Below, one piece after another: positions 1-64,000 of a stretch of DNA of 64,000 nucleotides. The DNA comes from Thraustochytrium sp. TN22 (lineage: Eukaryota > Sar > Bigyra > Thraustochytrida > Thraustochytriidae), in assembly GCA_013306675.1 (NCBI GenBank), contig JABLUY010000135.1:1-64000 (forward strand), in the 5' to 3' direction. A program made the translations under genes and the position numbers. The first letter of the stretch is position 1; each line of letters starts with the position of its first letter. The notes below the pieces were generated by a model. That model worked only from the letters and a program-made list of their open reading frames with translations. It did no database searches and was not told the origin of the DNA.

Positions 1-137
1 CGGTCGCCCTCGGCGGCCTTGGCCGCCTCGCCGGCGGCGCCGCCGCCGCCCCAGTGCTGCGCCACCTCCTGCCGCCACGCATTCGCGTACTGCCGCGCGA
101 ACCGCGCCAGCGACGCCGCCAGCCCGGCGGACTCCAT
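1..137 (-). CDS. N-terminal fragment of an unidentified protein, cut by the left window edge
   Basis: Reading leftwards from an ATG at 137, the frame stays open to base 1 and gives 45 codons beginning MESAGLAASLARFARQYAN. The fragment has an amphipathic start (LARFARQYANAWRQEVAQHW), then a short Gly run and an Ala/Glu/Lys-rich stretch. It is too short to name. The case for a real gene is the start codon followed by non-repetitive, helix-like sequence, and the divergent position relative to the next gene, with 1.4 kb between them. It could still be an accidental open stretch in GC-rich DNA. Confidence 0.45.
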   Translation of the reverse strand, partial: MESAGLAASLARFARQYANAWRQEVAQHWGGGGAAGEAAKAAEGD

Positions 138-1544
138 CGCCGCGCCGCCGCCGCGCGCCGCCGCCGCGCGCCGCCGCCGCCGCCGCGCGCGAACCGGGAC
201 TGCCGCCGCCGCGCCGCCTCGCGCCGGGCTCGCCTCGGCCTCGGCCGCCTCCGGGCAGAGCAGAGAGGGAAGGAAACCCGGCCTGAGCAGGCGCGCCGCC
301 AGGCCCTCGCTGGACGGCGCGGAGCGCGGCGCGCGCGGCGCCCGCGCGCAGGGCGGCGCGCGGCTGGACTGCAGCCCGAGCGCCGCGCTGGCCGCGCGAC
401 GGACTGGTCTTGATAGCAAGCGAGCGCAGGCTCGGACTCGGAATGGAGGACCTGGAGACCTCGATGGTGGCTCTGCAGTGACTGCATGGCAAGGAGGGTA
501 CGGTACTACGAGGCGGAGACGCGCCAGGATGACGCGGCGAGCGTCCCACGGTTGGGACGGAAGATGTGCTGCAGCCTGTGCTCAGGGGGCACGCGGGCCA
601 GGGCTGTGCAGGCTGGCGCGAGCAGCAGCCTGGGAGGCTGGCGGATCGAGCGCGAGGCGACGGCAGGAGGCGAGGTGACGCGCGCCGCTGGACGTCGACG
701 CGCCCCATACTCAGATGGCTGTCCATTGGGCGCAGCCAGCGCAGCACGTACGTACGTACTAAGGTATACCGTGCACCGGCATCGCAAGCGTGGACGGCAC
801 GGAGGTACGCGGAGGCACTACTACTACAGGGAAGCCTCTGGAAGCCTCCGGGCCTTTTTAGGTTTCAACTTGAAGTTCAACTTGAAGCTGTGTGTGCTGC
901 CACCGGTCCGGCGGGTCACATCAACGCGGAGTCCGAGCTGACTACTGGCAGAGCGCAGTGGCCGCCGCCGCGCACTGCACTGCGAATGAAGATCATCACT
1001 CACGGTCTCGCCGGCGCCCGACTTGCCTCCCAGGCTGCTGCCCAGACCTGCGCGCCCGCCAGCCCCGTGCCGGTCGGTCTCCGCCTCCGCCTCCGCCTCC
1101 GTCTCCACCTCTGCCTCCTCCTCCCCGTCTTTCTTCGCCGTCGCAGTCACGGTCTCGCTCCATGCTGCCCTTCGAAGCGCGCTCCAAGTCAGCAGGTCGC
1201 CCGCGCAGCCGCGCAGCCGCGGCTGCAGCCGCGGCTGCAGCCGCGCGCCCGCGTGCGCGCCGCCGAAGCCGCTCGGACCTGCGCGATCCAGCGGCACTCT
1301 CGACAACGCTCTCGCGGCGCTCTTCGGTCTCGCGAGACGGCGGCGCTCCCAAGGCGCTCCCATGGCGCTCGCGCGTCTCGTCGGACGCGCAGACCGAGGG
1401 AGGCGCGGCGCGGCGCGGCGCGAGCGGCGAGGCAGCAAACACGCAACGCCAGCCAGCCCAAGAAGCAGAGGAAGGAGGAGGAGGACGCGCGCGCGGCCTG
1501 GACGCGAGCAGCCCGACGCGAGCAGCCCCGACGCGACACGGACC
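138..1544. other. Intergenic region between two divergent genes
   Basis: About 1.4 kb of GC-rich sequence with no convincing gene. Overlapping ORFs run through it in several frames, as expected at this base composition. It contains an ACGT-repeat palindromic stretch near 745-757, paired TTCAACTTGAA motifs at 864-886, and CCG/GCAGCC-type simple repeats near 1080-1110 and 1205-1245. It presumably carries both promoters. Confidence 0.5.
864..886. promoter_or_regulatory. Two adjacent TTCAACTTGAA palindromes
   Basis: Positions 864-874 and 876-886 are identical 11-mers of the form TTCAA-C-TTGAA, an inverted repeat around one base. Related sequences occur in other 5' intergenic regions of this window (14469, 14488, 19041, 30540, 33008, 35954). 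A regulatory role is inferred only from this recurrence. Confidence 0.3.
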
Positions 1545-2486
1545 ATGGTGCTCGCCGACATGATCAACCTGGCCGGGTTCGCGCAGGCCGTGGGCCGCGA
1601 GAAGGCCGCGCAGCTCGTGCAGAGCGCCGTCGGCACGGTGAAGGCGATGCGCCTGTCCATCGGCGATGTCGGCCTGGCGACCTCCGCCAGCGTCGGCATG
1701 AACGCCATCCGCGAGATGGGGTCCAGCTTCGGCGACATGGAGTTGGCCAATGTGCTTCGGGCCATCAACCCTGATCTCGTGCAGCGCGCGCGGGAAGGCG
1801 ACCTCGAGGCGATCCAGCAGATGTCGCTCGCCGCCGGCGCGATCGCGATGCTCATTGGCCTCCCCACGCTCTTCGTCAAGTGCGGCTCCTGGATCCCGGA
1901 GTACGTCGGCGCGCAGCGCATCAAGATGCCCCGCCGCGGGGAGCTGCCCGGCGTGGAGGGCACGGTCGAGGCTAGCGAGGATGACGGCGAGGAGGAGGAG
2001 GCCAGCCTGGAGACGGAGGAGAAAGTGAAGGAAGAGGCGACCGAAGTGAAGGACGACAACAACGAGGAGGACGAGGCAGCGCCGGAGGCGGCGGTAAAGG
2101 CGGAGAACAAGGAGAAGGTGGAGACCGAGGCCAAGATGGAAGATACGGAGCAGGACATCGAGCAGGAGCAGAACGCGGGCCGCGCCGAGACGTCCAAGGC
2201 GGAGACTGCTCAGGACGAGGGGGAGGACGAGGCCAAGGACGACAAGGAGGAGGAGGAGGAGGAGGAGGAGGAGGAGGAGGAGGAGGAGGAGGAGGACAAG
2301 GACGACGACGATGACGACAAGGACGACGACGACGACGACATGGACGACGACATGGACGACGACGACGACGACGAGATGGAGGGTGAGGCGGAGGCGAACT
2401 CGCAGGGCAAGAACGTGTCCTCGTTCAAGTCGGCTGCGCGCGGGAACAGGACGCCTGACTTCGACCTGACGGGGGATGAGAACTGA
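1545..2486 (+). CDS. Unidentified protein with a short hydrophobic segment and a long Glu/Asp tail
   Basis: Predicted 313 aa. The ATG at 1545 sits in a strong context (A at -3, G at +4), and the open frame upstream of it is low-complexity. Residues 1-130 are a normal, possibly helical region with a hydrophobic stretch around 94-112 (SLAAGAIAMLIGLPTLFV) that could be a buried helix or membrane-associated segment. Residues 140-285 are almost entirely acidic: a Glu run at about 235-250 is followed by Asp blocks broken by Lys and Met. The C-terminus (AARGNRTPDFDLTGDEN) is polar. I do not recognise the N-terminal family. The acidic tail would suit a chromatin- or histone-binding or ribosome-biogenesis role, but composition alone does not show function. 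The gene is followed closely by the next rightward gene. Confidence 0.75.
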   Translation: MVLADMINLAGFAQAVGREKAAQLVQSAVGTVKAMRLSIGDVGLATSASVGMNAIREMGSSFGDMELANVLRAINPDLVQRAREGDLEAIQQMSLAAGAIAMLIGLPTLFVKCGSWIPEYVGAQRIKMPRRGELPGVEGTVEASEDDGEEEEASLETEEKVKEEATEVKDDNNEEDEAAPEAAVKAENKEKVETEAKMEDTEQDIEQEQNAGRAETSKAETAQDEGEDEAKDDKEEEEEEEEEEEEEEEEDKDDDDDDKDDDDDDMDDDMDDDDDDEMEGEAEANSQGKNVSSFKSAARGNRTPDFDLTGDEN

Positions 2487-2767
2487 TCTTTCCCGAGCGC
2501 GCGCAGTGGAAGCAATTGAACAGGCATTCTCATCATCATTTTGTCCTTGGAAGTCTTTGTGAAGCTCGCTCTTGTCATGGTCCGAGACTCCTTGCCCGTG
2601 GCTTTGCACCGTGGTTAGGCGCCTGCCGGCAGCTTGGCGGAGGGCGCGCCGCAAAAGGCGATCGGTCCGTGCCGCTCGGCGCGCGCGGAGGGCAAGTGCA
2701 GGCAGGCGCGCTGGCCGCGTGCGGCGGGCGTCCGGGTCGCGCGGGCCAGCGGCGCAAGCCATCGACC

Positions 2768-4362
2768 ATGACGCGACCTGGCAAGGTCAAGGTGGAGCGC
2801 GGCGGCACGGCGCTGGCGGCAGAGCACGGCACGACGGCGGCGGCGGAGCAGGCCTTGTGGCAGCTGGAGGTGCAGGTCCGCAAGGACGGGAAGCCTCTGC
2901 AGCCGCCCGCCAATGCACGGCAAGGGTGGGCGCGGTACTGGCTGAGCACTGGGACTGCGAACCTGATGCGCGACGATTCGAGGAAGCCACTCCGCGACGC
3001 AAAGCTGCTGCTGGCCGCCGCCAAGGCTGCCGAGGCCGACCGCATCTTCCAGGTATCCTTTCCTTCGTGGGCAACCTCCCTTGTGGCGAAGATCTCGGAC
3101 AAAATGAAGGACCCGGCAACGTACTTTTCACGGAACGCAGGCAGCATGGGGTTCGAAGTGCTCCCGGACGGACGGCTGCTGCTGCAAGCATCGGGGGACA
3201 AGCGCAACGTGCGCAAAAGCGAACTCCCAGTCTTCGTGGATGGCGAGAAGATGGACATGTTCAAGGCCCGCGAGTTGAGCTCCGGGTCCGTCATCAAGCA
3301 CGTGGGCTCGCTGGACGGGATGACCATCGTCGTGGTCGCGACCAAGGTGCACCCATTGCGGATGTGCGCCACGGGGCTCCCAGACGCCAGCCGCGCCCTG
3401 CTGCAGCGGGTTGCGCGGGAGTGCCCTGGCGTCAAGGTGTCGTCCACGTGGCCTCAAGGCGGGCCTGACCTCGTGGTGACGGCCAAGAACCCACGGATCG
3501 CGAGCGCGAAGTTGCTGCGCGCCCTTGTGGATGGTGTCCCGCTGGTGCGCGAGAGCTGGCTCGCGGCGCTGCTGCGCGCGGGCGAGCTCGGCTTGCCCAT
3601 CCCAGACGCCGCGAGCGCAATCTTCGCGCCCTCCACGAAGCGTATGCAGAGTGCGACCTCGTCCCTGCAGGCTGCCAGTGACGGCCCGGTGACGGCCACG
3701 GCTCGGACGCAGCTGGGATCGCAGGCCGTCGGGGACAGCAGCCCGCGCAGCGCCTTCATGCCGGAGGACATCCCGATGCAGGTCTCGTATGCACAGCTCG
3801 CCAAGCGGAGCACACTCTTCGCCGGCATCTCGGTCGTCCTGGCAAGCCCGGAGCTCTCCGTCCTCGAGGACATTCTGCGCGGCGCTGCAGCCGATGTAGA
3901 ACGACTCTACGCAGATGCAGAGCCCGAGACCCAAGCCACCCGCGTCCGGACCGAGCTCTTCGCGATGCTCGAGGACGGAAAGAACGTCCTGGTCGTGCGC
4001 GATCTGGGCCAGGCCGCCTCGCCCTACGCGGCTGTCGAGCGGGTTCTGGAAGGCATCCCGTTTATTACGAAGCAGGACCTCTCCGCGCACGTCTTGTGCT
4101 GCGAAAAGCTCAGCTTCACGAGCGAATTGGCCCGCGCTCGCCTTGAAGAGGCCAACGCCACGCGTGCCAAGCTGCTGGCGCTGCAGCAGCCCCAGGCGCC
4201 TGTGGCCGCGTCGCAGCGGTCCAGGGCGCGCTCGGTAGACCTCTTTGCGGACGATGACGACAATGACGATGACGATGACGATGAGCTCGACGCAGGCGAA
4301 GGCTTGGAGACGAAGGATGCTGAGCAACGCACCACGCCTCAGCCACAGCAGCCACAGCAGCC

Positions 4363-4404
<42 letters not shown>

Positions 4405-5317
4405 GCCCATGAGCGTGGACGAATTCGCGGAGGAAATGGCTGTCGAGGATGGCCCGCAGCCCGGGCCTGTACCGAGGACCAAAGGGCCGGCACGAAGCGC
4501 AGCGCCAGCGACGAAGCGGGCGCCGGCCACAGACGCGCTCACCGTGGACGCCCTCATGAAGCAGGAGTCTAGCACGCTGAGCCTGGAGGTTCGCAAGAAG
4601 CGGCGACGGTTCATGGAAGATGACGAAGAGGAGGAGGCCGCCAGCGATGACGACGTGCCGCCTGCCAAGCGGAGCCAGGCGCGAAACAGCAGCAGCAGCA
4701 GCAGCAACAGCAACAGCAGAGACGGCGGCGGCGGCGGCTTGAAGAGCGCCAGAGCGAGCGCGCATTCGACCCATCTCAGCGAGAGCGAATATGATGCGGC
4801 GCCAGATGCGGAAAGTCCAGGTGCAGGCCCTGCCGCGGCCAATGACGACAGTGACGATGACGACGACGACGACGACGACCCGTTCACGGGCAACAAAGCG
4901 CCTCAGCACGCTGCTGGTCATAATCCATTCGCCGCGGCGTCCTCCGCGCCTCTGTCTAGCACGCAGGCCTCCAAGAGGTCAGTGGGCGGCTCGGAGACGA
5001 AGCGGGCCGCGAGCACGGCGCAGCAGCAGAGTGCGTCGCTTGAGAGTTGCGCGAGCTTGACGCCGAGGCAGGCGAGCTCGTCGCGCCGCGCATCTTCCGC
5101 CTCGAGTGCACGGCGGGCGTCCGCCACGGAGAGGCGTCGCGAGCCGCCCTCGAGTGCGAACGGCAGCGGGGGCGATGGCGATGGCGCGCGCGTCATCCGC
5201 AAGGGACGCGGCTTCTTTCGCAAGGCGCACTTTAAGTCGGCTGCCGTGGAGCGACCACACAGCGAAAGGTTTATTCTCGTTCGCGCACACGCCCCAGGGC
5301 GCGGCGGCACGGATTGA
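2768..5317 (+). CDS. Nibrin/NBS1-like protein: degenerate FHA, tandem BRCT-like repeats, basic C-terminal motif
   Basis: 849 aa from the first in-frame ATG (A at -3). Residues about 25-180 occupy the place of an FHA domain but keep only traces of it. Residues about 184-265 look like a BRCT repeat (a LVV strand, KLLRALVDGVPLVRESWLAALL). Residues about 346-447 look like a second one, opening KRSTLFAGISVVLASPE, which resembles the LFKGKTF start of the nibrin second BRCT. The rest is long and disordered: Asp run, polyQ at about 523-545 (CAG repeat near 4337-4402), Ser and Asp blocks. The end has RKGRGFFRKAHFKSA (about 812-826), comparable to the basic F-K/R-F/K motif near nibrin C-termini. In that family NBS1 recruits MRE11-RAD50 and ATM to DNA breaks. 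The order of parts supports the call; the FHA is the weak point. Another BRCT protein is the main alternative. Confidence 0.5.
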
Positions 5318-5470
5318 CGCTCCGAGTAAGATGGAGGCGAGATGCAGCAAGCAGCGAGCAACACGACCCGGAAGAAAAGAAAGAAATGGAAAGAAAAAAG
5401 AAAATGAACCCTGTGTGAAGAAGAGAAGAGTCGGAGATGTAAAAGCGGAAAAGGCGTCACACGTCACACT

Positions 5471-6694
5471 CTATGCGTACAGGTCAAAGGAAGGGCGCGC
5501 GATCTCGTGGTCGGCCTTGTAAATGTCGCGCAGCAAGTTCCAGGCGACCTTGTCCATGGCAATGTAGTCGTCACCGGGCTCCTTGCCCGGCCACGGCTCG
5601 CCCTGGTCGTCAATAAGCTTGGCGTTCTGGATGCGGCCAGGGCGCGCGGAGCCCTTGAGGAAGGCAGACCACTCCCGGAACCAGTCGGCATCGATGAGGT
5701 AGTAGTTGTCGCCGAAGGGCTCCTTGGGCTCCTCGAAGGGCGCAACGAGGATGTTGAGCCTTTCCAAGAGCTTCGCTTCCTCCTCGCGGCAGACGCGGAG
5801 CGTGCCCTGCTCCTTAGTGTCCTTGGAGGCGTTCGCGTCGCCGCCCTCGGCGCTCGCGGGCGCGGGGCTCGGCGCGTCCTCGTCGCGCCCACGACCCGTG
5901 CTGTTGGTGCTGCCGCTCCGCTGCTGCGGCGGCGCCTCGACCTCGCTCTCGTAGTCGTCGTCCGCATGCAGCGCCGGGTCCGTCCCCTGCTGCTGGTCGG
6001 CGTCGTCGGCGCCGGCGCCGTCGCCCTCCTCGCGCAAGAGCTTCTGAATTGGCTCCGGGTAGGAGTCCACGATGGCGTCGACGCGGCCTGCAATGTCCCC
6101 TTCCCCGTCGGCGTCCGAGTCGGCGCGCTTGGCGTGCTTGGCGTGCTTGGACTTCTTGGACTTCTTCTTCTTGGAGCGCTTGCCGCCGGCGTCCGGGTGA
6201 GCGTTCTCGTCGGCGCCGGCTTCGGCGCCCTCGGCCGCGCCCGCGCCCCACGGCGTGGCGCGCACCGTGCCGTTGGCGGCGGCCTCGTCCCAGACCTCGG
6301 CCGTGGCGCCGCCACGCTGGCCGGCGGGCGCCACAAAGGCCTGGCCGCCCGGCACCTTGGCGGCGCCGCGCGGCGCGTCGCGCGCGCCCACCTCGTCGAT
6401 GCCGTCCACGCAGAGGTCCACGAGGTCGGCCAGTACCTGGCGCTTGCGCGACTGCTGCTGCTGCTGCTCCTCCTCTACGAGCAGCTTGGCGCGCACCACC
6501 TGCTGCGTCGGCCCCGAGTAGTACATGCTCGAGTCCGCATCCTCGCCGCCCGCCGCTTGGCTGCTGAAGCCGGAGCGCTCACTGTACACCATGTACGCCT
6601 CGTCGCCGGTGCTGCCCTTGCGCATGTACTGCTGCAGGTACGCCGGCACCTCCCCCAGCTGGCAGTCGCCCAGCACGCTCTGCAGGTTGCCCAT
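5471..6694 (-). CDS. DUSP-domain protein with an N-myristoylation-type start
   Basis: 407 aa. The chosen ATG at 6694 begins MGNLQS, a classical Gly-2/Ser-6 myristoylation pattern; the longer upstream frame has no ATG and is low-complexity. Residues 330-402 form a clear DUSP domain (YYLIDADWFREWSAFLKG, then PGRIQNAKLI and DDYIAMDKVAWNLLRDIY). This fold is usually attached to ubiquitin-specific proteases or found in a few adaptors. No UCH catalytic Cys or His box is present, so this is not itself a deubiquitinase. A Lys-rich patch (about 172-190) and acidic, disordered linkers separate the two ends. The likely role, by inference, is a membrane-tethered adaptor in ubiquitin signalling. It converges on the nibrin-like gene, with only about 150 purine-rich bases between the stops. 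Confidence 0.75.
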   Translation of the reverse strand: MGNLQSVLGDCQLGEVPAYLQQYMRKGSTGDEAYMVYSERSGFSSQAAGGEDADSSMYYSGPTQQVVRAKLLVEEEQQQQQSRKRQVLADLVDLCVDGIDEVGARDAPRGAAKVPGGQAFVAPAGQRGGATAEVWDEAAANGTVRATPWGAGAAEGAEAGADENAHPDAGGKRSKKKKSKKSKHAKHAKRADSDADGEGDIAGRVDAIVDSYPEPIQKLLREEGDGAGADDADQQQGTDPALHADDDYESEVEAPPQQRSGSTNSTGRGRDEDAPSPAPASAEGGDANASKDTKEQGTLRVCREEEAKLLERLNILVAPFEEPKEPFGDNYYLIDADWFREWSAFLKGSARPGRIQNAKLIDDQGEPWPGKEPGDDYIAMDKVAWNLLRDIYKADHEIARPSFDLYA

Positions 6695-8099
6695 CTCGCC
6701 CGCGCGCTCCTCGCCGCGCGCGCGCGCCTCGCCGCGCTGCGCCTCCGCCTCGCCGCCTCTGCGCCACCGGCCGCCGCCACCGCCGCCGCCGCCGCGCCAG
6801 CCCGCCCGCGCGCGCCGCACCAGGCGCCGCCGGCCGCGCGCTCGCCGCCGCCGCGCCGCGCCGCGCCGCGCCGCGCCGCGCCGCGCCGCGCCGCCCGCCC
6901 GCGATGCCGCGCTGCCGCGCGCGCGCGAGGCGAGCGCGCCGCGAGCGAGAGCCTCGCCTTGCGAGAGCGCAGCCGCCAAGTGCGACTCGGGCGCCGCCAA
7001 GTGCGACTCCGCCGCCAGTGACTCGGGCTCCGCCGGCAATGACTCGGACTCCGCCGACAATGACTCGGACTCCGCCGCCAGGGACCCGGACTCCGCCGAC
7101 CGCGGCGCGGAGGGCGCGGAGAGCGGCGCCGGGGGCGAGGAATTTGGGGGCGGGCTCGAGGCCGGCGGGAGCTGGCTGCAGAGCGGGAGCGCGACGAGCA
7201 GGGCGGAGGAGAGCAAGGACGGGAAGAGGGCCGCCGCCGGGGAGGGCAGGAAGGCGCTGCGGAGGGATGGAGGGGACAGGGAGCTGGCGGAGATGGAGGC
7301 TCGGAAAAGGGGGCGCTTGGGGAGCGCGGGAAGGGTGGCGGCCAGAAAGCGATGCAGGAGCTGGAAAGGGAGATGACAGGACGTGGCAGTGCGGTGGGAG
7401 CGCGACGATGTGATGTGACGGATCTCTCAAGGACTGCTTGACGTGCCTGCAGCTTCTTTGATTATTGAAACATGTCATGAGCGCTCTCGCTCCCTCTCTC
7501 TGGCCGGCTGGCTTTAGAGTCAGCCGCCAGAGCGAAGTTGCCGGGCCAGTGTGGCTGCCAAGACTTGGCGGGGATTCGCTTTGGAGAGCTCGACGAGCTG
7601 CGAGCCGGCCAGCTCGACCGTCGCTACAGGCGTAAATGATGCAAGTTCCAGCGACCTGCCAGCCTGAGAGGAGCATGGGATGCGGGTAGCAAGCGATTTC
7701 CGAGGTCATCGATGGGTGATTGAAAATGGAGACGACAACGCTTGGCGGCGCAAGGAGACCGCAACGATGTGAACTGCTTGACGGCGGGCATGAGTTTGCA
7801 TATCATGGGCGCTCTCGCTCCCTCTCTCTAGCTGGCCAGCTAGACAGCCGCCGAGCGAAGTTGCCAGGCCAGTGTGGCCGCCAAGACTTGGCGGGGACTC
7901 GCTTTAGATAGAGTGCTTGAGCCGGCCGGCCGTCGCTACAGGCATACCCTACAACAAGTTGCCCGCCGTTCCGCTCGCTCGCTCGCTCGCTCGCGCACGC
8001 GTGGGCGGCGGGGGCGGCGAGGGGCGACGAGGCGGCGGCGCCGCCAGCGACCGGCCTGGCTGTAGCCGCAGCGCAGAGGCGCGGCGGCGCAGCGTAGTC
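6695..8099. other. Divergent intergenic region upstream of the DUSP and TMF1-like genes
   Basis: About 1.4 kb without a supported gene. The part next to the DUSP gene is extremely GC-rich (GCGCC repeats at about 6845-6895), followed by repeated GACTCGGACTCCGCC-like units (about 6985-7100). The middle and right parts hold an imperfect direct duplication (7433-7943). A CGCT tetranucleotide run lies at about 7971-7997, roughly 100 bp before the TMF1-like ATG. Confidence 0.5.
7433..7943. repeat. Imperfect direct duplication of about 170-200 bp
   Basis: Copy A (about 7433-7633) and copy B (about 7773-7943) share CTGCTTGACG, then GCGCTCTCGCTCCCTCTCTC, then CAGTGTGGCCGCCAAGACTT-like and GGCGGGG-TCGCTTT blocks, and both finish with GTCGCTACAGGC. 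They differ by small indels and substitutions. Copy B lies directly before the TMF1-like gene, so a duplicated promoter or leader segment is likely. Confidence 0.75.
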
Positions 8100-8558
8100 A
8101 TGGAGTGGAACTCGACATGGTCCAGCCTGGGCAGCGTGCTCGCGCAGGCCAACGCGCTCAAAGAGAACCTGGAGAAGCAGCTCGACGAGGCCGTCGGCGC
8201 CAGCGAGGGCGACGGCGCGGCAGAGCCCGCCGCCTCCCACCATGAGCTCCCTGTCGCTGCGCCTCCGGCCGAGGACGCTAGTCAGGACGCAGCTGGTGCA
8301 CCCGACGACTCGCCCCAACAACCCGTGTCCGCGGCGGGCTCGGGCTGGGACGAGGAGGAGGACGAGCTCGACTTCGCGAGCGACAGCGAGCAGCAGAAGG
8401 CGCCGCAACAGCAGCAGGAAGATCAAAACCCGACGACGTCGCAGGAGGAAAGCCCGGAGCGAGCGGGAGCCGATGTTGCGGTCGTCGAGACAGCGGACGC
8501 TCAAGAGCACGTGCAGCAGCTGGAGCCGCAGCAGGAGCACGAGCACGAGCAGGAACAG

Positions 8559-8635
<77 letters not shown>

Positions 8636-11540
8636 GGAGCAGGAAAATTATGCTTCGCATGAGGTTGGACTTTCCGGCGATCCCGTCTCCGCGCCTGCGG
8701 AGGATGAACAGCCGCAATTGGACGAGGTGCAAGACAACGATGCGGAGAATGCAAAGTCGCAAATTGAAGACACTGAGCTGGCCCACGAGACAAACGGCGA
8801 CACGGTTGACGAAGACGAGGCCAGACCGCATTCCTCTTCGGTCACGGCTGCCGCTGCGACAGAGGACACTAATGACACCCAAGAGAATTCGCCCGGTGGC
8901 TGGAATGACGAGGATGATGACCTCGACATTGACAGCGAGGGTGCGGGAGAGCAAGATCAAGACGGGCATGTGGGGCAAGATGGCAGACCTGCTGTAGAGG
9001 CAGCTATGCAGTCGGAAGACATGCAGCAACAGCAGCAACAGCCGCAGGAGGAGGAGGAGGAGGCGGAGGAGGCACTTACCAGGGCCGCTCAAGACGAGTC
9101 CTCGCAGCATGTTGCGGCCGTCCAAGACGATGCGCTCATTCATGAAGACTCCGTTGTTCAGAATCAGGGCGATGAGTCACCCGTCCAGGCCGACCCGCCC
9201 ATTCAGGATGACCCCACTGTCCAGGCTGACTCACCTGTGCGGAATGATTCGCCTGTTCAGGAAGACTCGCCCGCCCAGAACGATCTCCCCGCGCAAGACG
9301 ATGACCAGATTTTGGCCCAGCCGCCCACCCTGCCCACCCAGGAGGACCGAAGCGCCCAGAGCGAGCCGTCTGTCAACGACGACTTGCTCGTCCGAGACGA
9401 GCCCATGGAGTCCTCGCAGTCGGCTTCTACGGCTCTGGCATCAGAAAAAGACAAGGCCGAGCTGCAACGAGTCCGTGCGGTCCTGGAGGCGCGCGAGCGG
9501 CAACTGGAGTCGACGATGGAGCAGTCCGCGTCGCTGGTGGCGGAGAACACGGCGCTACAGGAGGAGTTGGCGGCTGCGAAAGCCCGGGCGGCGGAAGCAG
9601 AGGAAAAGGCCAGGCAGGTGGAGACACGCGCACAGGGCGGGCAGTCGAACCAGCGCGCCCTGCAGGATGCCCTGCGGAGGGCAGAGCAGCGCGCGCGTGG
9701 CGCGGAGGACAGGGCGAAGGAAGCCGAGGCCAAGGTGGACGCGCTGATGCAGGAGGGCATGGGGCTGTCGAAGCGGCTGGGCACGGCGGAGCAGACCATC
9801 AAGAAGCTGCGCGAGGAGAAGCGCAGCGCGGACCAGCAGTGCGAGCGCGCACGTGCGCAGACACAGCAAGTAGAGGAGACGGTGAAGGGGCTTCAGGCCA
9901 AGTTGGCTGCCGCGGAGCAGCTGCGCACGCAGGAGGCGGCGTCGCTGACGCAAATGACGTCGTCGAGCGCGGACGCGGCGCGCAAGCTGATCGAGGTGCA
10001 GAGCAAGGCGGAAGAGCAGACGCGGCGCATTGCGAACTTGACAGCTAGCCTGGACGAGGCGTGGAAGGAGGTGGCGGAGCAGAAGCGCGAGACTGCGAGC
10101 GTGCGGCAGGAGCTCAACGCGTCGCAGCTGGAGCAGGAGAAGCTGCGGCATCAGCTCAAGGAGCAGATCAGCTCAACGCAGGTGCGCAACGACGTGGCGT
10201 CAGTCATGGAGAAGAACGTGGCGGACATGCAAAAGGCGCTGGAGGAGCAGGGCTCGCAGCAGTCGCTGACGGAGGAGCTGCTGCGCGAGGAGATCAAGTC
10301 GCTGAAGCAACAGCTGCAGTTCGCGGAGAAGCGCAACGAGGACCTGGTGGCGAACTCGGCCAAGGCGACGCGGCCGCTGCTGCGGCAGATCGAGGCGCTC
10401 GAAGCGGCCAACCAGGCGCAGCGCAACTCGTACGAGTCCGCGCACTCGTCCATTATGGCGCGGCTGTTGTCATCGGAGCAGGCCGAGACGGCGGCGCGCA
10501 GCGCGCGCCAGCAGGCAGAGTCGGCGCGCAGCGAGCTGCAGCTGCAACTAGCGGACATGCAGGCGACCCTGGACAGCGCCGCGGGCGAAAAGTCGCGACT
10601 GGAGGGTCAGGTGCGCCACGCACGCGAACGCCTGGCCGCCGCCGAGAAGGAGACGGAGGCGATCGCGGCGCAGATGGACATGCTTCGCGAGCAGCATGCG
10701 CGCCGCATCGAGGAGCTCAAGGCGGCGGAGACCAAGGTGCGGCGCGCCATGGCGCTGGCCGAGGAGCGCCACGAGCAGGAGGTCAACGACGTGACGCGCC
10801 TGCACGAGGAGGCGCGCGAGCGGCTCGAGCGCAAGCTCGTGGACCTCGAGGCGCGCCAGCGCACATCGCGCCTCGTGCAGCGCAGCACGTCGGCGCGGTC
10901 CACTGGCGACTCGGTCTTTGGCGCCGGACTGCCGGACGATGATGCCGTCTCCCTCGCCGCTAGCTCTGCGGCTGGTGGCCCGCAAACGCAGGAGAGCATC
11001 CTGGCGGACCTTCACCTGGGCAGCGCGGGCGCTGTCGGCGCCGCCGGCGCGAGCGGGTCGAGTACGGTCTCGGAGCCGGGATCCGCCAGCGGCCACCGAC
11101 CGGGCGCGCTGCTGCAGGCCACTGCGGCGGCGGACGACGGCGCGGGCCACGGCGTCCCGTCCATGCTGCATTTGCACCAGCTGCGGGCCCAGGTGATGCA
11201 AAAGCAGGGTCAGATCGAGAGCCTGCAGGACCAGCTCGTGTCGGCGGAACGCTCGCGTGATGCGCTCTCGGAGGAGTTAGTTCGCGTCGCAGAGCGCGCG
11301 CGCAAGGCTGGCGCGCTTTCGCAGGAGTTGGAAGCCCTGCGCAAGGAGCTGGACGACAAGATCGTGCAGCACAACGTCTTGCTGGAGATGTTTGGCGAGA
11401 CGCAGGAGGAGCTCGACGAGCTGCGTAGCGAGCAGGAGACCATGCGACAATCCTTCCGCAACCAGCTCCAGGCGCTCGCTGCAGCAGCAACGGCCTCGCA
11501 AGCCGGCCCATCAGCCACTGAGGATGCCGCCCAGCCGTGA
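8100..11540 (+). CDS. TMF1: TMF1-like golgin (coiled-coil Golgi tether)
   Basis: 1146 aa from ATG 8100 (G at -3 and +4); the upstream frame is repeat-rich leader. The N-terminus (WNSTWSSLGSVLAQANALKE) resembles the short amphipathic start of TMF/golgin proteins. Residues 50-440 are acidic and disordered. They include an almost pure Glu-His repeat (about 148-181, encoded near 8541-8640) and a run of degenerate PVQxDSP-type units (about 340-430). Residues 450-950 are continuous heptad-rich coiled coil. Residues about 1021-1135 match the C-terminal TMF domain (LRAQVMQKQGQIESLQDQL, then ELDDKIVQHNVLLEMFGE and LDELRSEQETMRQSFRNQL), which in animals and plants binds RAB6 at the Golgi. Length is close to human TMF1 (about 1090 aa). 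No introns are needed. Confidence 0.8.
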
Positions 11541-11876
11541 ATCCTTGCGCGAACCGGTTGCCGGTCTGTATGCAAGGGAAAGGTGATTATGATTTTGGAC
11601 AGCACATGCATCTACTTGAGGTGGTACAGAACTACTACAAATGGATGGAGAACCCGCGACGCTGCCTACCTCTACCCGGGAGGAGCACGGGCTCTCTCTC
11701 TCTCTCTCTTGGTTTCTTTTCTTTTCTTCACTCCACTCTTGTGAAGATTCAAGGCGCGTGCAGCAACAGGCCGATGCTAGCCATGACTACTAGCCGGCGT
11801 TGCTGACGTGCCTTTTCGCTTGCTACTGCGTAGCGAGCTATTGCGTCGAGCTACCAGCTTGGACAGCCTCGGTGCT
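11541..11876. other. Convergent 3' intergenic region
   Basis: 336 bases between two stop codons. It contains a CT-dinucleotide run (about 11692-11710) and a TTTCTTTTCTTTTCTTC pyrimidine stretch, plausible 3' UTR or termination sequence. No gene is seen. Confidence 0.5.
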
Positions 11877-13985
11877 CTAGCCTCGGAAGCCACCCCGAGA
11901 GCGGCGACCACCACCGAAGGCACCGCCGCCGCCGCCGCCGCCGCCGTAGCCGCCGCCGCCGTAGCCGCCGCCGCCGCCGCCGCCATAGCCGCCGCCGCCG
12001 CTGTTGCCGCCGTAGCCGCCGCCGCCGCCGCCGCCATAGCCGCCGTAGCCGCTGCCGCTGCTGCCAAAGGCACCACCGCCCTGGCCTTGGCCCTGGCCGC
12101 CGCGACGGCCCCCACGGCCGCCGCCGCCGCCGCCGCCACCACCACCGCGGCCGCCGCCACCACCACCACCACCGCCAGAAGCCTGGGCGTTAGCAAGAGC
12201 GATGGGGCGCGTGTCCGGCGTGTCGTAGAAGCGCTTGCCCTGGATGTTGACCTCGGTGCTGCCCTTGAGGCCCATCTTGCCGGCGGTCTTGGCCTCGAGC
12301 TCCGGGACACGCGTGAGGCCAATGTCAGCGGACCACTGGTTCGCCTGCTGAATGAGCTCGGAGCGCGACTTGCCGGTGGCCTTGGTCTTGTTGATGTAAA
12401 ACCCGAGGAAGGTGCGGTAGGCCGTCTCGGCGGCCTGGAAGAGCGAGGCGTCCTGCTCCACGGACTGGAGCGCCTTGGTGATGGGCGGGGCGGGGCCACG
12501 GCCCTCGAGCTGAGCGCCGTCAACGCGCGTAATGGGGAGGTCGCGGAGCTCGTTGAGGAACTTGGCCTCAAAGGGCGCAAGCACGAGCATGCCCTGGCCG
12601 GCGTGGCCGGCGCGCGCCGTGCGGCCGAGGCGGTGAATGTACTGCTCGCGGTCGGTGAGACCGATCTGCAAGATGAGCGTGACGCCTTCAAAGTCGAGGC
12701 CGCGAGCCGAGACGTCGCTGGAGAACATAATGAGGTTCTTGCCGGAGCGGAACTCGGTGACGAGCTTGCCGCGCTGCGCCTGGGACTTGCGGCTGTGCAT
12801 CTCGAGCACGCGCATGCCGATGTTGTTGAAGATCTGCGCCCAAAAGCCGACGATGCGCGCGGTGGGGAAAAAGACCATGACCTTGTAGCCCTCGGCCGTG
12901 TTACCGAGCTGGGCCATGTGGTCCTGCAGCAGCCAGTAGAGCACGTGCGGGTGGAGCTCGTGCGCCACGACGGTGGCCTCCTGGCTGACCTGCGCGTTGG
13001 TCTGCGTGGACTCCTCGCCGACGGTGTCGATGAGCTTAAAGTCCTGGCGCAGCGCAAAGCGCACGATCTCCTCGAGGCTGCGCGGGTAGGTGGCGCTGAA
13101 GAGCAGCGTCTGGCGCGAGCGCGGCAGGTAGCCCAGGATGCGCTCGAGGTCCGGACGGAAGCCCATGTCGAGCAGGCGGTCGGCCTCGTCGAGGATGAGC
13201 ACCTGCAGGCCGGCCATGCGGCCCGCGAAGCCCGGCGTGGTGGCGAGGTGGTCGTTGAGGCGGCCCGGCGTGGCGACCAGGATGTCAATGTCCGTCTCGA
13301 AGCGGCGCATGTCCTTGTTCTTGTTGACGCCGCCCACGATGCAGGCCATGGACACGTCGCGGTGGAAGGTGGCGAGCGCGCGCGCCTCGTCGTAGACCTG
13401 GATGGCCAGGTCGCGCGTGGGCGCGATGACCACGCACTGGATGGCGCCGCGGCGCTGGCCCTGGGCGCCGCCCTGGGCCTTGGCCTTGGCGATGTTCTCG
13501 ATCGTCGGCAGCATGAAGGCCACAGTCTTGCCGGAGCCGGTCCTGGCCTTGGCCAGCAGGTCGCCGCCCTGCATGATGCGCGGCAGCGTCGCGGCCTGCA
13601 CGCGCGTCATGTGCGAGAACTTGAGCACCTCCGCCAGCGCGCGCTTCGCGTTCGCGGAGATGTCCAGGCTCGCGAACGTCTGGTCCGACAGGTGTGCCTT
13701 GGACTTGGACTTGGGCGCGGCGCCGTCCCCGTTGCCATTGCTGGCCGCGGCGGCCGCGGGCGCCTGCGGCGGCGTCGCCGCCGCGGCCTCGTGCTGCAGG
13801 TCCGCGCTGCCGCCGTTGACGGGCGTGGGCGCGCGCGAGCCGCCCTGCCGGTTCTTCTTGGCGCCGGACACCTCGCCGTCCTCCACGGACTCCTGCGCCG
13901 GCCGCTTGCCGCGCCCGCGCCCGCCGCGCCGCCGCCCGCGCCCGCCGCCGCCGCCCTGCGGCGCCTGCTGCTGCTGCTGCTGCAT
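11877..13985 (-). CDS. DEAD-box ATP-dependent RNA helicase, MSS116/RH31-like, with RGG tail
   Basis: 702 aa from ATG 13985 (MQQQQQQAPQ). All core motifs are present: Q motif ending MTRVQ (about 130), Walker A ARTGSGKT (147-154), PTRDLA (189-194), TPGR (239-242), DEAD (266-269), SAT (297-299), SARGLD (426-431) and HRLGRTARAG (451-460). Phrases such as SHMTRVQAATLPRIMQGGDLLAKARTGSGKT place it with the MSS116 / plant RH25-RH26-RH31 branch rather than DDX5. Members of that branch resolve structured RNA in mitochondria, nucleus or cytoplasm. The N-terminus has an RGG-like Arg/Gly patch, and residues from about 600 to the end are a Gly-rich tail with GGYGG and RGG blocks, known in other helicases to bind RNA and promote condensates. 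No organelle presequence is obvious. Confidence 0.9.
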   Translation of the reverse strand: MQQQQQQAPQGGGGGRGRRRGGRGRGKRPAQESVEDGEVSGAKKNRQGGSRAPTPVNGGSADLQHEAAAATPPQAPAAAAASNGNGDGAAPKSKSKAHLSDQTFASLDISANAKRALAEVLKFSHMTRVQAATLPRIMQGGDLLAKARTGSGKTVAFMLPTIENIAKAKAQGGAQGQRRGAIQCVVIAPTRDLAIQVYDEARALATFHRDVSMACIVGGVNKNKDMRRFETDIDILVATPGRLNDHLATTPGFAGRMAGLQVLILDEADRLLDMGFRPDLERILGYLPRSRQTLLFSATYPRSLEEIVRFALRQDFKLIDTVGEESTQTNAQVSQEATVVAHELHPHVLYWLLQDHMAQLGNTAEGYKVMVFFPTARIVGFWAQIFNNIGMRVLEMHSRKSQAQRGKLVTEFRSGKNLIMFSSDVSARGLDFEGVTLILQIGLTDREQYIHRLGRTARAGHAGQGMLVLAPFEAKFLNELRDLPITRVDGAQLEGRGPAPPITKALQSVEQDASLFQAAETAYRTFLGFYINKTKATGKSRSELIQQANQWSADIGLTRVPELEAKTAGKMGLKGSTEVNIQGKRFYDTPDTRPIALANAQASGGGGGGGGGRGGGGGGGGGGRGGRRGGQGQGQGGGAFGSSGSGYGGYGGGGGGGYGGNSGGGGYGGGGGGGYGGGGYGGGGGGGGAFGGGRRSRGGFRG

Positions 13986-14804
13986 CTCCTCGCGCTCGCG
14001 CTCGCTCGCTCGCTGCCGCCTGCCTGCTGCCTGCCTGCCTGCGCCTGCCGCTGCTCGCCGCGCTGCGCTGGGACCCGCGTGCGCGCGGGCGGAGGGGCTC
14101 TGCCGCGCGGCGCCCTCTCCGTTCCTCCTCCGAGTCGGCGCTGGGCTCGGAGTCGATCGCGCCGCGCCCAACGCCCGCCGCCGACGCGCCGCCAGCGGTT
14201 GGCTCCGGCGCCGCGGGCTGTGGTCCACTGTGTGGTGCAGTGGCCGCGCTGTGGTGCTGGGACCAGAGCGCGGCAAGCACTGCAACAAGCGCTGGCTGGC
14301 CGGGGTCGCTGCGCCTGGCGGCCGGCAGTGCTGACCTGGGGCTGCTGCGTGCGTGGTTCCAGTGGCACGCGTCCGAGCCAGCCGCCGCTGGCCACGGCAA
14401 GGGTCGTGCCTTTGATCGGTCTGGGAAATGAACCAAGTGGTAGGGTACCATGGTACCGCGATGTCAACTTCAAGTTCAGGTTGATCGTTCAAGTTGAGAG
14501 GGAAAACGGGAACAACCAAAGGCCGGAGTCCTTGGCTGTCGCATCGTGAGCAGCGCCGTAGTCAAGCGCGGCTCTCGCATTGTGACCCACTGCCAGTGGA
14601 CATAGTACATACTCTTCTACGACCGGGTGGTACCACTGAGCTACCACCGAGTACCGTCTCCCACTCAGGGTGGGGTCCCCGGCGAGCAAGCCGCCTCGCG
14701 GTGATGAACGCGAGAGCACGGCGAGAGGCATGCAAGGCATGCAAGGCAAACCAGAATCATCGGGCCGGCGGCAATACGTGGCGTGCTTGTCCGGGCCCGC
14801 CAGC
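13986..14804. promoter_or_regulatory. Divergent promoter region of the helicase and dehydrogenase genes
   Basis: Shared 5' region of two outward genes. It holds CGCT repeats just before the helicase ATG (about 13993-14018), the palindrome GGTACCATGGTACC near 14446-14459, two TTCAAGTT-type elements (14469 and 14488), and a 7-bp inverted repeat GGTGGTA/TACCACC near 14626-14648. Alternative in-frame ATGs for the dehydrogenase lie at 14730 and 14739. Confidence 0.45.
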
Positions 14805-16094
14805 ATGGCCAGCGCCTACCTCTACGTTGGCGTGGCGCTCGGCGTCTTGGCGCTCGGGTTCAAGGCGGTGTTCGGGTCGGACGAGGAGGACGAGCGGGTG
14901 AAGGAGGCGAGGAAGACGCCGCGAGACGGACCTCTGGAGGACGTGGACGCGCATGCCAAGGCGCACGAACGGTGGGAGGCCTTCTTGCGGTCCACGTGCC
15001 CGTGCACCGGCGACAGCTACCTGGTGGTGGGCTGCGGCTTCCTCGGCAAACGCATCGTGGACGCTCTGCTGGCGCGGGGCGAGACGCGGGTGCGCGTCTT
15101 CGAGCTGGCGCCGGTGAAACACTGGGAAGGCGACGATCGTGTGCAGGTGGTGCGAGGCGACGTGACGCGTAAGGAGGACATCGGGCCAGCGTGCACCGGC
15201 ATTGACACGGTGTACGCGACGTTCGCGATCATTCGGTTCATGGACCGCCTTGACTTCCAAGCGTCGCTCTCATACAAGGTCAACGTGAAAGGCATGGAGG
15301 CGCTCGTGGTGGCGTGTCGGGAGCAGAGCGTGAAGCGACTGGTTGTGACGAGCACATCCTTGGTGGCGCAGGACGTCTCGTCGCAGCCGCGCCTTGGGCG
15401 CGACGAGAGCGCGGCCTACGTCACGCGCGAGAACTCCCCGTGCCACTATGGATGGACCAAGGCGCTGGGGGAAATTGCGGCGCTCCAAGCGGACGGCGCC
15501 GCCTTGGCCAACGGCGGACAGCTCCAGGTGGTGGCCGTGCGGCCGTGCTCCCAAATCTTTGGCGCTGACGATGTCTTCACATTCCGCCGCATGCTGGAGA
15601 ACGGCGTGGTGACCCTCCTTGCCGCCAATACGTACCTGGACGTGGTGCCGGTGCAGTGCGTCGTGCAGGGCCATTTCCTCGCAGAGCGCGGCCTGCAAGA
15701 GGACCGGCCCGGCGTCCGAGGCGAGGCATTCTGCATCTCTAACGTCGATCCAATGAGGCTCGGGGACCTTTGGTCGGGCATCGCGAACTACACAAAACAG
15801 CTGCCGGCGGATCGTGCAGTCTCGCTGCGCCTCGTCCATGTTCCACGCGCCCCGTTCTGGCTTGCCTCGCACGCGTTGGAGCTCTGCAAACGGCTGTCCC
15901 AAGGCAAGATCTCGTTCGGGCGCGACCTCGACATGCTTACCCCAGCCGCTTTAGTTGTTGCCGACTTGAGCCACTCGTGGTCCAGCGCCAAGGCGCGCCG
16001 TGTTTTGGGCTACGAGCCAATCTATTCGGTGGATGAGGCAATGCAGCGGTCGGTGCACGAGCACGCGGACTACATGGCGGAAAAGAGAGCCTAG
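14805..16094 (+). CDS. 3-beta-HSD/extended-SDR family dehydrogenase with N-terminal membrane anchor
   Basis: 429 aa from ATG 14805, which has A at -3 and G at +4; starts at 14730 or 14739 are possible but add only a short polar leader. Residues 4-20 (AYLYVGVALGVLALGFK) are a membrane anchor. The Rossmann nucleotide motif is GCGFLG (76-81), and the catalytic pair is Y215 and K219 in HYGWTK. Further family features are GDVTR, FAIIRFMDRL, NVKGMEALVVACREQSVKRLVVTS and FGADD. The family (NSDHL/ERG26, 3-beta-HSD) oxidises 3-hydroxysteroids or related lipids with NAD(P). The substrate cannot be read from sequence. A clear paralogue converges on it from the right, with near-identical blocks (LVVGCGFLGKRIVD). 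Confidence 0.85.
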   Translation: MASAYLYVGVALGVLALGFKAVFGSDEEDERVKEARKTPRDGPLEDVDAHAKAHERWEAFLRSTCPCTGDSYLVVGCGFLGKRIVDALLARGETRVRVFELAPVKHWEGDDRVQVVRGDVTRKEDIGPACTGIDTVYATFAIIRFMDRLDFQASLSYKVNVKGMEALVVACREQSVKRLVVTSTSLVAQDVSSQPRLGRDESAAYVTRENSPCHYGWTKALGEIAALQADGAALANGGQLQVVAVRPCSQIFGADDVFTFRRMLENGVVTLLAANTYLDVVPVQCVVQGHFLAERGLQEDRPGVRGEAFCISNVDPMRLGDLWSGIANYTKQLPADRAVSLRLVHVPRAPFWLASHALELCKRLSQGKISFGRDLDMLTPAALVVADLSHSWSSAKARRVLGYEPIYSVDEAMQRSVHEHADYMAEKRA

Positions 16095-16369
16095 CAGAAC
16101 GCTTCGCTGACCCTGTTACGGCCGAGTTGACGGCCAAGATGATGACCCGGCGATCATAATGACGAGAAAATAAGTTAGGACTAAGACTGTCAACGACACG
16201 AAGTGGTCTCCCGAGATCAACCAGAGCCTGGCAGCAGAATGCTTCGCTGACCCTGTTACGGCCGAGATGACGGCCAAGATGATGAACCGGCGATCATAAT
16301 GACGAGAAAATAAGTCAACTAAGACTGTCAACGACTCGAAGTGGTCTCGCGAGATCAACCAGAGCCTGG
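16086..16369. repeat. Tandem direct duplication (137 and 138 bp) at the junction of two convergent paralogues
   Basis: Copy 1 is 16086-16222 and copy 2 is 16223-16360. They are highly similar, with identical runs such as TTCGCTGACCCTGTTACGGC and GATCATAATGACGAGAAAAT. Each unit starts with AGAGCCT, which occurs a third time at 16361. The first copy overlaps the stop of the rightward dehydrogenase, and the last bases run into the final codons of the leftward paralogue, so the gene end itself was duplicated. Confidence 0.9.
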
Positions 16370-18910
16370 AGCGAGGACTGCCAATGTCGTAGCTGGCGTG
16401 GCGACAACCTTCTTGGCGCGCTGCTCGGCCTGCTTGCAGTGGATGTACTCGTGTAGACCGCGCTGAATGGCTTCATCGAGAGAGAAGACGGGCTCATAGC
16501 CCAAAACGCGGCGCGCCTTGGCGCTGGAGTACGTATAGGACATGCCGGTGGTGCTGAGCATGGCAGGCGTGAGCATGTCAAGTTCGCGGCCAAAGGAGAG
16601 CTTGCCGGCGGAGACCCAGGCGGCGAACTCGACGAGGTAGGCGAAGACCCAGAGCGGCGCCTGCGGAATGTAGAGGAAGTCGACGCGCACTTGGCTGCGA
16701 GCGGCGGGCGGGAGCAAGCCAATGTACTTGGCGGTGAGCCACCAAAAGTCCTCCATGGTGGCCGGGTCGTCGTTGGAGATGCAAAAGGCTTCGCCGCGGA
16801 CGCCAGGCGTACCGTCGCGGAGCGCGCGTTCCGCAAGCAGATGGCCCTGGACTACGGACTGCACGGGGACCCAGTCCATGACGGCACGCGGGGAGACGCC
16901 GGGCGCGATGCCCTTGTCGAGGATCCACTGAAAGGAGATGCGGTCGTCGGCGCCGAAGATGCCGGAGCAGGGGCGCACGACGACGACTTGAAGCTTCCCG
17001 CCGTCGGCCAGGGCGACGCCGTCGGCCTGGAGTGCGAGGCGGTCCGCGATGGCCTTGGTCCAGCCGTAGTGGTTGTGCGCCGTTCGACGCGTGACCCAAG
17101 GCGCGGCCTCGTCGCGGCCGAAGCGTGGAAGAGAGGCCTCGTCCGTGGTGGCGTGCGAGGAACTGGTCACGACGAGGCGCCGCACGCTGTGTTGGCGGCA
17201 TGCGGCCAGGAGCACCTCGGTGCCGGTGACGTTGACGTGGTAGGAGAGAAAGGCCTGGTGCTCGAGGCGGTCCATGAAGCGGATGATGGCAAAGGTGGAG
17301 TACACGGTGTGCACGCCGGCGCAAGCCGGCGCGATGTCGGCCTCGCGCGTGACGTCGCCCTTGATGAAGCGCACGCGCGGGTCGCCGACCCAGTGGTTGG
17401 CCGGCGCGATGTCGAAGACGCGGACCTGCGTCTCGCCGCGCGCCAGCAGGCAGTCAACGATGCGCTTGCCAAGGAAGCCGCAGCCCACGACCAGGTAGGT
17501 GTCGCCAGTGCGTGGACAGGAGCGCATGAAGGCGTCCCAGCGCTCGTCGCAGCGCAGGTGCGCGTCCGGGTCCCGCAGGCGCGGCTGGCGCGTGGCGGCG
17601 ACCGGGTCCCACGGTCCGAAGACCAGGTTCAGCGCCGCCATTTGCAAGCGCACCACGTGCCAGGCGGCGCGGTACAGCAGCGGCGCCTTGGTGGTGGCGG
17701 TGGCGGAGGCGGAGGCGGAGGCGGGGCCGTTGCCAGAGCTGGACCCAGAGCCAGGCGAGGCGACCCGAAGGCGGGCGGGCTCCAGCTCCAGCTCCCGCTC
17801 CAGCTCGCGGTAGACAAAGAGCGAGGCGACGATGAGCGCCTCGGCCAGGAGACCGAGCAGACCTGCGTGCGCGGCGCAAGCCGGCAGGAGCGGGCGGTGG
17901 CCGCGAAATAGCGCGGCCTGGGTAGCGAGCGCAGCAAAGCCAGCCAGCACGCTGGCGCCAAAGCATACCCAGCCCATGACCTGGAGCAGAACGTAGGCGC
18001 GGCCGCCGCGGCCCGGCTGCCAGGCCGCGTACGCCGAGTCGATGTGTCGCCACTTGCCGCCAAGCGCGTGCGTGGTGGCCAGCGTGGTGCCCTGCGTCCA
18101 CATGGCCAGGGTTGTGGTTAGCATGCGCGCCGGCACGCCTGTGGCGGAGGTCTTGCCGCCCGGCAGGCGCGCTGCCACCTCGGTGAGCACGTAGGCGGTG
18201 GCCACGAGGCTCACCTGCATGCCGATGAAGACCCACCAGGACAGTGCAACGCGGCCGTCGCCAGCCCGCATGAGCACGCTGCGCTGCAGGTGCGCGTTGA
18301 AGGTGGGCGACACCGTCACGGCCCGAGCCTTTTCGCGCAGCTCGGCTCGCGTCGGCGCGTACACGGGCACGTGCTGGTGTGGCTTGCCACTACTGGGACT
18401 TCTCCCACCACTGCTGCGCGGGCTCCTGCGTGGACTGCGAAGCGGCGGCGTCGGCGCCACGTAGGCGGCCAGCGCCGCGCACATGAGCATGAAGGAGAGG
18501 CCGGCGGCGAGCGATGCGTTAAAGGCCAGCAGCGCGTCGTGTACGCTCAAATTCACGAGCTGCAGCGCCAGCGCCACCGCGTAGAGAAACCAAGCCACAC
18601 CGTTAAGCGCCACGAAGCGCGCGCCGCCGGTGCCCACCTGGAAGAACCGCCAGCCCTGCCGGCGGAAGAGCACCCAGCCGCCCACGCCGTACGTCGCCGG
18701 CACCACCACCACCATTGGCCCGAACAGCAGCGCCAGCACCCCGGCCAGCGCCACGCCCGTGCCCAGCGCCACGCGCCGGTGCAGCGGCGCCTCCTGAGCG
18801 CTGGCCTCCACCCACGCCTCCAGCGTCGCTTGGAGGTTCTCCAGCTCCACCGTGCCGGCGAGCGACAGCAGTTCTCTCGCCCCTGCGCTTGCGCTGCCCA
18901 GCTGCTTCAT
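16355..18910 (-). CDS. Multi-pass membrane protein fused to a 3-beta-HSD-type dehydrogenase
   Basis: 851 aa from ATG 18910. Residues 45-370 contain about six to seven hydrophobic segments (about 47-84, 98-120, 126-152, 222-246, 304-330, 345-367), with a Ser/Pro/Arg loop at 155-180. Residues about 455-840 form the dehydrogenase: GCGFLG (476-481), Y615 and K619 in HYGWTK, VTSSSHATTDE, FGADD. The catalytic half is a clear paralogue of the convergent neighbour over its whole length, including ELDMLTPA and SSAKARRVLGYEP near the end. The membrane half is unfamiliar to me. Functionally it may be an ER or lipid-droplet sterol enzyme with a built-in membrane or sensor domain. The reading frame is continuous through the fusion, so this does not look like two genes. 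An in-frame fusion of separate genes by assembly error is unlikely. Confidence 0.85.
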   Translation of the reverse strand: MKQLGSASAGARELLSLAGTVELENLQATLEAWVEASAQEAPLHRRVALGTGVALAGVLALLFGPMVVVVPATYGVGGWVLFRRQGWRFFQVGTGGARFVALNGVAWFLYAVALALQLVNLSVHDALLAFNASLAAGLSFMLMCAALAAYVAPTPPLRSPRRSPRSSGGRSPSSGKPHQHVPVYAPTRAELREKARAVTVSPTFNAHLQRSVLMRAGDGRVALSWWVFIGMQVSLVATAYVLTEVAARLPGGKTSATGVPARMLTTTLAMWTQGTTLATTHALGGKWRHIDSAYAAWQPGRGGRAYVLLQVMGWVCFGASVLAGFAALATQAALFRGHRPLLPACAAHAGLLGLLAEALIVASLFVYRELERELELEPARLRVASPGSGSSSGNGPASASASATATTKAPLLYRAAWHVVRLQMAALNLVFGPWDPVAATRQPRLRDPDAHLRCDERWDAFMRSCPRTGDTYLVVGCGFLGKRIVDCLLARGETQVRVFDIAPANHWVGDPRVRFIKGDVTREADIAPACAGVHTVYSTFAIIRFMDRLEHQAFLSYHVNVTGTEVLLAACRQHSVRRLVVTSSSHATTDEASLPRFGRDEAAPWVTRRTAHNHYGWTKAIADRLALQADGVALADGGKLQVVVVRPCSGIFGADDRISFQWILDKGIAPGVSPRAVMDWVPVQSVVQGHLLAERALRDGTPGVRGEAFCISNDDPATMEDFWWLTAKYIGLLPPAARSQVRVDFLYIPQAPLWVFAYLVEFAAWVSAGKLSFGRELDMLTPAMLSTTGMSYTYSSAKARRVLGYEPVFSLDEAIQRGLHEYIHCKQAEQRAKKVVATPATTLAVLAPGSG

Positions 18911-19172
18911 GCTGGCGTGCTTGTGCTTTGATCAGCCCAGGCCAGGCCAGGCCAGCCCAGGCGTGAGGGACCTTTGTTTTGCGGTTTTGCCAAGCATTTG
19001 AGCCCGGCCCACCGCCGGCTGTTGGTCCGGCGCATTCGTCTTCAAGTTGTTGTTCACGGTTCACGCAGGGCGGGCACAGTTGTGCAGCGCAGTGATGCCA
19101 GTGCTGCAGTGCAGCGCACTGCGCAGCGCCTCGTAGGGCCAACACGAGAAGAGGAAAAGCGCACAGGCCACT

Positions 19173-19200
19173 GGCAGGCAGGCAGGCAGGCAGGCAGGCT
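19173..19200. repeat. CAGG tetranucleotide microsatellite
   Basis: About seven uninterrupted CAGG units. Confidence 0.9.
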
Positions 19201-19993
19201 GCAAGAGCAGGACCTGGCTGCAGTGCAGGCGCAGTGCGGCATTCGCCCGAGCCCGCGATCGTCCGCTCCGCAAGGGAGGACAGTCCACGCCAGGTCCGTG
19301 CCTCCGCCGGCGCAAGTTCCGCCTCCCGCCAGCCGCCTCGGAGTCCCGAGCGAGCGAGCGGCCGGCCGGCCGGCCGCCGGCCTCGCGCCTCGCCTCGCCG
19401 GCCTCGCGCCTCGCGACGCTTCGCGGCGTCCGGCGCGCGCAGCCCTGCGCTTGCGTCTCATCAGACAGTGCTCTGCAGGCCCATGCGTGCACCAGCTGCT
19501 CTGCACAGCGATACAGAAATCGTGAATGAAGCCTGCCAGTGATGAGACGAAGCAGCTCGACTGGCCGGCAAGCGCTGGGCCAACAACGCCAGCGTGGCGT
19601 GCGTGGCGGCGCTTGGATCGAGCCGCTCGCTGCAGTCGCCGCAGTTGAGACCTGGCTTGCTTCGTATGCTGACGTCAGCCAAACTGCTGTGCGAAGGCGA
19701 GTTCGCGCGGAGCCGAGGTCGGCCAGGCCGCGGACATTCTGACAGCTTCTCATGACAGTAGATGGAAAGACGGCGGCGGTTGCGCCAGTTGCGCCACCTT
19801 TCAAGCACGTTCGACCGGTCCAAGGCATGAAGCAAGGTTCACGCCTCGCTGAACTGAACAGCTTGATCGCCACGCACCATGACAAAATAGCCGGATGCCT
19901 CGAAAAGGTCCGCAGCGGGTATTCTTGCAGCTGCCGGGCATTTGCCTCAACCGTTCCAAGGAAAGCTGCCAGTGATTGATGGCGCGTCAAGAT

Positions 19994-20079
19994 AGAACGT
20001 CGAGGAAGAACGTCAAGAGAGAACGTCAAGAGAGAACGTCGAGAGAGAACGTCAAGAGAGAAGAGAGAACGTCAAGAGT
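19994..20079. repeat. 13-bp tandem repeat (AGAACGTCAAGAG type)
   Basis: Six or so units of AGAACGTCAAGAG or AGAACGTCGAGAG with one partial unit. The sequence is purine-rich. Confidence 0.85.
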
Positions 20080-20628
20080 GATCGAAGCGTGCCGAAGCGT
20101 GGATGCAAAACAAAGAGCCGCCGGTCTTGAACGCCATGCTTTGCGCCTTTGTGGAGGTGCCTGCATAGCTTCGTGCTGAAGCAAGTCCCCCTTTGCTGGC
20201 TGAGCTCATTGACGTGCAGCGATGCTCCGCGCGCGAGATCCCCGTGCTACTCATCGACAAGCCGCACTCTCAGCGTCGCAAACAACGACTTCTGGTCTCT
20301 GCGTGGCGACACGAGACTGACAACAATTTCCTCGCTTACGACGCCGACGACGCTGCTGCAGACGTCAATGCAAACAGGAGGACGAGGACGAGGACGTCAC
20401 CCGTGCTGGCCGGCGCTGGCTTGGAGATGCCCAACTCAATGCCCAAACTCCTTGCCCCTGGAGGGCTGCAGTGCAGTGAGCGGCAGGATTCACGGCTGTT
20501 GACCACCTGACTCTGCCTGCCTGCCTGTTTGCTGCGACGCTCCCGCAACGAGATGCTGGCGACGCGCTGATCGATACAGAGAACTCGAGCTTGACCTCGG
20601 AGCCCGCCCGGACTGCACTGGCAGCGCC

Positions 20629-20656
20629 GTCGAGTCGAGTCGAGTCGAGTCGAGTC
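20629..20656. repeat. GTCGA pentanucleotide microsatellite
   Basis: Five to six GTCGA units in a row. Confidence 0.9.
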
Positions 20657-20981
20657 GGAGTTCCGGCGCTGGTGATGGCAGGTGCTCCTGATGCCACGAA
20701 GCTGCGGCGTGCCAAGTTGGTGCGCGTGCCATGCGCGGCCGCCGCTAACCTCGGAGCCCGAGCCCGGCCGGCGCGCGCGCGGCAAACCCGCAAGCGCAGC
20801 GCGGCAGGCAGCGCGGGCGGCAGGCGAAGAGCGCGGCGGCGGCAGCGACGGGCGGCGAGGGAGCGAGCCGGCGCGGGCGGGGCCAGGCGGGCGAGGCGGG
20901 GCGAGGCCGCGCGACGGAGGCGAGCGAGGGAAGGAGCACGGCCCCGCGGCTCCGAGTCGCGCGCGCTGCACAAGCACAAGG

Positions 20982-21590
20982 ATGGACCTGAGCACCAAGG
21001 TTCTGGAGCAGGCGGACGGCGACGGCGCGGTGGCCGCGCCGGTGCTGGCGCCGGAGCTGGAGAACGAGGACGGGGAGGATGAGGGCGCGGAGATGACGGT
21101 GGAGGGCGTGCTGGCGGCGCTGGGCAAGCTGGACTACAGGGTGCGGCTCCTGTTCACGCAGACGCACCACCAGCAGCTGGTGAGCAAGGCGGAGTGGAAG
21201 GACATGCGCAAGGACATCGACCGGTACTTGGCGTTCGCGGAGGAGATGGCCGAGATTGACCCGGACGGCGCGGAGCGCATCCACTCGCTGGCCGAGAAGG
21301 TGCTGGCGGTCGTGGCCGGCAACGAGTACCTGCAGGACGGCAAGAAGAGGTCGCTGGATGCCTGCCTGGAGCACGCCGAGGCCGCCGGCTGGGACTCGCT
21401 CGTCGACGAGCCTTGGCGGCCGCACTTGGTGGCCAAGGCGGCCAAGTGCAGCTACCCCAAGGCGGCCTCGGCGCTCCAGCAGACCAGCGACCTGCGCGAG
21501 GCCATCGACAGCGCGCCCTCCATGCAGAACGTGCGTTGGTCCACCGTGCCGGACGGCTGGGAGCCGCCTGTCAAGCCCGGCACGAAGTGA
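20982..21590 (+). CDS. Unidentified small helical protein
   Basis: 202 aa from ATG 20982 (A at -3, G at +4), which starts MDLSTKVLEQADGDGAVA; upstream the frame is low-complexity. Residues 20-40 are acidic. Residues 40-200 look like a compact, mostly helical domain (VEGVLAALGKLDYRVRLLF, then WKDMRKDIDRYLAFAEEMAE), with two tryptophan-containing blocks near the end (WDSLVDEPWRPHLV and WSTVPDGWEPPVKPG). No catalytic motif, signal peptide or membrane segment is visible. Balanced composition and strong third-position GC bias argue for a real gene. I do not recognise the family. Confidence 0.7.
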   Translation: MDLSTKVLEQADGDGAVAAPVLAPELENEDGEDEGAEMTVEGVLAALGKLDYRVRLLFTQTHHQQLVSKAEWKDMRKDIDRYLAFAEEMAEIDPDGAERIHSLAEKVLAVVAGNEYLQDGKKRSLDACLEHAEAAGWDSLVDEPWRPHLVAKAAKCSYPKAASALQQTSDLREAIDSAPSMQNVRWSTVPDGWEPPVKPGTK

Positions 21591-21659
21591 CCTTGAAGCT
21601 GTGCTGTGCCTACGAACCTGAGCCTGTGTGCGTGTCCGCGCGAGCACCTCGTCGTCCTC

Positions 21660-21834
21660 GGATCGAGCGCTCTCTGTGCATCATTGATCTTGTTGCGGGC
21701 GTCAAGAGCACTTGGCGGGTCGTCTGCCACGGATCGAGCGCCCTCTGTGCATCATTGGTTTTGTTGCGAGCGTCAAGAGCACTTCGCAGGTCGTCGGCCA
21801 CGGATGGAGCGCTCACTGTGCATCATTGATTTCG
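21660..21834. repeat. 71-bp tandem repeat, two and a half copies, plus a distant copy
   Basis: Units start at 21660, 21731 and 21802 with GGATCGAGCGCTCTCTGTGC-like sequence, followed by GCGTCAAGAGCACTT and GGTCGT-GCCAC. A further copy lies at about 22226-22296. Confidence 0.9.
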
Positions 21835-21871
21835 TTTCTCTTTTTCTCTGCGTTGTGCTGTGCTCTTCGCG

Positions 21872-22140
21872 AGATCTCGCGCCAGGGCCATGCCTTGTGC
21901 GAGATCTTCTCGCGCCAGGGCCATGCCTTGTGCGAGATCTTCTCGCGCCAGGGCCATGCCTTGTGCGAGATCTTCTCGCGCCAGGGCCATGCCTTGTGCG
22001 AGATCTCGCGCCAGGGCCATGCCTTGTGCGAGATCTTCTCGCGCCAGGGCCATGCCTTGTGCGAGATCTTCTCTCGCCAGAGTCATCCCTTGTGCTCTTC
22101 GCGAGACCTCGCGCCAGGGCCATGCCTTGTGCCCTTCGCG
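21872..22140. repeat. 33-bp tandem array containing GCGAGA-TCT-TCTCGC inverted repeats
   Basis: The core GCCAGGGCCATGCCTTGTGC, or a close variant, recurs at 21881, 21914, 21947, 21980, 22010, 22043, 22076 and 22113 (spacings 33,33,33,30,33,33,37). Between most units lies GCGAGATCTTCTCGC, a perfect 6-bp inverted repeat around TCT; in the 30-bp unit it is the 12-bp palindrome GCGAGATCTCGC. The array is not a CRISPR: the units are contiguous, with no unique spacers. Confidence 0.95.
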
Positions 22141-23269
22141 AGACCTAGCTTCGTTTGATTCGTCCTAATCTCTGGCGCGTCAAACAGAGCGTGCGAGGAA
22201 GAGCGTACGAACAGAGCCCGTGCGCGTGCGAGCGAGCGTCAAGTGCACTTGGCGGGTCGTCGGCCACGGATTGAGCGCTCTCTGTGCTTCATCATTCCTC
22301 TCCTCTCTGCGTTGTGCTGGCCCTGGCGGGCCCTGGCTTGTGCTCTTCGCGATACCTCGCTTCGTCTCGTTCGTCCTGATTACCACATTGAACCTTGAGC
22401 TCATCGCTTCGACTCGTGTCGTCTCACCTTTGGCTTGCCCTTGCCTTGCCCTTGCCACGCCTCCCCGCCTCCTCGTCTCGCTGTCCGCCTCGCCCTCGCA
22501 CTGCCAGGGCTCCCTGTCATTCACCTCAGGCCGGCCGCCACGCGCCCCGGCCCCGGGGAGCGAAGGGAAAAATCCTAGTGAGTGGTCCTCGCCGAGCGCG
22601 GGCGGCGTGGCGCGCGCCTCCGAGGCCGAGTCGCGGCGCGGCGGCGCGGGGCGGCGTGCGCGAGGTGGGGTCGGCGCGCTCGCTCGGCGGCGGGCCCAAG
22701 AGCCCCCATTCAAGAAGAGGCACCGTGCCACCGTCGCGGTGGCGGCACGGCTGTTCATGATGATCCACGGTGTCGAGCTGGCTGCCACCGACGATCCGAT
22801 CCACGGCCAGCTTGAAGGCACCGGCAGGATCGCGAACAGCCCCGCACACACGCGAGCCGAGCCGAGCCGAGCCGAGCCGGCCGCGCCTGGCCGTCGCTGC
22901 CGTCGCGAAGGCGCCGGCGGTGCCGGCGCTGGCGGCGCTGCGCGGCTGCGCCAGAGCGCCAGAGCGCCTCGCGGAGTGGGCGGTAACGCGGGGAGCGGCG
23001 TTCCACTCGGGGTGTTCTCTGCGGCGCGCGCAGCTGGGGGGGGCGGCGCTGGTCGCGCGGGGGCGGCGGCGACGGGCGGCGCGCAGGCGCGGCGCAGGTA
23101 GGGGGGGGAGGAAATTAAGGCGCAGAGCGGCGCGCGGTCCGGTGCGGGCGCGCGGTGCTCCCGCGGGCGCGCGGCGGCCAGCGGACGCGGCGCGCGGGCA
23201 GTTGCGGGCGGCGCGCGGGCGCCCCGCGCGGGCGCAAGGCGGCTTTGGCGCGCGCAAGTGCGGCGTTGG

Positions 23270-23465
23270 CGCGGCGCAAGTGGCGCTCGCGGCAGCGCAA
23301 GTGGCGGCGCGGCGGCGCAAGTGGCGGCGCCGGCGGCGGCCGCGCTCGCGGGCGCGCAACTGGCGCGCGGCGCCGGGCGCACTTGCAGCGGCGGCGCGCA
23401 AGTGGCGGCGGCGCGCGCGCAAGTGGCGGCCGCGCGCGCGCAAGTGGCGCAAAGCGGCGCGCAAG
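23270..23465. repeat. Dispersed GCGCAAGTGGCG motif in C+G-only leader
   Basis: At least six copies of GCGCAAGTGGCG or one-base variants lie within 200 bp, embedded in sequence made almost only of C and G, about 330-520 bp before the SRPK start codon. Confidence 0.75.
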
Positions 23466-23792
23466 GGCCGCGGCCCTCTTGCGCGCGCAGGCGGCGGCGC
23501 TCGGGTCGCGCGGCGCGCAACGCCCGCGCGGCGCGGCGCGGGCGCGGCGCGCGCGGCAGAGCGCGGCAGAGCGCAGCGGCGCGGCAGGCGGCGGCGCGGC
23601 GGCGGCGCGGCGCGGCGCGGCGCGCGCGGCGCGGCGCAGGCCGGCGCAGCCGGCGGCCGGCGGCGGCCGGCGGCGCGGCGCGCGGCGGGCCCGCGGGCAT
23701 CAGGGCCGCGGCGGCGGGCGCGCGCCCGCGGCGCGCCCGCGGCGCGAGCCGCGGGCGGGCGGGCGCGGCGCGGTGCGTGGAAGGACGGCGAG

Positions 23793-26700
23793 ATGTCGTC
23801 CGCGCACGCCGCGGCCGCCTCCAGCGCGAAGCGCAAGAGCGCGCGGCGCAAGGGCGAGGAGGCGGCGCAGCCGCAGGTGCACGCGCTGCAGGAGCAGCAG
23901 CTGGCGCTGCAGCTGCAGCAGCAGGAGCTCGGGGCCAGAGCGGGGGGCGCGAAGCTGATGCAGACGCAGTCGCTGCCGCAGCCGCAGCCGCTCGGCACCA
24001 GCAACGGGAAGAAGCGGGCGAGCATGCGCAGGTCGAGCTCGGACGTGGGCGAGGTGCCCGTGGTGCAGCTGGCGTGGAGCACGCAGGACGGCGGCGCGGG
24101 CTCGCAATCTGCCCGCAAGGCGAGCGCGGGCACGCGCAGCGGCAAGCTGTCGCGGAGATCCACGACCGAGTCCGTGCTGGCCGCCGGCGCCGGCGCCGGC
24201 AAGGCGTCGACGGCGTCCGTGTCGAGCGCGCCGGCGACCGGCAAGGCTGGGACTGGCGGCGGCGGCGGCGGTGTCGGCAGCAGCAGCAGCAGCAGCAGCA
24301 GCAGCGTCGGCAGCGTCGGCAGCAGCAGCAGCAGCGCGCAGCGCAGCGCGCGCAAGAAGTCCTGGGCCTCGCGCGACGCGTCGGCGTCGGCGTCGGCGGG
24401 CGCCCAGGCCACGCCGGCTGCGCGCGGCAAGTCGACCTCGGCCACGCTCAAGAAGTTCCGCGAGCTCAACGACTCGACGCGCTCACTGCGCGGCGTGGCG
24501 CGCGGGGGCGACCCCAAGCCGGGCGACCTGCACGTCAGCCTCGACCTCGGCCGGGGCCTGGGCCTGGGCCTGGGCCCGGACGCTGCCGCCCCCTCGGCTG
24601 CCTCGGCCTCGTCGAAACTCCTCACGCGCAAGGAGAAGCGCGCCTCCATCTCCAGAGCCATACCCGTGGGCAGCCTCACCGCCGGGGCGCGCGGCGGCGT
24701 CAGCGGCGGCGCGGCGCGCGGCGGCGGCGGCAGCGGCGCGGCGCGCGGCGCGGCGCGCGGCGCACCCGCGCCCGCACCCGCGGCGGCGGCGCGCGGCGGC
24801 GCGGCGGGCGCACGCGGACAGGCCGGCGCCGTTGCCATGGCCGGCGTCCTGAGCGCCAACGCCAAGGCGGCGATGCTGGGCGACGGGCTCGGCGGCGGCA
24901 ACGGAAACGGCGGCAAGAGCGGCAAGGGCGGCGGCAAGGGCGAGGACGAGGAGGACGACGAGGAGGACCTGCTCGGCCCGCCCAGCGACGCGCAGGACGG
25001 CGACGAGACGGAGGACGGCGGCGAGGAGGACGACGAGGACGACGAGAGCGAGGACGTGGAGCACAGCGGCGGCGGCGGCGGCGGCCGCGGCAAGGCCGGC
25101 GGCCGCGGCAGCGCCAAGAAGAAGAGCAGCGGCGGCGATGGGGATGATGACGACGACGATGATGACGAGGACGACGAGGACGACGAGGACGGCGGCAGCA
25201 ACGAGGACTACTCCGACGACGAGGACGAGGGCAGCGAAGGGTACCGACAGGGAGGGTACCACAGGGTGGCGGTGGGCGACGTTTTCAACAAGCGGTTCGA
25301 GGTGGAGGAGAAGCTGGGCTGGGGCCACTTCTCGACGGTGTGGCTCGTCTTCGACCGCAAGGACGAGCGATACGCGGCCATGAAGGTGCAGAAGAGCGCG
25401 CGCTCTTACCGGGACGCGGCGCTGGACGAGATCAAGCTGCTCAAGACCATCGCCAACAAGGCGCGCGACCCCAAGACGGGCGCGCCACGGAGCGACGAGG
25501 TCTATGTGGTGCAGCTGCTCGACAGCTTCGAGCACGAGGGCCCGCACGGCTTGCACATGTGCATGGTTTTCGAGGTGCTCGGCGATAACTTGCTCACGCT
25601 CATCAAGCACTACAAGTACCAAGGCATCCCACTGCACCTGGTGCGCCAGATCACCTACCAGATGTGCGTGGCGCTGCACTTTCTGCACCAGGACTGCAAA
25701 ATTATCCACACCGACCTCAAGCCGGAGAATGTGCTCATTGCCGGCCTGCACGGCGAGACCGTGGACGACCTGCTGCCCTCGCTGCCCTCGCTTCGCGCCT
25801 ACGCGCGTGCCTGCGAGGCCAAGACGCTGGGCGACGGGAAGAACGCCAAGTACGCGGGCCGCGCGCGCGTCGTTAGTGGCAACGCCGCGGCCGCCGCGGC
25901 GCTCGCCTCGCGCACCGCGGCGCGGCGCGCTGCGCTTTCGGGTCAAATTGCAGAGGTCGAGCGCAAGTTGGCCGACAACCCCAAACCTGACGACAACCGC
26001 AAGTGGAAGAAGAAGCTCAAGCGGCTTGAGCGCGAGCGCGACGAGCTCGCGCAGCAGGCGGCGGCCGCGGCCGCCGCGGTCGCCGCAGAGTCCGGTACGG
26101 CGGGCGGAAGCGGTAGAACCGGCGCGGCCGACGAAGACGAATACGACGGTGACGGCGACGCGAACGGGCCAGCGCCGGGCGTTGCCCGCGTCGCGGCCCT
26201 ACACGCGGAGCTCGCCGCGCGCACCAGCACCGGCGCGCGTGCGCGGTCCGGCGGCCCCTTTACCGTCAAGGCGAACGGCGCCAGCAGCGGCGCGCAGGCG
26301 TTCGGCCAGCCTCCCGTGCCGCCGGGTGCACCGAGCTCGCTGCGGCGGCGGCTGCGGCGGCGGCCCTTGGACCCGAACGAGGACAACGGCGTGCGGCTTT
26401 GGTACGATCACCTCGTGGTGGGCAACTTCCAGGCCGCGCCGCCCACGCCGCGCCAGCTCAAGGCGCAGCGTCGACGCAGCTTCGTGCTGGTGCCCGAGGA
26501 TGAAGTAGTCGATCCGCCCCTGACAGACCTGCGCAAGCCGTGCACGGTGAGCTTTGCCGCGCCGTACAAGGCGGTGGAGCGCGCCTTTGGCAAGCCGTCC
26601 GACCTGCCGCGCGGCCTGTCCAGCCTGGAGATGGACGTTGGCCTGGACGAAGACGTGCGCGCGCTCGCCAAGTGGGACCTCGTGCTGTGCGAGAGCAGGT

Positions 26701-28241
26701 CCCGCAAGGTTGTAGAAAAGGGCCGCGTCATGCTGCAGGGCAGTGGCCAAATTAAGCACGACGTCTCGCAGCTCACCTACGGCACGCTGCGGCACGGGTT
26801 TGCCGTCATGGGCTGGCCCGAAGCCGACATGCAGTGGCAGCCGGACCGCCAGGCCTGCGAGTGGAACGTGCTGTGCGACGAGGACTGCCTGGAGTCCACG
26901 CTTGGGGCCTTGGAGAGCCTGAGCGAACTCGAGGTGACCTTCATCTGCTGCCCGCCGCTCCCAATCGACCTCATCACCGAGGAGAACCTGGCGGCGCGCA
27001 TCGCCGGCGACTACGCGACCGGCGCCACGGACCCGGGCGCGCTGCTGGGCAACCCGACGCTGATGCGCGTCATGGCCAAGCACTTCCGATCCAACCTGGG
27101 CGACGAGCGTCCCCGCGAGCTCGCCGGCCTCATCAAGGGCGTGCACGTGCGCGCGCCCACGCTGCGTCCGCTTCGCAACCGCCTCGTCAACTTTGGCGTT
27201 GCGCCGCCCTACGCCGCCTCGGCCATGGAGCAGCGCAAGATGGTGCTGGACCTGGCCGCCGAGATGACCGAGGCGGACGGCGACGCTTTGGACGACATTG
27301 ACACCGACAACGCCACGGCAATCGACGAGGACGACCTCGACGCGCCCGTGCCGTTGCACGTGACCACGAGCCTGCCGGTGGCGGGCGGCGCCTCTGGCGC
27401 CGAGGCTGCGCTGCGCAGCAAGAGCTACAAGCCGACGCCCAAGCAGCGCAGCGTCAGCATGCGTTCCACGCACTCGCACGGTGACCCGGGCAACGGGCTA
27501 GCGCCCAACACCTCGGCGCCGGCGAGCCCAGGATCGGGGCGGCGCACAGGACCCAAGTCCAAGGCCGGCGCGCGCCGTCCGCCCTCGGCGCTCGGCATCC
27601 GAGAGGTCGGCCTGCAGGCGCAGCGCCTTGACAGCAAGGAGCCCGCCGATATCGTTGTCAAGGTCGTCGACTTGGGCAACGCCTGCTGGACCGACGAGCA
27701 CTTTTCTGAGGACATCCAGACGCGCCAGTACCGCTCGCCCGAGGTCATCATTGGCGCCAACTATGACACTTCCGCCGACATTTGGTCGCTCGCCTGCGTT
27801 GTCTTTGAGCTCGCCACGGGCGACCTCCTCTTCGAGCCCAAGTCTGGCGGCAACTACGAGCGTGACGAGGACCACCTGGCGCTCATGATCGAGCTTATCG
27901 GCAACATGCCCAAGAATTTCGCGCTCTCCGGCAAGCACTCCAAGCGCTTCTTTAACAAGAAGGCGCAGCTGCGCCACATCCACAGTCTGAACATGTGGCC
28001 CATGGAAAAGGTCCTGCGCGACAAGTATGACTTTAGCAAGGAGTCCGCAGCCGAGTTCGCCTCTTTTCTGCGTGGCATGCTCGAGTTCAACCCCAAGAAG
28101 CGCTCCTCTGCGGCCGACTGCCTCGACCACCCCTGGCTGCAGAGCAACCTGCCGCGCTCCAGCCCGCGCCGCAAGGCGGCCTCCTCGGCGCCGGACAAGT
28201 CGGCCACCAAGAAGCTCTCCTCTGCTTCTTCGTCTTCTTGA
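23793..28241 (+). CDS. SRPK: SRPK-family protein kinase with a very long spacer insert
   Basis: 1482 aa from ATG 23793; no other ATG occurs in the roughly 340 upstream open codons. Residues 1-480 are disordered (Ser, Gly and Ala runs, and acidic blocks near 390-480). The kinase N-lobe starts at about 495: LGWGHFSTVW glycine loop, AAMKVQK lysine, and HTDLKPEN catalytic loop at about 638-646 (HTD in place of HRD is normal for SRPKs). The frame then enters an insert of about 630 residues before VVDLGNACW (DLG, about 1291), TRQYRSPEVIIG, SADIWSLACVVFELATGDLLFEP and a normal C-lobe. SRPKs phosphorylate SR splicing factors; in known members the spacer controls localisation. Here residues about 866-1146 of the insert look folded rather than disordered. 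The C-terminus is Ser/Lys-rich. Confidence 0.95.
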   Translation: MSSAHAAAASSAKRKSARRKGEEAAQPQVHALQEQQLALQLQQQELGARAGGAKLMQTQSLPQPQPLGTSNGKKRASMRRSSSDVGEVPVVQLAWSTQDGGAGSQSARKASAGTRSGKLSRRSTTESVLAAGAGAGKASTASVSSAPATGKAGTGGGGGGVGSSSSSSSSSVGSVGSSSSSAQRSARKKSWASRDASASASAGAQATPAARGKSTSATLKKFRELNDSTRSLRGVARGGDPKPGDLHVSLDLGRGLGLGLGPDAAAPSAASASSKLLTRKEKRASISRAIPVGSLTAGARGGVSGGAARGGGGSGAARGAARGAPAPAPAAAARGGAAGARGQAGAVAMAGVLSANAKAAMLGDGLGGGNGNGGKSGKGGGKGEDEEDDEEDLLGPPSDAQDGDETEDGGEEDDEDDESEDVEHSGGGGGGRGKAGGRGSAKKKSSGGDGDDDDDDDDEDDEDDEDGGSNEDYSDDEDEGSEGYRQGGYHRVAVGDVFNKRFEVEEKLGWGHFSTVWLVFDRKDERYAAMKVQKSARSYRDAALDEIKLLKTIANKARDPKTGAPRSDEVYVVQLLDSFEHEGPHGLHMCMVFEVLGDNLLTLIKHYKYQGIPLHLVRQITYQMCVALHFLHQDCKIIHTDLKPENVLIAGLHGETVDDLLPSLPSLRAYARACEAKTLGDGKNAKYAGRARVVSGNAAAAAALASRTAARRAALSGQIAEVERKLADNPKPDDNRKWKKKLKRLERERDELAQQAAAAAAAVAAESGTAGGSGRTGAADEDEYDGDGDANGPAPGVARVAALHAELAARTSTGARARSGGPFTVKANGASSGAQAFGQPPVPPGAPSSLRRRLRRRPLDPNEDNGVRLWYDHLVVGNFQAAPPTPRQLKAQRRRSFVLVPEDEVVDPPLTDLRKPCTVSFAAPYKAVERAFGKPSDLPRGLSSLEMDVGLDEDVRALAKWDLVLCESRSRKVVEKGRVMLQGSGQIKHDVSQLTYGTLRHGFAVMGWPEADMQWQPDRQACEWNVLCDEDCLESTLGALESLSELEVTFICCPPLPIDLITEENLAARIAGDYATGATDPGALLGNPTLMRVMAKHFRSNLGDERPRELAGLIKGVHVRAPTLRPLRNRLVNFGVAPPYAASAMEQRKMVLDLAAEMTEADGDALDDIDTDNATAIDEDDLDAPVPLHVTTSLPVAGGASGAEAALRSKSYKPTPKQRSVSMRSTHSHGDPGNGLAPNTSAPASPGSGRRTGPKSKAGARRPPSALGIREVGLQAQRLDSKEPADIVVKVVDLGNACWTDEHFSEDIQTRQYRSPEVIIGANYDTSADIWSLACVVFELATGDLLFEPKSGGNYERDEDHLALMIELIGNMPKNFALSGKHSKRFFNKKAQLRHIHSLNMWPMEKVLRDKYDFSKESAAEFASFLRGMLEFNPKKRSSAADCLDHPWLQSNLPRSSPRRKAASSAPDKSATKKLSSASSSS

Positions 28242-28748
28242 TTGAGGTCTGCCTCTCTCCTTCTGTCTCCGCCCGCGTGCACTGCACTGCACTGCACTGC
28301 ACTGCAGTGGAGGTCCGGGTCCGCACCGGACCGCATCGAGAGGCATGCTGCGTGGACTTTTTGTGTGTGCACAGTGGCAGCGGGCTGCGAAACTCAAAGA
28401 GAGAGAGAGAGAGAGAGCAGAGCACTGCGAGCAGAACGAGGCAATCCTGCCATGTTTGACCGACCGGATGAAGGAACGAATGACCTAAATCTGTCGAGTG
28501 CATGTGAACGAGTCAAAAGCAAAAAGAACGAAAATAAAAAGGGCAAATAAAAGGAATGTGAGATCTGGCAAATAAAAGGGGGCTTCTGGCCCACGCAGGC
28601 TTGAGGCTCGCGCAGGCCTGAGCCACATGCGTCAACGTCTATCATCCCAAGTGCGCAGCGCTTGCCTTGGTGGAGACCTGGGGAGCAACAGCCGCAGATA
28701 GGCTGGCCCTTTGCGTGGCCCCGGATGAGCAGCTGGCATGCATCATGA
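28242..28748. other. Convergent 3' intergenic region with AATAAA-like signals
   Basis: Contains a GCACT/ACTGC repeat (about 28277-28307), a GA-dinucleotide run (about 28398-28417) and three AATAAAA sites near 28531, 28546 and 28573, the last two inside repeated GGCAAATAAAAGG. They are candidate polyadenylation signals for the SRPK gene. No gene is seen. Confidence 0.55.
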
Positions 28749-30227
28749 TCACATGCCGAGAAAGTCCTCTACCTCCTCAAGCTCGCGCTTGGCAGCCTGG
28801 CGCTTCGAGTAGGCGAGCTCGCGTTTCGCGGGGTCGCTTTCAAAGTCCGGGTGCTCAACAATGGCGCCGTGGCAGCGCGCGCGGGGGCACGGCTTGGGAA
28901 AAGGTGGGGTCTCCATGAACTCCTTGAGCTCGGAAAAGATCCACCAGCAGCCGCAGGAAGGCGTGCGCGTGGGGCGGCTCATCTTGCGGCGCGCGATGGC
29001 ATCCTGTGCTTCTGCTGGGTCAGGCGGGAAGATGGGCTTGCCGGAGATGGGCGAGGTCTCGAGCGGCAGGCGGAAGATGAAGTCGTGCGTGAGGAAGTGC
29101 ACAACGGCGCGGATACAGCGCTGCGGGCCGATGTCCTCGTTGCCGGTGACGCGGCGCCACTCGCGTAGCTGCTCGGCCTCAGCCTCAGCGGCCTCCTTCT
29201 CCTCGCGCAGGCGCTCCTTCTCGAACTCCTGCTTGGTGAGCTTGCGCAGCTCGCGGCGAGCGGCGCGGCGCACCTTGGTACTGTGTTCAAAGATGTGCAG
29301 CTGCTTGTTGTAGGACGCGTTGACCTGTCGCAAGTCCGTGGCCTTCTTCAGAAAATCCACGTCTTGTTTGATGTCCTTGAGGTGCGCCGCAGTCATCTTC
29401 ACGGGCCGCCCGGCCGCACCTGCGGACCCGGCGCTGCGCGGCGGCGCGATGAGACGCTCCACCACCACGGTCGTTGACTGCTGCACGGCGCGCTCCACGG
29501 AAATGCCAATGGAGCACTTGCGTGCGATCTCGCGCGACTGCAGCAGAAACACCGTGAAGACGGAGGCCGGCATGCTGCACTTGGGAATCTCTACCTCAAG
29601 CGGCGTCGCCGGATACTCCTCCGGCACCGTCACGACGGCGCGCATCATGTACTTGCCGCAGGTGGCCTTGATCTTGAGCGTGCCCTCCTGGTCGTTGACC
29701 GCCACCGTGAAGCTCGGCTCCTCCTTGGCGAGCGCCAGCGTTTGCCGCACCTCGGGCGTGGCCCACAGCAGCTGGTTCTCGTGCACAATCTCGTCCACAT
29801 AGGCATAAAAGGCCGCGACGTGCGGTCGCCCCGAGGTGCCCAGGCCGCCCTCAGCCGCCGGCGCCGCGAGCTTTTCCCGGAACATGGACTGCAGCTTGTC
29901 CACCAGCTTGTCCGGCAGGGGCTCGCTCGACACCTCCACGTGCAGCGGCTCCTGCGGGTACCGTTCCGTGAACTGCACGTGCAGCGTTAGCCGCCGGTAC
30001 GCCGTCTTGTGGCAGGCCAGCTTCGCGAAGTCCTCCGTGAACGTCAGCAGGTGGTGCGCGTGGATGACTTCGCGCAGCTCTTCGCGGTCGCGGGCCACGG
30101 CCTCCTCGCGCGTCCACACGCGGCCGGTATCCTCTCCCAGCGCCATGCCCTCCAGCGCCTCCGACGGCGGCAGCTGCGGCGGCGCAGCCGGCGCAGGCGC
30201 CGTCGTCTCGCGGCTCTCGCCCGACAT
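28749..30227 (-). CDS. Tandem RWD-like protein with C-terminal Cys cluster
   Basis: 492 aa from ATG 30227 (MSGESRETT); a longer frame lacks an ATG. Residues about 45-120 look like an RWD domain (LTLHVQFTERYPQEPLHVEV) and residues 170-240 like a second (LKIKATCGKYMMRAVVTVPEEYPATPLEVEIP); both have the YPxxPLEV turn typical of RWD/UBC-like folds. Residues 310-360 are a charged coiled coil. Near the end C425, C427, C447, C452 and a following His lie in PSCGCWWIF and PPFPKPCPRARCHGAIVEHPDF, spaced like half of a RING or other zinc site. This suggests a ubiquitin- or signalling-related adaptor, but the zinc ligands are fewer than in a full RING. The exact family is unknown to me. Confidence 0.75.
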   Translation of the reverse strand: MSGESRETTAPAPAAPPQLPPSEALEGMALGEDTGRVWTREEAVARDREELREVIHAHHLLTFTEDFAKLACHKTAYRRLTLHVQFTERYPQEPLHVEVSSEPLPDKLVDKLQSMFREKLAAPAAEGGLGTSGRPHVAAFYAYVDEIVHENQLLWATPEVRQTLALAKEEPSFTVAVNDQEGTLKIKATCGKYMMRAVVTVPEEYPATPLEVEIPKCSMPASVFTVFLLQSREIARKCSIGISVERAVQQSTTVVVERLIAPPRSAGSAGAAGRPVKMTAAHLKDIKQDVDFLKKATDLRQVNASYNKQLHIFEHSTKVRRAARRELRKLTKQEFEKERLREEKEAAEAEAEQLREWRRVTGNEDIGPQRCIRAVVHFLTHDFIFRLPLETSPISGKPIFPPDPAEAQDAIARRKMSRPTRTPSCGCWWIFSELKEFMETPPFPKPCPRARCHGAIVEHPDFESDPAKRELAYSKRQAAKRELEEVEDFLGM

Positions 30228-30245
30228 GCCTTCCGCCGTGCCCAA

Positions 30246-30293
30246 CTGCGCGCTCGCTCGCTCGCTCGCTCGCTCGCTCGCTCGCTCGCTCGT
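30246..30293. repeat. CGCT tetranucleotide microsatellite in the leader of the RWD gene
   Basis: About eleven CGCT units lie 20-65 nt upstream of the ATG at 30227. Similar but shorter runs precede several other start codons in the window. Confidence 0.9.
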
Positions 30294-30674
30294 GCGAGAA
30301 CAAGGAGGCCGCCGGCCGCGCTGCGCCTCCGCCTACCTCGCGCCGCGCGGCGGGGAGGGCGCCGCCGATGCTCGCGGGTCGGGCGGCGTCGCGTTTGGGT
30401 TTTGCTTTTGGGTCCAGCCGTCGACCTCGGTGAGGCCCGGCCCGACTCGGAGGGCGCTCAGCTGCGCGGTGCCAGTGAGGAGGGAAACCAGCAGCAGCAG
30501 GCCAAGCAGCAGGCCAAACAAGAGTTGCTTATCGCGGTCTTCAAGTTGTGTGATGCCGCGTGTCAGGAAAAGAGACGATCGTGGTGGCCGCGAGCCAACA
30601 GGTCACGGCCAGCAATTCCCTCATCAGAATCTTTCCAAGACGAAGCAAACGAGTCCGATTGCAGCAGGCTTGTT

Positions 30675-30832
30675 GGCTGTTTGAGCCCGGCGTGCGAGCT
30701 GTGCGAAAAGAGCAAGGATCCTGAGCACAAGATCGCAGTTACGCGCTTTTCAAGGCTGTTTGAGCTCGGCGTGCCAGCTGTGCGAAATGAACAAGGATCC
30801 TGAGCACAGGATCGCAGTAACAACACGATTTT
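30675..30832. repeat. 79-bp tandem direct repeat
   Basis: Copies start at 30675 and 30754 with GGCTGTTTGAGC, and share AGCTGTGCGAAA, then CAAGGATCCTGAGCACA and GATCGCAGT. Divergence is a few substitutions. Confidence 0.85.
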
Positions 30833-30939
30833 TGAAGCAGGACGTGCACGAACATCGCACTGGTGGACTTTGCAAGTCAGGGACTTGGAGGTGCTTGCCG
30901 AGGAAGAGAGGAAATGGACAAGGTTTACATCAGTTCTAA

Positions 30940-32007
30940 TTAGAGGCGGAAGGAGGAACCGACAATGGCGGCGAACTCGCCGTCGTCCAGAACGGCGGGC
31001 GAGAGGCGGACGAAGTAGGCGATAAAGTCGGCCTCTTCAAGGATGTCAGAGGGCGCGAAAGCGGCCCACTGGTGCGCAAACTCCTCGGCGACAACGTCCA
31101 GGTGCTCGGAGTGCCGCAGGCCGCGCGGCTGCAGCACGAAGCGGTCAAGCACGGCCTGGAGCGTGAAGGGCCCAGGGATGCCGGCAAGGAGAGTGGCGAG
31201 GAGGTCGGTGACCATGGCGTGGCGCGGCGCGGGGAGCGGGCCGCAGAGCGCACGCTCGAATTCGAGGTGGTCGATAGCGCCGGAGCCGTCTTTGTCGAAG
31301 TGCTCCCAGACGACCTCGAAGTCGTCCGGCGTGAGGCGCTGGCCGAGGTCGGCGAGCAGGTCCAGCAGCTCGGCGCGCGAGAGCGTGCCGGAGGCGTCTG
31401 CGTCGTAGGCAAGGAAGACACGGTGCAGGAGGTGCATGGCGTGCGTGCCGTGCATGTCGAGGATGGCTGCGCGCAGGTTGCGCACGGGCACCGGGACGTT
31501 GGGCAGGTCGCGCGTCGCCGGCAGGCGGTACTGCGAGTCATTTGCGGCGTTGTTGCTGATCTTGTTCTCGGTCATAAAGCGGCGCTCGCGCGTCTCGCGG
31601 TCCATGGACCAGTGTGCGCGGTACTCGTCCAGGTCGGCGCGCGTGCGGTGCACGGAGCGCAGCGGGAAATGCGAGCCAAATTGCGCCTGGAAGGTCGCGT
31701 GGTTGGCCGGATCGTAGGCGAGCTGCGCGATGCTGGCGGGCTTGTCGAGCTTGGCTGGATCCTGGTACGTGACCAGGCTCAGGGGCGACTCATACTTGGA
31801 CTCGGTCTCGAGCGTGAGCCCGAACGCCCTGCGCGTCTTCTTGGCGCCCTCCAGCTCCGCGGACCCCTTGGTCGTCTCGAAGCCGGGCCGCTCCACGAAA
31901 GTCGTGCTCGGACCCGTCACGCGGTCCTCCACCCAGTTGCCCGTCAGTGTGTTGGGGCCGTAGATGGCCTTGCCGCCGCGCAGCGCCACCGTGCCCTTGC
32001 TCGTCAT
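30940..32007 (-). CDS. EF-hand protein, possibly flagella-associated
   Basis: 355 aa from ATG 32007. Two canonical EF-hand loops are visible: D202-A-D204-A-S206-G-T-L-S-R-A-E213 and D238-K-D240-G-S242-G-A-I-D-H-L-E249. The segment about 255-350 (LLATLLAGIPGPFTLQAV, then DFIAYF) probably holds degenerate partner hands, as in calcyphosin-like proteins. Residues 1-150 have no globular signal but contain YGPNTLTGNWVEDR and short Pro/Tyr motifs of a kind seen in proteins that lie along ciliary microtubules. The calcium-binding call is firm; the ciliary suggestion is inference only. No signal peptide or membrane segment is seen. Confidence 0.85.
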   Translation of the reverse strand: MTSKGTVALRGGKAIYGPNTLTGNWVEDRVTGPSTTFVERPGFETTKGSAELEGAKKTRRAFGLTLETESKYESPLSLVTYQDPAKLDKPASIAQLAYDPANHATFQAQFGSHFPLRSVHRTRADLDEYRAHWSMDRETRERRFMTENKISNNAANDSQYRLPATRDLPNVPVPVRNLRAAILDMHGTHAMHLLHRVFLAYDADASGTLSRAELLDLLADLGQRLTPDDFEVVWEHFDKDGSGAIDHLEFERALCGPLPAPRHAMVTDLLATLLAGIPGPFTLQAVLDRFVLQPRGLRHSEHLDVVAEEFAHQWAAFAPSDILEEADFIAYFVRLSPAVLDDGEFAAIVGSSFRL

Positions 32008-34041
32008 GGCGCGTACGCGCTCGACGCCGGGCTTTTCTCGCGGCCTGCTTGATCGACGCCCTTCTCGGCTTGCTTGCTGCTGCGTCCGAGTCTGCCGCGT
32101 GCCTCGCCTTTACGCTCGCAGCCAGTCAGGCGGATTCAAGTCGCCTGGCCGCCGACTCGGAGCCAGGCGAGCCAAGCGGCGCCACGCAAGCCAAACTCAT
32201 TGACAGTGAGCACGTGCACAGAGAACGGGATTGAGCCGTTGAGCCCTCGAGGACCCGGGTGCGCAGCCGACGCATGGGGCACGCGGTGATGCCGCGGACA
32301 CGGGCGCCGCGAGCAGTGGCGCCATCACTGGCTGGCACCACGCTGCAAGGCGCCGCCACAAGCGAAAAGGATAAGAGTCCGAGAGCGAGTCGACGAGTCG
32401 GCGCGAGTCGGCCGAGTCGGCGAGTCGGCCTCGTCCCCGGGTCGTTCTAACTGTAAAAGCTTACAGTTTTGGGGGAGGAGGCTTCGTGTAGACCTTTTGC
32501 GACACCTGTCAGTGCGCCAGACGTATAGCGAGCGCCGGGCTCCTCGAGCCGCAAGGGGTTGCGCTCTCATTGGGCTGTGCACTGCTAGCGGTGGTGGCCG
32601 GTGGCGGGACGGCTCGGGGGCGTGGCGGCGGGCGGCGGGCGCCTGCGCCTCCGTTCTCCGACTCCAGATCTGAGAACGGTGCGAGGGGCGCGCTGCGGCG
32701 CGCTGCGGCGCGCTTGGACGCTTGGCGCTCCACGGCGCTCTCCAGCCGCAGCGCTCACATCATCAGGCTCTGCACAGCGCGTGGTGCAGGGGAGCCTACA
32801 GACGGGGCACGCGGCGCTGGCAGCGGAACGCATGTAAGAGCCTGGTGCGCAGTGCGCAGCTCGCCCCCGCTCTCCACCGCTCGCCCAGAGGCCCGTGCGT
32901 CCGAGTCGCCAGCCTGGGTCACGCTTGCTCAACGAAACCAGCTAGCCTAGGCGACACGCGCCAGGCTGCGCCCAGCCAGCCCAGCTGGGGTTCTCCTCTC
33001 GGACCTCTTCAAGTTCGCTCGCTCCGAGTCCGCGGCGCTTGGTTTTGTGGCTGCGCGCGTCTCATGCTCTGACAGTGAGCCGGGCAAGGTCGAAGAACGT
33101 CACATCTGATTCGTCGTCGCGTCCGGCACTGCGGGCCTTTGACCACGACAAAGAGGCCGCTCTCGGGCCGAGCCAGCGCAGCAGCACTTGCCCAGGCTGG
33201 CTCGTGCAGCGGTCGCGGCACGCGGTCGCCTCGGCGTCGAGCAGTCTCTGAGAACGCTCCGGCACGCTACGAGCTACGCTCGCCCAGTGCTGCAGTGCAC
33301 GCGCCAGCACGTGGTGGCGGCCAGGCCAGCGGCGGCAAAACCTTGGCTCCGCTCCGTCGCCGCCGTCGCCGCTCTCGCCAGGCCGGCCTCGGCTGGACTC
33401 GAGTCGCCCCGGCAGCGGCCAGGTGGCAGACGGCCTGGGCGGCCGCCTCCACGCGGTTCTTCTCGGGCTCGCTCGCCTCGCCTCGGCGAGCGAGCAAGCA
33501 AAGCCCGAACTCGACTGAGTTGGAGGTGTTGTTATCTGCTGCACAGCGGCACGCGCGGCGCGCCTCGCTCGCGGGGGCGGTCGGCGGCCGGAGGCGGCGC
33601 AGCGCGAGGCCGCGCGGAGGGGGGAGGGGGCGCCGCGGCGCAGACGGCCGGCCCCGGCGCGGCGCGCGGCGCGGGAGCGTGAGCGCGCGCGCGGCTCGGC
33701 TCGGCACGCGGCGCCGCGCGGAGTCGTGCACGGTGCGAACGGGCCGGCGACCGGTGGGTGTGCAAGCCAAGCGCGGAGGCACAATCAAAACGCGGGCGGG
33801 CGGCGCGGGCGCGGGCGCGGGCGAGGGCGCGGGCGCGGAGGGCGGCGGCGCGGCGCGGCGGGCGCGCGCGCTGGCAGCGGAGGCGCGCGCGCGGCTGGGC
33901 GCGGGCTGGAGGCGGGGCGGGGCCGCGGGCGGGCGGCGCGAGGACGGCCAGGGCGGCGCGGCGCGCAGCGGAGCGCTGCGGCTGCGCGAGGCGGGCGAGA
34001 GGGCGAGGCGCGTGACGGGCGAGGCGCGCGAGGTCGCGTGG
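32008..34041. other. 2-kb divergent intergenic region
   Basis: No supported gene. Overlapping ORFs in all frames have biased composition (Arg, Ala, Pro, Gly). It contains repeated GAGTCGGC-like units (about 32380-32440), GCGCGCTGCG repeats near 32688 and a TTCAAGTT site at 33008. From about 33540 it is almost pure C+G up to the hydrolase ATG. Confidence 0.5.
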
Positions 34042-34965
34042 ATGAGCCTGTGGTCGTGCCTGTTCCCGCAAAGACCCACGGACGCAATGACGTTTGCGTA
34101 CGTGCGCAACGTGCCGACGCAGCGAGGTGGGACCTGCCTGCTCATTGTGGACCCGCAGAATGACTTCCACCCAAACGGCAGCCTGGGCATCCCGGCGGCG
34201 GGCGCGGACGCAGAGCGAATCAGGAGCCTCATCCTCGACAACCTGAGCGACATCACGGAGATTTACGTGACGCTGGACACGCACGCCAGATACCACATCG
34301 CACACCCGATCTTCTGGGTCAACGAGAACGGCGAGCACCCGGCGCCGTTCACGAGCATCTCCGCGCAGGATCTTACGGACGGCGTATGGAAGCCGACGCG
34401 CAGCGAGCCAGGGCTCAAGGAGTGGTGCATGCACTACGTAACCAAGCTCGAGGCCAACGGACGCTTCACGCTCACCATCTGGCCGGAGCACTGCCTCATT
34501 GGCAGCAAGGGCCACGCGGTGCACGATACCATTCGCGAGGCGCTCGACGCCTGGGAGAATCATGCCAAGAACTGCGTCGAGTTTGTTATTAAGGGCAACA
34601 ACAGCTACACGGAGCACTACTCCGCCGTCGAGGCCGAGGTGCCGCGCGACGACGACCCCCATACCAAGCTCAACACCGGCCTCATCGACTCTCTCAGGAT
34701 GCATGACCGCGTGCTGATCTGTGGCCAGGCCAAGTCCCACTGCGTCAACTTCACCACGCGCGACATTGTCGCGCACTGGCCCGAGGCCGAGCGCCACCGC
34801 CTCGTCCTGCTCGAGGACGGCTGCAGCTCCGTCGTCGGCTTCGAGGCCGAGGGCGAAAAGTTCATCTCCGAGATGCGCACCGCCGGTCTCCCCGTCTGCA
34901 AGGTTGCTGACGCCTTTTCCGACGTCGTTGGTGCCCCCATGCTCAGCGACGCCAAGCGCACCTGA
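34042..34965 (+). CDS. Isochorismatase/nicotinamidase-like cysteine hydrolase
   Basis: 307 aa from ATG 34042; a second in-frame ATG at 34087 has a better -3 base and is also possible. The fold's catalytic triad is visible: D37 in IVDPQNDF, K184 in EFVIKGNN and C234 in GQAKSHCVNFTTRD. Candidate metal ligands lie in TLDTHARYHIAHPIFW (D79, H81, H85, H88), as in nicotinamidases. WPEHCLIGSKGHAV matches the conserved loop WPxHC. Family members hydrolyse nicotinamide, isochorismate or other amides. The several insertions compared with the usual 200 residues make the substrate uncertain. It would be a soluble enzyme, since no targeting signal is evident. Confidence 0.85.
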   Translation: MSLWSCLFPQRPTDAMTFAYVRNVPTQRGGTCLLIVDPQNDFHPNGSLGIPAAGADAERIRSLILDNLSDITEIYVTLDTHARYHIAHPIFWVNENGEHPAPFTSISAQDLTDGVWKPTRSEPGLKEWCMHYVTKLEANGRFTLTIWPEHCLIGSKGHAVHDTIREALDAWENHAKNCVEFVIKGNNSYTEHYSAVEAEVPRDDDPHTKLNTGLIDSLRMHDRVLICGQAKSHCVNFTTRDIVAHWPEAERHRLVLLEDGCSSVVGFEAEGEKFISEMRTAGLPVCKVADAFSDVVGAPMLSDAKRT

Positions 34966-36409
34966 GCCACCCCTCTCTGTCTGCCCTGCAGGACCACCGT
35001 CTCTGCATCAGCTTAAGATTAACAGCGGTGACGACGCAATTGCGCATTGGGCGTTGCGCCAAGGCTTGCAACGGAAGAGACAGGGCGCCTGTGTCGAGGG
35101 ACGCGGTATTCTCATAAATCAACGAAACGTCTTTTTTGAGGCCAACCACGGTACCCCCTCGAGGTTGGACGTTGCTCGTGTGCCAATCCAGCTTCGCTGC
35201 ACTTTGCAATGCCTGCCTTGCCGGCACGGTCGCCGTTTATGCGCACTGTTTGCAAGGACTATCCTTGGCTGCGCGCGGGCCAATTCTGCAAAAGCCAATT
35301 TTGCAAAAGGCTTGCAGTGGTGTGCCGCTGGGTCACAACTGCAACGAAGAACCAAAACAAACCGGACGCAGCTCCGTGGAGGCCGTGTTTGAACACTCTG
35401 GCTGGTAAACTAAACACACGATCAACCATCAGGCCCGTGGCACGTTCATCTCTTTGGAGGCTATCCTGAGCGCGGCGCAGCCCCTGACCCTGACTGCCGC
35501 ATCTCCACGAGCGGCGAGGTTCTGATCCTGACTGTCGCATCGCCACGAGCGGCGAGGTTCTGACCTCCTCGAGCCTTTTTCCTCCTCCTCCTCGTCGAAG
35601 TCACGGTCCTCGTCCGGGTTTCAAGGACTGCACTCACGCATGCTTTGCGCAAGTTGGCGAGCACCACCGTGAGCTCACCCAACTCCAGGCCCCGGGACGT
35701 GCGTCGTGGACCGCTTCAGAGTTGGCTTGCTGCTGCCAGGCTACGAAGCCACGCCTTGTTCGTTCCCCCAAGCAGGCCGAGCTGGCCGGCGAGGCACGTG
35801 GTACTGGTTCCATACCACTACCGGCAGAACACCGCCGGCCGGGCTTCGATTCGGTCGATTCGGAGCCAACTCGAACAAGCCGCCGCAAGCGCGGCGATTC
35901 GACCGTGGCTCGGAAGCGAGCAAGCCTTCGCGAGCGACTCGGACCCGAACGACTTCAAGTTGAAGCGCGGCGATCCGCCCGTGCCCGTGCCCGTGCCTGT
36001 GACCGTGACCGTGACCCGCCGCAAGCGAGCTCTAGCCTCGGCTACTAGCCTAGTAGCTAGAGCAGCATGCCTTGGCGAGCGAGCTGCGCGATGCAAAGGC
36101 GCTACGCGCCCGGCACGGAGCGCGCGCGGCGCCCGCGCGGGCGGCGGCAGCGGGCCCGCGCGAGCGGCGGCGCGTGCTGGCGAGCAAGCGAGCGCGGCGC
36201 GAGCGAGCGAGCGAGCGTGGGTGGGTGGGAGGCGCGAGCCGGGGCCCGGGGCAGGGCCGAGAGCGCCGCGAGAACGGCGACACGGCGAAGAGCGCGACGA
36301 GAAGGCAGGCAGACGAGAATCTGCAGACGCGCGGGCGCGGCGCGAAGGCAAACCGAGCCGAGGCGAGCCGAGGCGAGCCGAGACGGGACGCGGTGGGACG
36401 GACGGCGCG
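34966..36409. other. 1.4-kb intergenic region upstream of a spliced LRR gene
   Basis: No gene supported. It includes a 38-bp repeat (35484-35559), a perfect TTCAAGTTGAA palindrome (35954-35964), a CCCGTG/GACCGT hexanucleotide run (about 35979-36017), an 8-bp inverted repeat GCTACTAG-C-CTAGTAGC (36041-36057) and GAGC/CGAG-type repeats (about 36180-36220). Confidence 0.5.
35484..35559. repeat. 38-bp tandem repeat, two copies
   Basis: Copies at 35484-35521 and 35522-35559 share CACGAGCGGCGAGGTT and CCTGACTG. A third partial unit begins at 35560. Confidence 0.85.
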
Positions 36410-37661
36410 ATGCTGCCCAGCTGGCCGTCCCACGTGGCTGCGTGGCTGGCGAAGATCGCGGACAACCTGCGCAGTGCCGTGGCCTGGCCCGCCCGTGGGA
36501 CGGTCAACAAGAACGAGGAGCTGCAGGCCGCGGCCCCGGAGGACGTGCTCACGACGTCGGGCGGCCAAAACGCTCGGTTGCAGGAGCGCCTGCGTTGTTG
36601 CGCGCGTGCGCAATTGTGGAAGCTCATGGTACAGAGCACGCGAGTTGATCTTCAAAGACGCGGATATGACGACACGACTTGGGGCCTTCCGCAGCTTGAC
36701 GAGGTGTCTAACTTGGGGAGGCCCCCCTCTCAGACCTTCTCGGAGTTTGCCGCCGACGGCATTATCGACGCCAATGATCGGGTGTGCCTGTTGTACGTTG
36801 TTCCGAAATCCTCCTTCCGAAATCCTTCCTCAATTGGAGTGGCATGACTGACCAGACCGCGGGCCGCTACAGAAACGGGAATCGCCAAGTCCCGCTTCAC
36901 TTAGGCCGTCAGCTTCACGACGGTATGATGTCCAGACTCCGTGCATCGCGCGTTGTCGCGCTTTAGTACGTTTCGTCCAAACGAGTGCCCATATCTGAGC
37001 CCAGCCCAACTGACCAGCGCCACCGACGCAGCATCGACGAGACCAATCTCACCACCAGGTCCTGCGCAAACTTTCTGGGCGAGGTCTTCCAGCTGAAGTC
37101 CCTTGTGCATATTGAGTACGTTCGGCGCCACGACGAGCAAGCGCAGTCAATCTGACATTTGAACTTGCCATGGACAGGATTTACATGTGCACGCTCAGCG
37201 ATGAGGTCATGAGTGCCATCGCAAAGGCTCTGCCCGCCGGAAACCATCTCAGAACTCTCCGCATCGCCAATTGCAACTGGTCCGGAGGGAGCCATGCCGT
37301 GTGGGACAATGTGCTCCAGACGATCGAAACCCGGTGCCTCTTTCTTACGGCACTCGTGTACGTTCACAGTCCGACTTGAAATATCTTCCTGACCACTCAC
37401 GCCCTGTTTGCGCTTCTCATGATCAGGCTACCCGAATTAGGATCCCGCCGGGACGAAAATATGTGTAAAGACGTCGTGAAGCGACTGGAGCATCGCCGCG
37501 AGGCGCGAGTCAGCAAGGTACAACACGATTCGATCATCGTTTTCAACATGTATACCTACGAGCTGTTTGCTCGAGGTTACCTCCGCTCGGCGAGGAACTT
37601 CGCTAGACTGGCGGCGAGCCAAACGACGGGTAACAGCTCGAACCTCCCGCATGACCAGTAA
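36410..37661 (+). CDS. Spliced RNI-type leucine-rich-repeat protein (five exons)
   Basis: No single ORF covers this gene. My model joins exons 36410-36792, 36873-36965, 37032-37115, 37178-37357 and 37427-37661, giving 324 aa. Introns are 80, 66, 62 and 69 nt, all phase 2, each beginning GTACGTT and ending CAG. Joined exons give repeating RNI-like units, for example LHDGMMSRLRASRVVAL, ETNLTTRSCANFLGEVFQ and LSDEVMSAIAKALPAGNHLR followed by TLRIANCNW. The first exon (127 residues) has no signal peptide and a less repetitive N-terminus. RNI-type LRRs are protein-binding scaffolds. A GTACAA inside the last exon could be a further donor, which would change the final 50 residues. The same splice rule in the 45-kb LRR gene supports the model. 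Confidence 0.65.
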
Positions 37662-37859
37662 GGTTCAACACAGTCACCAAAATCACAAGCAGTTGCCGTT
37701 TGTCTACATTTGTCTTGACCTCGCGCGCACGGTTAGCGGCAGCCTTCCTTTCCAGGATGGTGTTTCTGCGCCAGCGCATTTCCTCGGAGAGACGTTGTTA
37801 TGCATGCGTGGCACGTCGTCCGAGTCTTCAAATAGGCATGGTCATGAGCACCGTCTGCA

Positions 37860-38780
37860 TCAGAAGCCACCCATATCATCGTCCTCATCGTCGTCCTCAT
37901 CGTCACCAGCATCCTGCATGATCTGCTTCTGGGCGTCCATATCAATGGTGCGCGCGAGGTGCTCGCGCTCTTGACGGGCCTTCTCGCGCGCCTCGTTGCG
38001 CTCTCGCTCCTCGCGGTCGCGCGCCTCGTCCTCGGCGCGCTTCCTGCGGGCCTCGTCCTCCTGTGCCTGCGCGCGGAGCGCCTGGATCTCCCGGGCGCGG
38101 TCCTCCTTGATCTTCTTCTCGATCTCCTGCAGCTTGCGCTTGCGCGCGATCTGGCCGCGGTGCTGCGCCTGCGCCTCGCCCCACAGGCCCTTGACCTCGC
38201 CGGGCGTCATGTGCACGATGCGCGTCAGGCTGCGCGACCGCTGCCGGACCAGGCCTGCCGGGGGCGACACAGCCCCAAGCCCAGCCCCAGCCCCAGCCCC
38301 AGGCGCCGCGTTCGCCGCCGCCGCGTGCAGGCCATCCGCCGCCGCCGCGGCGCCGGCCCCGTTGGCAGCCAGCGCCGCGTCCGGCGGCGCCTGGTACCTC
38401 GCCACGGCCTCCCACGCGCCGTAGTCGCGCACGCGCGTCTTGCCGTCGTCCGCCTGCGCGCTGGCCTCGGCCTCCTCGGCTTTGCCGGCCCTGTCAGCCT
38501 TGGCGTCCTCCTTCTCCCTCTCCTGCCCGGCGTCCTTTTCCTCCTCTTCTTCCTCGACCGCCGCCGCGGCCTCCTCCTCGCGCGCGCTCCTGTACAGCGG
38601 CCGCATGCGCTTCCTCGCGGCGGGCGCCAGCGCCCTGCGCTCGCGCAGCAGCTTGAGCACCGACAGCGAGCCGCCGCCGCCGCCGCCGCCGCCGCCCTCC
38701 GCCGTGCCGCCGCCGCCGCCGCCGCCGCGCGCGGGCGAGGCGCCGCCGCCCAGCTTCAGCTTCACCTTCAGCTCCGCCAT
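37860..38780 (-). CDS. Unidentified basic coiled-coil protein
   Basis: 306 aa from ATG 38780 (MAELKVKLKLGGG). The much longer open frame beyond it (to about 41441) is antisense to the protease gene and is not real coding. Residues 10-35 are Gly runs. Residues 38-60 are basic (SVLKLLRERRALAPAARKRM), followed by acidic and Ala-rich linkers. Residues about 185-285 form a strongly charged coiled coil (RKRKLQEIEKKIKEDRAREI, then KRAEDEARDREERERNEARE), and the C-terminus is Asp-rich, ending DDMGGF. A conserved-looking SLTRIVHMTPGEVKGLWGEA precedes the coil. Overall style suggests a nuclear chromatin or RNA-processing subunit, but I cannot assign a family. Confidence 0.7.
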   Translation of the reverse strand: MAELKVKLKLGGGASPARGGGGGGGTAEGGGGGGGGGSLSVLKLLRERRALAPAARKRMRPLYRSAREEEAAAAVEEEEEEKDAGQEREKEDAKADRAGKAEEAEASAQADDGKTRVRDYGAWEAVARYQAPPDAALAANGAGAAAAADGLHAAAANAAPGAGAGAGLGAVSPPAGLVRQRSRSLTRIVHMTPGEVKGLWGEAQAQHRGQIARKRKLQEIEKKIKEDRAREIQALRAQAQEDEARRKRAEDEARDREERERNEAREKARQEREHLARTIDMDAQKQIMQDAGDDEDDDEDDDMGGF

Positions 38781-38781
38781 G

Positions 38782-38815
<34 letters not shown>

Positions 38816-39350
38816 GCGCGCCCGCGCCCGCGCCCGCGCGCTCTGCGCTCGCGCTCTGCTGCGCCGCCGCCGCCGCCGCCGCCGCGCCGCGCCCGCGCGC
38901 CCCCGCGGCGGCGGGCGGCGGGTCCCGTATCCGGCGCGCGGCGCCCCCCCGGCGCCGGGCGCGAGCAGGCGCGGGCGCGGCGGCGGCGCCGGATACGGGA
39001 CTTGCGCGCGCGGCGCGCCGCCGCGCGCGCGGGCTTGGCGCGCCTGCGGATGCGGAGCAGGGCGGCGTGGAGGATCTCAGGATCCCGCGCGGCGTGGTCC
39101 CTAGCCAGCCGGAGCGCCGCGGCATCGCCGAGGAGCAGAGCCCGCCACGAGGGGCCGAGGCGCGCGACGCCCGCGTCGGCGGCGCCGACGTCTCCGAGAG
39201 CCCGGGCTTGCGTTCCTTTCTGAGCGCCAGGGCGCCAGGCGGTTGGGCGCGTTCCGGCGAGGCCGCGGCAGAGCGCGAACGGCGGCGGCGGCGCGGGCGG
39301 CGCGGCGCGGCGCGGCGCGGCGCGCGGCAGGCAGGCAGAGGCGAGGCGCG
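38781..39350. promoter_or_regulatory. Bidirectional promoter between the coiled-coil and NMA111-like genes
   Basis: 570 bp between two outward ATGs, extremely GC-rich (CCGCCG and GCGCGC runs). The pentadecamer CCGTATCCGGCGCGC at 38925-38939 is mirrored by CGCCGGATACGGGAC at about 38987-39001, giving an inverted repeat (GTATCCGGCG / CGCCGGATAC) with about 50 bp between arms. Confidence 0.45.
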
Positions 39351-42263
39351 ATGGCGGAGGCTGCGCGCGGGCTGCGCGCGGCGAGCGAAGGCGGCGAGTC
39401 GACGGCGAGAGGGTCGTTCGCGGAGGCGATTTCGAAAGTGGCGCCCGCGGTGGTGGTGCTGCGCGTGAACGACGTGCGCGCGTTCGACGGGGAGGGGAGA
39501 GGGTGCTCGAGCGCGACCGGGTTCGTGGTGGACCGCGAGAAGGGGCTCATCCTCACCAACAGGCACGTGGTCTCGTGCGGCCCCGTGCGCGCCGACGCGA
39601 CCTTTCTCAGCAAGGAGGAGGTGGAGCTCAAGGCGATCTTCCGAGACCCGGTGCACGACTACGGCATCTTCCAGTTCGACCCCAAGGAGGTCAAGTTCCA
39701 GGAGGTCGTCGAGGTGCCGCTGGCGCCAGAGCGCGCCGAGGTCGGCCTCGAGGTGCGCCTCCTGGGCAACGACGCCGGCGAGAAGCTGTCCATCCTGTCC
39801 GGCACGCTGGCGCGCCTGGACCGCGAGGCGCCTCACTACGGGTCGCGCGAGTACAATGACCACAACACCTTCTACTACGCGGCGGCCAGCTCCACGTCGG
39901 GCGGCTCCAGCGGGTCGCCCGTCATCGACGCCGAGGGCTACGCCGTGGCGCTCAACGCCGGCGGCAAGGACAAGGCGGCCTCCAGCTTCTACCTGCCGCT
40001 GGACCGCGTCACGCGCGCGCTCGCCTACCTGCGCCGCGGCGAGACCGTGCCGCGCCGCACGCTGCAGACCATCTTCCGCCACCAGGCCTTCACCGAGACG
40101 CTGCGCCTCGGCCTCACGCGCGACATGGAGTCGGAGATCCGGGCGGCCTTCCCCAAGGCCACCGGCCTGCTCGTCGCGGACCAGGTTGTCCCGGGCGGGC
40201 CCGGCGCGCGCGCTGGCGTGCTGCCGGGCGACATCCTGCTGCGCCTCAACGGCGACCTCATCCACGAGTTCCTCCCGCTCGAGGAGACGCTCGACGACGC
40301 CGGCGACCAGACCGTGCAGCTCACGCTGCGCCGCGGCAACGAGGACATCGTCGTGGACGTCGCCACGGACGACCTCCACGCGCTCACGCCCAGCTCCTAC
40401 CTCGAGCTCTCCGGCGCCATCATCCACCCGCTTTCCTACACGCAGGCCATCAACAACTCGCTGCCGGCGGGCTCCGTCTACATCGCGTCGTCCGGCTTCA
40501 TGCTGGGCCGCGCCAACGTGCCGTGGAACGCCATCATCCTCGCCGTGGGCGATGAGCAGACGCCCGACATCGAGACCTTCGAAAGCGTCATTAGCAAGTA
40601 CCCGGACATGAGCAACGTATCCATCCGCTACGCGCAGGTCACGCACCGCCACCACGAGCTCGTGCGCTCCATCTCCGTCGACCGCACCTGGTTCGTCTGG
40701 CGCTGCGCGCAGCGCTGCGACCGCGACGGCGTCTGGCACTACCGCGACCTCCCGCCGCCCTCGCACGGCCCGCGCGCCGACGTGCACAGCGTGCACGTGG
40801 CCGACCCGAGCCGCGCCGGCCTCGTCATGGTCTCCTGCGACGTGCCCTACCTGGCGGATGGCATTCCCTGCTCCAATATGTACGGGACCGGCACCGTGGT
40901 GGACGCGGTCAACGGCCTCGTCATCGCCGACAGGAACACCGTGCCCAACGCGCTCTGCAACGTCAACATCACGTTTTGCGGCACCGTCGAGATCCCGGCG
41001 CGCGTGCTCCTCGTGCACCCAGTGGAGAACTTTAGCATTGTGCAGTACGACCCGGCGCTTCTCCAGGTTGACGCACCGGAGGCGGCTTCCGCCACCGCCA
41101 CCAGCGGCGGCGGCGGCGACGGCGGCGGCGACGGCGAGGCCGCCCCGCCGCAGCGCCCCTTCGACGCCCAGTTCGAGCTCTCGCCGCACCGCCTCAAGGC
41201 GGGCGACGAGACCACCTTCGCCGGCCTCTCGCACCAGATGACCTCGGTCGGCCAGCAGTGCAAGGTCACCAACGTCGAACGCCTCCTCTTCTCCATGACC
41301 AGCCCGCCGCGCTTCACCGCGCCCAACCAGCTCGTCATCCACGTCGACAAGCTCGTCTCCAACGTCGGCGGCGTCCTGCTCGACTCCGACAACCGCGTCC
41401 AGGCCTTTTGGTGGTCCTTTTCCTACCAGTCCTCCACGCACAAGGACAAGGAGACCTTTGTCGGCGTCGCCGCCGACACCGTCTTCGAGACCGTTGCCCT
41501 GCTACAGCGCGACAACTGCCGCGCACCCAGCCTGCTCCCCACGCTCGCGCTCGACTGCCTTGTCACGCCCATTTCCAAGGCACGCGCCGGCATGGGCCTT
41601 TCCAATGAGCGCGTGCGCCAGTTCGCCAGCCGCCCCGAGGCGCGTAACCAGGTGCTCACCGTGCGTTCCGTGCACGCGCGATCGCGCTCCGCCAAACTCC
41701 TCCGCGCCGGCGACATCATCCTCGAGGTCGAAGGCCAGATCATGCCGACCTTTCGCTCCATCCACAGCGCCGTTGTGACGTGCGCCAACGAGCAGAACCA
41801 CACCCCGGACCGCCCGGCCAAACTCGACGTCACCATTCTGCGCGACCTGCACGAGCACACCGTCAGTGTGCCCGTCTCCGAGCTGTCTTATATCGGGACC
41901 TCGCGTCTCATCATCTTCGCCGGCATGTTTTTGCAGGAGCCGCACCCCTCGGTCGACTTTCGCGGCTTCGTCCCCGGCACTGAGGTCTATTGCAGCCGCT
42001 GGTTCTACGGCTCTCCGGCCCACAAGTACGAGCTCAAGGCCACCCACTTCGTTCTCGGCGTCAACGAGCACGACACGCCCACGCTCGACGCCTTCATTGC
42101 CGTCGTGCGCGACCTCAAGGACGGTGACTTCATTCGCATTCGCACCATCTCCCTCAAGGAAAAGAAGCGCGTCTTCACGCTCAAGCTCGACTACCACTAT
42201 TGGCCCACGCTCGACCTGACGCGCGACCCAGACACCTGCAAGTGGGCTCTCCGATCTGACTAA
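39351..42263 (+). CDS. NMA111: NMA111-type HtrA-like serine protease with PDZ domains
   Basis: 970 aa from ATG 39351. The length matches the NMA111 family (about 1000 aa), which has two protease-like units rather than one. The first unit keeps the triad: H72 in TNRHVV, D103 in HDYGIFQFD and S187 in GGSSGSP. A PDZ domain follows (TGLLVADQVVPGGPGARAGV, LPGDILLRLNGDLIHEF). The second protease-like unit (about 500-740, from MYGTGTVVDAVNGLVIADRN) has no evident catalytic triad and so is probably inactive. Further PDZ-like segments lie beyond 755 (RSAKLLRAGDIILEVEGQIM). In yeast the family acts in the nucleus and cleaves apoptosis inhibitors. A Gly/Ala insert (about 580-600) in the second unit is unusual. 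Single exon. Confidence 0.92.
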   Translation: MAEAARGLRAASEGGESTARGSFAEAISKVAPAVVVLRVNDVRAFDGEGRGCSSATGFVVDREKGLILTNRHVVSCGPVRADATFLSKEEVELKAIFRDPVHDYGIFQFDPKEVKFQEVVEVPLAPERAEVGLEVRLLGNDAGEKLSILSGTLARLDREAPHYGSREYNDHNTFYYAAASSTSGGSSGSPVIDAEGYAVALNAGGKDKAASSFYLPLDRVTRALAYLRRGETVPRRTLQTIFRHQAFTETLRLGLTRDMESEIRAAFPKATGLLVADQVVPGGPGARAGVLPGDILLRLNGDLIHEFLPLEETLDDAGDQTVQLTLRRGNEDIVVDVATDDLHALTPSSYLELSGAIIHPLSYTQAINNSLPAGSVYIASSGFMLGRANVPWNAIILAVGDEQTPDIETFESVISKYPDMSNVSIRYAQVTHRHHELVRSISVDRTWFVWRCAQRCDRDGVWHYRDLPPPSHGPRADVHSVHVADPSRAGLVMVSCDVPYLADGIPCSNMYGTGTVVDAVNGLVIADRNTVPNALCNVNITFCGTVEIPARVLLVHPVENFSIVQYDPALLQVDAPEAASATATSGGGGDGGGDGEAAPPQRPFDAQFELSPHRLKAGDETTFAGLSHQMTSVGQQCKVTNVERLLFSMTSPPRFTAPNQLVIHVDKLVSNVGGVLLDSDNRVQAFWWSFSYQSSTHKDKETFVGVAADTVFETVALLQRDNCRAPSLLPTLALDCLVTPISKARAGMGLSNERVRQFASRPEARNQVLTVRSVHARSRSAKLLRAGDIILEVEGQIMPTFRSIHSAVVTCANEQNHTPDRPAKLDVTILRDLHEHTVSVPVSELSYIGTSRLIIFAGMFLQEPHPSVDFRGFVPGTEVYCSRWFYGSPAHKYELKATHFVLGVNEHDTPTLDAFIAVVRDLKDGDFIRIRTISLKEKKRVFTLKLDYHYWPTLDLTRDPDTCKWALRSD

Positions 42264-42564
42264 ACTGCGCCGCCACACATACACACACACATACACACAC
42301 CATGCGACATCAGATTGCTCGCGTTTGGCACGCGAGAAGGACTTCGTGTTTTAGCTAAAGTAGAGGTATCAGCAAAGCCAGCCGGCTGGCTATCTGGCTG
42401 AGCCACTCACCTACCCTGAAGCTAGGTCGGTAAGGGTTAGTGGTGGTGGTAACTAAGGTAAGGTAGAATACACCGTCGTCGTTGCCGCTGCAATGCATCG
42501 CATTGGTACACTGCAGCATACTGCACCTGTTCCCGCGTCGGATGGCGCGATTGGACACGTCAAA
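42264..42564. other. Convergent 3' intergenic region
   Basis: 301 bases. It contains an ACACAT/CA repeat (about 42274-42302) and is AT-richer than its surroundings. No gene is seen. Confidence 0.5.
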
Positions 42565-43848
42565 TCACAGCAAGCGCTCAAACTCTAGAGCACAGCCAAA
42601 GGGGCCGGCCACCCACAGCTCGTACACGCATGTGGAGGGCTCTGCAATGCGCAACAGCGAGACTTTATCGTCGCACTCAAAGTGAAGTGACGCGCTTCGC
42701 TTCTTCATGTTCGGACACAGCTCGCCGGCCCCGAGGAAGAGAGTCCTACTCGCCGCATTCCAGTGGCCAGTGGCGCCGCCCTTACCCACGCGCACAGAGC
42801 GCCCGCGGCGTCCGCCTGCTGGGCGCTGCACGAGCTCGCCGCCCTTGTCTACAGAGAGTGCATACGTGGTCCCATCCGAGTCGGTCAGGGTGAGGTCCGT
42901 GCGCGGCGACCCGAGCGCGAACGCGAGGTCCTCGTCCGACACCAACCCAGTCCTGAGCAGTGCTCGCGCCGTCGACCCGCCGGCACGTAGAAAGGCCTGC
43001 GCGACGCGCCGGCCCTGCGCCTCGCGCGCGCGCTCATGATCGCGCGCCGCCACAAGCTGAGCGCAATCGTCCTTGCACTGCCCTCTATTGGGGCCCTCGT
43101 CGATACCGTCGCAGCAGTCGCATACGCCGTCTTGGACCCGAGAGCTCGGCAGCCAGCGGTCGTCCGCCTCGCCGCAGTAAAACAGCGGCTCGTCCGTCGT
43201 CTGCCCGGCACATGCCGCCGTCCCTGGCTCGTCGAACCCGCTCCCGGGGCAATCGCAGTACCCGTCGTTGATATGAAAGTGCCGCAAGGGTGCGTGCCGG
43301 TTCGTGGCCGCCGCCAAGGCCGCGTGCAGATGCACGGGCGCCTCGGGCAGGAGCGCCGGGCTCTGGCCAGCTTCCGGGCACCGGAACGAGCGCCGCTGGC
43401 CCACGAGAAAGCGCCGCGGGTCCTCAGGCGTCGTGCCGGCCACGAACGCCAGCTTGAAGCTCCCTTCAAAGCCCGTCTCGCCGCGCAGCCGCGCTGGCAT
43501 CACCACCTCGGCCACGACCACGTCGTCGTCCTCGTCTTCCTGCTCCGCCTCCGCGCTCGGCGCCAGGTCCTCGCGGTCCAGCGCAGCCTGGTCGGCCACG
43601 GGTCCGAGCGGAGCGGCGCGCCCCAGGTCTTCCTCGCCGGGCGGGCCCTGCAGCGCCGCGAGCGACGCGAGCGACGCGAGCAGCAGCAGCAGCGCCGCCG
43701 CGGCCTTGGCGCCGCGCCCGCCGCCGCGCACGGCCGCCGCCGCGCGCAGCGCCAGCCGCCGGCACCGCCGCCGCGCCAGGCTCTTGTCCGCGGCGTCCTC
43801 GCCCAGCCCGCGCCACGCGCCGGCCTCGCCGCCGCCGCGCCGCCGCAT
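42565..43848 (-). CDS. PRKCSH: Glucosidase II beta subunit-like protein (PRKCSH family)
   Basis: 427 aa from ATG 43848. A hydrophobic segment at about 49-66 (AAAALLLLLASLASLAAL) follows a 45-residue basic N-terminus, so the protein is probably a signal-anchored ER membrane protein or has a long signal peptide. The diagnostic N-terminal Cys-rich module is clear: INDGYCDCPGSGFDEPGTAA, LFYCGE, then VQDGVCDCCDGIDEG. The last 110 residues are an MRH (mannose-6-phosphate receptor homology) lectin domain, with ELCPNMKKRSASLHFECDD and EPSTCVYELWVAGPFGC. The partner in the family is the glucosidase II alpha subunit, which trims glucose from N-glycans. The protein is shorter than animal and fungal forms (over 500 aa) because the central Glu-rich coiled coil is nearly missing, and it ends FERLL with no HDEL-type retention signal. 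Confidence 0.88.
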   Translation of the reverse strand: MRRRGGGEAGAWRGLGEDAADKSLARRRCRRLALRAAAAVRGGGRGAKAAAALLLLLASLASLAALQGPPGEEDLGRAAPLGPVADQAALDREDLAPSAEAEQEDEDDDVVVAEVVMPARLRGETGFEGSFKLAFVAGTTPEDPRRFLVGQRRSFRCPEAGQSPALLPEAPVHLHAALAAATNRHAPLRHFHINDGYCDCPGSGFDEPGTAACAGQTTDEPLFYCGEADDRWLPSSRVQDGVCDCCDGIDEGPNRGQCKDDCAQLVAARDHERAREAQGRRVAQAFLRAGGSTARALLRTGLVSDEDLAFALGSPRTDLTLTDSDGTTYALSVDKGGELVQRPAGGRRGRSVRVGKGGATGHWNAASRTLFLGAGELCPNMKKRSASLHFECDDKVSLLRIAEPSTCVYELWVAGPFGCALEFERLL

Positions 43849-44953
43849 CGCGCCGCGCGCGGCTCTGCTCGGCTCTGCTCCGGCGCGCTCCGGCCTCCAA
43901 GTCGGCAGGCGCCCGGCCTAGTAGAGTCTCATCATCCCGGCTCGCGCTCGCGGAGCCCGCGCTGCGCGTCTGGCAGCGCCGCGGCGGCGCTCCGGGTCGA
44001 CGTCTCGGTCTCCTCGACTCTGGCTAGCTCTGGCTGATCTGACGGTGGGTCAAGCCGTGCTTGCAATGCCAGCCTGAGTTTAGTCTAGTCGCGCCGCGGT
44101 GCTGCGATCATCTCCGAGGCACTGACTCACTGTGAGGTGCCACAGCTCGCTGACTGTGAGATCACCGAGTGTCCGCGAGATTGGGAGATTGCCACGGGCG
44201 CTGCAGTGCACGGGGTCACCGAGGCAGGTGTGGAGGAGGCCGGCCGCGGCGTCAGCAACTGGCCGCTGCTGACGACGATCGTTGGGGTTCCGGAGCGGGA
44301 AGGACTCGGAGGCGACGCACCGAGTTTCCAGCGCGGCGGCCCGCCCGGCCCCGGGCCCTGGCTGGTTGCGGCCCTCGCGGTGGCCCACGGATTGGACTTC
44401 TGGGCAATCCTCGCGTGCGTGGAAAAGGCAAGCGGCGCGTGATCAGCCTTGGCGGCTGCTGTGCTTGCTTCCCCTGGGCGGAGCTAGCTACTAGCTAGAG
44501 GTCTGTCCCACTGCAGGAGGCGAAGTGGAGCCCATCACTCTTGCAGTGCTGCAAGCCGAGGGATGTACCACCACGTGCTGACTGACTCATGTGAACGGAA
44601 TCCCTGGCTCGCAGAGCCACCGTCAGCGGCTGACGGTCACGAAGATGGGCTCGAGCGAGGGAATCATGTCGACAGGGCAGCCTGGCACAGCAGCGTGCCA
44701 GTGGCAGCCAGCGCGTGTGCGTCTACCTGAGCTAGCCTAAATGGCCATGAGCAGGCTGAAGGGCAGAGCCACTGGTTGTAGGCCTTGCCTCTAGCTAGCT
44801 AGCTAGCCAGAGCTCTAAGAGCTAGGCTAGCTACTAGTAGCTCTAGCTAGCTAGAAAGCTAGGGCACGCCTTTGCAAAAGCTGCAGCGCAGCAGACTCGG
44901 AATTCGCGAGGCGAGGCATTGCTCAAGCGGACTGACAAGGCAAGAGAGGCAAG
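43849..44953. other. 1.1-kb divergent intergenic region
   Basis: No supported gene. Its right half is rich in CTAG and AGCT tetramers, concentrated at 44791-44864, where repeated CTAGCTAG blocks and AGAGCT/AGCTCT pairs could form imperfect hairpins about 90-160 bp upstream of the LRR start codon. A smaller CTAG cluster lies at about 44483-44499. Confidence 0.5.
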
Positions 44954-47060
44954 ATGGGCTTCGTGTCGTTCGCGGCAGCTGGCCTCTTGGCGCTGCAAGC
45001 AATCATGCTCATGGTGAAGACGAGAGGCCTGTCGTGCAACTGTGCGACCATCGCGTGCGACCCAAGCGATTTTTCCAGCCTAACGACATCAGCCTGGGTC
45101 ACCTGCTCAAGCCTAGCGACCTTCCCGACGACCGTGAGCTTCCTGACCGATCTCACTCGCCTGGAAATCACCACGAGCACCTTCTCGGCAGTGGACCCGG
45201 TGTCCATCGCCACACTCACCAAGCTCGAGAAGCTGTGAGTGTACCAGAACAAAACCATCGTTGCGCCCGCGAATATCACCGCAAGCTCACAGCACGAGTC
45301 TCGTGTGACAGGACCGTGTCGAGGTGCAAGAACGTCAAGGAACTTCCCGACGAGATCACCACCCTGAGCACCCTCACCAAGCTGTACGTTACAACGGCGG
45401 CGACCGAGCAAGGGCATCATGGCCGCTTTTCATTGCCGCCTGACAGCAACGTGCGGCCTGCTGTGCCAAAATTTCCACAGATACCTGCAGTCCGATGGCC
45501 TGACCAGCCTTCCCTCTGGCCTTGGAAACTTGACCTTACTCACATCACTTAACGTGGCTGCCAACAAGCTCACGGACATGCCCGCCTCGCTCAGTGCCCT
45601 CGGCGCCCTGGAGGTGCTGGAGGCTAGTGACAACGACATCAGCACGATCGGCTCCGGTCTCTTCCCGGAGCTCGCCAACCTGCGAACGCTGTACGTTCCC
45701 GTCAAGCTGCAACACGGACGCGCTGCGCAAGCTGATTCCATTCAAACCCAGCGAGCTTCATCAAAATGACATTGCGGATCTTCCGGACGACATGGATGGC
45801 CTTACCGATCTGAGGGAAATGTGCGTTGGCCTGTTGTTCAGTTCCTGCGTCTCCCATACATATTCAACGCGCCAGGGGATTGCTCACGCCTCTGCGTTTC
45901 CACAGTCGGCTCTCGCGGAACCCGATGACAACACTGCCAGCCTCCCTGTCTGCCGCCACGCAGCTGCGCACGCTGTACGTTGCTCTTTCCGATTTGGAGG
46001 CTGCTTTTCGTGACAACTAAGTTGAACAACCCGAGGGATCTCTATCGCAGCGTGGCAAGTGAGTGTGGGCTGCAGTCTATCCCAGAGGAAGTTTTTTCCG
46101 GCATGACGTGGCTCTCGTCCCTTTCCTTGGGATGGAACGAGCTTACAGAGCTTCCCACGACTCTTAATGCCCTCACCAGGCTGACCATGCTGTACGTGAC
46201 CGCTGGCAAGCGCGGAAACCACGAGATGGACTCTATTGGAACTGACCTAGCAACATGAATGCACAGTGCCTTTCAGAGCAACAGCATTGCAACCATACCA
46301 GCTTTGGGCTCGACCACGGACCTAACCGACATGTACGTACGATGGGTAAAGCTTGCAAGCGCAGCACGGCTGACCTCACCTCGCCTCGGCGTGCTGCAGC
46401 CTTGCCAACTCTAACTTTATTCGTACGATACCCTCCTCGATTCGGACCCTCGCCAAGTATTACGCCCTCACGATGCTCAACCTCGAGGACAACCCGCTAT
46501 GTGGACCACAGCCCTCAGGGATTTTCGCAGTCTCCACCCTCACTGCGCTCACGTCCAGCTCCATCCCCCCTTCTTGTCCATCGACACCAAGCCCGACCAA
46601 GGAGCCCACCGCTTTCCCTACTCGTGACCCAACTCCAGACCCCACGCCTGCTCCGACGGAAACGCCTGCTCCGACGGAAACGCCCACGGTAAGGCCCACG
46701 ACGGAACCAACGATGGAGCCTACGTTTCTGCCCACGGAGACGCCTACGCTCTGGCCTACGAAGGAGCCGACGCCAAGGCCCACGGACGTGCCGACAGCGG
46801 AGCCCACGGAATCTCCGATCGCTAACGCTTCTATCAACTCGACCGAGGCGCCGACCACACAGGCAAACACCACGTCCGATTCGACGCAAGCCCCGGCGGG
46901 GACGCTTCCTGCGGCCACGGCAAGTCCGACCACCGCCGTAGGTGAAGACCAGCCCACGCCTTCGAGCCCAGAGCCCACCTCAGGCTCCGGGGCTCGTGCA
47001 AGCCCGTTTGAGCTTGCCGTTTCGCTAGGGATTGCAACGCTTGCCGCCATTCTCACCTGA
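44954..47060 (+). CDS. Spliced surface LRR protein with signal peptide, PT-rich stalk and hydrophobic C-tail (eight exons)
   Basis: Model: exons 44954-45234, 45312-45383, 45481-45690, 45752-45820, 45906-45974, 46051-46191, 46267-46332, 46400-47060; total 522 aa. All seven introns (77, 97, 61, 85, 76, 75, 67 nt) are phase 2, start GTACGT, GTGAGT or GTGCGT, and end AG. Each cuts at the same register of the LRR, after the unit's last x-x-L, so exons carry one, two or three whole repeats (for example KNVKELPDEITTLSTLTKL and LTSLPSGLGNLTLLTSL). Residues 1-23 are a signal peptide, followed by a Cys pair. LRRs span about 65-330. Residues about 350-430 are PT(E/K/R)P-type repeats, a mucin-like stalk. 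The last 17 residues (FELAVSLGIATLAAILT) are hydrophobic with no charged tail, typical of a GPI-anchor signal. Probable role: cell-surface or secreted recognition or adhesion; the ligand is unknown. Confidence 0.85.
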
Positions 47061-47109
47061 TCCTTCCGTGCTACAACAAGGCAAGGATTATGTGGGCCCT
47101 CGATCCACT

Positions 47110-47343
47110 CTCTCATTGCATCCTTCTCTCAGAACAGTTCTCAAATTGCTTTTCATCGTTATGCCCACTCTTGAATCTCGCTCCCTCCTCTCAGAAAAGT
47201 TCTCAAATTGATTTTCATCGAATTTCGCTTCCTCCTCTCAGAACAGTCTCAACTTGCTTTTCATCGTTATGCCCACTCTCAAATTTCGCTTCCTCCTTTC
47301 AGAACAATTCTCAAATTGATTTTCATCGTTATGCATCATGACG
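47110..47343. repeat. 47-62-bp tandem repeat between two convergent genes
   Basis: Four units start at about 47126, 47188, 47235 and 47296 with CTCTCAGAACAGTTCTCAAA-like sequence, followed by TTTTCATCGTTATGCCCACT. The AT-rich array fills almost the whole gap between the LRR stop (47060) and the next gene's stop (47344). Confidence 0.9.
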
Positions 47344-50300
47344 TCAGCCGGCGGCTGCGCTGCCTGAGAGCGCCATCCGCAGCCGCTGTTGGCCTAGGTT
47401 GGCCCAGGCACGGGGCCCGGTCCGAGGTCGGGCTCGCCGTGCGGCGAGAGGCTCTTCCGGGGCCGGGGTGCCTCCGTCCTCGACGCTGCTCGAGTCCCCG
47501 TCCTCGCCGTGCGTGGACGAGGCGTCGTCAGCGCTGTCGCCGCCGCGATGCACCTCACTGCCAGGACCGGCCTGCGCCATCTCGCCATCGCCGGTCTCGA
47601 CGCTGCCATTTTCCACGACGGGCGCGAGCGAGCGCATCTGCGCGTCGAGCAGGGCGCGGCGCTCTTTCTTCGCGGCACGTTTCCTGCGCCTGTGCGCGCG
47701 ATACGCCTTTCGGACCGCTTTGACGATGTCAGCGCGCTGATCCGCGTTGGAAACGCCAGCCCGCTGCAGCCTATGCTCCTGGAGGTCCCTACAGTCCGCG
47801 AGGCTGGTGATGCCGAGTCGCACGAGATTCCGGTACTGCGCCTGGGCGCCATGTGCGCTGAAAATATCCGCCAGCGTCTCTCTGCCGTCTTCGCCGACGG
47901 AGTCGGAGTCCGAGGCAGGGGTACCCGGCGCGCGCGAGCGGTGCGCGCCCTGGGGCTCGAAGGACCGGAAGCCCCTAATGATGCGTTCCCTCTCCGCATA
48001 GCTGGCCACCCCAACGCCCATCAGGTCGGCGTGAGAGAGTGCCTTGCATCGACGAACTGTGGCAAACTGGTCAAAGAAAAGACCAACGAGGTCCTCGCGC
48101 TTGACCTTGGCGAGGACCTTACGCATGACGGCTTGCTCATCGAGCTCAGTGAGCGAGAGCCGCGAGCTGGACCGCTTTCCGCGAACCGTGGCACGCAGCG
48201 GCTCGTTATGCAGAATACGCAGAAGGCGTTCGCGGCTGGAGTACATGTTGACGCCGCATGCGCGCAGGTCACTGTGAGTGGCGCGACGAAGGTGTGCAAC
48301 GCTCTGAAATTGCTGCGCCATGCCGTTGACATACCTGAGGTAATCTTGCCCGTATTGGCTGAGGGCGCGCTGCAGCAGGAGCTGCATGTCCTGCACGGAG
48401 ATGTTCTCCTGGTCATTGGGCTCTACGAGCGCGTCCGTTTCGCTCGTGGTTTCGAGCGAGGATAGGGAGTCATCCGAGGCCCAGTCGAGGTTGATGCCCG
48501 CGCGCTTTGCAGCTTGGCGACGAGCCTCCAGCCTGCTCTCCGCGAAGGGCTCGGCCGCGTCAAGGACCGCCTGGCGTATCTCGCGCTTGATGCCAGCGTT
48601 GTAAAGCTCCTCCTCGGAGCGACGAAGCGCTTGCTCGAGCGAGAAGCCTTGGCGTCGCACGTTCTCGACGCGGTCGCCCGCGCCCAGGTCTGTGAGCAAG
48701 GCTTGCAGAAAGCTATCCCACTCCTCTGGTGAAACGCAGCGCAGGAGGTCGCGCCCGTGCTTGTGCTTTTCGTGCTTGCGCAGCTTCTTACGCATCTTGC
48801 GGTCCTTCTTCTTGCGGTCCTTGGCCTCCTTCTTCATGCGCGCCTGCGTTGTCTTGGTGATATTCGGGTCAAAGGTGCGGAAGGCCTCCAACAGGCAGGC
48901 CCGCTCCGCGGCGTTTTCGATGCCCATGCGCTCCAGCTTCTTGCCCTTGAGCTTCTTGCACTTGGCCACGCTCCGATATCCTTTGCTCGCCAGGTTCGGG
49001 TACAGCCTGAGGAGGTTGACAGCGCGCAGGAGCTCCTTCAGCGTCGCAGTCTCAGGGTCGTCTGCACCGTCATCCGAGGAGGACACATCTTCGTCTTCCT
49101 CCTCGGCACCCGTCGACAGGCTCTCATCCGAGTCCTCCAGGCCTGGCTGCCGGAACGCGTCCAAGACGAGCGCCCGCGTTGCACTCGCGCCTTCGCCCAC
49201 AACGCCAAGCTCCTCCAGCGTGTCCGCCGTCAGCTTGCGGCACTTGCGCAGGGAGTCGCAACCGGAACCCACGAGCAGGTCTGCTATGTAGTTCAGGTCC
49301 AGCGCTGCCAGTACCTCGCGCACCTTGGCTGCCCGGGACTCACGGGCCGCCATGGGGTCCTCCGGGACAGCGCTGGTCGCCACGTCCTTCTCTTCCTCTC
49401 CCTCCTCCTCCTCCTCCTCCTCCTCCTCCTCCTCCTCCTCCTCCTCTTGCGCAACGTCGACCTCGTCATCCACCTCCACCCGCTCCTCGAGGCCCTCCAG
49501 GCCAGGCACCTGCGTGATTTGCGTGGTTTGCTGTTGCGCCGAGGCTCGCCGAAGGCGAAAGGGCCCCAAGACCGGCTCGCCGTCCGCGAGGAGCGTGATG
49601 ATACGGTCACGGTCCGCAAAGAACGGCACGCCCAAGTCGCGCAGGTCGGCATGCGTGAGCGTGCGACAGCGCTTGAGCGAACGAAAGTTGGCGTCCAGAA
49701 GCGCGTCCGCGTACTGCTCGAGGCCAGCGTCCAGCAACATCTCGCGAATGGCCACAGAATCATCGGCTCGGTCCTGCGAGGCGCGCCAGTACACGCGCAG
49801 CAGGTTCCGCATGATGCGGGTGGACCGGCGCTCGCGGATGCGCTCCTCGAGGCTGCGCAAGACGTCGGCGGCGACCGGCCGCGCGGCCGGATCCTGCGCC
49901 CAGAGCGCGCGTAGCATGTTGGCGACGCGAGGCTTCCAGGCCGTCTCAGCGCCGAGCGCCGGCCGTTCGCCGCGGTCCAGCACAGCCTCCTCGATGGCGT
50001 CGGGCAGTAGGCCCGCCCACGGCCGCGCACGCTCCTTGAGCTCCCAGCACAGCACTCCAAGCGCGTAGATATCCGAAGCCGGTGTCGCATCGGCCTCGGC
50101 GCTGGCCAGCAGCTCTGGCGCCAGGTACTCGGGCCGGCGCTGCTGCGGCCACACGGCCGGGAGTCCAACGTCGGAGACCCGTACGATGGAGTGCTCCGCG
50201 CCCTCCGCCATCATCACGGCATCCGGGTGCAGGTTGCGGTGAACGATGCCCTTGCTGTGCAGAAACTCGAGTGCGCGCGTCACGCCCTTGAGAATGGTTT

Positions 50301-51195
50301 CCTCGTGCTCCATCGAGAGCGTTACGGCGCGATCTGAGAGCACCTCGCGCAGGCTGCGGTCGAAGCGCTCCACAAGCAGCAGCATACGCACGTCCGGCAC
50401 GCACAGTCCGAATGCGCGCACCAGGTTGCTGTGCTGCAGGCCCTGCCAGCGCTCCACGCTGGTCAGCAGCTCCAGGTGCGCGGCGGCCTGCTCGGCGCGC
50501 GTCGGTCCTCGCACGCGGCGCACCACCACGGCGCGGCCTTGCCACTGCCCGCTCACCATGGCGCCCAGGTGGTCGCTGCGCAGCGTCTCCTGCAGCGTTA
50601 CCTCATCGCTGTGCACGCCGGCCACGCGCAGCTGGCACGCCTGCATGAGCATGGGCAGCACGCGCTCCACCTGTAGCTTGAACCTGGAGTCCTCGCGCGA
50701 CTGAAGGCTCGCCTCCATGTCGCGCCACCCGAGCCGCTCTGCCTCGGCAGCCAGCGCCTCCAGGTTGTCCTCCTCCAGCTCCGGCACCTCGCGCCGCACG
50801 TGCCGCAGCGCCGACACAAAGGCCTGCGCGTCGCGCTCGCCGTCCCGCGCGTGCTCGTCCTCCGCGTCAGCGGCCGCCTCCGCATCGGGCCCGGCCTCCC
50901 CTTCGCGCCGCACCGCCTCGCGCAGCGCCTCCTCCAGGCGCTCCAGCTTGGCCAGCTGCGTGCGCGCGGCCACGTACTGCACGAGCACGAGCGCCGAGTA
51001 CGCCCCCGCGCCGCCGCTCTGCGGCGCCGCCAGCGTGCCGGCAACCTGCAGCAGCGCGCGCAGGTCGTCCTCCTGCTCGGGGCCCGCGCCGCCGTCGCGC
51101 GCTGCGCGGGCGAGCGCCGCCAGCCGCGCCGCGCGCAGCCGCAGCGTCGCGGCGCGCTCCAGCGCGGCCGCCGCCGCGGCCGCCATCTCCGCCAT
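47344..51195 (-). CDS. Pseudokinase with an array of about seven SAM-like domains (paralogue A)
   Basis: 1283 aa from ATG 51195 (MAEMAAAAAAALERA). Residues 5-190 are helical. Residues about 198-465 are a TKL-like kinase fold (HSNLVRAFGLC, LEFLHSKGIVHRNLHPD, SDIYALGVLCWELKER, RPVAADVLRSLEE). It lacks the glycine loop, has R226 where the VAIK lysine should be, and N321 instead of the HRD aspartate; only DVG (D342) remains, so it is probably inactive. Then come seven helical modules of about 60 residues with the SAM pattern (LxxYxxxLxxxxFxSLxxCxxLTxxDLxxLGVxxxxxRxxIL): about 480-537, 623-683, 717-775, 825-885, 936-998, 1018-1078 and 1105-1165. They are separated by polyGlu, acidic and Lys-rich linkers. 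SAM domains often polymerise, so a scaffold role is likely. It is a tandem paralogue of the next upstream gene. Confidence 0.85.
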   Translation of the reverse strand: MAEMAAAAAAALERAATLRLRAARLAALARAARDGGAGPEQEDDLRALLQVAGTLAAPQSGGAGAYSALVLVQYVAARTQLAKLERLEEALREAVRREGEAGPDAEAAADAEDEHARDGERDAQAFVSALRHVRREVPELEEDNLEALAAEAERLGWRDMEASLQSREDSRFKLQVERVLPMLMQACQLRVAGVHSDEVTLQETLRSDHLGAMVSGQWQGRAVVVRRVRGPTRAEQAAAHLELLTSVERWQGLQHSNLVRAFGLCVPDVRMLLLVERFDRSLREVLSDRAVTLSMEHEETILKGVTRALEFLHSKGIVHRNLHPDAVMMAEGAEHSIVRVSDVGLPAVWPQQRRPEYLAPELLASAEADATPASDIYALGVLCWELKERARPWAGLLPDAIEEAVLDRGERPALGAETAWKPRVANMLRALWAQDPAARPVAADVLRSLEERIRERRSTRIMRNLLRVYWRASQDRADDSVAIREMLLDAGLEQYADALLDANFRSLKRCRTLTHADLRDLGVPFFADRDRIITLLADGEPVLGPFRLRRASAQQQTTQITQVPGLEGLEERVEVDDEVDVAQEEEEEEEEEEEEEEEGEEEKDVATSAVPEDPMAARESRAAKVREVLAALDLNYIADLLVGSGCDSLRKCRKLTADTLEELGVVGEGASATRALVLDAFRQPGLEDSDESLSTGAEEEDEDVSSSDDGADDPETATLKELLRAVNLLRLYPNLASKGYRSVAKCKKLKGKKLERMGIENAAERACLLEAFRTFDPNITKTTQARMKKEAKDRKKKDRKMRKKLRKHEKHKHGRDLLRCVSPEEWDSFLQALLTDLGAGDRVENVRRQGFSLEQALRRSEEELYNAGIKREIRQAVLDAAEPFAESRLEARRQAAKRAGINLDWASDDSLSSLETTSETDALVEPNDQENISVQDMQLLLQRALSQYGQDYLRYVNGMAQQFQSVAHLRRATHSDLRACGVNMYSSRERLLRILHNEPLRATVRGKRSSSRLSLTELDEQAVMRKVLAKVKREDLVGLFFDQFATVRRCKALSHADLMGVGVASYAERERIIRGFRSFEPQGAHRSRAPGTPASDSDSVGEDGRETLADIFSAHGAQAQYRNLVRLGITSLADCRDLQEHRLQRAGVSNADQRADIVKAVRKAYRAHRRRKRAAKKERRALLDAQMRSLAPVVENGSVETGDGEMAQAGPGSEVHRGGDSADDASSTHGEDGDSSSVEDGGTPAPEEPLAARRARPRTGPRAWANLGQQRLRMALSGSAAAG

Positions 51196-51267
51196 GCCGC
51201 CGCGCGCCGCCGCCGCGCCGTCGCGGGGGGGAGAGGGGGGGGGAGGGGGGGCGCGACGCGCCGCCGC

Positions 51268-51320
<53 letters not shown>

Positions 51321-51988
51321 CTGCCGAGCGCGCCGCGTTGCGTGGTTGCGGAGGCGGAGAACGCGACGCGCGCGGCGCGTGCAGCCAGGTAAGGTAGGTG
51401 AGGCGGTACGTGCCCGACGAGGGCGCCGGAAGCTCGGGCGACCCGGAGGAGGACGTCGCCGATGTCTCGGGCCGCTGGTCAGGGCGGCGGCTCGGTGGGC
51501 GCCTCGTGCTCGATTTCCTCGCTGACTTACGCTCTCGCTCAGCTGGTCTGAACGTCACAGATGTCGCCTGGCGCGCCGGAGGTGAAGGTGATGGGGGTCG
51601 AGTCGACGCCGCGCGCCAAGCCGTGCACTCACTGTCAGCTCAGCTTGGACGGTGCCGCGTGCTGCATTGCTCACTGACGCACGCGCACATGGCTGATCGA
51701 TGTCAGATGACGGAACGGTGGACTCGGGCGGCGTCATTTATGTGGCGGCCCGGACGTGGAGCGGACGAGTGGGCCGCTCGCCGCGGCCACGGTCCCGGCG
51801 TTGCTGGGCCGGCGGAGCAGAAGCGGATGGACGTGATGCGTAGCCAAGTCGCTCGCCATCGTATCGCGCCTCGCGCGCTCACGCGCGGCGACGACAAACG
51901 GAGACCATTGTTCAATCGAAAGATGAGTGCGTTTGCACAAGCAAAGATAAGAGCGCCGCGCGAGCCGCTCGCCTGAGAACATGCCGCG
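51196..51988. other. Intergenic region between the two pseudokinase paralogues
   Basis: About 790 bp; 5' flank of paralogue A and 3' flank of paralogue B. G tracts at about 51225-51250 lie 30-55 bp upstream of the paralogue A start, followed by a CCG-repeat run (about 51275-51320). No gene is seen. Confidence 0.5.
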
Positions 51989-54063
51989 TCAGCTGTAGGA
52001 GCTGTCAGTCGAGATGCTGCGCGAGCGGCGTCGGCGTCGGCGGCGAGGACGGTTGCGGCGAGGGGCGCTTCCGTCGCTGCTACTAGAATCTGGAGGCGCC
52101 GGCCGGAGGTCAACATTGCGGACGAAGAGGCGGTCGCCGGCGCTCGTCTCAACCTCGAAGCAGTTGCGCGGGAGGAGGGCACGCACAAAGAAGATCGCGT
52201 TCGGAGTCGAGCCCGATGGTGGGACGCGCATCTGCACGCGGTCGTTCAAAGCAAACTTGTGCGCCTTGCCGAGGCTCGCGAGCGGGCGCAACTTGGCACC
52301 CAGATGCGCCAGCGGGAGTGGGCGACGCTCAGGCTCTTCGAGGATGCGGCCCAGCACCGCCTGCGCCTGGTCTGACGGGACGCCGCACGACTGGAGGGCT
52401 CTCTCATTGGCGTTGCGGAGGCTCTCAACCGTGATGAAACCGGCATCGTAAAGGCGGTCAAAGTGTTGCTGCATGCTGATGGACCTGAGCACGTTCTTTA
52501 GTCGCTTCGCTTGCGGCGACTCCTTGCCCGAGGGCTTGTGGCTTGACAATCCCAGTCGACGGCGAATGCGCGCGGACAGCCCCGGCGCGCTGTCACTATC
52601 GGAGCTGCTGCCGGAGCTGCTGCTTCTGGCGCTGCTGCCAGAGCTGCTGCTGGCGCTGCTGCCAGAGCTGCTGCCAGAGCTGCTGCCAGAGCTGCTGCCA
52701 GAGCTGCTGCCGGACCTGTTTTCGCTCCCGTCAGCCCCGTTGCCCCCATCACTGTCGCTGTCGCTCGCCGCAGAAGCGTGTGAGCCGACACTGCGGCTGC
52801 TTGGGCGGCCGTGGGCGTTGCTGGCAGAAGCAGCGAGGCCACCATTCTGCTGAGCAGCATCATCTGGTCCGCTCCTGGTCTGTGCAGCTCCCACCGGGCC
52901 TTCTGAAACTGCGGCCGTGCCGAGCTCGACGTCGGGCGTCTCGGCGCCCCCCTCAGCATTGTCCGGCACAGCCTGGCCGTTCGCGACCTCCGGGTGATTC
53001 CCGTCGTCCTCGCCAAGCACGCTCCCTGGAGCGCCCGCCTCACCAACAGCCACGCCAGCAGCCGCGCTCGACCGGCGATGACCGGCGACGCGCTTGCGCG
53101 CCGCGGCCAGGGCCGCAGTGGCCCGTTGGCGGAGCGACTGGGTTGGTGGTTCTTCTCGAATGCGGTCCATGATGAGAACACGCTGGTCCTCGGAAAAGAT
53201 GCCGCAGCGCCGCATGTCCGAAGTTGTAAGACCTTGGCACGCCCGCACGGAGCCGACCCCGATGTCACAGAGCGCCTCGTGGTAGCGCTCCATGTTGATG
53301 CTTTCGAGAATCCGCCGCAGGCGTCGCGCGTCCCTGGTGGAGGCCAGGGCGCGCAGCTCCCTCGCCGCGAATGTGGAGGATCTGAGGGAGTCATGCGTGG
53401 TGTCAGAGTCACTGTTCGTCGCGCTGCTATCTGAGGATGAGCCAGGAGCACGAGAGCGCCGAGGCGAGCGCACACGCGCACGCCGGGCCTGCAAGCGTAA
53501 CGCGAAGCACGTGGCGCCCTCCATAATCGCTTCGGCATCATGGAGGATGGGGAGGATTGCATCGGAATGGTTTCTGGCGTCGCCGGACAGCTGTGACGCC
53601 AATGCACGCTCGCATTTTTCAAGGCTGTCGAATTTGTTTGCGAGGTCCCTCACCATACGAGGGGTGAGGTCAGTGACGGAAGCTGTCAGCTCCTGTATCA
53701 GGGCGCGCCGGACCTCGGGGGTGAAACGGGACCGACGGTGCAATCGTTCGGCGACCAGACCATGATTCGCATTCACCTGTGCGGCGTCGAGGCTCGCAAA
53801 CGCGCGAAGGATGGCGGCGCGATCCGTGAAGAGTACACCGGCCCTTTGGAGGTCTTCATCCGTCGCCGTCTTGCATACCTCCACCGTGCGAAAGTACGCC
53901 GCCAGCGGGGCCGCCCAGCGCTCAAGACCTGCGCCCGAGAGGGCCTCACGCAGACTCTCCGCGAGCAGAACGGCTGGATCGGAGGCATGGTTGTCCTTGT
54001 CTGCCGACTTTCGACTCGAGCGGCGGCCGCCACCGCGAGCCCCGTCGCTACCGCTACCGCTAC

Positions 54064-54097
<34 letters not shown>

Positions 54098-57000
54098 GCC
54101 GTCGCCGCCGCCGCGGCTCCTAAAAGTCCTCGAAGGGCCGTCTCGTCGCATCCTCGAAGGGCCGCCTCGTCGCATCCCCGTCAACTTCTTGGAGGTCTTT
54201 TCGACGCCCGCCTCCTTACGAAAGGCAGCGATGTGCCTCCTCCGCACCCGCTCATCGCGCAATGCACGACAAGCCTTGAGGATTTTAAATCGCGCCGCAC
54301 GAGGAACGCTAGCTGCTTGGAGCTCGACGTGAGAGGAGTTCAGGGCCTTTGCTAGCGTGAAGCCCGCTCTCAGCGCGGGCTGGAGGCGGTCTTGCTCTCC
54401 GCAGTCTGCGAAGATAGCCCGCAGGGCTCGCTCCTCGCGCGGGGAGACCAGATTAGAGCCGGCGGCCCTGCGCGTACGCCCCGGCGAGCCTGACGAGCCC
54501 GAGGAATGCGAGGAGGAAGTGCTCGAAAACCTTCGTGGTCGGCGTCGGCCCTGCCCCCCTCGCCTTCTTGGCGCATCGCTCCCACTGCTACCGCTCCCGC
54601 CGCGGCTCCTGCTCCTGCTGCCCTCGCCGCTTGCGTCGCCCTCGCCACTGCCCCGCCGCCGAGACGGACGCTCTGCCATGAGTCGTCTTGCACCCTCGTG
54701 GGACCCCGCGAGTAGAATGAGCTGCCTTGCGCCCGTGGACACGCCGATTTGGGTCAGGAGCCTCGCCTGCTCAGCTGGGGTGTTCTCCAAGGAGAAGCCC
54801 ACCTGCAGAGCCTCTGGCAGCTTCTGAGCAACGCCTGCGAAAGCAAAGACAGCTTCAAGAACGCTCTCCTGCGGCGTCGGTGCGACGCTTGTGGGCTGGG
54901 CCGTGGTCCGTGGCCCAGATGAGTTCGACGCCGTCCGGCTTGGGCGCTGCCGGCGGGTCCCGCCAGACAACGAGGCGTCCGAAGAGGAGGACGAAGATGA
55001 CGAGGACGAGGAGGACGGCTCGTCCGTCAAGCTCCCGTCAAACTTGTTGCACTCCGTGAGGATGCCGAAGCGCTGGCTCAGAGGTACCATGGCCTTTCTC
55101 AGCTCGACGTGCGAGTTCTGCTTGCCGAGCGCAATCGTGAAGCCTGCCTTCATCGCTGGCTGCAGAAACTCCGTGGCGCGGGCCTTGTTGAAGATCCTCC
55201 TGAGTACTTCTTGTTCCTTTTGGCCAGGGACCTTGCGCGTCTTTTTCGGATGCAAAGCTTTCGCCTTGGCGCTGGCGCTGGAGCGCGCTGATGTTCTACC
55301 TGTACGAGAGCGAGAGCGAGAGCGAGAGCGAGAGCGAGAGCGATGCGGGTTCCTCCTGTCGACGTGCTCCTGTCCTGCGTCTGTCCGCTTCGCGTCTGCG
55401 TCTGAAGACGTTTCGGAGCCGGCCACCTCATCGTCAGACTCTGCAGCATGGTCGTCAGAACCAGCGGCATCATCGTCAGATTCTGTGTCGTCGTCGACAG
55501 AATCGGCGGCATCATCGTCGTAACCAGCGACTTCTTCATCGTCACTGCTCGGCATGTCACCGTCGCCGCTGGTCCAGGCCTGACAGGCCCTGAGAATTTG
55601 GAAGCGGCGTGCCGCGGAGATGCCGGCGTTGCGCAGCTCATCCATCGAGCCTGACCTGCCCGCTTCAAGGCTGAAGCCGCAGTGCAATGCATCCTCCAAC
55701 TTGTCCTGCACGCCAGCGCCTGCGAAGATGGCGACCAGAGCCACATTTGCTTGCGCGTGGAGGCTGCCCGCCATGGTCGCGCCTTCTTGTACCTCCTCCG
55801 CATCATCGCTCTCGTCCTCTGCCGCCGTCCGCATTTCTCCAACCTCATCTTCCACTTGCTCCTCCTCGCCCGCCTCTGATTCTTCCTCTTTTTCTCCGTC
55901 CCCGTCTCCATCGTGATCGTCGTCGTCGTCGTCGTCGTCGTCGTTTGGGTCATCATTTTTCGGTAGCAGGTCATCCTCACCCTCGTCCTTCTCCTCTGCT
56001 GTTGGCGCAGACGAGACCTGGGCTTTGACCGCTTTTCCTCTTGGTGCAGCGGCGTTGTCTAAATCATCATCAGAACCGTGACGAAGATCGTCGACGTCGT
56101 TGACAGCGGGCGCGGCTCGTGGGTGCGAGCGCCGCAGCATGAGGAGCGTCTTCATGACCCGCGTGGAGCGGCGGTCACGAACGCGCGTGCTGATGGCGGC
56201 CAGCAGCTTGGAGGCCGTCGGGCGGATGCTCGCATCAGCCGCCCAGGCATCCTGCACGAGCTTGCGCAGCTTGGTGTCCCATACGCGCACATCCGACGTC
56301 ATGGGCGGGCGGCCGCCGGCCAGCACGCGCGACACAATGTCGGGGCCCGCCAGATCGCTGGACCAGGGCGCGCGTCGTTCCTTGACGGCAAAGCAGAGGA
56401 TGGCAAAAGCGAAAACGTCGGAGGCGCGCGACCATAGCGGCGGGCCCTCGGGCCCCAGGAGCTCCGGCGCCGCGTAGGAGGCGGCCTCGGTGCTTTCGTG
56501 CAGCGAGGCCGGCGGCGCGCCGAGGTCCGTGAGCTTGACGTTGGAGCGCAAGTGGCGCGCCAGGAGAACGCTGGCAGGGCTCAGGTTGCGGTGCACAATC
56601 CCGAGGGTGTGGAGATGGGCGAGCGCGCGCAGGACGCCCTTGAGAATGGTGGCCTCCTCGTCAGCAGTGAGCGCCGGAGCCTCGGGGTCCAGGACATCGC
56701 TCAGGCTGAGCTCGCAGAGCTCCACGACGAGCTGCACCCGCGTGTCCAGCGCAACGGAGAGGCCAAGCACCCGGACCACGTTGCGGTGGCGCACGAGGTC
56801 CCACTCGCGAATGCAGCGCAGGACGGTGCGGCCGTCGGCCGCGTCCACGTCGCGGATCACGGCGACGGCCTGGCCGCGCCATTCAGCCGCCACGGCGACG
56901 CCAAAGCGGCCGCTATAGAGAGTTTCCTCGCCGACCACAAGGTCGCAGGGCGGTATGGAGGCGAGAGAGCGCTGTGCGTCCGCGCCGGCGCGCGTCGCCA

Positions 57001-57634
57001 TGGTGCGGAGGATCGCTGCGGCGGCCGTGCCCTTGCGGCCCTCGGCCGTGGCACTCTCGTCGGTGAGCGCCGCGCAAATTTGCGCGGCGGTCGCTGCCTC
57101 GAGCGCACTCTGCAGAGCCTCGAGCTCCTCATCGGCCGACCGGGCGCCAGGATGCGCCAGCCGGGCGCGGACTATTTCGCGCAAGTCGCCCAGGTCATCT
57201 TCAAGGTCGGTGTCCTCGTCCTCGTCCTCATCCTCATCCGCGTCCTGGTCCTGGTCCTGGTCCTGGTCCTGGTCCTGGTCGGCCTCGTCCTCGTCCTCGG
57301 CCTCGGACGCGGCGCCCGCCAGCCAGTTGAGCGCGGCCGTGACGCTGCGCAGTGCGTCTGCCTCCTCGCAGGCTGCCACGAAGCGCGCGACGCAGATCTC
57401 CTCGTCGCCGGCCTCTCCCTGGCGCAGCTCGTCGAGACGTCGCACGACGTCGAGCGCCGCGCGCGCGCGCTGCTCCACCGCCGTGCGGGTCGACGCGGCC
57501 ACTTGTCGCGCGCGCAGCTTGCTGGCAGCCGCCTCTGCAGCCTTGGCCAGCGCGGCGCGCCGCCGCGGCAGCACCTGCAGCGCGGCGGCCTCGTCGCCGA
57601 GCGTCTCCAGCAGCGCGTCCACGGTGCCGTCCAT
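51989..57634 (-). CDS. Large pseudokinase with helical GF-type and SAM-like modules and an SR-rich tail (paralogue B)
   Basis: 1881 aa from ATG 57634 (MDGTVDALLETLGDEAA). Residues 1-200 are helical, with an Asp-Gln repeat (about 119-131). Residues about 230-485 are a pseudokinase: no glycine loop, I260 at the VAIK lysine position, N350 in HRN, but DLG (D370) kept. It ends RVRDRRSTRVMKTLL, matching RIRERRSTRIMRNLL in paralogue A. Four related modules follow (about 633-690, 808-865, 924-980, 1069-1128) with the pattern IFxxxGxxxxLxxALxxGFSLxxxxxxxxELxxxxVxxxxRFxIL. Then come SAM-like modules (about 1224-1283, weak 1308-1370, 1437-1495, 1707-1767). Linkers are acidic, poly-Ser or Arg-Ser repeats (RSRSRSRSRSRS near 766-777). 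Residues about 1780-1845 could be a small beta-barrel (KFALNDRVQMRVPP), followed by an Arg-rich tail. Probably a nuclear scaffold; function unknown. Confidence 0.85.
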
Positions 57635-58212
57635 GGCGGCGGCCGCGGCGGCGTCCTCGCCGCTCGCCGCCGCGCGAGGGGGGGGGGGCGGGGGGGGGGG
57701 GCCGGCGGGGGGGGGGGGTTGGTGCGTGAGCAAGGCAGCGGGGCGCGGGGCCGCGCCTCGCCGCCTCGCCGCCTCGCCGCCTCGCCTCGCGCGAACGGGC
57801 CGGCGGGCGAATGGGATCTGCTAATGTCTGGTCGTACGTGCGGCGAGCGCGTGTGGCACGTGCTGCCCGTGCACGCGCTCGCACAAAGCTTGCTCGCTTG
57901 CTTGCTCGCTTGCTTGCTCGCTCGCTCGCTTGTCGATCGCTTGCTCGTGCAGAGCTCTCCGGCAAAGGTTCTTCGACGGTGAGCAGTAGGAGCAAGCTGG
58001 CCGGGAGCAAAGCATCGTGGTTCTCCAAGAGCGACATGCACACGAGAAGCCAAGGCGGGCTGGGACTCGGACAACGGCAAGAGAAAGGAAAGATTGCATA
58101 ATCATAAGGAGTCGCCCCTGGCACTCTCAAGAAGAAAAAGTCATGTGGTCAGCGAGAAGGGCCAGGAAAGAGAGAAGAAGAAAGGGAGGACCTGCGCGAT
58201 CAACTCGCTCGC
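57635..58212. other. Intergenic region upstream of paralogue B
   Basis: 578 bp holding long G runs (57678-57718) close to the paralogue B start, repeated CGCCTCGCCG units (about 57758-57785) and mixed CTTG/CTCG tetranucleotide repeats (about 57888-57932). No gene is seen. Confidence 0.5.
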
Positions 58213-59472
58213 TCAGAGAGGGACGTCAGACTCGGCAAGCTCGACGATGCGCTCAGGCAAGGGGAACTCGTCGCCGGTCTCAGTCGAGACGCGCGTGATC
58301 TGGCGCGTGACGGTGGGGCGGTTGAAGGGCCAGGTGAGCGTGTCGGTGAGGGAGAGGCGCTGCCAGCGGCGCGGGTTGCCGGCGAGGCGCCAGGAGTGCC
58401 AGTGGCGGTCGCCCTTCTGCGCCTCGTCCTCGGGCTCGCGAAAGCCGAAGATGGAGCCCTCGGCCTTGGCCTTGATGCGGGTGAGGCGCTCCTGGACGCG
58501 GTCCCCGGCGCCCTCATCAGCGCCCTCGCCGTCCTCGAGGTCATGGTCGTGCTCCTGGTCGGGCTCCTGCGAGGCGAGCGAGGGCGCGGGCGTTGGCGCG
58601 GCGGACGCGGGCGCGGGCTCAGGCACGCTGAAGGACGGCATGGAGGTCATGGAGACGAAGGTGGCGCGGCCGCTGGCCGCGGCGCCGGCGAAGTCGTCCT
58701 CGCCCTCATGCTGCGCCGCCCAGGCGTCGTTGACCACGGCGATGAGCTTGGCCGGGACCTCCTCCATGACGACATCGCCGTCAGCGTCGCCGACGGCGGT
58801 GAGGAGCTCGCGCACCCGGCCCAGCGCGCTGGCGGTCTCGGCGTGCACCACGTCGGCGCGAGCGTCCGGAACGCGCAGGTCCTTGGGCAGCTTGCGGCGC
58901 ACGGCGTCAAAGTCGTCGCTGGAGTCGCCGAGCGCCACGACGGCCAGCAGCAGCGCGAGCTGGCGGCGCTGGCCGGCGTCCTCACTGGAGGCGCCGAAGA
59001 TGACGTCATCCATGAGCGCGGCGACGGCAGCGAGCTTGCGCTCGCTAAATTCGAGCTCGCGCACCTTCTTGCGGTTCACCTGCAGGTTCTTGAAGGGCGC
59101 GCCGTAGCGCCACGTCTGCAGCATCTGCGCCGTCTCGCCACCGGCCAGCAGGTTGAGCACCTGGACGCTCTCAAAGGCCTCCGGCTCGTCCATGTAGCAC
59201 GCGAAGGTGCGCTGCACGCCGAAGCGCTCGATGCATGCGTTCAGCCGGCCCAGCTCGCGCCGGTAGGCGTCCTTGGCCGCCGTGAAGGTCACCAGCGAGC
59301 CAACCCCGGCCGACCCTCCCGCCTCCGCCTGCCGCGCGAGCGCTGTGCGAGCGTCCGGATGCGCCCCGGACGCGCAGCCCTCGCACCGCACCGACTTGGT
59401 CACGTGGTGCTGCAGGCTCGACCTGAAGGCGTCCCGCTCCACCGCGCCCAGCTGCCGCAGCACGTCCTGCAT
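58213..59472 (-). CDS. Unidentified protein
   Basis: 419 aa from ATG 59472 (MQDVLRQLGAVERDAFRSSL). Residues 1-60 include a Cys pair in VRCEGCASG. Residues 60-260 look helical and globular (SLVTFTAAKDAYRRELGRLN, ALMDDVIFGASSEDAGQRRQ, LALLLAVVALGDSS). Residues 265-330 are an acidic Pro/Ala linker. Residues about 335-419 are a second ordered block with many aromatics (GSIFGFREPEDEAQ, RHWHSWRLAGNPRRWQRLSL, TWPFNRPTV). No membrane segment, signal peptide or catalytic motif is visible. Balanced composition and the ATG support a real gene; the family is unknown to me. Confidence 0.7.
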   Translation of the reverse strand: MQDVLRQLGAVERDAFRSSLQHHVTKSVRCEGCASGAHPDARTALARQAEAGGSAGVGSLVTFTAAKDAYRRELGRLNACIERFGVQRTFACYMDEPEAFESVQVLNLLAGGETAQMLQTWRYGAPFKNLQVNRKKVRELEFSERKLAAVAALMDDVIFGASSEDAGQRRQLALLLAVVALGDSSDDFDAVRRKLPKDLRVPDARADVVHAETASALGRVRELLTAVGDADGDVVMEEVPAKLIAVVNDAWAAQHEGEDDFAGAAASGRATFVSMTSMPSFSVPEPAPASAAPTPAPSLASQEPDQEHDHDLEDGEGADEGAGDRVQERLTRIKAKAEGSIFGFREPEDEAQKGDRHWHSWRLAGNPRRWQRLSLTDTLTWPFNRPTVTRQITRVSTETGDEFPLPERIVELAESDVPL

Positions 59473-60769
59473 CTTGGCGACCTCCGACTCCTGCAGTGGG
59501 CCGCTCTGCCCGTGCGGGTCGTGCCGGCTGGCGAAGCGAGCTCACGAGGCCTGTGGCGGAAGCCGAGGCCGCCTGCGCCGCGCGGGCGGCCGCCGGCGGA
59601 GAGAAAGAAAGAAAGAAAGGAAAGGACCACGACCCGGAGCCGCGCGCGCCGCGACGGCAGGACCTGAGGGCGCGGGGCGCGCGGGGCGCGGGGCTGGGGG
59701 CGGGCAGCCGCTCGCCGGCGGGCTGCGAGGCAGCTCCTGAAGCTGCTTCGCAGGCCTTTGCGGTTTGCTTCCCGCGTCGTCGCCCGTCGCGCGACTCACG
59801 CCTCGAGTCACTGTTTGTTTCTTTCTCCTCCCCCCTCCACCATGACCACGCCCACCGTGTGCGCGCCAAGGAAGAAGCACTGAGCACTCAGCACTGGCAG
59901 TGATGGCCGCACCAGCCCAGCCCGGCACGCGCCGTGGGCTCGCCGATGCCGAGATCGCGCGCGCGTGCGCCGCGGCCGCGCGGCCGCCCCGCCGCCGCGG
60001 CCGCCGCGGCCGCCGCGGCCGCCCGCCAGCGCCGCCGCGCGCGGCCGCGCCGGCCGGCGCCCTCGCCTTTTCGAATTTGAACGCGCGGCTGGCCAGCCGA
60101 GGTTTGTCGTGGTCGCCGCCTCGCCGCCGCTCTCCGGGTCCGAGGCGGAGGCGGCGCGCTCGGAGCGGGCGCGCGGCCAGACCGAGCCGGGGCGGGGCGC
60201 GCGGCGCAGGGCTGGCTGGGCTGGCCGAGCGGGGGCAGACCAATCTCCGGCCGCCAGCGCGCCAGCGAGGGAGGGAAGGACTCGAGGCGAGGAGAAAGCG
60301 CCAAGCGCGCCAACCTGAAGCGCCGAGCGCGCCAAGCTGAGAGCGCCGAGCGCCCTGACTCGTCGCAGGAGGAGAGGAGCGGCAGGCCCGCCCCCCCCCC
60401 CTAGGCTGCCGTGCGGCGTGGCCGGCCGAGGCCGCCTTCGCGCGTCGCTCGCTGCCGGTGCAGGAGCCTGCCGAAGGCCGCACTTCTACGCCGAGCCGCA
60501 AACGAACCGCCGTGACCGCACCTCGTGGGCGCTCTCAGCTCGCTCGCCAGGGGCGCAGCGCAGTGGCGCAGTCTGCGCAGCAGCCCGGCCCTGAGCTCGA
60601 GGAAGAAGGCCCTGCCTGCCAGTGGCTGCCGCGACCGCACGCCCGCCCGCCGCGTCGCGCAGCCGCGGCGAGCCCGAGGGTGCGGAGTCCCAGCCCCACG
60701 AGCACCGGCGCTACGAGCCCAGCTACTACTCCTTACTAAGCAGTAAGTTAGTACCGCTGCACGGGCAGC

Positions 60770-60885
60770 GCCCCGTGCAGGGGCCGCGCCCCGTGCAGGG
60801 GCCGCGCCCCGTGCAGGGGCCGCGCGGGGCGCGAGGGGCCGCGACCCGTGCGGGGGCCGCGACCCGTGCGGGGGCCGCGGCCCGC
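60770..60885. repeat. 18-bp GC minisatellite
   Basis: Units of CCCCGTGCAGGGGCCGCG, then variants with ACCCGTGCGGGGGCCGCG; about six units. CCCC and GGGG inside each unit can pair. Confidence 0.85.
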
Positions 60886-61102
60886 GCGCGGAGGCGGAGC
60901 GGGACCGGGACGGCGGCGCGGAGAGGGAGGAGAGCGAGCGGCGGAGCGCGAGCAGCGGAGCGGGACGGGGAGGGAGGGCGGCGATATGGGTATGGGCAGG
61001 GAGCGCGCGAGGAGGGGGAGAGGAGGGGGAGGGAGGGAGAGGGCGGGAATGGTGAGCTGTGGAGCGGAGAGGGAGGGAAGCGATGTGGAAGGGAGGAGGA
61101 CG

Positions 61103-61332
61103 CGAAGGGAGCCCGGATGCAGGCCGATCAGCCGCCGATGGTTTTCCCGCGGCCATGATCGACGTTTTGTAGATCAATGCTGCTTAGCGGAGAGGGAGGG
61201 AGGGAGAGGAGGGGAACGCGGAAGCGATGTGGACGGGAGGAGGAGGCGAAGGGAGCCCGGATGCAGGCCGATCAGCCGCCGATGGTTTTCCCGCGGCCAT
61301 GATCGACGTTTTGTAGATCAATGCTGCTTAGC
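61103..61332. repeat. Perfect 86-bp direct repeat, 144-bp period
   Basis: 61103-61188 and 61247-61332 are identical by eye, from CGAAGGGAGCCCGG to ATCAATGCTGCTTAGC. The flanking GGGAGG-rich sequence is also related, so the duplication unit was about 144 bp. It lies just 3' of the leftward coiled-coil gene's stop codon. Confidence 0.9.
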
Positions 61333-61428
61333 ACCTGTGGAAAAGCCGCCGATGGACACGGGCTTGGCTCGCGGGCGAGAAGCAGAGAAGCAGCGATCGG
61401 CGACCGCGAGCGTGAGTGACACGGTGCG

Positions 61429-62532
61429 TCAGGGGGGGAGGAGCAGGCGAGGACTGAGAGGCGTGGGAGGCTTGCGGAGGCCGAGGCCTGAGGAGACAAA
61501 GTGGGAGCCGCGAGGGAGGTGCGCGGAGAGGGGACGCACGCGGTCGGAGGCCGAGTGGGGACGGTGGCGACCCGTGGAGGCAGAAGGTGTGACGCGCGTG
61601 GACGGGCCGGAGCGCGGGCGGGAGAGACGCTTCTTGCGGAGGATGTGCTCGCGGAAGGGCTTGGTCAAGTCCACGGGTTGCGCGTGCATCTCGACGCGAG
61701 CGTCGTGGTGTTCTTCGGGGCGTCCACGACGGCGAGAAGGCGCGGTGCTTGGTCGCGCGGTGCGCGGTGCCGCCCGCAGGCCCGGCCCGCCCCTAGGAGC
61801 CGCCCAGCCGCTCGCCGGCACGCCGCCGCGCGTCTGCGTGGCGACGGAGGCGGTGATGGCGGCCTGGCGGCGGCAGTCGCGCAAAAAGGTCTGGTTGGAT
61901 GCGGCTTTCCAGGCGGCGGCGTCGAGGCGCAGCTGCGCGAGCTCGGCGGCCTGGTCGGCGATGACGCGCTGAGCGTCGAGGTCGCGGCGCGCGTAGGCGT
62001 CCAGCGCGGCTTTCGCTCGCGTGCGCTCCTGGGCAAGCTCGCGCTGCAGGTCCTCGCGCAGGTCGCGCTCGGCGGACTTGGCGCGCTCACTGATGGCGGC
62101 ACTGCGCACGAGGTCGGCGCGCTCCTGCTGCGCGTGCTCGAGGCGGTGCAAGAAGACGCCGGACTGCTCGAGGTCCTCGCGCAGGCGCTTGTTCTCGGCC
62201 TCCAGCGCGAGGACGCGGTTCTGCGCGGCCGTGAGGCCGCTGCGCATGCGTATGTGCACGACTTCGAGAGCGCGGCGCTTGGTCTTGAAGCTGTACTTTT
62301 CCTTCTCCACGGCCGCGCAGGCCTGCTCGAGGGCCGTGGCTAGCGCTTGCAGCCCGCCGGCCGCGAGGAAGTCCTCGCGGTAGCTCTCCGGCGCGCGCGC
62401 GTCGCGCTGCGCGCGCACAATTTGCGCCTTGCGCTCGAGCGGCGCGCGCGCGTCGCCCAGGACCTCTGCGTCGGCGCGTGCGTCCAGGCCCAGTACCTCG
62501 CGCAGCTCCGCGCTGCACGACGGCCGCAGCAT
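61429..62532 (-). CDS. Unidentified coiled-coil protein with basic C-terminus
   Basis: 367 aa from ATG 62532 (MLRPSCSAELREVLGLDARA). Residues about 65-215 are coiled coil (RVLALEAENKRLREDLEQSG, then SAERDLREDLQRELAQERTR). Residues about 220-367 are basic and disordered, rich in Arg, Pro and Ser (RPSTAPSRRRGRPEE and RHRPHSASDRVRPLSAHLPR), a style common in axonemal or centrosomal proteins of flagellates. No known domain is recognised. It is divergent from the next coiled-coil gene, with 270 bp between the ATGs, so the two may be co-regulated. Confidence 0.75.
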   Translation of the reverse strand: MLRPSCSAELREVLGLDARADAEVLGDARAPLERKAQIVRAQRDARAPESYREDFLAAGGLQALATALEQACAAVEKEKYSFKTKRRALEVVHIRMRSGLTAAQNRVLALEAENKRLREDLEQSGVFLHRLEHAQQERADLVRSAAISERAKSAERDLREDLQRELAQERTRAKAALDAYARRDLDAQRVIADQAAELAQLRLDAAAWKAASNQTFLRDCRRQAAITASVATQTRGGVPASGWAAPRGGPGLRAAPRTARPSTAPSRRRGRPEEHHDARVEMHAQPVDLTKPFREHILRKKRLSRPRSGPSTRVTPSASTGRHRPHSASDRVRPLSAHLPRGSHFVSSGLGLRKPPTPLSPRLLLPP

Positions 62533-62801
62533 CGTGCGTGTAGTGTAGACTCTACTCGATTCTACGAACGACTTGACTCGGACATGTTACTACTTCTTTT
62601 CTTCTCCATCATGATGGACCGCCACAGATCAGACCGGCCACAACACGCGGCACTCGCATCTCTGGCCAACGGCTTCACTGCTCTCCAGCGGACTCGGGCC
62701 TTGGCGACTGGGGAGAGAAGAAAGAAAGCAAGGCCACGCGCGCTTGCGCGCTTGGGCCGAGCAGAACGGGCGCCATCAATCAAGGCCCGGCCGGCGATGG
62801 G
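62533..62801. promoter_or_regulatory. Short divergent promoter between two coiled-coil genes
   Basis: 269 bp between two outward ATGs, AT-richer in its left half (around 62535-62615) than the flanking coding sequence. No specific element is recognised. Confidence 0.45.
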
Positions 62802-64000
62802 ATGCAGCGCGACGGCGTGTCGTTCGCTGCGCTGCGCGAGCATGTGCGCGAGCGGACGTCCGGCGGCGGCGAGGCCGCCGGGCCAGATGTTGTGGGCGGC
62901 CTAAATCTGGCGCAGCTGCGCGAACAAATGGCGGCCGCGGCGAGCGAGAAGCGCGAGGGGACCGAGTCGCTGCTGGAGCTCGTGAGGCACAAGCGCGAGG
63001 GCGAGCGCGTGGAAGAGCTGCGGCAAGTCAAGATCAAGCACCAACAGCTGCGCGCGCGCCGCCGCCAGGAGTCCATCGAACTGTCCAAGGTGATGATGGA
63101 GCTCGAGAAGCGCAAACAGCAGGAGCTCGAGCTGCGCCTGCAAAAGGAGCGCATCCAGCAAGGCCTCGGGCGCGTCGATCGCACGCACCTCGGCCAGATG
63201 GAGGACAAGAAGCGTCGCGAGCTCGCCAAGGTCAGCGAGGAGCGCCAGGCGCTTCAGGACAAGGAGCAAGCCCTTTTGGAACAGGTCGACGAGCTGGAGC
63301 GCAAGATCCTCGAGCAGGAGGAGGTCCATGCCAAGCGCAAGCAGGAGATCGAGGACGCCCTCGTGCGCAAGGGCGGCTCGCGCCTCGAGCACAAGAACGC
63401 CGAACTCCTGGTGCTCGCCAAGGCTCACGGCCAGCGCACCTCGACCCTTTTGCAGGAGCGCGACAAGCTTGAGCAGGAGCGCCAGCGTCTCGAAGATCAA
63501 CTCCACGGTCTTCGCGGAGGATCGCTCAGCGCTGACGGAAAGGGCGCTGGTGTTGGCAGCGGCAGCGGCGGGACTGCAGCAGCTGAAACCCTCGAGGACT
63601 TTGTCAACACCGTTCAGAGCCGCTTCACGGAGCAGCAGGAGCACGTTGCGCTTCTCAAGCTCCAACACGAGCAGGCGCAGCGGGACTGGGCCATGAGTAA
63701 GATCACCGACGACAGCGAGACCAAGATGCTCCGCCCTGCAGGCATCGACAACTCGCTGCCCTTCACCACCGAGGCAGAGTCCTTCTTGAACGAGTGGCTC
63801 AACGAGGACCCGAGTCGCAAGGCCGCACTCGGAGACGCCGCCCGGGCGCTGGACGACGCCGTGGCCGGTCCTGAGGCCGAGCCGCGGGGCTCCGCGACGG
63901 GTGCGGAGAGCCCCTCGCACGTGCACTTCGCCACGAGTCGCGGCAGCCCGCATCGGCACGGCTCGCCGCACCGGCACGGCTCGCCGCACCGGCAGGCCAC
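62802..64000 (+). CDS. Coiled-coil protein, truncated by the right window edge
   Basis: 399 codons from ATG 62802 (MQRDGVSFAALREHVRERTS) with no stop before the window ends. Residues about 50-240 are nearly continuous coiled coil (VKIKHQQLRARRRQESIELS, MELEKRKQQELELRLQKERI, MEDKKRRELAKVSEERQALQ). A Gly/Ser linker follows at about 243-262, then a second helical segment (FVNTVQSRFTEQQEHVALLK). The visible end contains three GSPHR repeats (about 63941-63993). No family is assigned. A structural role at cytoskeleton or flagellum is possible but not shown. The frame has coding-type composition throughout. Confidence 0.8.
   Translation, partial: MQRDGVSFAALREHVRERTSGGGEAAGPDVVGGLNLAQLREQMAAAASEKREGTESLLELVRHKREGERVEELRQVKIKHQQLRARRRQESIELSKVMMELEKRKQQELELRLQKERIQQGLGRVDRTHLGQMEDKKRRELAKVSEERQALQDKEQALLEQVDELERKILEQEEVHAKRKQEIEDALVRKGGSRLEHKNAELLVLAKAHGQRTSTLLQERDKLEQERQRLEDQLHGLRGGSLSADGKGAGVGSGSGGTAAAETLEDFVNTVQSRFTEQQEHVALLKLQHEQAQRDWAMSKITDDSETKMLRPAGIDNSLPFTTEAESFLNEWLNEDPSRKAALGDAARALDDAVAGPEAEPRGSATGAESPSHVHFATSRGSPHRHGSPHRHGSPHRQA

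Follow-up and report, generated by a model that had tools for sequence, protein, structure and literature searches.

Two adjacent thraustochytrid genes encode putative pseudokinase–SAM-array scaffold proteins

Two adjacent minus-strand genes, here called A and B, in a 64,000-nucleotide stretch of contig JABLUY010000135.1 of Thraustochytrium sp. TN22 (the window, to which all coordinates given without a contig or locus refer) encode large proteins in which a TKL-type pseudokinase is followed by an array of SAM modules. With slightly more confidence than doubt, we read both as scaffolds whose kinase fold would serve for docking or switching and whose SAM array would offer a multivalent platform for assembly. 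A docking or switch role for the pseudokinase is suggested because residues supporting the fold, and purifying selection in the pair tested, have been kept while the catalytic residues have been lost. The pseudokinase could plausibly pair with, or be modified by, active cousins that carry ARM repeats, as KSR does with RAF, and access to the SAM array would depend on the state of the pseudokinase. By analogy, the array may recruit several SAM proteins, assemble oligomers or do both, and the Ser-rich, basic or acidic linkers could act as phosphorylation-tunable spacers.

Gene A (47344..51195; 1283 aa; GC3 0.83) comprises an N-terminal region, a TKL pseudokinase, an RRSTR motif and seven SAM modules, as delimited by ORF, codon GC, Pfam and module-profile evidence, while gene B (51989..57634; 1881 aa; GC3 0.75; ORF and Pfam) has the same succession followed by a small C-terminal domain. 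All features of A and B lie on the minus strand, lengths run from the first ATG to the stop, and on rechecking these coordinates and lengths agreed with those given in a preliminary description of the window. Pfam matches were PF07714 (E 1.1e-25) and SAM_1 (E 2.6e-21) in A and PF00069 (E 4.2e-20) and SAM_1 (E 5.5e-8) in B, and Pfam identified no receptor ectodomain in either protein. A and B stand as tandem paralogues, and their kinase domains are 39% identical. Of the common layout previously proposed for the two genes, the succession of TKL-type pseudokinase and SAM array stood, whereas the 'helical N-terminus' is plausible from a weak family alignment: the N-terminal region of A (residues 1–190; 50626..51195) is probably helical and has no Pfam match, and that of B (residues 1–230; 56945..57634), placed by the same kind of weak alignment, contains an acidic repeat. 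A single-sequence structure model of A residues 190–1264 was unusable (mean pLDDT 43.5).

A and B are not an isolated pair in this genome (37.9 Mb, 453 contigs). Genome searches with the kinases of B and C277a (111 and 71 matches, respectively), with domain mapping of the loci, identified at least seven pseudokinase–SAM genes, namely A, B, four in tandem on one contig (C277a to C277d) and C60, seven being a lower bound from the inspected part of the kinase matches and of the SAM matches (41 SAM_1, 30 SAM_2). The open frames of the family span 784–1943 aa from stop to stop, and the number of SAM modules per pseudokinase protein ranges from 2 to 12, with 5–12 in six proteins and two in C277c (C277a has 6, C277b 5, C277d 11, two of which precede the kinase, and C60 12). 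C277d may have arisen by the joining of two genes, since its one ORF contains two N-terminal-like regions. A 2633-aa ORF on contig C2 (G000:C2:24279-32177, minus strand, mostly in locus L009) encodes 20 SAM modules and no kinase; the ORF adjoining it (G000:C2:33983-40000, minus strand, L010) has two SAM-like modules. A further kinase, on C240, has a single SAM match just under the cut-off (22.3 versus 23 bits). The C-terminal region of B, about 56 aa in length (residues 1793–1848; 52091..52258), aligns with the C-termini of C277a, C277b and C277d at an identity as low as 8–21%, the C277d form of this small domain is also present in C2, and the domain matched no PDB sequence with an E cut-off of 1. 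In C277a, C277d and C2 the small domain is followed by a common tail, a basic run and then a terminal FG[IL]F.

The kinase domain of A (residues 200–449; 49849..50598) was matched best among PDB sequences by RIPK1 (E 9e-17), CTR1 and MLK4, which we take to be TKL kinases, and its fold is, judged by sequence, of TKL type. Catalytic motifs were read by eye in an alignment of 28 kinases. In A the VAIK Lys is replaced by Arg, HRD reads HRN (50233-50241) and DFG reads DVG, and in the corresponding domain of B (residues 236–479; 56198..56929) the replacements are Ile, HRN (56585-56593) and DLG. The VAIK Lys is missing in all seven family kinases (Arg in A, C60 and C277c, Ile in B, Gln in C277b, and no recognisable beta3 in C277a and C277d), as is the HRD Asp (HRN in five, HHN in C277d and HRH in C277c), and on this alignment the seven domains look catalytically dead. 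Retained are the DFG Asp in four of the seven, including A and B, the alphaF Asp and the late Arg in all seven, and the APE Glu in six (C277b is without the APE stretch). The PDB matches and the loss of both the VAIK Lys and the HRD Asp throughout the family uphold the TKL-type pseudokinase named in the preliminary description.

In the kinase tree (midpoint-rooted, for drawing only) the seven SAM proteins form one clade (100/99), which eight of nine ARM-repeat TKL kinases of the same genome adjoin (91/84), the ninth, C80, lying outside on a long branch. The nine carry C-terminal ARM repeats where the family has SAM modules. Four of the nine (C199a, C415, C300 and C248) have all three catalytic motifs and the other five are degenerate, so catalytic loss is not confined to the SAM group. 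Degenerate ARM-repeat TKL kinases were seen in L019 (2438-5323 and 5881-8721), L024 (1941-6047) and L023 (3594-6467). Behind the kinase, all seven SAM proteins have an RRS[ST]R motif (RRSTR at residues 456–460 in A, 49816..49830, and, by motif scan, at residues 488–492 in B, 56159..56173), and the motif occupies the same place in two of the nine ARM kinases (C199a and C18), with RRST or RRSS behind the kinase in C199a, C18, C415 and C300. The motif alone is no signature, because 27 of the 885 ORFs scanned contain the string and many of these are unrelated. Other kinases of the group, in L021 (3736-6621, plus strand), L025 (2285-6184, minus strand) and L026 (1872-7040, minus strand), carry WD40 repeats, ARM-like repeats with a RING finger, or SRCR domains, as if the C-terminal modules behind these kinases had been repeatedly swapped.

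The SAM modules were assessed independently with a profile built from the 56 modules that the six proteins besides A and B contain, thus avoiding circularity, and with 400 windowed shuffles as a control (best score 4.5 bits). In A the profile recovered all seven modules (26.4–68.2 bits): module 1 (residues 475–534; 49594..49773; 68.2 bits, also a PF00536 genome match), 2 (615–680; 49156..49353; 26.4 bits), 3 (712–771; 48883..49062; 44.6 bits), 4 (830–880; 48556..48708; 26.4 bits; subtype II), 5 (934–993; 48217..48396; 35.7 bits), 6 (1019–1074; 47974..48141; 48.8 bits) and 7 (1100–1160; 47716..47898; 38.8 bits). Six of the eight presumptive modules of B were recovered at 32.0–43.9 bits, namely 1 (625–683; 55586..55762; 37.3 bits; subtype II), 2 (801–861; 55052..55234; 32.0 bits; subtype II), 4 (1062–1121; 54272..54451; 43.9 bits; subtype II), 5 (1218–1278; 53801..53983; 34.9 bits), 7 (1429–1491; 53162..53350; 39.4 bits) and 8 (1702–1763; 52346..52531; 36.3 bits; Pfam SAM_EPH, E 2.8e-7); module 3 (916–976; 54707..54889; subtype II) was borderline at 5.8 bits and putative module 6 (1299–1361; 53552..53740) was unsupported at -0.8 bits. 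With 7/7 and 6/8 recovered by the profile of the other proteins, A has seven modules and B six to seven, so that of the 'seven or eight' modules first described the seven of A stand and the eight of B do not.

Most of the modules are too divergent for Pfam to detect one by one, since the whole-protein SAM matches (PF00536/PF07647; 76.2 bits in A and 33.5 bits in B, against a curated cut-off of 23) resolve into three separate SAM_1 stretches in A and two in B, and the genome-wide SAM_1 search picked one A/B module and the SAM_2 search none. With an E cut-off of 0.1, a profile of the 15 A/B modules matched 28 PDB sequences (lowest E 5e-8), almost all of which are named as SAM proteins, with UvrC (E 0.044) the clear exception; the best matches were the SAMs of Eph, SHIP2, ARAP and SAMD5, which are protein-binding domains. 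Structure prediction, run on the divergent module 1 of B (AlphaFold2), returned five helices in a SAM-like fold (pLDDT 96.3). The SAM identity originally proposed thus holds for most modules, on the family profile, the PDB-sequence matches, Pfam and the model of one B module. The modules, joined by low-complexity linkers, split into two subtypes and mostly resemble one another distantly, so a set of distinct docking modules looks likelier than a homogeneous self-polymerising repeat. The polymerisation of SAMs, the sensing of ligands by the pseudokinase and the signal-driven assembly put forward in the preliminary description are putative.

Modules had net charges between -5.5 and +8.3 per 60 aa and linkers between -26 and +22. 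Module charges are thus mixed, and the linkers include acidic ones as well as basic, Ser-rich ones, so one electrostatic model cannot account for all of them; on the same ranges a scheme of acidic linkers and basic modules was rejected. Charge bears on an alternative that we regard as unlikely, namely that the main ligands of the arrays are nucleic acid or acidic lipid and not other SAMs. Values of +4 to +8 per 60 aa are frequent among the modules (A3 +7.4, A5 +5.2), many modules of C2 and C277d carry +5 to +8, both proteins have Ser-rich basic linkers, and a platform on RNA or membranes would be consistent with such linkers and with the C-terminal domain; the available text of a review states that SAM domains can bind both nucleic acid and lipid (PMC10252437). 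Several modules are, however, neutral or acidic (A1 -2.1, module 2 of C277b -5.3), and the Eph/SHIP2/ARAP/SAMD5 SAMs that best match the module profile are protein-binding, which counts against this alternative.

Module order was compared with shuffles in 21 protein pairs, leaving out C277c with its two modules. Order was alike beyond shuffles (p<0.05) in seven pairs, all among the 10 without A or B, and two of the 21 (C2–C277d and C277d–C277a) survived Bonferroni correction. None of the 11 pairs that include A or B shared an order beyond shuffles, and conserved module order as a family-wide rule was accordingly rejected. Since the modules are diverse, many are basic and order is shared in 0/11 pairs that include A or B, it is possible that the array does not work as a single ordered platform.

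Selection was measured on segments of C277a/C277d and of C277d/C2, pairs outside A and B, with the pseudokinase covered in the first. Between C277a and C277d, dN/dS was 0.22 (95% 0.15–0.31) for the pseudokinase (0.24 over a slightly longer stretch), 0.37 (0.25–0.52) for the N-terminus and 0.34 (0.22–0.52) for two SAM modules, and the array common to C277d and C2 gave 0.41 (0.29–0.57). The pseudokinase is therefore under purifying selection, not decaying, in the one paralogue pair tested. These values weigh against reading the family as weakly constrained, expanding repeat genes that arose by tandem duplication without a dedicated assembly role, which we consider quite improbable. That reading would account for the tandem clusters on C39 and C277, for module numbers from 2 to 12 and for the last seven modules and C-terminus of C2, which are 90% identical in amino acids to those of C277d; the dN/dS of the four bootstrapped segments (0.22–0.41, upper limits 0.31–0.57) and open frames of 784–1943 aa speak against it. 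The scaffold reading itself has counts against it, namely the C2 array with no kinase in its ORF, the mere two SAMs of C277c and the degeneracy of five of nine ARM kinases.

The N-terminal regions, in which no Pfam family reached its cut-off, bear on a further alternative, an MLKL-like switch (PMC8141879 calls MLKL a molecular switch) in which the pseudokinase would hold an N-terminal four-helix-bundle effector, clustered by the SAM array, with a cell-death or membrane-acting outcome. A profile of the N-termini of six sister ARM kinases aligned co-linearly with two entries for MLKL, starting at residue 1, the SAM-family and ARM-kinase N-termini were related at 84% probability by hhalign, and the best PDB match of the A kinase is RIPK1. 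The MLKL E-values (0.52 and 0.66) are, however, not significant, the same profile scored TRAF2 better (0.06), and ordinary profile searches from one N-terminal group to the other were weak (two of seven ARM rows at E <0.01 and, in reverse, none of eight SAM rows). The switch as a whole seems to us very doubtful. That the kinases are unusual yet active, with migrated residues standing in for the lost Lys and Asp, is scarcely credible: the DFG Asp persists in four of seven and an Arg lies beside the VAIK position in B, but the HRD Asp and VAIK Lys are gone in all seven, C277a and C277d have no recognisable beta1–beta3, C277b is without the APE stretch, and the HRN-type pseudokinase pTKL is inactive according to the accessible part of PMC6544628.

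Pseudokinases with one SAM are already known, so the preliminary claim of an unfamiliar combination holds for the long array and not for the pairing itself. Plasmodium pTKL, a SAM-bearing TKL pseudokinase with Asn at the catalytic position, binds ATP, is inactive, is proposed to be a scaffold and has RVxF PP1-binding motifs (PMC6544628); the present family shares the TKL type, the Asn for the catalytic Asp and the SAM in the same protein, and differs from the single SAM described there in having 5–12 SAMs in six of seven proteins and 2 in C277c. The receptor pseudokinases EphB6 and EphA10 likewise have a C-terminal SAM behind the pseudokinase, but these are receptor tyrosine kinases that have one SAM each (PMC7586955), whereas the present family is of TKL type and A and B have no ectodomain by Pfam. 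KSR, a pseudokinase partner of a TKL kinase, dimerises and so activates RAF, and CNK–HYP, partly SAM-bound to each other, stabilise KSR–MEK; the likeness extends to SAM–SAM contact in the supporting complex, whereas the SAMs there are on separate proteins (CNK and HYP, with a CC-SAM in KSR) and form no array, as far as the accessible text of PMC11257983 goes. The review of multi-SAM proteins covers, in its available part, liprins, CASKINs, SARM1, ANKS1 and SASH1, which resemble the family in having several SAMs per protein, tandem in most, and differ in reaching at most three (liprins) and in that no pseudokinase is mentioned there (PMC10252437). In the P. infestans kinome, SAM occurs in two kinase proteins (STE and TKL) and 19 TKLs are inactive, with no array mentioned in the sections available (PMC3019232).

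Among the matches listed in our literature searches, whose coverage excluded most subscription papers, no pseudokinase–SAM-array family was named, in keeping with the suggestion that the family is undescribed, and within that literature the new part is the long SAM array behind a pseudokinase. Arrays of 5–12 modules in six dead-kinase proteins and of 20 modules without a kinase offer a naturally occurring test of the way in which multivalent SAM platforms are put together, the available review text giving a maximum of three (PMC10252437) where this family usually has more. With the partly active ARM-repeat kinases, which adjoin the family in the tree and share its genome, it would be possible to trace how an enzyme became a scaffold. 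A more speculative version of the scaffold reading, to which we give limited credence, is that the TKL-ARM lineage once gave rise to a non-catalytic branch of dead-kinase 'assembly strips' with a long array of non-identical SAMs, each SAM docking a different partner and the array setting the order and stoichiometry of signalling assemblies under a pseudokinase switch paired with active cousins.

A search of prokaryote genomes, for which five of the seven pseudokinases were aligned as the query, found at least 249 stretches encoding a relative; the best 80 of these were distant kinase matches (24–38% identical), and the 4112 ORF segments of those 80 loci contained no SAM module at E 0.01. In viral contigs, 27 stretches fitted a pattern and none of them encodes a relative. 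Elsewhere in the window, an 1823-aa ORF at 22770-28241 (plus strand) has kinase matches in two separate stretches (residues 844–991 and 1629–1790), which suggests a large insertion within its kinase domain.
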